Below, one piece after another: positions 1-34,169 of a stretch of DNA of 34,169 bases (position 1 is its first letter; each line of letters begins with the position of its first letter). Source of the stretch: Spirochaetales bacterium (GTDB taxonomy: Bacteria; Spirochaetota; Spirochaetia; Sphaerochaetales; Sphaerochaetaceae). Below the pieces are notes generated by a model, which did not search any database, was not told the DNA's origin, and was given only the letters and a program-made list of their open reading frames with translations. The DNA is taken from NCBI GenBank assembly GCA_012838895.1, contig DUOJ01000009.1, forward strand, positions 1 to 34,169, given 5' to 3'. A program made the translations under genes and the position numbers.

Positions 1-414
1 TCTGGCTATGTTGTTGAAGATGAATTGCAACAAGAAACTATACCGGTGGTCTTAAAAAATTATAATGAGCAATTTGCCGAGATTGATAGAATCTTTGGGT
101 TTAATAAAACTGAATGGGCGAAAATATTTGGTGTCTCAAGGGTTACTATCTACGATTGGTTAAGCCAAAAAACAACTCCGCAAGGTAGTAACGCCAATAA
201 AATTGGGGACATCTATAAGTTATTGGAATCTGTCCCAGAGAAAAAAGATCGAGTCGCGCAAACCTATTTGAATCAAAATATCAGTAAATACAATAAATCA
301 TTAAAGGAGATCTTCTCTGAGAGTCAAAATATTGAAGAGGAATATCAGGGGATTGGAGAGGTTATAGCTTTTATGATTTTACAGACAGCAAAGAGGAAGG
401 AGAGGCTTAATTAA
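1..414 (+). CDS. Helix-turn-helix protein, 5' end probably outside the window
   Basis: The frame is open from the first base of the window to TAA at 412-414. The only in-window start candidate is TTG at 25, which has no convincing ribosome binding site, so the gene probably begins upstream. Near residues 25-60 (counting from the TTG) is a Cro/XRE-like helix-turn-helix: an amphipathic helix, then 'WAKIFGVSRVTIYDWL', which matches the turn plus recognition helix. The rest is charged and helical. DNA binding is therefore likely, but the target and biological role cannot be read from the sequence. Base composition is far more AT-rich than the genes after 1380, like the next gene, which suggests a transferred accessory pair. 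After the stop, the next frame stays open to a TAA at 482-484, so the reading frame may have been shifted near 390-410. It could be a regulator or the regulatory half of a defence or toxin-antitoxin-like locus; this is unproven. Confidence 0.6.
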   Translation, partial: SGYVVEDELQQETIPVVLKNYNEQFAEIDRIFGFNKTEWAKIFGVSRVTIYDWLSQKTTPQGSNANKIGDIYKLLESVPEKKDRVAQTYLNQNISKYNKSLKEIFSESQNIEEEYQGIGEVIAFMILQTAKRKERLN

Positions 415-484
415 ACTTGCAAAAACAGCAAAGTTCGATGACGAAATTTTTGATAACAATATTAGGAACTTTGATGTGCCGTAA
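413..484 (+). other. Possible frameshifted tail of the upstream HTH gene
   Basis: Reading from 413 in the frame next to that of the HTH gene gives 23 sense codons with protein-like composition (it contains 'KFDDEIFDNNIRNFDVP') and then TAA. No start codon with a ribosome binding site precedes it. The purine-rich run at about 390-405 would be a natural site for a one-base slip. This may be the true C-terminus of the HTH gene displaced by a frameshift, or simply non-coding sequence; comparison with an intact homologue would decide. Confidence 0.25.
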
Positions 485-496
485 AGATTTCACTGG

Positions 497-1291
497 ATGA
501 TTGAATTAAATCTTGAGAAGATTCAAAAAAACAATTGGATTCAGGGGACAATTGTAACAGATTCTTTGAAAGAAACGTTGATGTCTGGGTATCAGTTTTA
601 TAATAACATTAGCGGAGCTGATTTATTGGTTCTTTATACGCATGATTGTGATTTAATAAATCTCAGTTTAGAGAAGGAACCATACGCTGAATTTTTTTGT
701 GTGAAAAAGATTAAAAAAATTGATCACAACTATTCTTATGGCAAAAACCCAAGAAAGATGCACTTGGAAATTGATGGGTCTATTTTTGAATTTGATATAA
801 ACAAGACCCTTAAAATTGATAGAGCTATTTTGGCGAAGCATACGATGGAATCAAAGAGACCGAAAATTCCCCAAAAAAGTATGGTTAGGATACTAAAGTG
901 GCTATCGAGAAAATACTAGAGGTCAGCATTTCCCGATGAATTTAATAATATCGTTAAACAGATTCCCAATATTGATAGGAGATTGGCAGATATCTATAAC
1001 AGGTTCCCGATAATCTATCAAATCTTTTTTCTAGTAAATCCAGATAGGGAAATTGAATCTTCAGAGAGATATAGTCTAAATATTTATGTACTATTAGAAG
1101 GTACGACCTTTGATAGCGATGAAGGGGTAAAGGATAAAATTGGTCCTCTGTTTGAAAAACTGTTTAAGGTTGAAAGAATAACAGTTGAAGTAGAGTGTGG
1201 GTTTTTAGACGATATGACACTTTTTGAGTTTGGGTTTTATAAGTTGTGGGATAGAGAATATCTTACTCTGCGAGAAGAAGATCTTAGGTAG
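497..1291 (+). pseudogene. Unknown-function gene split by an in-frame TAG at 917-919
   Basis: ATG at 497 opens 140 codons ending in TAG at 917-919. The same frame then continues without a break for 123 more codons to TAG at 1289-1291. Together they make 264 codons with one internal stop. The residues on either side read as continuous protein: '...WLSRKY' before and 'RSAFPDEFNNIVKQ' directly after. No Shine-Dalgarno is seen for a restart; the only start codon early in the second part is TTG at 983. The first half has a 'YTHDCDL' motif in a hydrophobic strand context, like Cys-Asp motifs of several uncharacterised accessory proteins; I do not recognise the family. The second half is acidic. AT-rich like its upstream neighbour. 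It is most simply a pseudogene by nonsense mutation. Amber readthrough or two separate proteins are less likely alternatives. Confidence 0.55.
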
Positions 1292-1329
1292 ACATCTGTT
1301 GCAATAATTATGTGCTCCCCTCTAGTCAT
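1237..1329 (-). pseudogene. Candidate truncated 5' end of a lost minus-strand gene
   Basis: On the minus strand an unusually strong Shine-Dalgarno (AAGGAGG, complement of 1337-1343) lies 7 nt before ATG at 1329-1327. The frame runs only 30 codons, starting 'MTRGEHIIIATDVYL', and stops at 1237. Only the first dozen or so codons lie outside the plus-strand gene that ends at 1291; after that the frame is antisense to that gene and reads as low-complexity Ser/Arg. The arrangement fits a core gene whose body was replaced when the AT-rich segment arrived, leaving its translation start behind. It could also be a genuine small protein or a chance match to the ribosome binding site consensus. Confidence 0.3.
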
Positions 1330-1381
1330 AAAACGCCTCCTTAGGTAAACTTGCTCAACTCATAAAAAGGAGTCTTTTAAT

Positions 1382-2656
1382 ATGGAGGAAAAAAGAATCG
1401 TTTTAAGCACTAGGGAGAGACCTGAACTCTCTAAGTGGATCCCACTCAGTTTCCAACACGTCTTTGCGATGTTTGGGGCAACTGTGTTGGTTCCAATCTT
1501 GACTGGGCTCTCAATTTCTGCAGCTCTCTTTACTGCAGGGACCGGAACCTTAATCTATATCTTAATAACCGGTGCCCGGGTTCCCGCTTTCTTGGGCTCT
1601 TCGTTTGCTTTCATCCCCGCCTTGATAGGCATAGGAAGTACCTATGGTGTCCCCTACGCGATGGGAGGGGCCGTGGCTGCTGGACTCTTCTATCTAGTAA
1701 TTGCGGGCACGATTAAAGCTTCGGGCCTTAGCTGGATTAAACGAGCCCTCCCTCCAGTGGTTATCGGTTCGGTAATCATCGTCATTGGACTCAACTTAGC
1801 CCCCACAGCTATGGGGATGGCGATGAATGATACAGCAGGCAACTACTCATTGGTGAGCCTCTCCATTGCTGTTGTCACCCTAGCTGTCACTGTTATAGCC
1901 AACATCTTCTTAGTTGGATTCTTCAGTACTATCCCCATCTTAATCGGACTCGTCAGTGGTTATCTCTTTACTCTTATTATGGGATTTATCACACCCGCGT
2001 ATGCTCTAATAGATTTCTCCATAGTGCGCGATGCTGCTTGGTTTGGGCTTCCCCAATTCCAACTCCCTAAGTTTAACATTGTGGCAATCGTCACTTTCAT
2101 TATTGTTTCACTTGCTACAGTGGCTGAGCACCTTGGCGATACCATCACCTTAGGGAACGTCGTTGGACAAGATTTTACCACTGACCCGGGACTCCACCGC
2201 ACCTTAGCCGGAGACGGTATTGCCACCGCTTGGGCAGCTTTTTGGGGAGGTCCCCCCAACACAACTTACGGAGAGAATATTGGAGTTATGGCTATTACCC
2301 GTGTCTACTCAGTTTGGGTCATTGGAGGGGCAGCTGTATTTGCCACCCTTTTATCATTCTTCCCCAAGTTTGGAGCCCTGATTCAAACCATTCCTACCCC
2401 TGTTATCGGGGGGATCTCGATGCTCCTCTTTGGGATTATCGCCTCAAGTGGACTACGCAACTTAGTCGAAAGTGGCGTTGACTACCAAGATAAACGTAAC
2501 TTAACAATCTCTTCAGTCATCTTAGTGATTGGTATCGGTGGTGGACTGTTAGCCTTCCCACTAGGTCACAGTGTTGAGTTCCAGATGGGCGGAGTGGCCT
2601 TGGCAACCTTTGTTGGAATTCTTTTGAACCTAGTAATTCCTAAAAGTATGCCATAA
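1382..2656 (+). CDS. uraA: Uracil permease, NCS2 family
   Basis: This is a 424-residue NCS2 nucleobase:proton symporter of the inner membrane that imports uracil for salvage. It aligns along its length with E. coli UraA as I remember it, including 'FQHVFAMFGATVLVP' near residues 24-38 and 'PNTTYGENIGVMAITRVYS' near 292-310. The two glutamates that bind uracil and couple protons in UraA correspond to E249 (in 'AEHLG') and E298 (in 'YGENIG'). About 14 membrane segments, as expected. The start ATG at 1382 has AAGGAG about 10 nt upstream. It is the first core gene to the right of the AT-rich region and is followed at 50 bp by rnd. No PyrR site or riboswitch is evident in the 90-bp leader. A related xanthine or uric acid carrier is less likely given the closeness to UraA. 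Confidence 0.93.
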   Translation: MEEKRIVLSTRERPELSKWIPLSFQHVFAMFGATVLVPILTGLSISAALFTAGTGTLIYILITGARVPAFLGSSFAFIPALIGIGSTYGVPYAMGGAVAAGLFYLVIAGTIKASGLSWIKRALPPVVIGSVIIVIGLNLAPTAMGMAMNDTAGNYSLVSLSIAVVTLAVTVIANIFLVGFFSTIPILIGLVSGYLFTLIMGFITPAYALIDFSIVRDAAWFGLPQFQLPKFNIVAIVTFIIVSLATVAEHLGDTITLGNVVGQDFTTDPGLHRTLAGDGIATAWAAFWGGPPNTTYGENIGVMAITRVYSVWVIGGAAVFATLLSFFPKFGALIQTIPTPVIGGISMLLFGIIASSGLRNLVESGVDYQDKRNLTISSVILVIGIGGGLLAFPLGHSVEFQMGGVALATFVGILLNLVIPKSMP

Positions 2657-2670
2657 TCGATTTTAGAAGT

Positions 2671-2700
2671 CTGACCTACTGGGGCGTTGTGTGTTATCAT
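2671..2700 (+). promoter_or_regulatory. Weak candidate promoter for rnd
   Basis: CTGACC (2671-2676) and TATCAT (2695-2700) are 18 bp apart and resemble -35 and -10 boxes. A transcript from here would start at about the rnd ATG (2706), making it leaderless. Read-through from uraA is an equally good explanation. Confidence 0.28.
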
Positions 2701-2705
2701 GAGGT

Positions 2706-3578
2706 ATGTACAACTACACCCTAGTAGAGTCAGACACAGCTTTTAGAGAGTTTCTTAAAGGGGCCAAGAGCTCCCTCGCCCTCGACTTTGAGGGGGAGTT
2801 TAACCTCCACATCTACGGAGAACACCTCTGTTTAATCCAGATATTCGACCGCACTCACTACTTTTTAATTGACCCTTTTAAGGTCTCTGCTCCCCTCTTA
2901 AAGGGCTTCTTTAGCGATAAGGGAATTGAGAAGATAATGTTTGACTGCTCAAGTGATGCTAGCTTGATACGTCACCAATATGGGGTACAGCTCGAAGGGG
3001 TCTATGATCTGAGAGTTGGGGCACAGCTCCTTGGCTATAACGGCAACCTAAGTGGCTTAATCACCAAGTTTTTGCATAAAGAACCCGAAGGGGGTAAGCG
3101 CTCTAAGCAAACCTCCAATTGGCTGAGACGCCCCCTTAAGAGGCAACTTATAGAGTATGCCCTCTCGGACGTAGAGCACCTCTTTGACCTCAAAGAGGCC
3201 CTTGAGAAAGAGTTGGAGAGGGTGGGGCTAGGGGAGAAGAACCGCCAAGGACAAGTGGGGGTAGCCCTCCCTAAAGGGGCTAAGAGGGAAGGGTGGGAGA
3301 AGATTAACGGCTACCGTTATCTATCTAATAAAGAGAAAGTTTTTCTAAAACACTTCTTCTTAGCCCGTGACACTTTAGCCCAAGAGTTAAACCTCCCCCC
3401 TTTCAAGGTCCTCGATAAGCAGAGACTTCTAGGACTAGCTAAACGGACTCCCACATCTCAAGGGGAGTTTAGAAATCGCATTCAACAACGCAACAAGGGT
3501 ATTGAAGAGTCCCTCGCCACCCTCCTATTCAACAACTACAACCAAGCTCTAAAGGAGATTGAAGAGGGGAAGTTTTAG
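2706..3578 (+). CDS. rnd: Ribonuclease D
   Basis: A 290-residue 3'-5' exoribonuclease of the DEDDy family, which trims 3' ends of tRNA precursors and other structured RNAs in the cytoplasm. Visible catalytic motifs: Exo I 'LDFEGEF' with D27 and E29, Exo II 'FDCSSDASLI' with D84, and Exo III 'YALSD' with Y151 and D155. An HRDC-like helical domain follows at about 205-280 ('LSNKEKVFLKHFFLARDTLAQELNLP' region). E. coli RNase D is about 375 residues with two HRDC-like domains; this one has room for one, as in many other bacteria. The GAGG before the ATG is only 1 nt away, too close for a normal ribosome binding site, so translation may be leaderless or coupled to uraA. The following winged-helix gene starts 24 bp downstream. 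Confidence 0.88.
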   Translation: MYNYTLVESDTAFREFLKGAKSSLALDFEGEFNLHIYGEHLCLIQIFDRTHYFLIDPFKVSAPLLKGFFSDKGIEKIMFDCSSDASLIRHQYGVQLEGVYDLRVGAQLLGYNGNLSGLITKFLHKEPEGGKRSKQTSNWLRRPLKRQLIEYALSDVEHLFDLKEALEKELERVGLGEKNRQGQVGVALPKGAKREGWEKINGYRYLSNKEKVFLKHFFLARDTLAQELNLPPFKVLDKQRLLGLAKRTPTSQGEFRNRIQQRNKGIEESLATLLFNNYNQALKEIEEGKF

Positions 3579-3602
3579 TACACCTTGTAAGATGAGGTGT
3601 CT

Positions 3603-4691
3603 ATGGAACTAGAGTTAAAACGGTATTTAAGGGTCCATAACCTTACGAAGCGCCTCCCTCAGGAAGAGCTTTCTCAAGCTGTTAGAGTCATTGGCTTTAA
3701 GGAAAACTTAGAAGTAGCTTTAGCTGCTCGTGTTGAAGGTGTAACTCCAGAAGCGATTGAAGAGCTCTCTACCATTAAGAGCTCGCGTTACCTTCTACCC
3801 CAGATGTGGCGCCTCTATGCCCACTCTCTGGCCCCCCTGAACGAGGAGGAACTAATAGAGGGGAGTCCCCTCTTAGGGGAGATTGCAAAGCTCTTTGGCC
3901 TCCCCCTCTATCCCCTCTACGAGGAGGTGAAGAGGGGGGTAGAAGAGCTTCTTAAAAAAGAGTCTCTATCCCATAACCAATTAGTAAAAGAGATTTCAAA
4001 GAGCCTCGCAGAGAACTTGCCAGCTGCTAAACTAGAGCTAGGTAGCTGGCCCTCTCATCGTGAGGATGGGGTAACGATTGGCGAGGAGGCCCTTCTTCTT
4101 CTTCTGGAAAAGGTTTGTTTGGCACTCCCCATCTCCCTAGAAGAGGAGCGAGGTGTCGCTAGTTACCACCTCTTTGAAGCGCCTCAGTTGGGGGGGAGTC
4201 TAGCCAAAGAGTTTCTTCACGCCTTTGGACCCGCTAACTTAGAGGAGTTTATAGCCTGGAGTGGGGTGGGGGCGACCCAAGGGGAGAGATTGTGGCAAGC
4301 GCTAGATTATGAGGCGGTAGTTCAAGACCCACAAGGGAGGCTCTATTTAAGAGAAGATTACTTAACCCTAGAGGAGCTCCCAGAGGCAGAAGGGGTGCGC
4401 CTTATAGGGTATGGGGACCCCCTCTTTGAGATTCCCCACCGCTCCCTCTTGGTTCAAGGTAAGCGCCACTACAACTACTTCTATCGCTCTGCTACACCTC
4501 CAGGAATGCTCTTGAGTGATGGTGTTGTGATTGCGGGGTGGCACTTGCGTCAACAGCGGGGAAGCCTCTCCCTCCAAGTTGAAGATATTGGCCTAGAGTT
4601 GGGGAGGGTCGCTAACCAAGAGATCGAGGAGGAGGTGGAACGCCTCGCCCTCGCCTTTGGTCTCAAAAGTGGAGGTTTTTCAGTTAAATAA
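3603..4691 (+). CDS. Winged-helix DNA-binding protein, HTH_42 (AlkX/YcaQ-like) type
   Basis: A 362-residue protein that resembles the HTH_42 winged-helix family (the group containing YcaQ/AlkX-type proteins, some of which act on DNA crosslinks as glycosylases). Supporting stretches: 'FLHAFGPANLEEFIAWSGV' near 205-225 (the family's 'aygPat..dfa.wsGl' element), 'LIGYGDPLF' near 265-275, and a C-terminal stretch with 'GMLLSDGVVIAGWHLRQQRG' (the 'ptvlvdGrvvGtW' element). The N-terminal 'LTKRLPQEELSQAVRVIG' is also typical. I cannot confirm the catalytic Gln/Asp motifs known from AlkZ, so enzymatic activity is not claimed. I chose ATG 3603 because GAGG (3594-3597) lies 5 nt before it; GTG 3597 is an in-frame alternative overlapping that site. 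The stop overlaps the convergent kinase gene by 8 bp. Confidence 0.68.
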   Translation: MELELKRYLRVHNLTKRLPQEELSQAVRVIGFKENLEVALAARVEGVTPEAIEELSTIKSSRYLLPQMWRLYAHSLAPLNEEELIEGSPLLGEIAKLFGLPLYPLYEEVKRGVEELLKKESLSHNQLVKEISKSLAENLPAAKLELGSWPSHREDGVTIGEEALLLLLEKVCLALPISLEEERGVASYHLFEAPQLGGSLAKEFLHAFGPANLEEFIAWSGVGATQGERLWQALDYEAVVQDPQGRLYLREDYLTLEELPEAEGVRLIGYGDPLFEIPHRSLLVQGKRHYNYFYRSATPPGMLLSDGVVIAGWHLRQQRGSLSLQVEDIGLELGRVANQEIEEEVERLALAFGLKSGGFSVK

Positions 4692-5598
4692 TAGAGCCGG
4701 GGCGCAAAGTTTGAGCATTAGCAGCCCCTGCCGCTAATCCAATCTTAACTGATTCCATTAAACTCTCCCCTTTGGTTAATCCATAGGCGATACCAGCGGT
4801 AGTAGCGTCTCCACACCCGATGGTGTTAAGGGGTTCTACCCTCTTAACAGGTAGTTCATGAAACTCTCCATTGGCATAGAGCCAAACATCAAAAGCCCCC
4901 CGAGTTAACATTATTGAGCAACCGTAAGAGCGGTAGAGTTCAGCCATCTTAGCCACTACCTTATCTTTAATCTCCTGTGAGTCTTCTTGCTCTAGGACGG
5001 TTAGGTCTTTAAGGAAGGTCGCTGCAAATTCACTCAAATTGGGCTTTATGAAATCGACACCATAGGGGAGGGAGTTGACTAAGTCGTCCCCCTTAACATC
5101 GAGGAGAACCCTCTTACCCTGTTCTTTGGCAATCTTCACAAAGTCGCTATAGAGGGTGGGGGAGTAGCCGGGACTACGAGTTCCTGAAATAGTCATAGTG
5201 GCACTCTCTGCCAGGGCTTTATGGAACTGCTCGATGATTAGTTTCTCAGTTGAGGGGTCGACTGCTTCAGGCTCCTCTACCAACTCGGTCGTTGTCCGGT
5301 CAGCGAGGTTGTAGATAGTGGTACAGGTGCGAATCTTACTCTTAGAGTCACTCCAGTAGAGTTCGATGTTGTCATCTTTGAGCATCTCAATAAACTCGTT
5401 TATCCGATTTGAACCAAGGTGGGTGAGGTGGATTGCTTTACCGCCTAATTGGGCAACTATGCGGGCGACATTAACCCCCTTGCCCGAGGCATCTAAGCGG
5501 TAGTTAGCCGAGCGATTAACTTCGCCCACTAGAAAGTTGTCAAAGACCATGGTGCGTTGAAAGGTTGGATTGAGGCAAACTGCCAATATTTTTTCCAT
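4684..5598 (-). CDS. PfkB-family sugar kinase, 1-phosphofructokinase/tagatose-6-phosphate kinase type
   Basis: A 304-residue ribokinase-like (PfkB) cytoplasmic kinase. The N-terminal signature 'ASGKGVNVARIVAQLGG' (residues 38-53) is the hexose-phosphate kinase form of the first PfkB motif. The C-terminal motif 'NTIGCGDATTAGI' (259-270) carries the catalytic base D264, with GCGDA in place of the more common GAGDS. The length and the opening 'ILAVCLNPTFQRTM' match the FruK/LacC/PfkB subgroup, so the substrate is probably fructose 1-phosphate, tagatose 6-phosphate or fructose 6-phosphate; I cannot choose. No PTS or sugar gene is next to it to help. It is last in a minus-strand operon with dCMP deaminase (1-bp gap) and an alpha/beta hydrolase, an odd metabolic mixture. 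Its stop overlaps the convergent HTH_42 gene. Confidence 0.8.
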   Translation of the reverse strand: MEKILAVCLNPTFQRTMVFDNFLVGEVNRSANYRLDASGKGVNVARIVAQLGGKAIHLTHLGSNRINEFIEMLKDDNIELYWSDSKSKIRTCTTIYNLADRTTTELVEEPEAVDPSTEKLIIEQFHKALAESATMTISGTRSPGYSPTLYSDFVKIAKEQGKRVLLDVKGDDLVNSLPYGVDFIKPNLSEFAATFLKDLTVLEQEDSQEIKDKVVAKMAELYRSYGCSIMLTRGAFDVWLYANGEFHELPVKRVEPLNTIGCGDATTAGIAYGLTKGESLMESVKIGLAAGAANAQTLRPGSII

Positions 5599-5599
5599 G

Positions 5600-6091
5600 C
5601 TAATCCTCTATTAAGAAGGAGATTTCGAGCTTCTCGCGGTTTAGCTCTAGGCGTCTTAATTTCACACCCGCCAAGTTGAAAAGTTTCTCTGAAGCTTTAA
5701 ATGCATCTAAATGTGAGTACTTGTGGGAGAGGTAGACCACCTCAGTAATCCCCGACTGGATGATTGCTTTGGCACACTCGTTACAGGGGAAGAGGGCCGT
5801 GTAGAGGGTACAGTTCTTTAAGTCGCGTGAGATGCTGTTGAGGATAGCATTGAGTTCAGCGTGGCACACGTAGGGGTATTTTGTCTCTAGATACTCCCCC
5901 TCTCTGGCCCAAGGGAGCTCATCATCACTACAAGCTGAAGGGAAGCCGTTGTAACCCACCCCTACAATCTTCTTGTCGGGGTTGACGATACACGACCCCA
6001 CTTGGGTGTATGGGTCTTTACTCCGCTGTGCTGATAACAGGGCAACCCCCATGAAATACTCATCCCAACTAATATAATCGGCGCGCTTCAT
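5600..6091 (-). CDS. dCMP deaminase family protein
   Basis: A 163-residue zinc deaminase of the CMP/dCMP type, expected to convert dCMP to dUMP for thymidylate synthesis. The zinc site is complete: 'CHAELNAI' supplies the His ligand and the catalytic Glu (near residues 78-85), and 'PCNEC' supplies the two Cys ligands (near 102-106). The N-terminal '[29 protein letters not shown]' region is characteristic of deoxycytidylate deaminases, including ComEB. ATG at 6091 overlaps the end of the upstream hydrolase gene by 4 bp, indicating translational coupling, and the downstream kinase gene starts 1 bp after its stop. ComEB-like or riboflavin-type deaminase activity is less likely given the match over the N-terminus. 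Confidence 0.85.
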
Positions 6092-7017
6092 CCTCTACTC
6101 CTCTTGTTCTCCCCTAGGAAGGTGAGAATATCATCCATCAATTGCTCTTGTACCGAATGGTACATCAATAAGACATGTTTACGGTGACTCCCCTCCATGG
6201 CGGTGGGGTATGAGATGAAATTGGAGGAGTTAACCCCCTTCTCAATTTCAGCTAAGTTTTCAAAGCGGACAGTCTTATCCCCTCGGTCGTGTAGAGCCAT
6301 CAGGGGGACTTCAATTTGGTTTAGGTTCTTTCGAATAGACTTGAGGGCGTGCATGAAACTTACGCCACCTCTAATGAAGCTTCCCTTGTAGCCCATCCAT
6401 AGCTCATCCCCATCGTTTTCAACCTCCCCTCCTTTATAGATAGTAGGGGATAAGGCGGGGGTGAAGAGTCCCACTATCCTCATAAAGTAGAAGAGCCAGT
6501 TTTGAACAGCTCCTAAGCGGAGGTCGTTGAAAAAGACTGGCGCAGCCACTGTGACCAGGCCATCGGGCGCGTTGTTACCCTGCATCTCTTCACCTAGACG
6601 GAGGGTCATGGCCCCTCCCATTGAAGTTCCTAAAACATAGAGGTGGTCGTACTCTCCACGCTTTTCCAAGAAGAGCTCTTTGAGGTAGTTGTACCACTGG
6701 GTGAAGGTTGTATCGTAAAGGTCCTCTACCGCAGTTCCAAAACCGGGGAGGAGGGGGGCATAGACATCATATCCCGCTTCATATCCCCTTTGGGCGGCAT
6801 AGGTGAAGCTATAGGGGGTACTGGGGAAGCCGTGTACCATAATGATGGCACTCTTAGCTCCCTCTTTGTGCCTTTTCGTTATGGGGAGGCAGCGGGGGTC
6901 GAAGACTCTGTCGAGGTTGACACTCAACTTCTCTACTGAGCGGTCACGGTAGCCCCACAACTGAGAACTCCATCCCAAAAGGAGGATTAAAAAGATTACA
7001 ACGATAAGGATAACCAT
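6088..7017 (-). CDS. Membrane-anchored alpha/beta hydrolase, esterase/lipase type
   Basis: A 309-residue serine hydrolase. ATG at 7017 is followed at once by a hydrophobic segment of about 16 residues (an uncleaved signal anchor), so the catalytic domain probably faces the periplasm. A TTG start at 7056 is possible but would sit against the oadB terminator and add residues unlike a signal, so I reject it. The oxyanion-loop motif 'MVHGFPST' is near 60, the nucleophile elbow 'GTSMGG' has S132, the likely acid is D247 in 'HDRGDKTV', and the base is in 'GSHRKH' (H278 or H281). The pattern resembles the carboxylesterase/monoglyceride lipase group (Est30-like). No clear Shine-Dalgarno precedes the ATG. 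It is first in the operon with dCMP deaminase and the PfkB kinase. Substrate unknown. Confidence 0.75.
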
Positions 7018-7057
7018 AGTGTCACAATAGACGAAAAAATGGGTTGAGACAAGCAAA

Positions 7058-7077
7058 ACGGCTCCCGAAGGAGCCGT
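7058..7077 (-). terminator. Intrinsic terminator after oadB
   Basis: A perfect 8-bp stem (ACGGCTCC / GGAGCCGT) closes a TTCG loop when read on the minus strand, the very stable cUUCGg tetraloop, and is followed by TTTT. It lies 12 bp beyond the oadB stop and separates the oad operon from the hydrolase operon on the same strand. Confidence 0.85.
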
Positions 7078-7089
7078 CCACTTGGTCGA

Positions 7090-8316
7090 TTACATAAAGG
7101 CTGCTAGGGCTGGCCTCAATCCATTGACGAGGGGTTCCATGAAGGGGACCACTGCCAACAAGACTCCGGCGACAACGGCTGAACCAATAACTCCAGCTAC
7201 GTTGGGACCCATAGCGTGCATAAGTAAGAAGTTTTGAGGGTTGTACTCTTGTCCAACCTTACTCGAAACCCGCGCTGCCATGGGGACAGCCGAGACACCG
7301 GCTGAGCCAATGAGGGGGTTAATCGGGTGTTTGGGGGAGAGTTTATTCATCAGCTTAGCAATCAAGACACCACCTGCTGTTCCAAAACTAAAGGCGACCG
7401 CCCCTAAGAGGAGAATCCCGAGGGTGTTGAGGTTAAGGAAGCCAGCTGCCTCCATCTTCGAACCTACCGAGAGTCCTAAGAAAATGGTGACGATGTTCAT
7501 CAAAGCATTTTGCATTGTATCGCTGAGACGGTTAACAACACCACACTCCCTTGCAAGGTTACCAAACATCAAAGCCCCAATTAGGGGGGTGGCTGAGGGG
7601 AGTAAGATGGCACAAATTGTTAGAACCGAAATGGGGAAGAGGATCTTCTCAACCTTAGAAACGGGTCTCAGTTGTTGCATCTTAATAAGACGTTCTTTCT
7701 TGGTTGTTAGTGCCCGCATGATGGGGGGCTGAATAATAGGGACGAGAGCCATGTAAGAGTAGGCCGCCACCGCAATTGCCCCCAAAAGGTCGGGTGCAAG
7801 GCGACTGGTAACATAGATGGCTGTCGGTCCGTCAGCCCCTCCAATAATTCCAATTGAGGCTGCAGAGTGGAGGTCAAAGTTGATTCCAGGGATAAAGCTC
7901 AATACGAGGGAGCCAATCAGGGCAATGAAGATACCAACTTGAGCAGCAGCCCCTAAGAGGAGGGTTTTGGGGTTGGCGATGAGGGGACCAAAGTCGGTCA
8001 TTGCTCCCACCCCAATGAAGATTAGGATTGGGAAAAGTCCCGTCTCGATTCCAGCATCGTAGAGGATTTTAATAAATCCAGTTGCCCCAAAAGTACTCGT
8101 TGGGTCAACTCCTGCAATATAGGCGAAGGGGATATTGGCTAAAATACAACCAAACCCGATGGGGATAAGTAAGAGTGGTTCAAACCCCTTGGCAATTGCC
8201 AAATAGAGGAGTACAAATCCCACTAAAATCATTACTGCGTTTCCCCAACCTCCCGCAGAGAGGAAGCCAAGGAGTCCGGTCGTTTGCCACAATTGTGAAA
8301 AAGCTTGTCCAATCAT
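7090..8316 (-). CDS. oadB: Oxaloacetate decarboxylase beta subunit (Na+ pump)
   Basis: A 408-residue integral membrane protein, the beta subunit of a biotin-dependent Na+-translocating decarboxylase. It decarboxylates carboxybiotin and uses the energy to export Na+. The sequence has many hydrophobic segments and the signature '[17 protein letters not shown]' near 159-175, where D162 corresponds to the Na+-binding Asp of Klebsiella OadB. Other family landmarks are '[20 protein letters not shown]' near 93-112, '[15 protein letters not shown]' near 336-350 and '[15 protein letters not shown]' near 369-383. ATG at 8316 has GGGAG upstream and follows the oadA stop by 11 bp. Gene order oadG-oadA-oadB with a terminator after it defines a complete operon. 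A methylmalonyl-CoA or glutaconyl-CoA decarboxylase beta subunit would look similar; the neighbouring carboxyltransferase argues for oxaloacetate. Confidence 0.92.
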
Positions 8317-8327
8317 AGTTCTACTCC

Positions 8328-10421
8328 CTAACCTATAACCATAAGAAGGTCATCTGCCATTAGCTGATCACCCTGTTTAACTAAAATTTGCTTAACTGTT
8401 CCGGCGACGGGGGCGAAAATTTCATTCTCCATCTTCATCGCCTCCATCACCATCAGCAAACCATTCAACTCAACACTATCACCCTCGCGAACCTCGAGTC
8501 TCAATACAAGACCGGGCATGGGGGCGCGCACTTCACTACCAGCAGTAGCTACAGCTGGGGCTGGGTTAGCAGCAACTTCAGCCACCGGTGCTGGTCCGGG
8601 ATTAGCCACAACGGGGTTACCGGGGTTACCGCCAATAACGATTAAGACATCATCGGCATTGAGTTGGTCGCCCTGTTTCACCCTGATCTCGGTTACTACC
8701 CCAGCGACGGGTGCGTAGATTTCGTTCTCCATCTTCATCGCCTCCATCACTATGAGGAGGTCGTTCTCATTTACTTTATCGCCAACGCTGACGTTAGTGC
8801 GGAGAATTAGTCCTGGCATGGGAGCTTTCACCTCGACAGCAGCGGTTGCTACGCTACCACTACTTTGGGGGACAGCAGCGATGCCCTCTTTAACATCGAT
8901 GTTGTAAGCCACACCGTTGACGAAAGCTTGATTTCCCTTGAGCTGTACAGCATAGGGGGTGTTGTTGACGGTGATTGTGTAATCGTCGCCACCACCCTTG
9001 GCAACAGCTTTCTTCTCTTTGCTCTTCAGCCTCACCCCATTGACGCGGGCGTTACCGGTAAGGTAGAGGATCCCCTTCTCCTTACAAGAAGCGGCAATGA
9101 AGATGTTCTCATCGGTAATGGGAAGGTTTTCAGCCTCTAGCATAGCAATGGCTGCTTTACGCCCCTTGCTGGGGTCTTTATCGTTGAGGTCGATTGCCTT
9201 CTCAGTGGTTGGCTCGAGTTTCAATTGCTCACTCGAGATTTTAACCACCTCTGCATCGGGCTCAACAGGAGTTTTTCCAAAGTAGCCAAGCACCATCTTT
9301 CCATACCCTTCAGCAATTCTCTCCCAAGGGCCAAACATAACGTTATTGAAAGCTTGCTGGAAGTAGAATTGGGAGACGGGGGTGACGCTGGTGGCATAAC
9401 CACCTTTAGCAACGACATCACCCATCGCTTTTGTGATATCACCAAAGCGGTTCATGAGCCCATTATCGCGCAACATCTGGGTGTTGGCAGTTAAAGCTCC
9501 ACCGGGGAGGGGGAAGAAGGGGATTAAGGGGTTGACCATCGTTGCCTCAGGGGGCAAGAAGTAGTCGCTCATACACTCTTCAAAAACCTGCTCAGCCTCC
9601 ATCACCTTGTTGATGTCGATATCGAGGGAGTATTCGGTCCCTCTGAGGGCGTGCCACATGGTGATCACGTCGGGCTGACAAGTTCCACCCGAAACTGGGA
9701 CAAGGGAGAGGTCGACTTGGTCGGCCCCTGCCTCAAGGGCACTGATGTACTGATGGATACAAACGCCAGCAGTGTCGTGGGAGTGGAAAACAAGATTCAT
9801 CTCTTTGCCAAGGAGCTTACGAGCCCTCTTGATAGTTTCGAAAACGATTTGGGGAGTACTGGTCCCCGAAGCATCTTTGAAACAGACCGAGTCGTAAGGG
9901 ATCCCAGCATCGAGGATGTCGCGGAGGGTCTTCTCATAAAACTCGGGGTCGTGGGCTCCGGTTGCCCCTGGGGGGAGAGCCATCATAGTGACACAAACTT
10001 CGTGTCTTAAGCCTGCTTCATGGATATAACGACCACTATCGATCAGGTTGTTGACATCGTTAAGGGCGTCAAAGTTTCTAATCGTTGAAATCCCGTGTTT
10101 CTTAAAGAGGTCGGCGTGGAGTTTGATAATATCTCGGGGTTGAGAGTCGAGGCCTACAACGTTAATCCCTCTCGATAGGGTTTGAAGGTCAGCATCTTTT
10201 CCGGCTACCCTGCGAAACTCGTCCATCATATCGAAAGCATCTTCGTTGGTGTAGAAATAGAGGGACTGAAAGCGGGCGCCGCCTCCAGCTTCGAAGTGGG
10301 TTATACCAGCAGCACGGGCAGCCTCAACAGCTGGCATAAAGTCTTTAGTAAATACACGCGCTCCATAGACCGACTGAAAGCCGTCTCTGAAGGCTGTACA
10401 CATGAATTTTACCTTTTTCAT
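8328..10421 (-). CDS. oadA: Oxaloacetate decarboxylase alpha subunit with two tandem biotinyl domains
   Basis: A 697-residue soluble subunit that transfers CO2 from oxaloacetate to biotin, giving pyruvate. The carboxyltransferase TIM barrel (about 1-300) begins '[10 protein letters not shown]', a variant of the usual 'TLRDAHQS', and keeps the catalytic Lys region '[11 protein letters not shown]' and the metal site 'FHSHDTAG'. A PYC/OadA conserved helical domain follows (to about 390). The C-terminus is unusual: two biotinyl/lipoyl domains, residues 529-597 and 629-697, each with 'VMEAMKMEN' and a biotin-accepting Lys (K563 and K663), joined by a Pro/Ala-rich linker of 31 residues. Family members normally carry one. 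AGGAG precedes the ATG; oadG ends 15 bp upstream and oadB starts 11 bp downstream. A pyruvate carboxylase B subunit is an alternative name for the same fold, but the G and B subunits alongside settle the role. Confidence 0.92.
8331..8837 (-). repeat. Tandem duplication encoding two biotinyl domains within oadA
   Basis: The units at 8631-8837 and 8331-8537 encode 69 residues each with an exact 300-bp period. By hand alignment 49 of 69 residues are identical, and the DNA around the biotinyl Lys codons (8733-8735 and 8433-8435) is nearly identical over about 25 bp. The linker (8538-8630) is low-complexity Pro/Ala/Gly/Asn. The divergence between copies shows a duplication that is not recent, or one under continued selection. 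Confidence 0.85.
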
Positions 10422-10436
10422 AGGGGCTCCTTAGAG

Positions 10437-10712
10437 TTAGTGTTTAGATGATTGTGATACTGCAGCGGTAATTGCAGCAGCAATTTGTGCCCCCTCAGCT
10501 TCAGCAGAGGCTCCCGTTCGGGGAGTTCTTGAGGCATTGTTATTTACTTCTTGTTTTTCGGGAAGATACTTGCGTACTAGAAATGAGAGCAACTTAGTCG
10601 TATAGACAAGTAGTACTAAGAAGAAAAAGACAACTCCCATTCCTAACAACATAATGATTAGACCATTGGTTATCTGCGTTGTAAGTATTTCGCGCGGTAA
10701 TTGGTGTAGCAT
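10437..10712 (-). CDS. oadG: Oxaloacetate decarboxylase gamma subunit
   Basis: A 91-residue small membrane subunit of the Na+-pumping decarboxylase. One transmembrane helix (about 16-38, 'GLIIMLLGMGVVFFFLVLLVY') is followed by a basic 'FLVRKYLP' and a polar Ala/Ser-rich tail ending 'IAAAITAAV', the typical OadG/MmdC tail that contacts the alpha subunit. Length and layout match PF04277-type subunits. TAAGGAG lies upstream of ATG 10712 at normal spacing. It is first in the oadGAB operon; the 160-bp divergent leader shared with the plus-strand gene at 10874 presumably holds its promoter, but I find no good minus-strand -35/-10 pair there. Confidence 0.88.
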   Translation of the reverse strand: MLHQLPREILTTQITNGLIIMLLGMGVVFFFLVLLVYTTKLLSFLVRKYLPEKQEVNNNASRTPRTGASAEAEGAQIAAAITAAVSQSSKH

Positions 10713-10818
10713 GTGCTGTGCTCCTTATATTTTACGCCCCATCAGTTGTGATGAGCGCAATTGGGGTCAACCTACTATATCGAAAAAGGGGTGGTGTATC
10801 AAGAGATTATACCCCCTC

Positions 10819-10847
10819 TTGTATTTTAATTTTTGAGGCGTTACATT
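10819..10847 (+). promoter_or_regulatory. Candidate promoter for the 10874-12582 operon
   Basis: TTGTAT (10819-10824) and TACATT (10842-10847) with a 17-bp spacer. The -35 match is weak (3/6) and the -10 is 4/6, but position and spacing suit the downstream operon. The rest of the 10713-10873 interval holds small imperfect hairpins only. Confidence 0.35.
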
Positions 10848-10873
10848 TTTAGCTAATGAGGGGGAGATAGACC

Positions 10874-11281
10874 TTGATAAAGCGTAAAATTGTAATTTTA
10901 GGTGACAAAAATGGACTATTTTCCCAAGAGCTCCACTCTACCTTCCTCTCCCTAGGGAGGACAAGTAATCTCATTCAAATAGATGAGGAGGGGGAGGGAA
11001 ATCTCGACTATCTCCTCATAACGACCCCCTCCAAAATAGGGGAGGAGCACTACCGTCTCTATGAGCGGATGAGTGATTTAGCGGGAGCAATTATTGTCGC
11101 CCCCAATCATCTCAGTGGCCTCAGAAGCCTCCTTTTTTGTAAAGAGGTGCGCATCGCTGTCTTAGGTCTCGTTGGAGAGGAGGCGTTGGCTGTTAAGCTC
11201 GACCTCCCCTATTTAGGGAGGGAAGAGGAGGTCTCTAAGATTGGGACCTATTTAGATACAAGGATGGAGTTTTATGGATAG
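10874..11281 (+). CDS. Unknown protein, first gene of the NUDIX/SIMPL operon
   Basis: A 135-residue cytoplasmic protein that I do not recognise. It starts at TTG 10874 with GAGGGGGAG upstream; no in-frame ATG occurs near the start. The N-terminus 'RKIVILGDKNGLFSQEL' is a beta strand followed by a loop and helix, as in Rossmann or flavodoxin-like alpha/beta folds. Further strands follow ('DYLLITTPS', 'AGAIIVAPN', 'VRIAVLGLVG'), so the whole looks like one compact alpha/beta domain. It shares the order of strands with small response-regulator-like or NTPase-like folds but has no P-loop and no clear phosphoacceptor Asp. Its end overlaps the start of the NUDIX gene by 8 bp, so the two are translationally coupled and probably functionally linked. 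Confidence 0.7.
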   Translation: MIKRKIVILGDKNGLFSQELHSTFLSLGRTSNLIQIDEEGEGNLDYLLITTPSKIGEEHYRLYERMSDLAGAIIVAPNHLSGLRSLLFCKEVRIAVLGLVGEEALAVKLDLPYLGREEEVSKIGTYLDTRMEFYG

Positions 11282-11858
11282 TAGTGAAAAGCTGCGGTGG
11301 CGTACCCTTGGGCGAAAGAGCCTCTTTAAAGGACCCATATTTGACCTTTTAAGCGTTGAGAGGGAAGCTCCCGACGGGAGGGTAGCCTCTTTCATCGAAG
11401 TTGATGCCCCCCAATGGGCGACAGTTATCCCCTGGTATAGGGATAAGGAGGGGGTACCCCACTTCATAATGGTTAAGCAATACCGCCACGGTAGCGACCG
11501 AGTCACTATCGAATTTCCTGCTGGAACAGTTGATCCGGGAGAGAGTCCCCTCAAAGCAGCCCTCAGAGAGCTCCGTGAGGAGACCGGCTATATCCCCACT
11601 GGGGCAGTAAGGGAAATTGGAGAGGTCTCTCCCAACCCCGCCTTTATGAACAACCGTGTCTCATTCTTCTTGGTGGAGGGGGTAGAAAAAATCGGTGACC
11701 AACAGCTTGACCCTAACGAACAACTCGATATCTTAAAGATAGAAGTAAGTGAGGTGGTAGACTCTATGGGTCTTGGCCTCTATGATAACGGAATTATGAT
11801 GATAGCGCTCGCTTATTTTATGCGCTATGCACGTCAAAGAGGCGATCTCTTAGAGTAG
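11274..11858 (+). CDS. NUDIX hydrolase, ADP-ribose pyrophosphatase-like
   Basis: A 194-residue NUDIX enzyme. The Nudix box is complete at about residues 79-101: 'GTVDPGESPLKAALRELREE' followed by TGY, fitting GX5EX7REUXEEXGU. The N-terminal strands, 'FIEVDAPQWATVIPW', and the 'EFPAGTVDPGE' entry into the box are those of the ADP-ribose pyrophosphatase (NudF/YqkG-like) subgroup, which hydrolyses ADP-ribose or other NDP-sugars to AMP and sugar phosphate. 'EVSPNPAFMNNRVSFFLVEG' after the box fits too. The exact substrate cannot be told. It overlaps the gene before by 8 bp and is followed after 13 bp by a SIMPL lipoprotein. Confidence 0.87.
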   Translation: MDSSEKLRWRTLGRKSLFKGPIFDLLSVEREAPDGRVASFIEVDAPQWATVIPWYRDKEGVPHFIMVKQYRHGSDRVTIEFPAGTVDPGESPLKAALRELREETGYIPTGAVREIGEVSPNPAFMNNRVSFFLVEGVEKIGDQQLDPNEQLDILKIEVSEVVDSMGLGLYDNGIMMIALAYFMRYARQRGDLLE

Positions 11859-11871
11859 GAGGAGTTTATTT

Positions 11872-12582
11872 ATGAAGAAAACAAGATTAGTAATATTTGT
11901 CGTTTTAGCGACACTCTTTTTGGCTAGTTGCCAAGGGGTATCTCTAGTTGAGAAGAGCCGCACAGTGACGGTGCAAGGGGCTGGAAAAGTGACCGTTGCC
12001 CCCGACTTAGCCTCTCTCAATGTGACGGTGAGTGAATTAGCTGACACCACCTTTGAGGCACAACAGCTGGTTAACACCAAGATTAGTCGCCTCCTTGAGA
12101 TGGCTGACAATTTGGGAATTGCCAAAGATGCTCTTAAGACAACTGGTCTAGAGTTCTATCCCGACTATCGCTGGAAAGATAATGAGCAGATCTTAGTAGG
12201 TCAGAGAGTTCAGCAACGCCTCTATATCAAAGTGAAAGACCTTGATGCGACCCTCCCAGCCCTAATTGACCAGTTAGCGACCCTCAGCGGAATCACAATT
12301 GGACAAGTCTCTTTTACCAAAGAGGAGACAGCTGAAGAGTATGCGGCGAGTCGTACCCTAGCGATGGAGAAGGCGATAGAGAAAGCGACCGATTACGCAA
12401 AAGCCGCTGGAATGAAGTTGGGCAAACCTCTCACAGTAAGTGATTACTCTTCTGCTGATGTGCGCAGTGCTCCGGTGGCACTGATGGCCAAAGCCGCTGA
12501 TGAGAGTTACGTGGGGAGTCAACTGCCAAGTGGCACCCTCGACATCACAACGACGGTATCGGTGGTCTTCGAGTTACTTTAA
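11872..12582 (+). CDS. SIMPL-domain lipoprotein
   Basis: A 236-residue exported protein. The N-terminus is a lipoprotein signal: 'MKKTR', a hydrophobic core, and the lipobox LASC with the lipidated Cys at residue 20, so it is anchored to a membrane on the periplasmic face. The mature part is a SIMPL/DUF541 (YggE-like) domain: 'RTVTVQGAGKVTVAPDLASLNVTVSE' region at about 30-55, 'ALKTTGLEFYPDYRW' near 84-98, and a C-terminal 'ASRTLAMEKAIEKATDYAKAAG' helix. YggE proteins are linked to oxidative stress tolerance, but no molecular activity is established. AGGAG lies upstream of ATG 11872. Its stop overlaps the convergent GNAT gene by 9 bp. Confidence 0.87.
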   Translation: MKKTRLVIFVVLATLFLASCQGVSLVEKSRTVTVQGAGKVTVAPDLASLNVTVSELADTTFEAQQLVNTKISRLLEMADNLGIAKDALKTTGLEFYPDYRWKDNEQILVGQRVQQRLYIKVKDLDATLPALIDQLATLSGITIGQVSFTKEETAEEYAASRTLAMEKAIEKATDYAKAAGMKLGKPLTVSDYSSADVRSAPVALMAKAADESYVGSQLPSGTLDITTTVSVVFELL

Positions 12583-13047
12583 ATTTAAGATTCTAGCTTC
12601 AGCCTCACTCGAGAGGGTCATCGTCACATGGAGACGGTTTCCCTCTTCGATATACCCACCGGTTGCGGTGAACCCTAGTGAGGCGTAAAACGGAGAAGCT
12701 TGTACTTGGGCTAGGATATAAATTGGTCTATTGGGGTAGAGCTCCCTTGCGCGCTTTACCCCCTCTTGAGTCAAAAGCTTGCCCAACTGTTTGCCCCGCT
12801 CTTGGGGTATAACAGCAATCCTCTCTAACTTAATCCCTTTCTCTGTGAGGCGAATACGCAAGGTTCCCACCCCCTTCTCCCCTCGCAAGAGGAGGAGGTG
12901 ACCACAATGGGGGTCGTTGTTGTCTCTCTCAACTTCCCGGGGGACCGCTTGCTCTTCAATGAAGACCTTGTCACGAATTGTGTGACACACTTTTAGGATA
13001 TCTGGGGAGACTTTACCTGGGGCAATTAACTCAAAGTGGAGCTCCAT
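12574..13047 (-). CDS. GNAT-family N-acetyltransferase
   Basis: A 157-residue acetyltransferase fold. 'VCHTIRDKVFIEEQAVP' near 22-38 is the N-terminal helix typical of the ElaA/YjcF-like GNAT group. The acetyl-CoA pyrophosphate loop is 'ERIAVIPQERGKQLGKLL' near 75-92 (the Q/RxxGxG/A motif, here Q-ERGKQLG), followed by 'ASPFYASLGFTATGGYIEEG', which matches motif B with the Tyr often used as general acid. The acceptor substrate is unknown. The gene starts inside the stop of the upstream GH36-like gene (TAATG, 1-base overlap), so it is translated from the same message; this suggests, but does not prove, that the two act together. Confidence 0.8.
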   Translation of the reverse strand: MELHFELIAPGKVSPDILKVCHTIRDKVFIEEQAVPREVERDNNDPHCGHLLLLRGEKGVGTLRIRLTEKGIKLERIAVIPQERGKQLGKLLTQEGVKRARELYPNRPIYILAQVQASPFYASLGFTATGGYIEEGNRLHVTMTLSSEAEARILNLK

Positions 13048-15380
13048 TATTTTTGCCCCTTAATATGGTAGATTCGGCACGAGAAGTCACCCATTACTCG
13101 AGTCTCTTCATCAAACCCCTCACCGGCAAACTTTTGATTGAGCCGGATGCCGTGGTAGGCTAAAACATCCCCCCCTACCGCGTAGAACTCAACCTCATTT
13201 GGGAGGGCCATTTTTTCACTTACCATCTTTTGGAGAGCTCCATCGTTGCGTAATTTAATGGGGGAGAATTTATTGAGAAGGGTTCCAAAGGTCCTAATAT
13301 CGATAAACTCAAGGCGCACTGTGACGTTGTAGAGTTGCTTTGGGTCGGCCAAAGGGATCCTCAAGATATCTTCTGCGGGGCTCACCATAGCGTGCTCTTG
13401 AAATAGGAGGACCAGCATCTCATCTCTTTCGGGGGTGGCTAATGCCCAAACTGTTTGGTTTTTACCCGTTGGTTCAATTCTAAAGAACTCTCCGTACTGG
13501 AAGAGTTTGCGGTGTAGCTTGTAGTAAGCGACCTGCTTCTCAATTATCTCTCTCTCCTTCTTTGAGAGGTTTAAGAGATCAATCTCATAACCTAAGACTC
13601 CAAAAGCCGCCACATTAAAGCGACTCTCGAGGGAGCTCTTACGGAGGTTGAGATGGTTGGGACTCTCTCCCACTCGGTTGGCCATGATTGAAGGGGGGTA
13701 GGAGTAGCTACTCCCTTCTTGGATTGAGAGGCGGTCAAAGGGGTCGCAGTTTTCACTGGCCAACGCTTGTCCCATATAACAAAGGATTCCTAGGTCAAAC
13801 CGCCCAGTAGCCTCAAAAAGAATCTCCGGGAAAGTATCGACAAATCTTTGGAGGAGGGTGTAGAGCCCCATCATGTAACGATAACTAAACTCACTTTGGG
13901 CAAATGCAGCGTTGAGGGAGTGGAGGTCGCTAAAGGTGCGACTCATCCCCCATTTAACGTAGTCAACTTTAGCCACCTTCCAGAGGGTGGAGAGGGTATC
14001 AAAGAGGTAGTCACGCACCTCCCCCTTGGTCAAGTCGAGAATGTACTGGTGACGCCCCACCGATGGTTTAATATCGGGGAGGGCTACTATCCAATCGGGG
14101 TGTTCCTTAAAGAGGTGACTTTTGCGACTAATCATCTCACCTTCACAGTAGAGGCCAAAGAGGAGCCCCATTGAGTGGATTCGTTGGGAGAAGATGGCTA
14201 ACCCTTCGGGGAGTTTTTTTGTATTGGCGCTCCAATCCCCTAAGCTAGTGGTCTCATCATCGCGGGTCCCAAACCATCCATCGTCTAAGACAAAGAGCTC
14301 TATCCCCAAGTCGGCTGCTGAGCGGGCCAGTTTTAAGAGGGTAGTGTCATTAAAGTCGAAGTAGGTTGCTTGCCAAGTGTTAAAGAGGACGGGGCGTTCC
14401 CGATTTTGCCAAGTCCCCCGTACAATGTGGTGGTTTATAAAGTGGTGGAAATTGCTACTTGCCCCATTGAGACCCTCGTGGGAGAAGGTTAAAAGAGCTT
14501 CGGGGGCGGTGAATTTCTCCCCTGAATGGAGGCGCCACTTAAAAGTAGCTGGGTTGAGACCGCTAAGGAGACGTACACTTCCCCGAGCGGCGAGCTCAAC
14601 TACTTGGGCGTGGTCGCCACTGTAGACGAGGTTACACCCATAACACTCTCCACTAAATTCGGTGCACCCCTCTTCGGTTAAAAAGAGGGCTGGGTTGTGG
14701 TGGAGAGAACCCACACCACTCGTTGAGCTGCTAAGGTGGATACCACTCCTTAAGGGGGCACTATGGCGATTTCTCTCACGCCCCCAAGCACCATCAAAGG
14801 TGACCAAGTTGTAGTTACCTCTAGGGAGGTCTAATTGGAGAGAGGCAATACGGTCAATTTCAACCCCCTCGACCCCTTCGTTGGTTAGGGTGGCTCGCCG
14901 GGCAATCACATTAGATTTCTCAAAGGTGGTGTAGGTCAATTCTAACCGAATAGGGGTGCTCTTATCGTAGAGGACCACTATAAGGGTGGTACACTCTAAG
15001 TTATCTCCGTACGATTCGGGCAATTTGGAGAAAGAGCGGGGCTTTCCATTAATGATACGGTGTTCCCGATAGATAAAATCGCCTACTATGCCCCTCTCTG
15101 GGATATTCAAAAGGAGGGCACTCTGGCGGTTATCGCCTTTGCCAAAAGAGGAGTACTCTAGGCAAAGGTTATCTAGAGAGAAATTTAGGTGCTCCTCGTT
15201 GTAGGCAATCGAGCGCTCTAAGGGGAGGGTACTCTTCTTGAAGAGCGCCTCTAGAGGTCTCTCGCTATCGATTCGTCTCCCGTAGTAGAGGTGTTCTAGG
15301 TGGCCTGTCTCAGTGACCCTGAAGAGGTAGCTGGTGGCTTGTGTATGGAGGCTGAAAACTTTGTTTTTTTCAAGAATCAT
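13047..15380 (-). CDS. GH36 alpha-galactosidase-like protein lacking the nucleophile Asp
   Basis: A 777-residue protein with GH36 architecture: N-terminal beta-supersandwich (about 1-320), a catalytic-type TIM barrel starting near 'FNTWQATYFDFND' and 'LFVLDDGWFGTRDDETTSLGDW', and a C-terminal beta domain. The family is normally about 720-750 residues. Structural motifs are well kept, but active-site positions are not. The nucleophile motif 'DYVKWDMNR' reads 'DYVKWGMSR', with Gly (GGG at 13947-13949) at residue 478. The acid/base motif 'SDDTDA' reads 'SENCDP' (542-547). The usual Cys/Gly-rich loop before 'GRFDLG' is shortened to 'FEATGRFD'. 'FEPEM' reads 'CEGEM'. It is therefore a pseudoenzyme or has a changed mechanism. 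No signal peptide, so cytoplasmic. AGGAG precedes ATG 15380. It shares its message with a GNAT gene and diverges from a mutarotase-like gene. Confidence 0.85.
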   Translation of the reverse strand: MILEKNKVFSLHTQATSYLFRVTETGHLEHLYYGRRIDSERPLEALFKKSTLPLERSIAYNEEHLNFSLDNLCLEYSSFGKGDNRQSALLLNIPERGIVGDFIYREHRIINGKPRSFSKLPESYGDNLECTTLIVVLYDKSTPIRLELTYTTFEKSNVIARRATLTNEGVEGVEIDRIASLQLDLPRGNYNLVTFDGAWGRERNRHSAPLRSGIHLSSSTSGVGSLHHNPALFLTEEGCTEFSGECYGCNLVYSGDHAQVVELAARGSVRLLSGLNPATFKWRLHSGEKFTAPEALLTFSHEGLNGASSNFHHFINHHIVRGTWQNRERPVLFNTWQATYFDFNDTTLLKLARSAADLGIELFVLDDGWFGTRDDETTSLGDWSANTKKLPEGLAIFSQRIHSMGLLFGLYCEGEMISRKSHLFKEHPDWIVALPDIKPSVGRHQYILDLTKGEVRDYLFDTLSTLWKVAKVDYVKWGMSRTFSDLHSLNAAFAQSEFSYRYMMGLYTLLQRFVDTFPEILFEATGRFDLGILCYMGQALASENCDPFDRLSIQEGSSYSYPPSIMANRVGESPNHLNLRKSSLESRFNVAAFGVLGYEIDLLNLSKKEREIIEKQVAYYKLHRKLFQYGEFFRIEPTGKNQTVWALATPERDEMLVLLFQEHAMVSPAEDILRIPLADPKQLYNVTVRLEFIDIRTFGTLLNKFSPIKLRNDGALQKMVSEKMALPNEVEFYAVGGDVLAYHGIRLNQKFAGEGFDEETRVMGDFSCRIYHIKGQK

Positions 15381-15435
15381 TGGTAACTCCTACTGGTTGA
15401 GAGTTGTAGTGGCGAATTTTACATGGTAATATCAC

Positions 15436-15461
15436 CTTGATGCAGTATAGCGTGCTCCAAG
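15436..15461. promoter_or_regulatory. Candidate operator between the GH36-like and mutarotase-like genes
   Basis: An inverted repeat with 9-bp arms, CTTGATGCA (15436-15444) and TGCTCCAAG (15453-15461), 7 of 9 positions complementary, with an 8-bp centre. It spans the -10 box of the GH36-like promoter, so a bound repressor would block it. A second imperfect palindrome, GGTAATATCACC (15425-15436), abuts it. No regulator gene is adjacent. Confidence 0.35.
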
Positions 15462-15472
15462 TGATTTGTAAA
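15444..15472 (-). promoter_or_regulatory. Sigma-70 promoter for the GH36-like operon
   Basis: On the minus strand TTTACA (complement of 15467-15472) and TATACT (complement of 15444-15449) are 17 bp apart, each 5/6 to consensus. The predicted start near 15437 leaves a leader of about 57 nt with AGGAG before the ATG. Confidence 0.6.
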
Positions 15473-15512
15473 ATATATGGGGCAAATAATAGTTAATCTT
15501 TGGGAGAGTGAT

Positions 15513-16757
15513 ATGGATGTAAAAAGGGTAGAGTTGTGGAAAGATAGAAACGCAACAGTCCTCTCAAATGAGTCAGTCAGGACAGTGATTGAAGATCATG
15601 GAGGGATGGTCCTTGAACTAAGCAACCTCAATGCAGCAGGAGGCAGGGTCAACGCCCACCCCCTCTACTGGTTCCGCGGTAAAGGCCCCTCAATTGAAGA
15701 GGATATTAACGCCTCTTTCTATGGTAACAGTGGCCTTTTGTACCACTTGGCGGGAAACTTCTTGTGTTTTCCAAGCTTTGGTGGCGGAGAGCCGGTCGAT
15801 GGAGTTCAACACGACCCCCATGGTTGGAGCGCCAACCGACGCTGGAATGTTGTTAAGTATGGTTCAGATGCTGAAACAGGAGCTAATTGGGTCCTCTCTT
15901 CTCTATCTAGTCCCAATGCTAACTACCCGTTTGAAGCTTTGAAGCTCGATTTAGTGCTCCCCTCCCACCCAGTTGCTTATACTAGTTTCTTAGTCAAAAA
16001 CACTGGTGATAAGCCCCTCCCGGCTAATGTGGCTTGGCACAACACCGTGGGGTCCCCCTTCTTAGAGAATGAGTGTGTGGTTAACATGAGTGCCACCTCC
16101 TTCGTTACTCCAATTGAAGAGTCTGAGTTTAAAAATACCGGTCGCCTCGCTTTCGACAAAGAGTTTGACGATCTAACTAAAGCTCCCTTGAGAAAAGATG
16201 GAACGTGTGACCTCTCAATCGTCCCTGGCATGATTGGCTACACCGACTTTGTTGCCGGTCGTATCCCCGATAGTGCCCAACTAGGGTGGAGCAGCGTTAT
16301 TAACCCTCGCCAGAAAATGGTCTACTTAACCTTCTTCCCCGGCCCAGCTGTGGTTGAAGAGGACGAGATCCCCTTCTACTTTAACAGTATGTGGATGCAG
16401 TATGGAGGCCGGCCATTCACCCCTTGGGCTCTCTATGAGGGGGGTGCCGACCACACCTTCTGTTTAGGGATGGAGAACTCAATTAGTTACTACGCCAATG
16501 GCCTAAAAGAGGCGATTGATGCTAAAACCCTCCTTGGGGCACCCACAACAATTATGTTGCCTCCCCATGAGACGCGCGTACAGCGCTACGCCACCGCCTT
16601 CACCTCCTATGAGAACAGTAAGCTGGGGAATGGGATTCAGGCGTTGGAGCAAAGTGAAGAGGGGATTATCCTTAAACAGGGCAAAGCGAGTGCACTAATC
16701 AACTGCGACTCCACCTTCGCCCTCCTCAAAGCAATCGAGAAACGTGTTTTAAATTAG
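15513..16757 (+). CDS. Probable galactose-mutarotase-fold protein of unknown substrate
   Basis: A 414-residue cytoplasmic protein. I chose ATG 15513 because GGGAGAG lies just upstream; the in-frame ATG at 15477 has no ribosome binding site. The sequence is rich in beta strands and opens like aldose 1-epimerase relatives: a strand 'WKDRNATVLSNESVRTVIEDHGGMVLEL' region (residues 8-37), then 'FPSFGGGEPVDGVQHDPHGW' near 90-110, where His-Asp-Pro-His-Gly resembles the substrate-site 'HG' region of mutarotases. 'VAWHNTVGSPFL' near 172-183 could supply the second His. 'HETRVQRYATAFTSY' closes the domain. The family assignment is by pattern only and the substrate unknown. Divergent placement opposite a GH36-like gene suggests a shared role with a hexose or glycoside. 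A terminator-like hairpin follows 24 bp after its stop. Confidence 0.55.
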   Translation: MDVKRVELWKDRNATVLSNESVRTVIEDHGGMVLELSNLNAAGGRVNAHPLYWFRGKGPSIEEDINASFYGNSGLLYHLAGNFLCFPSFGGGEPVDGVQHDPHGWSANRRWNVVKYGSDAETGANWVLSSLSSPNANYPFEALKLDLVLPSHPVAYTSFLVKNTGDKPLPANVAWHNTVGSPFLENECVVNMSATSFVTPIEESEFKNTGRLAFDKEFDDLTKAPLRKDGTCDLSIVPGMIGYTDFVAGRIPDSAQLGWSSVINPRQKMVYLTFFPGPAVVEEDEIPFYFNSMWMQYGGRPFTPWALYEGGADHTFCLGMENSISYYANGLKEAIDAKTLLGAPTTIMLPPHETRVQRYATAFTSYENSKLGNGIQALEQSEEGIILKQGKASALINCDSTFALLKAIEKRVLN

Positions 16758-16768
16758 TCACCTTGGTG

Positions 16769-16797
16769 TTGAATTAAAATGTCCTCTGTAGCATATT
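16769..16797 (+). promoter_or_regulatory. Possible internal promoter for guaB
   Basis: TTGAAT (16769-16774) and CATATT (16792-16797) are 17 bp apart, each 4/6 to consensus. The -10 would fall in the loop of the guaB leader hairpin, so a transcript from here (start about 16804) would lack the 5' arm of that hairpin. The boxes are weak. Confidence 0.3.
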
Positions 16798-16819
16798 ACC
16801 ACTACGGAGGACTTTTTTT
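16781..16819 (+). terminator. Terminator-like hairpin whose 3' arm contains the guaB Shine-Dalgarno
   Basis: GTCCTCTGTAG (16781-16791) pairs with CTACGGAGGAC (16802-16812) over 11 bp with one G-U pair, around a 10-nt loop. Seven Ts follow (16813-16819), and the next base is the A of the guaB ATG (16820). It has all the elements of an intrinsic terminator for the upstream gene. Its 3' arm also holds the only guaB ribosome binding site, GGAGGA (16806-16811), so folding would both end read-through transcripts and hide the guaB start. Whether it regulates is an inference. Confidence 0.75.
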
Positions 16820-18322
16820 ATGGCGACCTATATCGAAACCCCATCGCGAACCTTTAATGAGTATTTGCTAATCCCGGGCTACTCTTCTGAAGAGTGTATC
16901 CCGAGCAATGTCGACCTTAGAGCTCCACTGGTGAGGTTTAGGCGAGGCGAAGAGTCCCCTTTAAAACTCAACATCCCCCTCGTTTCAGCGATTATGCAAT
17001 CGGTGAGTGGCGAGAGGTTGGCCATTGCCCTCGCTAAAGAGGGGGGCCTCTCATTTATCTATGCCAGTCAACCAATTGAAGAGCAGGCCCAGATGGTGAG
17101 GCGGGTAAAAAGCTACAAAGCGGGCTTTGTTGTGAGTGACTCCAATATTAAAGGCGACGCTACCCTCAACGACTTGGTTGCCCTTAAAGCTAAAACAGGC
17201 CACTCAACAGTAGCGGTGACAGCTGATGGTTCACCCACCGGAAAACTTTTAGGGCTTATCACCAGCCGTGACTACCGGGTCCATCGGATGGAGGGGTCAA
17301 CGCCGGTTCACACCTTCATGACCAAGATGGAAAATCTTGTCTATGGAGATGAGTCACTCTCCTTAACTGAAGCCAACGATATGATCTGGGACCATAAACT
17401 AAACACCCTCCCCATTGTTGATAAACAGGGTAATCTCGTATCGCTCGTTTTCCGCAAAGACTACGACAGCCATAAAGAGCACCCCCTTGAGCTCCACGAT
17501 GAAGATAAACGCCTCTTGGTGGGGGCAGGGGTTAACACCCACGACTACCGCGAAAGGATTCCCGCCCTAGTTGCCGCCGGTGCCGATATCCTCTGTATCG
17601 ACTCGTCAGAGGGGTTCACCGATTGGCAAAGAAATGTGTTGCAATTTGTCCAAGATGAGTACCAAGGAAGAGTAAAGATTGGAGGGGGTAACGTCGTTGA
17701 CCGGGAAGGCTTTAGGTTCCTCGCCGACAGCGGTGCCGACTTCATAAAAGTTGGAATTGGCGGGGGGTCAATTTGTATCACCCGAGAGACCAAGGGGATT
17801 GGTCGGGGGCAAGCTTCATCTTTGATTGAGGTCGCTCAAGCCCGCGATGAGTACTTCCAAGAGACGGGAATCTACGTTCCTATCTGTAGCGATGGGGGAA
17901 TTGTCTACGACCACCATCTCACCCTAGCTTTGGCGATGGGGGCCGATTTCCTAATGTTGGGGCGCTATTTTGCCCGCTTTGATGAGAGCCCTACCAATCG
18001 GGTTTTTGTCAACGGCTCCTATGTTAAAGAGTATTGGGGAGAGGGGTCAGGAAGGGCCCGTAACTGGCAACGCTACAACGGCGATGGTGAGGGGCACCTC
18101 TCCTTTGAAGAGGGGGTCGACTCTTATGTCCCCTATGCCGGTCCTCTAAGGGATAACCTCCACCTCACCCTTACCAAGGTGCGCTCCACAATGTGTAACT
18201 GTGGAGCCCTCACCTTAGATGAGCTCAAAGAGAAATCCAAACTGACAGTTGTTTCAGCTACCAGTATTGTTGAGGGGGGGGCTCACGACGTTATCCTCAA
18301 AGATAGCCACTCCCTCAACTAA
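16820..18322 (+). CDS. guaB: IMP dehydrogenase
   Basis: A 500-residue NAD-dependent enzyme converting IMP to XMP, the committed step to GMP. The catalytic loop is '[20 protein letters not shown]' with C319 as the nucleophile. The Bateman module of two CBS domains sits at about 105-225 ('[16 protein letters not shown]' and '[17 protein letters not shown]'). '[36 protein letters not shown]' is the phosphate-binding and following region. It belongs to a divergent subfamily: the usual 'SAAMDTVT' reads 'SAIMQSVS', and the flap and C-terminus ('[14 protein letters not shown]', '[15 protein letters not shown]') differ from E. coli GuaB. Its ribosome binding site lies in a terminator-like hairpin right before the ATG. 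A minus-strand terminator and tRNA-Cys follow. Function is near certain given the motifs; GMP reductase is excluded by the CBS domains and loop. Confidence 0.93.
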
Positions 18323-18342
18323 AAAAGGGGCCAATTGGCCCC
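18321..18342 (-). terminator. Intrinsic terminator of tRNA-Cys
   Basis: A palindromic stem GGGGCC-AATT-GGCCCC (18327-18342) is followed on the minus strand by six Ts (complement of 18321-18326). It starts 5 bp after the tRNA and touches the guaB stop. On the plus strand there is no T-run after it, so it should serve the tRNA rather than guaB. Confidence 0.85.
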
Positions 18343-18347
18343 CTAAG

Positions 18348-18419
18348 AGGTGCCGACCGGATTCGAACCGGTGAATAGAGGTTTTGCAGACCTGTCCCTT
18401 ACCACTTGGGTACGGCACC
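18348..18419 (-). tRNA. tRNA-Cys (anticodon GCA)
   Basis: A 72-nt cloverleaf on the minus strand: acceptor GGTGCCG/CGGCACC, D arm CCC-AAGTGGTAA-GGG, anticodon loop CTGCAAA with GCA, T arm ACCGG-TTCGAAT-CCGGT. The discriminator base is U, the Cys identity base. No CCA is encoded, so the 3' end must be added by tRNA nucleotidyltransferase. The anticodon stem is CAGGT/ACCTC, leaving a C-C mismatch at the 27-43 position. Confidence 0.96.
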
Positions 18420-18430
18420 ATTACTTTGGC

Positions 18431-18459
18431 AAGATAACAGAAAAAGAGGTGATGTTCAA
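18431..18459 (-). promoter_or_regulatory. Promoter of tRNA-Cys
   Basis: On the minus strand TTGAAC (complement of 18454-18459) and TATCTT (complement of 18431-18436), spacer 17 bp, 4/6 each. The -10 ends 11 bp before the first tRNA base, giving a transcript start a few nucleotides upstream of the mature 5' end. Confidence 0.5.
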
Positions 18460-18507
18460 CCCCGTTGTCTTCTGGAATTATGTATTATTTTGTACTTATT
18501 TACAGAA

Positions 18508-18559
18508 ATAGTTCATTGACTATCTTAAAAACAATCATTATTATTCAAATAAGTTCATT
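18508..18559. promoter_or_regulatory. Repeats around the DeoR promoter, candidate autoregulatory operators
   Basis: AGTTCATT occurs at 18510-18517 and again at 18552-18559, 42 bp apart (about four helical turns), bracketing the core promoter. The first copy also lies within a palindrome, ATAGT-N6-ACTAT (18508-18523), over the -35 box. DeoR-family repressors commonly bind repeated sites at their own promoters, but the match to this regulator is inferred. Confidence 0.3.
18516..18544 (+). promoter_or_regulatory. Sigma-70 promoter of the deoR-family/malic enzyme operon
   Basis: TTGACT (18516-18521) and TATTAT (18539-18544), spacer exactly 17 bp, each 5/6 to consensus. The start near 18551 leaves about 28 nt of leader containing AGGGAG. 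This also rules out translation starts upstream of 18551. Confidence 0.7.
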
Positions 18560-18578
18560 TATAGGGAGCAGAACTTTT

Positions 18579-19352
18579 ATGGCACTAATTCCTGCTGATC
18601 GGCAGCGACAAATAATAGCCTTAATAGCCCAAGATGGGGTAGTTCAAGTCCAAGATTTGAGTGAGCGGTTCAATGTGAGTGTCCTAACTATCCGCCGGGA
18701 TTTGGACTTTTTGGCAGAGCAGGGGTTTATTGAGAGGACCCATGGAGGGGCTACACTGCGTCGCTCCCTCCCCATAGAGCCCTCTTATGCCCAAAAGTCG
18801 TTAGAGTATCCGGTTGAGAAACAGGCCATTGCTGCCAAGGTAGTTAGCCTAATTGAGGAGGGGGATACCCTCTTTATTAACAGCGGGTCTACCACCTTTG
18901 AGGTGATTAGAGCTCTGCGTGACCACAAAGTGACGATTGTTACCAACAACATCGACGCAGCCTGGGTCGCCAACGATGATGCTCAGTTTCGCCTAATCTT
19001 GGTGGGGGGGCTCTACCGCACCCGCTCCCATTCGGTCTCAGGGGGGTTAGCCTATCCCATTATTGACCAGATTTTTGCCAATAAGGCAATTATTGGAGTT
19101 GATGGGTTTAGCCTCTCGGCAGGACTTACGACCCCGGTGGTGGAAGAGGCTGAGACAACCCGCCAGATGATAGAGCGAACAGTGGGTCAAGTAATAGTGG
19201 TTGCCACCAGTAATAAAATTGGAGTCCTCTCCAACTTCACAACAGTTGAGGCCGACCATGTCGACCTCCTTGTCACCGATAAAGAGGCTATAAACCTCCT
19301 CTCCAGCGAAGAGTTACAGGAGAAAGGGATAGAGCTAATAATTGCACAATAG
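18579..19352 (+). CDS. DeoR-family transcriptional regulator
   Basis: A 257-residue repressor. The N-terminal DeoR winged helix-turn-helix is clear: 'ADRQRQIIALIAQDG' then 'VQVQDLSERFNVSVLTIRRD' and 'LAEQGFIERTHGGA' (residues 5-56). The rest is the DeoRC sugar-phosphate sensing domain, with 'FINSGSTTFEVIRAL' and 'IIGVDGFS' as the effector-site landmarks. ATG 18579 has AGGGAG upstream and lies just after a good promoter; longer in-frame extensions to 18465 would start before that promoter. It leads an operon with an Ldh2-type dehydrogenase (10-bp gap) and malic enzyme, so it probably controls them and itself. DeoR-family effectors are usually phosphorylated sugars, which is unexpected for an operon of malate enzymes; the true ligand is unknown. 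Confidence 0.9.
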   Translation: MALIPADRQRQIIALIAQDGVVQVQDLSERFNVSVLTIRRDLDFLAEQGFIERTHGGATLRRSLPIEPSYAQKSLEYPVEKQAIAAKVVSLIEEGDTLFINSGSTTFEVIRALRDHKVTIVTNNIDAAWVANDDAQFRLILVGGLYRTRSHSVSGGLAYPIIDQIFANKAIIGVDGFSLSAGLTTPVVEEAETTRQMIERTVGQVIVVATSNKIGVLSNFTTVEADHVDLLVTDKEAINLLSSEELQEKGIELIIAQ

Positions 19353-19362
19353 GAGGTGAGCT

Positions 19363-20487
19363 ATGGCTTACGAAGATAGTTACAAAGATTGCGTATGGAT
19401 CGATTTTGAGACCTTGGAAAACTTCATGGTCGATTCTTTGATTGCCAGCGGAGTTCCAGAAGATGATGCTAAGATTGTGGGCGATGTCTTGATTGAATCG
19501 GACAAACGGGGCATTGACTCCCACGGAATTGGGCGCTTAAAGCCCATTTATATCGATCGCATCGATAAGAAGATATTAAATCCTGTTACCAAAATAGACC
19601 TCATTAAAGATGACCAGACAACCGCTGTCCTTGATGGAAATAATGGGATGGGGCATGTGGTGGCCCGACGAGCTATGGAGATGGCCATCGAGAAGGCGAA
19701 AGAGTATGGGATGGGGATGGTGGTGGTACGCAACAGCACCCACTACGGCATTGCCGGCTACTACGCCACCATGGCGACCGATGCGGGGATGATTGGGGTT
19801 ACCGGAACCAACGCCCGCCCCTCTATTGCCCCCACTTTCGGAGTGGAGAATATGATGGGGACCAACCCCTTAACTTTTGGACTCCCTACCGATGAAGAGT
19901 TCCCCTTTGTTTTGGACTGTGCCACTAGTGTTACCCAGAGGGGGAAGATAGAGGTCTATGGAAGAGCCGGTAAAGAGCTCCCTCCGGGGTGGGTTATTGG
20001 CCTTGATGGAAAGACCCGCACCGACACCCAGCAGGTGCTCCACGATTTGACAACCGGCGAAGCTGCTCTCACCCCCCTAGGGGGCATTGGCGATCAGCAG
20101 GGGGGCTACAAAGGGTACGGCTATGCGATGGTCGTTGAAATTCTCTCAGCAGCTCTCCAAGGGGGGGCTTTTATGAAGATGCTTAACGGCTTCGATGAGA
20201 ACCACAAACCAATTCCATACCCTCTAGGGCACTTCTTTATAGCGATTGATCCCGCCAGGTTTATGGGGCTTGAGGTCTTTAAAAAGATTGCCGGCACTAT
20301 CTGTCGCGAGCTAAGAGCCTCCAAGAAAGCCCCCGGCGAAGAGCAAATCTACACCCCCGGTGAGAAAGAGTGGGAGGCGTGGCTCTACCGTCGTGAACAC
20401 GGTTGTCCTGTCCCCCCCAGCTTACAAGCGGTGATGGTTGAGCTAAGGAATCGCTTTAATTTAGATTACAAATTTAATTTTGAATAG
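19363..20487 (+). CDS. Ldh2-type malate/L-lactate dehydrogenase family protein
   Basis: A 374-residue NAD(P)-dependent 2-hydroxyacid dehydrogenase of the Ldh2/YlbC/ComC family (COG2055 type), unrelated in fold to classical MDH and LDH. The family motifs are 'ESDKRGIDSHGIGRLKPIY' near 46-64, 'VRNSTHYGIAGYYATMA' near 123-139 with the catalytic His, 'GTNPLTFGLPT' near 166-176, and 'GGYKGYGYAMVVEIL' near 246-260. The substrate may be malate, lactate, sulfolactate or ureidoglycolate; the malic enzyme gene 9 bp downstream favours malate. Strong AGGAGG precedes the ATG. Cotranscribed with the DeoR-family gene. Confidence 0.85.
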   Translation: MAYEDSYKDCVWIDFETLENFMVDSLIASGVPEDDAKIVGDVLIESDKRGIDSHGIGRLKPIYIDRIDKKILNPVTKIDLIKDDQTTAVLDGNNGMGHVVARRAMEMAIEKAKEYGMGMVVVRNSTHYGIAGYYATMATDAGMIGVTGTNARPSIAPTFGVENMMGTNPLTFGLPTDEEFPFVLDCATSVTQRGKIEVYGRAGKELPPGWVIGLDGKTRTDTQQVLHDLTTGEAALTPLGGIGDQQGGYKGYGYAMVVEILSAALQGGAFMKMLNGFDENHKPIPYPLGHFFIAIDPARFMGLEVFKKIAGTICRELRASKKAPGEEQIYTPGEKEWEAWLYRREHGCPVPPSLQAVMVELRNRFNLDYKFNFE

Positions 20488-20496
20488 GAGAGACAA

Positions 20497-21783
20497 ATGG
20501 GTCAGTTAAAAGAGAAAGCCCTTGCCTACCACACCCAAGGCGGAGTAGCAGGGAAAGTTTCAGTAGTCCCTACAAAGCCGTGTACAACTGCTGAAGAGTT
20601 GTCGTTAGCCTACACTCCAGGGGTGGCGGCTCCAGTCTTGGAGATTGCTGAAAAGGGCGACGAGGTCTATAAATACACCTCAAAAGGGAACTTAGTAGCG
20701 GTCATTTCAAATGGGACTGCAATCTTAGGTCTAGGTGACAGGGGGCCTTTAGCCTCTAAGCCGGTGATGGAGGGCAAGGGGGTCCTCTTTAAGCGCTTTG
20801 CCGATATCGACGTCTTTGACATTGAACTCGACGAGAAAGACCCCAAGAAAATCATAGAGATTGTTAAAGCGATGGAGCCCACCTTTGGAGGGATTAACCT
20901 CGAAGATATAAAGAGCCCCGAGTGTTTTGAGATAGAGCAAGAGCTGATTGAACTTTGTGATATCCCCGTCTTCCACGACGACCAACACGGTACCGCTATT
21001 ATTACAACCGCCGGCCTTATAAACGGTGCGGAAATTGCCGGTAAAGAGTTGAGCGAGATGAAGGTGGTCTTTAATGGGGCCGGAGCAGCAGGAATCTCAT
21101 GTGGTAAGATGTTTATTGCTGCCGGAGTGAAGCAAGAGAATATTATAATGGTCGATAGCAAAGGGGTAATCTACAAAGGACGCCAAGCAGGAATGACTAA
21201 AGAGAAGGCTGAGTTTGCCGTTGAGACAGAGCTGAGAACTTTAGAAGAGGCTCTCAAAGGGGCCGACCTCTTTGTGGGACTCTCGGTGGCAGACTGCGTC
21301 ACCCCCGAGATGCTCCTCTCGATGAACCGCAACCCCATTGTCTTTGCGATGGCTAACCCCAACTCCGAAATTAGTTATGAGTTGGCCACGGCTACCCGTG
21401 ACGACCTAATAATGGCTACTGGCCGCAGCGACTACCCCAACCAGATTAACAACGTCTTAGGCTTCCCCTTCATTTTCCGTGGAGCTCTCGACGTTAGAGC
21501 AACAAAGATTTCAGAGGGGATGAAGATGGCCGCAGCCCGCGCCCTAGCCGATTTGGCTAAAGAACCGGTAAGTGAAGTTGTGAAGCGGGCTTATGGAGGG
21601 GAAGAGTTCTCCTTTGGTCCCAACTACATAGTTCCTAAACCATTCGACCCCCGTGTCATTGAGTGGGAGGCGGTAGCTGTAGCTAAAGCAGCCTGTGAAG
21701 AGGGGTTGGCGAAAGAACCTATCAGCGACTGGGAGGGGTACCGGGAGAGTTTAGTTAAACGGATGGCCCACTACTGGGAGTAG
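20497..21783 (+). CDS. Malic enzyme (malate to pyruvate, oxidative decarboxylation)
   Basis: A 428-residue short bacterial-type malic enzyme, soluble. Catalytic features: 'LAYTPGVAAPV' near 37-47 with the general acid Tyr, 'ASKPVMEGKGVLFKRFADIDVFDIEL' with the base Lys (about 87-112), 'FHDDQHGTAIIT' near 158-169 for metal and substrate, 'VFNGAGAAGISCGK' near 190-203 for NAD(P), and 'MANPNSEIS' near 284-292. Bacterial proteins of this size are mostly NAD-dependent, but cofactor choice is not proven. It lacks the phosphotransacetylase-like extension of MaeB. With Ldh2 upstream and the OadGAB pump elsewhere in the window it ties malate and oxaloacetate to pyruvate. SD AGGAGA upstream. Its 3' end overlaps a convergent gene by 13 bp. 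Confidence 0.93.
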   Translation: MGQLKEKALAYHTQGGVAGKVSVVPTKPCTTAEELSLAYTPGVAAPVLEIAEKGDEVYKYTSKGNLVAVISNGTAILGLGDRGPLASKPVMEGKGVLFKRFADIDVFDIELDEKDPKKIIEIVKAMEPTFGGINLEDIKSPECFEIEQELIELCDIPVFHDDQHGTAIITTAGLINGAEIAGKELSEMKVVFNGAGAAGISCGKMFIAAGVKQENIIMVDSKGVIYKGRQAGMTKEKAEFAVETELRTLEEALKGADLFVGLSVADCVTPEMLLSMNRNPIVFAMANPNSEISYELATATRDDLIMATGRSDYPNQINNVLGFPFIFRGALDVRATKISEGMKMAAARALADLAKEPVSEVVKRAYGGEEFSFGPNYIVPKPFDPRVIEWEAVAVAKAACEEGLAKEPISDWEGYRESLVKRMAHYWE

Positions 21784-22373
21784 TTCCAAACTGTTTTCAA
21801 CTGCTCTTTAGCCTGGTCCAAAACTTGTTGGTATTGGTTGGAGAGCTGGTTGAAATTTTTCTGCAAGAATTGGATAAATTCGGGGTCTTGGTCCATTGAG
21901 AGGTTGATTTCTTTCCCATATTTTTGGCGCATTTGCTCCCGTTTCTCCTCAAAGATTGGTTGGTATTGCGCCCTAGCCCTCTCTACGAGGGTGTCGCGGG
22001 CTTGGATAAATTTCTCTAAAAGTTGGGCAATTTGGGTGAGGAGGGCGACACTCTCCCCCTCCTCGCCATCGATAACCTCCCCTAAGAAACCCAGTTTCTC
22101 GAGCCGTTCGCTATAGAGGGAGTTTTGGGGGAGGGCAATATTGGAGAGAATAGTCGCTTTAATCCCATTTAAGATTAGTTCGCGCTCTTCAGCTTCTACT
22201 TTTTTAAGGTGTTTTACAATTTTAGAACCGGTATCTTCCAACTCATTGAGGTAGGTTCCGGCTAATCGACGTCCTTGATTAAAAAGCTCATCTTCCCTTA
22301 TCTTCTTGGCATCTGCTTCAATATCTTTGGTCTTTTCGAGGGCAATTTCCCAAGCTGATTTTAAAAGTGACAT
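21771..22373 (-). CDS. Coiled-coil protein of unknown function
   Basis: A 200-residue highly charged, helical protein that I do not recognise. There is no signal peptide or membrane segment. Long stretches of heptad-like sequence occur at about 15-75 and 115-195, the last part rich in Gln, Glu and Lys ('FLQKNFNQLSNQYQQVLDQ'). It starts at ATG 22373 with AAGGAG upstream, so it is a good real gene despite having no named domain. It stands alone on the minus strand, 110 bp from the divergent editing-protein gene, and its end overlaps the malic enzyme gene. The composition suggests a structural or scaffold role, but that is a guess. Confidence 0.72.
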   Translation of the reverse strand: MSLLKSAWEIALEKTKDIEADAKKIREDELFNQGRRLAGTYLNELEDTGSKIVKHLKKVEAEERELILNGIKATILSNIALPQNSLYSERLEKLGFLGEVIDGEEGESVALLTQIAQLLEKFIQARDTLVERARAQYQPIFEEKREQMRQKYGKEINLSMDQDPEFIQFLQKNFNQLSNQYQQVLDQAKEQLKTVWNYSQ

Positions 22374-22483
22374 CTATTTGACTCCTTACAAAACAATCTT
22401 CACCCCTAAAGATACCCTTAACGCCGGTATTGGACAAGTCTCCAGATATGGACGATAGAGGTAAAAAACGGTATGGTTCACCT

Positions 22484-23713
22484 ATGTTTTATAGTGAGCC
22501 ACTATACTACCAAACCCCCTACGCAACCTCCTTAAAAGCGACTATCTTAGCGATAGTTGAGGAGAAAGGGGTAAAAGCACTCATCCTCGATAAGACCCTC
22601 TTCTACCCCGAAGGGGGGGGGCAGCCGGGAGATCGTGGCTTCATTGACCAAGTAAAAGTGGTCGACACCCAGTTAAATAAGAATGGTGAAATTCTCCACC
22701 AGTTAGAGGCAGAGGGGACGTTTAGTGTAGGCCAAGAGGTGACCCTCTCTCTCGACTGGGACCACCGCTACGACTATATGCAACAACACAGTGCCCAACA
22801 CCTCCTCTCGGGAACCCTCTACAACCTCTTCATGATTGGGACCGTCTCGGTCCACTTGGGCCAGGGGGAGATAAGTATTGAGCTCAACACCGATGCGTTG
22901 AGTGATGCTCAAATTATCGCAGTTGAAGAATCTGTTAACGCAGTAATTCGCCAAAATGTCCCCATTAGTGCTAAAACAGTTCAACAAGAGGCCATTCCTA
23001 GCCTAAACTTGCGCCGGTCGGTGAAGGTTGAAGGCGCTGTACGCCTCATCACAATTGAGGGGAGCGACCTCATTGCGTGTGGTGGTCTTCACGTCAAAGA
23101 GAGCTCAGAGCTCCGTTATATCTACTACCTCCGCTCAGAGCGGATTAGAGGAAACCTCCGCACTTTTTGGATAGCTGGCAAACGGGCTACCGATGCTATT
23201 AGACGCAACAACGCCATTGTCGATAGGGTGGGGACCCTCCTCTCAGCTCCTCCCGAAGGGATTGTAGAGGGGGTAACTAACCTCCAAAAAGAGGTTACCC
23301 AAAAACAATACGAGGGGAACCAGCACGCCCTAAAAGTAGCCTCCCTCCTCTTTGAGGAACTCTTGAAGAGGAAAGAGGTGGTGGGGGGCATCCCTTTGGT
23401 AATCTTTGATGCAAGTAGCTGGGAAGAGGTCTATTTAAAGCAATTACCTGAACTCTTTCTAGAGATCCCTTCCCTTGCGTTAGCCTATGTTACTCAAAGA
23501 GCTGATGGGAAAGTGGGCTGGCTCCTCTGCCTCAAAGGGGTAGATGAGGGTGATAAACTCTTCAAGAGGTTCAAAGAGGAGGCTCTTCCTCTTATAGAGG
23601 GGCGTGGTGGGGGACGACCTCCACTCTGGCAGGGGATTGGGGCGTTAGGTGAGGCAAAAGAGGAGTTTCTAGTGCGGGCAGAGTCCTTACTGAGGAGACA
23701 TTTAAGTGGATAA
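22484..23713 (+). CDS. Alanyl-tRNA editing protein, AlaX-L type
   Basis: A 409-residue free-standing editing hydrolase that removes mischarged Ser or Gly from tRNA-Ala. The zinc site of the AlaRS editing domain is present: 'QQHSAQHLLSG' with H102 and H106, and 'ACGGLHVKES' with C199 and H203; 'PEGGGQPGDRG' (about 42-52) is the usual Gly-rich lead-in. After about residue 240 comes a helical region and a C-terminal DHHA1-like domain ending 'GRGGGRPPLWQGIG', as in AlaX-L. I set the start at ATG 22484, where family homology begins ('MFYSEPLYYQTPY'). In-frame TTG 22430 and ATG 22448 are alternatives; none has an ideal ribosome binding site. A full AlaRS is excluded by the missing catalytic domain. 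Followed with overlap by a DedA-like gene. Confidence 0.87.
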   Translation: MFYSEPLYYQTPYATSLKATILAIVEEKGVKALILDKTLFYPEGGGQPGDRGFIDQVKVVDTQLNKNGEILHQLEAEGTFSVGQEVTLSLDWDHRYDYMQQHSAQHLLSGTLYNLFMIGTVSVHLGQGEISIELNTDALSDAQIIAVEESVNAVIRQNVPISAKTVQQEAIPSLNLRRSVKVEGAVRLITIEGSDLIACGGLHVKESSELRYIYYLRSERIRGNLRTFWIAGKRATDAIRRNNAIVDRVGTLLSAPPEGIVEGVTNLQKEVTQKQYEGNQHALKVASLLFEELLKRKEVVGGIPLVIFDASSWEEVYLKQLPELFLEIPSLALAYVTQRADGKVGWLLCLKGVDEGDKLFKRFKEEALPLIEGRGGGRPPLWQGIGALGEAKEEFLVRAESLLRRHLSG

Positions 23714-24329
23714 TAAAAAGAAAGAATCAAAGGGGATTAACTTCTTCTCTTCTCCCCAATTTAATCAAGAGGGGAACTTAGAGTGGGGTCAATTGATTCA
23801 AAAAACAATCGCTTTGATCGCCTTCTTTGTTGTCATCTACTCCCTTGCCCTCTACTTCATAAAAGATAGTTACCACGATATTGGAGCTTGGGTGACTCAA
23901 AAGATGGGGTTGGCGGGGGTGAGTCTATTCACCTTCCTTGTCGACCTCTTCATTGTCCCTATGTCGGTCGATATTGTCTTCCCCTTTGTCGTTGGGTGGA
24001 ACCCCTACACCCTTTTATTGATGATGTCACTCGCCTCAATGGCGGGGGGTATTGGGGGGTACTGGATTGGACGTCTCTTGGGGCACCTAAGTTTTGTGAA
24101 ACGCTTTACCGCCACCTTCCGTGAAGATGGGGGGCGCCTTATAAACCGCTATGGACCATGGGCTGTTGTCATTGCCGGTATCACCCCCATCCCCTTCTCA
24201 ACGGTGTGTTGGATTGCCGGGATGTTGAAGGTAAAGTGGTACAGTGTTGCTATAGCCACCCTCTCTAGACTACCAAGAATGGTGATCTACTACTTGGCTA
24301 TAAGGGGCGGTCTCTCATTTATCTTCTAG
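23706..24329 (+). CDS. VTT/DedA-family membrane protein (YqaA-like)
   Basis: A 207-residue inner membrane protein. A polar N-terminus of about 30 residues leads into hydrophobic segments at about 32-55, 68-92, 98-122, 150-172 and 178-200. 'GGIGGYWIGRLLG' near 112-124 followed by 'FREDGGRLINRYGPWAVVIAGITPIPFSTVCWIAGML' is the VTT (SNARE-associated/DedA) core, including the conserved Gly-rich loop and the Pro of 'TPIPF'. DedA relatives flip phospholipids or isoprenoid carriers, but YqaA-like ones are uncharacterised. It starts with GTG at 23706, with GGAG upstream, overlapping the end of the editing-protein gene by 8 bp, so it is translationally coupled. Its 3' end overlaps purB by 15 bp. Confidence 0.8.
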   Translation: MDNKKKESKGINFFSSPQFNQEGNLEWGQLIQKTIALIAFFVVIYSLALYFIKDSYHDIGAWVTQKMGLAGVSLFTFLVDLFIVPMSVDIVFPFVVGWNPYTLLLMMSLASMAGGIGGYWIGRLLGHLSFVKRFTATFREDGGRLINRYGPWAVVIAGITPIPFSTVCWIAGMLKVKWYSVAIATLSRLPRMVIYYLAIRGGLSFIF

Positions 24330-25712
24330 AAGGCGAATCTCTTTTAAGATTAGTTTAGCCCTTAGAGGGGCATCCCCACTATACTCTTGGGCTGTTAAGA
24401 GGGCTATTATCTCATCTCTCTCTAGGAGTTCTAAGATTGTTTTATCGTTACTGAGTAGGGTGGCTAAAGGGTTAGCCTCTCCCCGCTGAATAGCGCTCCA
24501 CGCTACAAGGGAGTGCTCTCTAATAACCTCGTGTAACACCTGACGGTCCCCTCCCAGTTTGACAAGGTGCATTAAGAGGCGTTCGGTAGCGGCAAAGAGG
24601 GCGTACTGGTTGAGGTTGTGGTTAACGCGTCCTTCATGAAGCGTGAGCCCCCCAATAATCTTTTTAGTGGTGAGCAAAATCTCCTCAGTTGCTAAGAAGA
24701 GTTCGGGAAAGATAACCCGTCGGTTAGCCGAATCGTCAAGGGTGCGCTCCAAGATGTTGTTGGCCGCGTTGTCCCACAAGGGGGCACCCTGAGCTGCCAC
24801 AAAACGGGCAAGGGAGTTGATCTTCTCCGCCATAATTGGATTGCGCTTAAAGGGCATTGCCGATGAGCCCACCTGATGGGTCCCAAAGGGTTCGCTCCAC
24901 TCCCCAATCGGGGGGGATTGGAGAATCCTTAAGTCGAGGGCAAACTTGGCCAAAGTGGCACAGAGCCCGGCTAAGGCAGAACCGATGCGCCAATCTTGCT
25001 TACGGGTATAAACTTGGGTGGTGGCCGTGAAGGGTTCTAAGTTGATCTTCTCCATCACCCGCTTCTCAAATTCTAATGGGCTAATTGCACTCCCTTCAAG
25101 GAGGGTTTGGTAGGAGGCGCTGCTGCCAACAGCCCCTTTAAGCCCCTTCCCTTTGAGTCCTTGGTACATCCTCTCAAGCTCACTTAAGTCGTCTAGTAGG
25201 TCTTGCGCACTCTGGGCCAGGCGGTAGCCTACCGTGGTCACTTCAGCGGGTTGAATGTGGGTGAAGGCGATTGTGGGGAGTTCTGCATAGCGCTCAATTT
25301 GGTCCCCAAATAGGGTTATAACCTCCTTTAGAAGGTTAATAATTAACTTTAAGGCCTCTTTTTGGCGCAGAACATCCATGTTGTCTAAGATATCCATGCT
25401 AGTGGCCCCTAGGTGGATAATCGCTCCTCCAATGGGGCACTGCTCAGCGTAACACTTAATCTCAGCCATCAAATCGTGGTGGATTTCTTTCTCTATTTCA
25501 CTGGAGCGTTCAATATCGATATTATCTTTTTGCCTTACTAAGTCGGCTACTTGTTCAGCGGTTACCAATCCCAGTTCACTCTGTACTTCTGCCAGAGCAA
25601 TCCAAATTTTGCGCAAAGTTTTGCGCTTGTTAACTTCGCTCCAGAGGGCTCTCATTTGGTCTGAGCCGTAGCGCCAAGTGAAAGGGGAGATGTAGGTGGT
25701 GTGGTTAAACAT
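24315..25712 (-). CDS. purB: Adenylosuccinate lyase
   Basis: A 465-residue fumarase/aspartase-superfamily enzyme that splits fumarate from SAICAR and from adenylosuccinate. Signature 'GSSAMPFKRNP' (about 285-295) holds the catalytic Ser loop; 'HLGATSMDILDN' (near 100) and 'FTHIQPAEVTTVGYR' (near 149-163) are the other two active-site regions. The C-terminal ADSL domain is complete. I place the start at ATG 25712, overlapping the purA stop by one base (TGATG) with GGAGG upstream; GTG 25715 is a minor alternative. It is last in the hpt-PRTase-purA-purB operon, directly after its partner PurA. Confidence 0.95.
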   Translation of the reverse strand: MFNHTTYISPFTWRYGSDQMRALWSEVNKRKTLRKIWIALAEVQSELGLVTAEQVADLVRQKDNIDIERSSEIEKEIHHDLMAEIKCYAEQCPIGGAIIHLGATSMDILDNMDVLRQKEALKLIINLLKEVITLFGDQIERYAELPTIAFTHIQPAEVTTVGYRLAQSAQDLLDDLSELERMYQGLKGKGLKGAVGSSASYQTLLEGSAISPLEFEKRVMEKINLEPFTATTQVYTRKQDWRIGSALAGLCATLAKFALDLRILQSPPIGEWSEPFGTHQVGSSAMPFKRNPIMAEKINSLARFVAAQGAPLWDNAANNILERTLDDSANRRVIFPELFLATEEILLTTKKIIGGLTLHEGRVNHNLNQYALFAATERLLMHLVKLGGDRQVLHEVIREHSLVAWSAIQRGEANPLATLLSNDKTILELLERDEIIALLTAQEYSGDAPLRAKLILKEIRLLEDK

Positions 25713-26986
25713 CACTCCTCCATTATAATAATCTGCTCACGCTCAGGTCCCACCGAGACAAAACCGATGGGGGCTCCGGTGAGCTCTTCAAGACGCTTAA
25801 CGTAGGCTTGAGCTTTGGGGGGAAGTTCCTCCCAAGTGCGAGCCTCTTTCGTACTCTCCATCCACCCCTCCATCTCTTCGTAGATGGGACGCACTCGTTC
25901 TTGACCAGCGGTGTCGGGGAGGTTGGTGGTAATCTCACCATCTAGCTCATAGGCGACACATATCTTGATAGTCTCAAACTCATCGAGAACATCTAGCTTA
26001 GTGATGGCGATTGAGGTGAAGCCGTTAATCCAACATGAGAAGGCGGCAGCCACTCCATCAAACCAACCACAGCGACGGGGCCTTCCGGTTGTGGCTCCAA
26101 ACTCGCCCCCAATGGAGCGCAGCTTCTCTCCCACCTCATCCTCTAATTCGGTGGGGAAGGGGCCCCCTCCCACCGAGGTGGAGTAGGCTTTAACAACTCC
26201 AACGATAGAGTCAATGTAGCGGGGGGAGAGGCCCGCACCACTACAAGCTCCCCCGGCTGTGGGGTTGCTACTGGTGGTATAGGGGTAAATCCCCCAATCC
26301 AAATCCCTCATAATCCCCAATTGTCCCTCAAGGAGCACCTCTTTGCCCCCCTTAACGGCATCACGGAGGATGGGGAGGGTGTCGATTATCTTGGAGCCAA
26401 ATTTATCTCTCCAAGTGGCACATTTATTCATCAACTCTTCAACGGTCACTTCGGGGAGATTGTAGTGTCGCAGCTGTTCGTTCTTTTGGGGAAGGAGCAT
26501 TTCAAGGCGCACCTTGAGGCGCTCGGGGTCGAGGATATCGGCTGCACGAATCCCTACGCGGGCTGCTTTGTCGGCGTAGCAGGGGCCAACTCCCCGCTTG
26601 GTAGTTCCCACCGCCCAACCGCTCTTTTTACTCGCCTCTTCAGCCCCATCAAGGAGGCAGTGGAAGGGGAGGATTAGGTGGGCGCGCCAATCTATAAAGA
26701 GGTTCTCGCCGGTAACGCCAGCTTTCGCAATGGAGGCTAGTTCTTGCTCCATAGTATCGAAGTTGACCACAGTTCCCGCCCCAACAAGGCAGGTGGTGGC
26801 AGGGTTGAAGATTCCCGAAGGGATCATATGGAGGGCAAACTTCCCCTTATCGTTGATAACGGTGTGGCCAGCGTTGTCTCCCCCTTGGTAGCGGATAACA
26901 ACCTCAGCTTTTTGAGCTAGGTAGTCGACAATTCTCCCTTTCCCCTCATCGCCCCATTGGGCTCCTACAATCGCTCTAACGCTCAT
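25712..26986 (-). CDS. purA: Adenylosuccinate synthetase
   Basis: A 424-residue GTP-dependent ligase making adenylosuccinate from IMP and aspartate, the first step to AMP. The N-terminal 'GAQWGDEGKGRIVDYLA' (residues 8-24) is the P-loop and catalytic Asp, and 'GGDNAGHTVI' (35-44) holds the catalytic His. 'GTTKRGVGPCYADKAARVGIR' (about 127-147), the IMP loop 'YTTSSNPTAGGACSGAG' (about 235-251) and 'GEFGATTGRPRRCGWFD' (about 294-310) are all intact. It overlaps the upstream phosphoribosyltransferase gene by 4 bp and the downstream purB by one base, so IMP from salvage can be drawn to AMP by products of one message. Confidence 0.96.
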   Translation of the reverse strand: MSVRAIVGAQWGDEGKGRIVDYLAQKAEVVIRYQGGDNAGHTVINDKGKFALHMIPSGIFNPATTCLVGAGTVVNFDTMEQELASIAKAGVTGENLFIDWRAHLILPFHCLLDGAEEASKKSGWAVGTTKRGVGPCYADKAARVGIRAADILDPERLKVRLEMLLPQKNEQLRHYNLPEVTVEELMNKCATWRDKFGSKIIDTLPILRDAVKGGKEVLLEGQLGIMRDLDWGIYPYTTSSNPTAGGACSGAGLSPRYIDSIVGVVKAYSTSVGGGPFPTELEDEVGEKLRSIGGEFGATTGRPRRCGWFDGVAAAFSCWINGFTSIAITKLDVLDEFETIKICVAYELDGEITTNLPDTAGQERVRPIYEEMEGWMESTKEARTWEELPPKAQAYVKRLEELTGAPIGFVSVGPEREQIIIMEE

Positions 26987-27513
26987 ACCTCAATCTCCTT
27001 CTTGCCACACATTAGCAGGTGTTCATCTATCTCTAGCGCATCCCACGGATATTTTATCCACAGGTCATCAATCTCTTCTCCGGCAAAGTAGAGTTTTATC
27101 TCGGGGGGAAACTGAGCCCCCTTTACCTTCCGTTTGTTTTGTAAAACTGCCACGGCAATCTCTTCAGGTTTATGGTTGAGAAGCTCCCCAATACAGTAGC
27201 TGAGGGTGACACGGGTGTCGTCCACCTCATCAATTAAAAGGACCCTTTGCCCCTCAAGTTGTTGACGAGTCTCGTCAATCCATTGAATCTTCTTAGGGTA
27301 GCTGAAGTGTTGCTGGTCAACTCCGTAGTAGGAGATCCCCACTGTAAAGATGGGGCGGTTGATGTAGGTCTTCATAATCCTGGCTGGAATGAACCCCCCC
27401 GAGCCAATGGCAACTATAACATCGGGGGTGAAGCCACTGGCTGTAATCTCTTCGGCGAGCGATTTCACCAATTTATGGATTTTGTTGTACCCTACATAGT
27501 ACTCATTGGCCAT
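26983..27513 (-). CDS. Second purine phosphoribosyltransferase, resembling yeast Hpt1
   Basis: A 176-residue type I PRTase. The PRPP loop is 'VLLIDEVDDTRVTL' (about 94-107). The pattern resembles eukaryotic fungal Hpt1 and related xanthine-guanine PRTases as I recall them rather than bacterial HPRT: 'YNKIHKLVKSLAEEI' at the start, 'VIVAIGSGGFIPARIMKTYI' near 32-51, 'IQWIDE' before the PRPP loop, and a C-terminal aromatic 'LWIKYPWD' that would stack on the purine. It probably salvages xanthine, guanine or hypoxanthine; which one is not shown. I chose ATG 27513, 2 bp after the hpt stop; the longer frame to 27600 only reads back through hpt. It overlaps purA by 4 bp. Confidence 0.8.
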   Translation of the reverse strand: MANEYYVGYNKIHKLVKSLAEEITASGFTPDVIVAIGSGGFIPARIMKTYINRPIFTVGISYYGVDQQHFSYPKKIQWIDETRQQLEGQRVLLIDEVDDTRVTLSYCIGELLNHKPEEIAVAVLQNKRKVKGAQFPPEIKLYFAGEEIDDLWIKYPWDALEIDEHLLMCGKKEIEV

Positions 27514-27515
27514 TG

Positions 27516-28079
27516 TTACCCCTCTACAGGAACCATCTCGGCGATATAGGGGAGGGTGCGGTAGCGTTCGGCATAATCTAAACCGTAGCCCACGACCCAA
27601 ACATCGGGTATTTGAAAGCCCCAGTAATCTAACTTAACATCAATGCGACGTCGCTCCGGTTTATCGAGGAGGACAGCGGTCTTGAGGGAGGCCGGATTTC
27701 GCGCGGTAAAGTTGCGGCACAGATAATCTAAAGTGAAGCCACTATCTAAAATGTCTTCGACAATCATCACATCGCGGTTCTCAATATTCTCCCGTGCATC
27801 CATGATAAGTCGCACGTTACCGGTAATCTCTGAGGAGTCGGCATAACTTGAGAGGGAGATAAAGTCGACCATGTGGGGAACCGTGAGACGGCGACACAGG
27901 TCGGCGAGGAAGATGAAGGAGCCTTTCAAAACTCCCACTAGAATGAGGGGTTTTTCAATCCCTTTATAGGACTTATTAATCTGCCTAGCCAGCTCATCAA
28001 CACGGCGCTGAATAGTGTCAGCGTCGATTAAAACTCGCACTAAATCTTTAGTTAACGGGGGAATTGCAATCGGAGTCAT
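27516..28079 (-). CDS. hpt: Hypoxanthine phosphoribosyltransferase
   Basis: A 187-residue bacterial HPRT that makes IMP and GMP from hypoxanthine and guanine with PRPP. It has the 'LILVGVLKGSFIFLADLCRRL' region (about 45-65), the 'DFISLSSY' flexible loop start (about 72-79), the PRPP motif 'VMIVEDILDSGFTL' (about 103-116) and the purine-binding 'IPDVWVVGYGLDYAERYR' (about 157-174) with the usual 'DEKYRNLPYI'-like end. AGGAGAGGG precedes ATG 28079. It opens a four-gene salvage and AMP operon, with a candidate promoter close upstream, and is followed 2 bp later by a second PRTase of a different subgroup. Confidence 0.94.
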   Translation of the reverse strand: MTPIAIPPLTKDLVRVLIDADTIQRRVDELARQINKSYKGIEKPLILVGVLKGSFIFLADLCRRLTVPHMVDFISLSSYADSSEITGNVRLIMDARENIENRDVMIVEDILDSGFTLDYLCRNFTARNPASLKTAVLLDKPERRRIDVKLDYWGFQIPDVWVVGYGLDYAERYRTLPYIAEMVPVEG

Positions 28080-28111
28080 AACCCTCTCCTTTTAGATTTC
28101 TCTACCCCTAT

Positions 28112-28141
28112 GGCATAGCAATAATAGCTTCGAGGTGTCAA
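28112..28141 (-). promoter_or_regulatory. Candidate promoter for the hpt-PRTase-purA-purB operon
   Basis: On the minus strand a perfect TTGACA (complement of 28136-28141) is followed 18 bp on by TATGCC (complement of 28112-28117), preceded by TG one base upstream as in extended -10 promoters. The -10 sits within a short palindrome, CTATG-C-CATAG. The -35 almost touches the stop codon of the SulP gene. Confidence 0.45.
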
Positions 28142-28142
28142 G

Positions 28143-29759
28143 TCACCCCTTAAGCGGAATTGAGTCAATTGCTTCCACAGCATTGTTATAAATAGGGGAC
28201 TCATTGAAGCTCCAGCGGTCGAATTGTTCCAACACTTGGGGTTGTAAGCCACTGAAGATCATCTTAACCCCCCTCTCCTTAAAGTTTCTATGGAGGTCTT
28301 CAAGGGCGAGCATTGCACTGTGGTCGATTGAAGGGACTCCTCTGAGAGAGAGGATAACCGTTGAGGCCCCCTCGATCTCCTCCATTGCCCTAATAAAGCT
28401 CTCTTTGGAGCCAAAGAAGAGCTGCCCTGTCACATAGACGAGTCGCACTTCAGAGACCTCTTTAGTTATATTCCTCCCCAGTTCGTGGCGATTGTCAATA
28501 TTGGTAACGGTCACCTCAAGAGAGGCGCTCTTAAAAACAAAGAGGATAACTGAAAGCCCCACTCCAACAAAGATGGCAATAGTGAGGTTGAAGGCCACTG
28601 TCGAAATTATGGTGGCGAGAAATAGGGCAATTGAGGTGCGGTAGCGCTTCTTATAAGAGCGCTTAATACTCTTCCAGTCGTTCATCCGCCAAGCAGTCAC
28701 CATCAACACCCCCGCTAGAGCGGAGAGGGGGATGGCGGCAATGACGGGGGAGAGGAGGAAGATTAAGAGGAGAAGGACAAGCGATTGGAAGACAGCGACC
28801 ATCCTAGTCTTTCCCCCCGATTTTATCCCAATGATGGAGCGGGCGACGGCTCCACACCCCGGCACTCCCCCCAAGAAGGGGAAGATTAGGTTGGCAATCC
28901 CTTGGGCCAAGAGCTCACGCTCCCCATTCATCTTCTCCTTAGTTAGCCTACCCCCCGCTGCTCCACACAGGAGGGTGGTGATCATCCCTAATAGGGCTAG
29001 GCTGAAAGCGGGGAGGATGAACGGCTTTATCCCCTGCCAAGTGAGCATTGAGAAAGAGAGACGCTCAGGGAGGATAAGACTCCTCTTAATGAGACCCACC
29101 TCCGCCACATTAAAGGGGAGGGCCATATTCAAAATTAGGGCAACAATGATCCCTGCTAACGACCCTGGGATATATTTTGCTAGCTTCTTTGGCCAGAAAA
29201 CCATAATCAAAACAGCCAAAAGGCCAAAGAAGAGGGGTTGCCATTGAACGGCAAAGCCGTTGACAAAGTAGGAGGCAACTCTCGAGTAGATAGTTGTCCC
29301 TTGGCTCTTTGTCCCGAAGAAGTTATCGATTTGACCAAAGGCGATGTGGAGGGCAATCCCCGAGGTGAACCCGGTAATGACCGGCGAGGGGATAATGGCA
29401 ACGAGTTTACCCCCCTTCAAAAAAGAGGCGATAATCAAAAGGAGAGCTGAGAGGAAGCCGGTAATGAAGATTCCTTCAGACCCATACTGTGAGGCAATGG
29501 GGAAGAGAATCGCTACCATCGCCCCCGAAGGGCCGCTAATCGAGAAAGAGGACCCTCCCAAGGTTCCAATAACTAAGCCGGCAATGATGGCGGTGATGAG
29601 TCCCGCCGCCCCCTCTAGACCACTGGCAATGGCAAAGGCGAGTGAAAGAGGGAGGGCTACAGCCGCTACATTAAGAGAGGCAAAAAAGTCTTTGGCCGCT
29701 CCTCGCCCCGAATAGCCCCTAAATTCTTGCTTTAGATCGCTAATATACTGTTTAACCAT
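28143..29759 (-). CDS. SulP-family anion transporter with STAS domain
   Basis: A 538-residue SLC26/SulP membrane transporter. The N-terminal SulP signature is present ('AAVALPLSLAFAIASGLEGAAGLITAIIAG' region, about 30-62, and 'GTLGGSSFSISGPSGAM' near 66-82), followed by about 12-14 membrane segments up to about residue 410. The STAS domain follows (about 430-535), with 'LSLRGVPSIDHSAMLALEDL' carrying the Asp-His-Ser equivalent of the anti-sigma antagonist loop. The substrate may be sulfate, bicarbonate or a dicarboxylate; nothing in the sequence decides. TAGGA lies about 11 nt before ATG 29759. It is separated from the purine operon downstream by 63 bp holding a promoter, so cotranscription is possible but not required. 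Confidence 0.9.
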   Translation of the reverse strand: MVKQYISDLKQEFRGYSGRGAAKDFFASLNVAAVALPLSLAFAIASGLEGAAGLITAIIAGLVIGTLGGSSFSISGPSGAMVAILFPIASQYGSEGIFITGFLSALLLIIASFLKGGKLVAIIPSPVITGFTSGIALHIAFGQIDNFFGTKSQGTTIYSRVASYFVNGFAVQWQPLFFGLLAVLIMVFWPKKLAKYIPGSLAGIIVALILNMALPFNVAEVGLIKRSLILPERLSFSMLTWQGIKPFILPAFSLALLGMITTLLCGAAGGRLTKEKMNGERELLAQGIANLIFPFLGGVPGCGAVARSIIGIKSGGKTRMVAVFQSLVLLLLIFLLSPVIAAIPLSALAGVLMVTAWRMNDWKSIKRSYKKRYRTSIALFLATIISTVAFNLTIAIFVGVGLSVILFVFKSASLEVTVTNIDNRHELGRNITKEVSEVRLVYVTGQLFFGSKESFIRAMEEIEGASTVILSLRGVPSIDHSAMLALEDLHRNFKERGVKMIFSGLQPQVLEQFDRWSFNESPIYNNAVEAIDSIPLKG

Positions 29760-29837
29760 AAAGAGATGTTCCTACTATTATTAATTCTCACCTTCTATAT
29801 ACCATTTGCCCCCGTTAAAAGCAATAGAACCCCTTAA

Positions 29838-29866
29838 TTGACACCTAAAATAGGGGTAGCTATACT
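29838..29866 (+). promoter_or_regulatory. Strong sigma-70 promoter of the flavin reductase-like gene
   Basis: A perfect TTGACA (29838-29843), 17-bp spacer, and TATACT (29861-29866, 5/6). The start near 29873 gives about 30 nt of leader with GGAGGG. Short arms ACCCC (29829-29833) and GGGGT (29853-29857) flank the -35 and could be an operator. Confidence 0.75.
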
Positions 29867-29903
29867 GGAGAGTGTAATATTTTAAAGAGAATGGAGGGTG
29901 GCG

Positions 29904-30407
29904 ATGTTTAGTGAAATCGATATTTCGTCTCTAGAGCTCAACCCCTTTACTACAATTGGGGAAGAGGCTTTCTTAATAACCGTTGGCAACGAAGATAAGT
30001 GGAACACTATGACTGCCAGTTGGGGTTTTATGGGGTTTATCTGGCGTAAGCCCACCTACGCTATCGTAGTGCGTAACACCCGCTACACCCACCAATTTTT
30101 AGAGGAGGGGGCGCGCTTTTCAATCTCCTTTTTTCCCCCTCAATACAGGAGGGCTTTAGAGTTTTGTGGCTCCCACTCGGGGCGCGACACCGATAAGATG
30201 GCCGCTACCGGCTTGAATGTTGTTACTGTTGATAACTACCTCACCTATAGTGAAGCTAATACCGTCTTTTGTTGTCAACTCGCTTCTAAGACCCCTATTG
30301 CTCCAGAGGGGTTTATCGATCCAACCATTATTGACAACTACAAAGCGGGCGACTACCACACCCTTTACTTAGGTTTTATTGAGAAGGTTTTAATTCAAGA
30401 GAACTAG
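29904..30407 (+). CDS. Flavin reductase-like FMN-binding protein
   Basis: A 167-residue split-barrel flavoprotein of the flavin reductase-like/flavoredoxin group. 'FLITVGNEDKWNTMTASWGFMGFIWRKPTYAIVVRNTRYTH' (about 23-63) is the FMN-binding strand-loop set: the 'NtmTaswg' element binds the phosphate and 'kP....vr..rythefl' closes the site. 'GARFSISFFP' and 'LEFCGSHSGRDTDKMAATGL' continue the family pattern. The partner or substrate is unknown: flavin reductase, an electron carrier, or a nitro- or ferric-reductase. I chose ATG 29904 because GGAGGG lies 5 nt before it; GTG 29898 overlaps that site. It has its own strong promoter and its 3' end overlaps purH by 4 bp. Confidence 0.85.
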   Translation: MFSEIDISSLELNPFTTIGEEAFLITVGNEDKWNTMTASWGFMGFIWRKPTYAIVVRNTRYTHQFLEEGARFSISFFPPQYRRALEFCGSHSGRDTDKMAATGLNVVTVDNYLTYSEANTVFCCQLASKTPIAPEGFIDPTIIDNYKAGDYHTLYLGFIEKVLIQEN

Positions 30408-31948
30408 CCGTGGAGGAAGGCGCGATAGCCGGTGAAGAGCATGGCAATCCCCGCCTCGTTACAAGCTGCAATCACCTCCTCATCCCTAATTGAACCACCC
30501 GGCTGGATAATTGCCACCACCCCCCTCGTCGCCATATAGTCGATTGAGTCTCTAAAGGGGAAGAAGGCGTCGGAGGCTATAACCAATCCTTCGGTAGTGC
30601 CACTCTTAGCAAGGGCAATTTTAAGGGCATCAATGCGGGAGACTTGTCCCCCCCCAATTCCACAAGTGACGCCCCCCTTGGCACTCACTATGGCGTTTGA
30701 CTTGACGTGCTTCACCACCTTCCAGGCAAAGAGGAGGTCGCTAAGTTGTTGTTTACTAACCTCCACTTTCGTCACTAGAGTCAACTCATCTTCTTTAATC
30801 ATCTTTGCATCACGCTCTTGGACTAAGAGGTCCTTTCCTATAAAGCGTCCCCCTACAATTGGGGTAAGGGGGGGAAGAGAACCACTCTCTAACACCCTCA
30901 AATTACGACGTTTCTTGAGGAGGGTGAGGGCCTCTTCTGTATAAGAGGGGGCGATTAAAATCTCAATGAAGAGGGGCTCTAAGAAGTGGGCTATAGCACC
31001 ATCCACCTCGCGATTGAGGGCTATAATGCCCCCAAAGGCACTCAGCTCATCAGCGAGGAAGGCTCTCTTAAGAGCCTCTAAAGGAGTTGCCCCTAGAGCT
31101 ACCCCACAGGGGGTGGCGTGTTTGACAATGACACAAGCACACTCATTAAACTCTCTCAAAGTCTCCACCGCTCCATAGGTGTCGTAGAGGTTGTTGTAGG
31201 AGAGTTGCTTCCCTTGCAAGGGGTGGCACTCTAAGAGGCTAAAGGGGTCACAGCTGGTGATCCCCCTATAAACAGCCCCCATTTGGTGGGGGTTTTCTCC
31301 GTAGCGGAGGGGAAGATTCTCTTTGGTGAAGGTGAGGGTGAGACTCTCTGGGAAGGGCTCACGGTTGAGGTAGTGGGCGACAAGGGCATCATAAGAGGCG
31401 CTGTAGGCAAAGGCTTTAGCGGCTAACGCTTTGCGAATCTCATAAGGGATTCCTCCCCCTTTAGCTAGCAACTCCCCAATTTGTGGGTAGTCTCCCTTGT
31501 CGGTTAAGACGGTAACCCACCCAAAGTTTTTAGCAGCGGCACGTATCAGGGTCACTCCACCAATGTCAATCTTTTCCAAGGCTTCCTCTAGAGAGGTTCC
31601 CCGATGCTCGATTGTCTCCCTAAAGGGGTAGAGGTTACACACCACTAAATCGATTGTTGGGATGTTGTGTTTTATCGCCTCTTCACCATCGCAATCTCTA
31701 CGAGTTAAGATTCCCCCCGCTATTTTAGGGTGGAGGGTTTTGACCCGACCCCCAAAGATTTCGGGGAAACCGGTGTAGGTGGCCACCTCTTGCACCTCTA
31801 TGCCCGCCTCTATTAGGAGCTTCGCTGTATTGCCGGTTGAGATGATCTCAACACCTGCTTTGGCTAAGGTGGTGGCCAGCTCTACAATCCCCTCTTTATC
31901 AGAGAGGGAGATGAGGGCCCGTTTAATGGGGGTTGCGTCTCTATTCAT
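30404..31948 (-). CDS. purH: Bifunctional AICAR formyltransferase / IMP cyclohydrolase
   Basis: A 514-residue enzyme for the last two steps of IMP synthesis. The N-terminal cyclohydrolase domain (about 1-195) shows 'RALISLSDKEGIVELA', 'STGNTAKLLIEAGIEV', 'FPEIFGGRVKTLHPKIAGGIL' and 'EKIDIGGVTLIRAAAKN'. The C-terminal formyltransferase domain has 'LRYGENPHQMGAVY' (near 215-228), the catalytic Lys-His pair in 'VKHATPCGVALG' (near 272-283), and 'KSNAIVSAKGGVTCGIGGGQVSR' (near 421-443). Length and order are standard. No clear Shine-Dalgarno precedes ATG 31948, which is only about 115 bp from the divergent pheS start. It supplies IMP to guaB and purA in this window. Confidence 0.96.
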   Translation of the reverse strand: MNRDATPIKRALISLSDKEGIVELATTLAKAGVEIISTGNTAKLLIEAGIEVQEVATYTGFPEIFGGRVKTLHPKIAGGILTRRDCDGEEAIKHNIPTIDLVVCNLYPFRETIEHRGTSLEEALEKIDIGGVTLIRAAAKNFGWVTVLTDKGDYPQIGELLAKGGGIPYEIRKALAAKAFAYSASYDALVAHYLNREPFPESLTLTFTKENLPLRYGENPHQMGAVYRGITSCDPFSLLECHPLQGKQLSYNNLYDTYGAVETLREFNECACVIVKHATPCGVALGATPLEALKRAFLADELSAFGGIIALNREVDGAIAHFLEPLFIEILIAPSYTEEALTLLKKRRNLRVLESGSLPPLTPIVGGRFIGKDLLVQERDAKMIKEDELTLVTKVEVSKQQLSDLLFAWKVVKHVKSNAIVSAKGGVTCGIGGGQVSRIDALKIALAKSGTTEGLVIASDAFFPFRDSIDYMATRGVVAIIQPGGSIRDEEVIAACNEAGIAMLFTGYRAFLHG

Positions 31949-31995
31949 ACTAAATGTGTACCATATATTAGTTTCTTAACGCTAGCCTCTTCCCC

Positions 31996-32024
31996 TTTTA
32001 TTTTTTCTGCCGACTCGCTACAAT
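31996..32024 (+). promoter_or_regulatory. Weak candidate promoter for pheST
   Basis: TACAAT (32019-32024, 5/6) makes a good -10 but the -35 region (TTTTAT, 31996-32001) matches poorly. The leader of about 30 nt includes AAAGGGG before the pheS ATG. No T-box or leader peptide is seen. Confidence 0.35.
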
Positions 32025-32062
32025 AGCCCAAATGAAACTCTAAATCAGAAAGGGGTTTAAAG

Positions 32063-33601
32063 ATGGATATAGATGTACGGAACCTCCACCCGCTCGAGAT
32101 AAAGGTGTTGAGGCACGTCGCTACCGGAGAGATGATAACCTCCCAGCGACTCATAGATGAACTCGAATACAATGTTGGGCAATGTAACCAAGCGTTTAGT
32201 TGGCTCCAAGCCAAAGGGTTGGTTGAGGAGTCCTCACGCCAAGCACGCACATTATACGAACTGACCCCTCTCGGGAGTGAGTACCTTGAGAAGGGGACTC
32301 CGGTTGAGAGAATCTTCAACCTCTTAAAGGATGAAGGTCCTCATACCCTCCCCGAGCTAAGTTCTAAATTGAAGCTAGAAAATAGTGATGTTGGTTCCGC
32401 CTTTGGACTCCTTTCAAGGTGGGGGAGTTGCAAGATGGGGGAGGAGAAGCGGGCTGAAGCTGTCTCAGCTACCCCCCCAGAAGAGGTGGCTATCTCTAAA
32501 AAGTTACTCGCCCTAGCAGCTCAATCCCCCATAGAGCAAACGGAGCTCAACAGCGATGAGGCTGCCTATCTCGAGCGCAATAGCAAGAAGCGGGGTGCTG
32601 CAAATTCTCCCTTCAAGGTTATTGAGCGGGAGGATATTACCTATACGATTACCAAGGAGGGGATTAGTGCCAAAGAGGCCCTCTTAAAGGCCAATATAAC
32701 GGGCGAAGAGCTGGGAAGTCTCACCTCAGCGATGTTAATTTCGGGCTCTTGGAAAGGGAAAGAGTTTCGCCCCTACAACCTCAATACCCCTCCAGGGAGA
32801 TTGTTACCAGGGCGTAAAAATCCCTACAGCTCCTATTTAACGTGGGTCAAAGATAAACTTACCGCCCTCGGCTTTGAGGAGTTTGATGGTCCTTTAGTGG
32901 AGAGTGAGTTCTGGAATGGAGACGCCCTCTTCATGCCTCAGTTCCATAGCGCCCGTGATATCCACGACGTCTACTACCTTAAAGAGCCTCGCCATATTAG
33001 AGAGATTGAAGAGCCCTTCTTAGGGCAAGTAGCCCAGACCCACGAAGATGGGTGGATAACCGGTAGCCGTGGCTGGCAATACCCCTTTGACCACGAGTTT
33101 ACCCGGCGCCAAGTGATGCGCTCTCAGGGGACGGTCCTCTCCGCTAAGCAGCTTACTAAAGCAAAAATTCCAGGTAAGTACTTTGGGGTGGTGCGCTGTT
33201 TCCGCTACGACCAAGTCGATGCAACCCATGGTGCTGACTTTTATCAGACCGAAGGGATTGTCTTAGGGGAGGATGTTAACCTAAAGACCCTCCTTGGACT
33301 CCTTAAGATGTTTGCCGAAGAGGTGGCTGGAGCCGAAGAGGTGAAGTATGTTCCTGGCTACTTCCCTTTCACCGAACCCTCCATTGAGGTCCATATCAAA
33401 CACCCCATTCTAGGGTGGATTGAGTTGGGTGGGAGCGGAATTTTCCGCCCCGAGGTGACAAAACCCTTAGGGATTGACGTCCCTGTATTAGCTTGGGGGT
33501 TGGGGATTGACCGGATGGCCCTGATGCACTTGGGCTTAAACGATTTGAGAGAGCTCTTTACACCCAATATTGAGAGTGTGCGGATGAGGAGAGGAAACTA
33601 A
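32063..33601 (+). CDS. pheS: Phenylalanyl-tRNA synthetase alpha subunit, archaeal/eukaryotic type
   Basis: A 512-residue class II aminoacyl-tRNA synthetase subunit, far longer than the roughly 330-350 residues of most bacterial PheS. The first 200 residues hold winged-helix modules ('EIKVLRHVATGEMITSQRLIDELEYNVGQCNQAFSWLQAKGL' region at about 11-52 and a second at about 85-115), as in archaeal and eukaryotic cytosolic enzymes. Class II motif 2 is 'VVRCFRYDQVDATHGADFYQTEGIVLG' (about 375-402), and motif 3 is 'LAWGLGIDRMALM' (about 478-490). 'ELGGSGIFRPEV' (about 455-466) is in the Phe site. This type is known in spirochaetes and points to the host. pheT starts within its stop codon (TAATG). 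Confidence 0.95.
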   Translation: MDIDVRNLHPLEIKVLRHVATGEMITSQRLIDELEYNVGQCNQAFSWLQAKGLVEESSRQARTLYELTPLGSEYLEKGTPVERIFNLLKDEGPHTLPELSSKLKLENSDVGSAFGLLSRWGSCKMGEEKRAEAVSATPPEEVAISKKLLALAAQSPIEQTELNSDEAAYLERNSKKRGAANSPFKVIEREDITYTITKEGISAKEALLKANITGEELGSLTSAMLISGSWKGKEFRPYNLNTPPGRLLPGRKNPYSSYLTWVKDKLTALGFEEFDGPLVESEFWNGDALFMPQFHSARDIHDVYYLKEPRHIREIEEPFLGQVAQTHEDGWITGSRGWQYPFDHEFTRRQVMRSQGTVLSAKQLTKAKIPGKYFGVVRCFRYDQVDATHGADFYQTEGIVLGEDVNLKTLLGLLKMFAEEVAGAEEVKYVPGYFPFTEPSIEVHIKHPILGWIELGGSGIFRPEVTKPLGIDVPVLAWGLGIDRMALMHLGLNDLRELFTPNIESVRMRRGN

Positions 33602-34169
33602 TGCCTAAAATTGAGGTCCATGAAAAACTATTCAATGCGCTCTTAGGCGCTGCCTACAGTAATGATGAGTTGGAAGAGATGCTTCCGGTGGCTAAAGCCG
33701 AACTCGATTGGTTCGACACCGAAGAGAATCTCTATAAGTTTGAACTCAACGACACCAACCGACCCGACCTCTGGTCAGGGGCGGGACTAGCCCGCCAGCT
33801 CGCCTGTTACCGCGATAAAATTATCCCTCAGTACGACTTCTTCTCCACTGAAGAGGAGACTATCGAGAGTGAAGGGAGGAGTTTAATTGTCCACGCCAGT
33901 GCCGAAAAGGTGCGCCCCTTCTCAATTGGCTTTGCCGCCGAAGGGAGGATGGTAGACGAAGAGATCCTCCTAAACTTGATTCAGTCTCAAGAGAAACTGT
34001 GCCACAATTTTGGACAAAAGAGGAAGACAATCGCCATTGGGGTCTACCGCAGTGACTTAATTGAGTACCCGGTCCACTTTGCAGGTGTTGACCCCGACGA
34101 AGCCCACTTTGTCCCCCTCCATATGGAAGAGGATTTAACCTTGCGCCAAATTTGTGAAAAGCATCCCAA
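33601..34169 (+). CDS. pheT: Phenylalanyl-tRNA synthetase beta subunit, N-terminal part (runs off the window)
   Basis: ATG 33601 overlaps the pheS stop by one base. The frame is open to the window edge, giving about 189 residues: 'MPKIEVHEKLFNALLG', then 'AKAELDWFDTEENLYKFELNDTNRPDLWSGAGLARQL' (about 34-70), which is the start of the archaeal/spirochaete-type beta subunit; 'ELNDTNRPDLWS' matches the conserved 'ev..NRPDLLS' element. It lacks the N-terminal EMAP-like tRNA-binding domain of standard bacterial PheT, consistent with the archaeal-type PheS. The catalytic-like, editing and C-terminal parts are outside the window. Confidence 0.92.
   Translation, partial: MPKIEVHEKLFNALLGAAYSNDELEEMLPVAKAELDWFDTEENLYKFELNDTNRPDLWSGAGLARQLACYRDKIIPQYDFFSTEEETIESEGRSLIVHASAEKVRPFSIGFAAEGRMVDEEILLNLIQSQEKLCHNFGQKRKTIAIGVYRSDLIEYPVHFAGVDPDEAHFVPLHMEEDLTLRQICEKHP

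Follow-up and report, generated by a model that had tools for sequence, protein, structure and literature searches.

The GH36 locus

The window, i.e. the whole 34,169-nt stretch of DNA analysed here, carries on its reverse strand an intact GH36-type open reading frame (ORF), with the coordinates and the 777 codons that had been given in an earlier note on this DNA. The features of the locus are as follows.

13047..15380, reverse strand: GH36-fold protein of 777 aa, predicted to be catalytically dead as a retaining alpha-galactosidase (Pfam, alignment, AF2 model)
14139..14150, reverse strand: beta-3 motif YCEG, residues 411-414 (WxEP in intact relatives), with W411Y and P414G (alignment)
13947..13949, reverse strand: nucleophile position (AgaA D478), occupied by Gly (codon 478, GGG) within YVKWGMSR (alignment; pattern match at 13939-13961)
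13800..13814, reverse strand: shortened galactose-recognition loop, residues 523-527 (EATGR), CXXGXXR lost through a 4-residue deletion (alignment)
13752..13754, reverse strand: acid/base position (AgaA D548), occupied by Glu (codon 543, GAA) within SENCD (alignment)
12574..13047, reverse strand: GNAT acetyltransferase ORF, its start codon (ATG) overlapping the stop of GH36 (TAATG), with possible translational coupling
15444..15472, reverse strand: promoter-like sequence 5′ of the GH36 gene, within chance expectation for the region
15477..16757, forward strand: divergent partner gene, mutarotase-like, with weak Aldose_epim / DUF4432 similarity

The GH36 protein is full-length, and all three of its domains scored over the Pfam cut-offs (Melibiase, E=1.4e-118; GH36N, 3.8e-74; GH36C, 5.3e-08), in agreement with the claim that the motifs of the GH36 fold are kept. 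An AF2 model of moderate confidence (pLDDT 75.9, pTM 0.78; input alignment of 11 sequences) matched GH36 crystal structures (2xn0, 3mi6 and 4fnq, among others) with TM values of 0.76-0.83, suggesting that the fold is intact. Both the three domains and the fold match thus place the protein within the GH36 sequence and fold family. The gene has an AGGAG-type ribosome binding site, as had been described. The "good promoter" of the same description held only in part: a match exists (TTTACA-17-TATACT), but three such matches were found in the region against 2.2 expected by chance, so that it is no more than suggestive.

The window and its nearest relatives share the gene order NUDIX, SIMPL, GNAT, GH36, divergent mutarotase-like gene, DeoR, Ldh_2 and malic enzyme. 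Synteny around GH36 is intact on both sides, and the shared order identifies the window gene as the positional orthologue of the relatives' copies. In the window, an IMP dehydrogenase gene (16820-18322) sits between the partner and DeoR genes; no homologue of it was found in the matching stretches of the nearest relatives. The family of the mutarotase-like partner is kept in 102 of 139 genomes, at scores below the Pfam cut-offs, and a search for a relative in the PDB found none. At the corresponding loci of other genera, a gpsA-like (NAD glycerol-3-phosphate dehydrogenase) gene lies directly 3′ of the GH36-like gene, often overlapping it, in 13 of 16 cases (e.g. L160:8304-9260 and L157:8468-9436), and it also follows intact copies in two genomes (G005 and G007). 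It is absent from this position in the window. Gene order would suggest a link between the gpsA-like gene and the GH36-like protein. A search for anti-phage families gave no match, and searches for galactokinase and GalT gave no discrimination.

Loss of catalytic and substrate-binding residues

Residue-by-residue alignment with AgaB and AgaA (4fnq/4fnr) placed Gly478 exactly on the AgaA nucleophile D478. That is, the Asp of the KWDMNR motif, present in AgaA, AgaB and all close relatives, is replaced by Gly in the window protein, as the earlier note had claimed. The same alignment set Glu543 on AgaA D548, bearing out the claimed change of the first Asp in the acid/base motif (S-D-D/N-T-D), and it confirmed that the substrate loop is four residues shorter: FESCSGGGGRFD in AgaB/AgaA corresponds to FEATGRFD in the window (EATG----RFD aligned with ESCASGGNRFD). 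The CXXGXXR sequence lost there is the galactose-recognition motif of GH36 subgroup I (PMC5094572). In a characterised GH36 enzyme, replacing the nucleophile Asp by Ala (D451A) abolishes hydrolysis and changing the recognition-loop Cys to Asn costs about 200-fold (PMC6213131).

The window protein differs further at W411Y, W540L (AgaA W545), P414G, N480S, E337Q, H569R and Q577L. Altogether, 12 of the 92 columns that are invariant across 49 homologues are altered or deleted in it, and among its closest relatives it alone breaks them. These changes are enriched at substrate contacts (five of ten columns, versus seven of 82; P=0.003). The subsite -1 contacts described in the literature are Trp336, Asp366, Trp411, Arg443, Lys476 and the Trp that precedes the acid/base residue (PMC7688924); half of them are missing in the window, while D366, R443 and K476 stay, as do the pocket residues D367, W477 and D546.

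A sequencing or assembly error can be ruled out. The nucleophile codon is GGG in the window and GAC or GAT in relatives, which implies at least two base changes and not one miscall; moreover, the changes are many and coordinated, and synteny is intact.

The retained pocket residues D366, D367, R443, K476 and D546 could be taken to mean that the protein has an altered specificity and still carries out residual retaining catalysis through some other nearby nucleophile. We regard this as highly improbable, since the 4-residue deletion together with the loss of D478, W411 and W540 removes most of subsite -1, and since the obvious candidates are not new: D366 is a substrate-binding residue of GH36, and the intact enzymes likewise conserve both D366 and D367. 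In the window protein, the active-site motifs show no new carboxylate. With catalytic residues and recognition loop gone, the view of the earlier note that this is not a canonical retaining alpha-galactosidase stands, and hydrolysis of alpha-galactosides has presumably been lost.

Orthology and evolutionary rate

The orthologues of the nearest relatives are intact GH36 proteins with both Asp residues kept. Indeed, none of the 49 homologues in the first alignment departs from the nucleophile Asp of KWD or from the acid/base Asp of S-D-x-T/S-D. A scan of genome contigs for close relatives found full-length relatives of only 36-43%. In trees the window copy was nested among intact copies, also when the active-site columns were left out, although these were quick searches in which some forks stay open. 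Synteny and tree together rule out a divergent paralogue or a horizontally acquired copy.

The window copy has evolved fast, with a GH36 tip length of 0.55-0.59 as compared with 0.09-0.10 for the sister copy. All genes of the locus between 6088 and 21783 are likewise faster than in the sister genome (tip ratios of 1.3 to 8.1, GH36 5.8), and the fastest-evolving neighbour is the GNAT gene (12574-13047; 8.1). Such locus-wide speed suggests a genome-wide acceleration or reduction in the window lineage. The assembly of the window genome comprises 1.73 Mb and is 85% complete, and 13047-15380 is the only GH36 copy found in it.

Selection on the window branch

Among ten locus genes analysed with a codon model, only GH36 strongly favoured an omega of its own on the window branch (2dlnL of 20.1, as against at most 4.0 for the others), and omega=1 on that branch was rejected (2dlnL of 54.5). 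The sample contains no congener of the window species. Synonymous sites on the branch are saturated, so that the omega is rough, and branch lengths reach their bound, so that absolute values are not reliable. Furthermore, under unconstrained drift about five nonsense events would be expected to accompany ten invariant-site changes, whereas none was seen (P about 0.017).

These results bear on whether the gene could be an early pseudogene, i.e. one that lost selection recently, has acquired no stop codon yet and keeps its frame by chance or through coupling to GNAT. Several observations fit such a scenario. The window branch is accelerated within a locus that is fast as a whole, its dS is saturated, no close relative shares its change, and no second GH36 copy was found in the genome, which is small and incomplete. 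In addition, the overlap of the GH36 stop with the GNAT start (TAATG) might help to hold the GH36 frame open. Nevertheless, the rejection of omega=1 and the lack of nonsense codons argue against it, the changes cluster at substrate contacts and are not random, and strong purifying selection acts on orthologues that have undergone the same losses (see below). We therefore consider an early pseudogene rather unlikely. The conclusion of the earlier note that the gene is maintained and not decaying agrees with the rejection of neutrality on the branch, the kept synteny and the low dN/dS of the degenerate orthologues. In other words, the protein has the two marks of a pseudoenzyme, loss of the catalytic motif and maintenance by selection, the window's own dS being saturated.

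Recurrent loss at the partner locus

The survey covered 119 homologues (ten of them from other records) and then 146 GH36 copies of the same taxonomic family. It overturned the idea of a one-off loss, because other copies had lost the Asp in the contexts RWG, RWN and RYE. The earlier note had taken homologues that all carry Asp as a sign of a local error; Asp is indeed universal among the 49 first aligned but not across the wider family, where other positional orthologues have lost it. A phylum-wide scan yielded one extra KWGM motif match, which is antisense to a transporter ORF and hence due to chance.

Besides the window, 48 copies have lost the nucleophile or the acid/base residue. The mutarotase-like partner adjoins every degenerate copy whose join is assembled: 47 of the 48 lie next to it, and the remaining one (L183) starts 53 bases from the edge of its contig, the partner gene being assembled on a different one. 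The partner locus thus counts 42 intact copies and 48 degenerate ones, whereas away from it 53 copies are intact and none is clearly degenerate. The association between loss and locus is strong (Fisher 2e-13, window added), although this overstates the evidence because copies of related genomes do not count as independent observations. How many separate losses the tree shows does not hinge on this test. Without the active-site columns, the tree implied about seven changes of the nucleophile state and nine of the acid/base state, some of which may be reversals.

The substitutes among the degenerate copies are varied: N, E, G or S at the nucleophile site, and C, E, A, V, S, K, R, Q or Y at the acid/base site. 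The Gly and Glu pair of the window occurs in four more copies (L139, L143, L144 and L185) and SENCD recurs in L138, all five in other branches of the tree; judged from the alignment and the tree, the catalytic loss in the window is independent of the others. In four genomes the ORF at the locus has shrunk to 614-629 aa (L210:1771-3636, L211:4848-6689, L212:1764-3650 and L213:3763-5604), in which the catalytic strands are eroded and a non-catalytic segment (W369, GDW383, FPSG, H402) is strongly kept. Among the matches listed, an intact GH36 elsewhere in the genome accompanies the degenerate copy in at least 31 of 49 cases; the window genome belongs to the group (at most 18 genomes) in which no intact GH36 was found.

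Constraint on the degenerate copies

Pairs of degenerate copies with dS below 1 gave dN/dS values of 0.026-0.167, as compared with a median of 0.068 for intact pairs. Pairs lacking the nucleophile were similarly constrained: 0.056 for the closest, with N and A at the two sites (dS 0.39), 0.032 for a pair with G and E (dS 0.93) and 0.167 for a pair with S and S (dS 0.74). By contrast, the mean entropy of the ten literature pocket positions was 1.80 bits in the degenerate copies (1.57 in the rest of the barrel), a value that includes differences between several sublineages, each possibly with its own function, versus 0.28 bits for the intact copies of the locus and 0.00 for intact copies elsewhere. 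Thus, the pocket has been released from constraint, which persists on the body of the protein. D367 and D546 are kept in all 48 degenerate copies.

The drift of the pocket also bears on a possible switch to an inverting hydrolase or phosphorylase, in which water or phosphate would attack directly at the Gly site, with E543 as acid, while the base would be the beta-3 residue E413 or E415, by analogy with inverting GH97. In the inverting enzyme BtGH97a (SusB), Gly469 and Glu532 occupy the nucleophile and acid positions of the related GH27 fold, and the base, Glu439, lies elsewhere (PMC2670981); G478 and E543 reproduce this pair in the window, as do the four other copies with Gly and Glu. W411Y and P414G flank E413 and E415, and SusB was among the fold matches of the model, at a low TM of 0.42-0.48. 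However, E413 and E415 have long been part of GH36, in the window no new carboxylate has appeared, and for the general base (the HHET Glu) and the calcium-binding Glu of GH97 the two residues are topological candidates only. Since the hhalign match between the GH36 and GH97 profiles spanned the beta-2 region only, the placing of the base is topological guesswork. Moreover, S or D frequently replaces E413 among the degenerate copies, the nucleophile site varies among N, E, G and S, and no new catalytic set is conserved. An inverting mechanism is thus possible for the window protein and disfavoured for the degenerate group; as an account of the window gene we give it little credence.

Interpretation

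Taken together, the window gene is probably a GH36 pseudoenzyme, that is, an orthologue of a conserved alpha-galactosidase that has independently lost its catalytic set and whose fold stays under purifying selection for a non-catalytic function. The loss itself, the orthology, the recurrence at this locus only and the constraint on degenerate orthologues with drifting pockets are direct observations. A scaffold or sensor predicts a conserved body with a drifting pocket, whereas a new mechanism would conserve residues of its own; because the pocket of the group drifts freely and no replacement nucleophile is conserved, a non-catalytic role fits best. Of the functions that the earlier note had raised, a role in binding (such as a sugar-binding sensor) or as a scaffold is therefore the best fit, whereas a transglycosidase, a phosphorylase-like enzyme or the use of another nucleophile is unsupported for the degenerate group.

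We propose that an ancestral GH36 alpha-galactosidase at the locus lost its nucleophile, its normal acid/base and the galactose-recognition loop, and that its GH36 body may have been retained by selection as a scaffold or a sugar-responsive binding protein. In line with this, the title of the PDB entry 4fnu, a crystal of AgaA D478A with stachyose, indicates that a GH36 protein without nucleophile can still hold substrate. Because the mutarotase-like gene so strictly accompanies these copies, it is the best candidate for a partner, and gene order suggests that the retained function is probably exercised with its product. More tentatively, and with somewhat more doubt than belief, GH36 at this locus may have an ancient second, non-catalytic function across the family, exerted with the mutarotase-like partner also by copies that still hydrolyse, so that the activity was dispensable and has been discarded many times, down to the 615-residue remnants.

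Annotation based on Pfam labels all these proteins alpha-galactosidase (melibiase), and pathway predictions for these bacteria would therefore be wrong at the locus where copies are degenerate. The locus also constitutes a natural experiment in the repurposing of a glycosidase fold: intact, partly dead, fully dead and truncated forms occupy one syntenic position next to the same partner, so that what selection keeps after the loss of catalysis can be read from an alignment. A search of the open-access literature found no earlier report of a GH36 pseudoenzyme, which is not proof of absence.

Comparison with known systems

The window protein shares with GH36 subgroup I (AgaA/AgaB, LaMel36A, AgaSK and 3mi6) the three domains, the (beta/alpha)8 barrel, the TM values given above and the residues D366, D367, R443, K476, W477 and D546; it differs in D478G, D548E, W411Y and W545L (AgaA numbering for the altered catalytic and Trp sites) and in the deletion of the CXXGXXR loop. 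The engineered alpha-galactosynthase TmGalA D327G has the same nucleophile change from Asp to Gly within GH36 (PMC6151457), and the window protein and the other copies with Gly at this site carry that change naturally. TmGalA D327G, however, has this one mutation only and works with an activated beta-galactosyl azide as donor, whereas the pocket of the window protein is also dismantled. The inverting GH97 enzyme BtGH97a (SusB) resembles the window protein in the Gly and Glu of its nucleophile and acid sites and in the related clan fold (PMC2670981), but GH97 has the conserved base Glu439 and a calcium site, and the GH36 copies have no such conserved set. Further parallels are outliers of GH97 and other inactive glycosidase relatives, with examples in GH18 and GH13, in which catalytic residues are lost, the fold is kept and non-enzymatic roles are suspected (PMC2670981). 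Unlike in those examples, the loss in GH36 is recurrent, confined to one syntenic locus and accompanied by demonstrable purifying selection.
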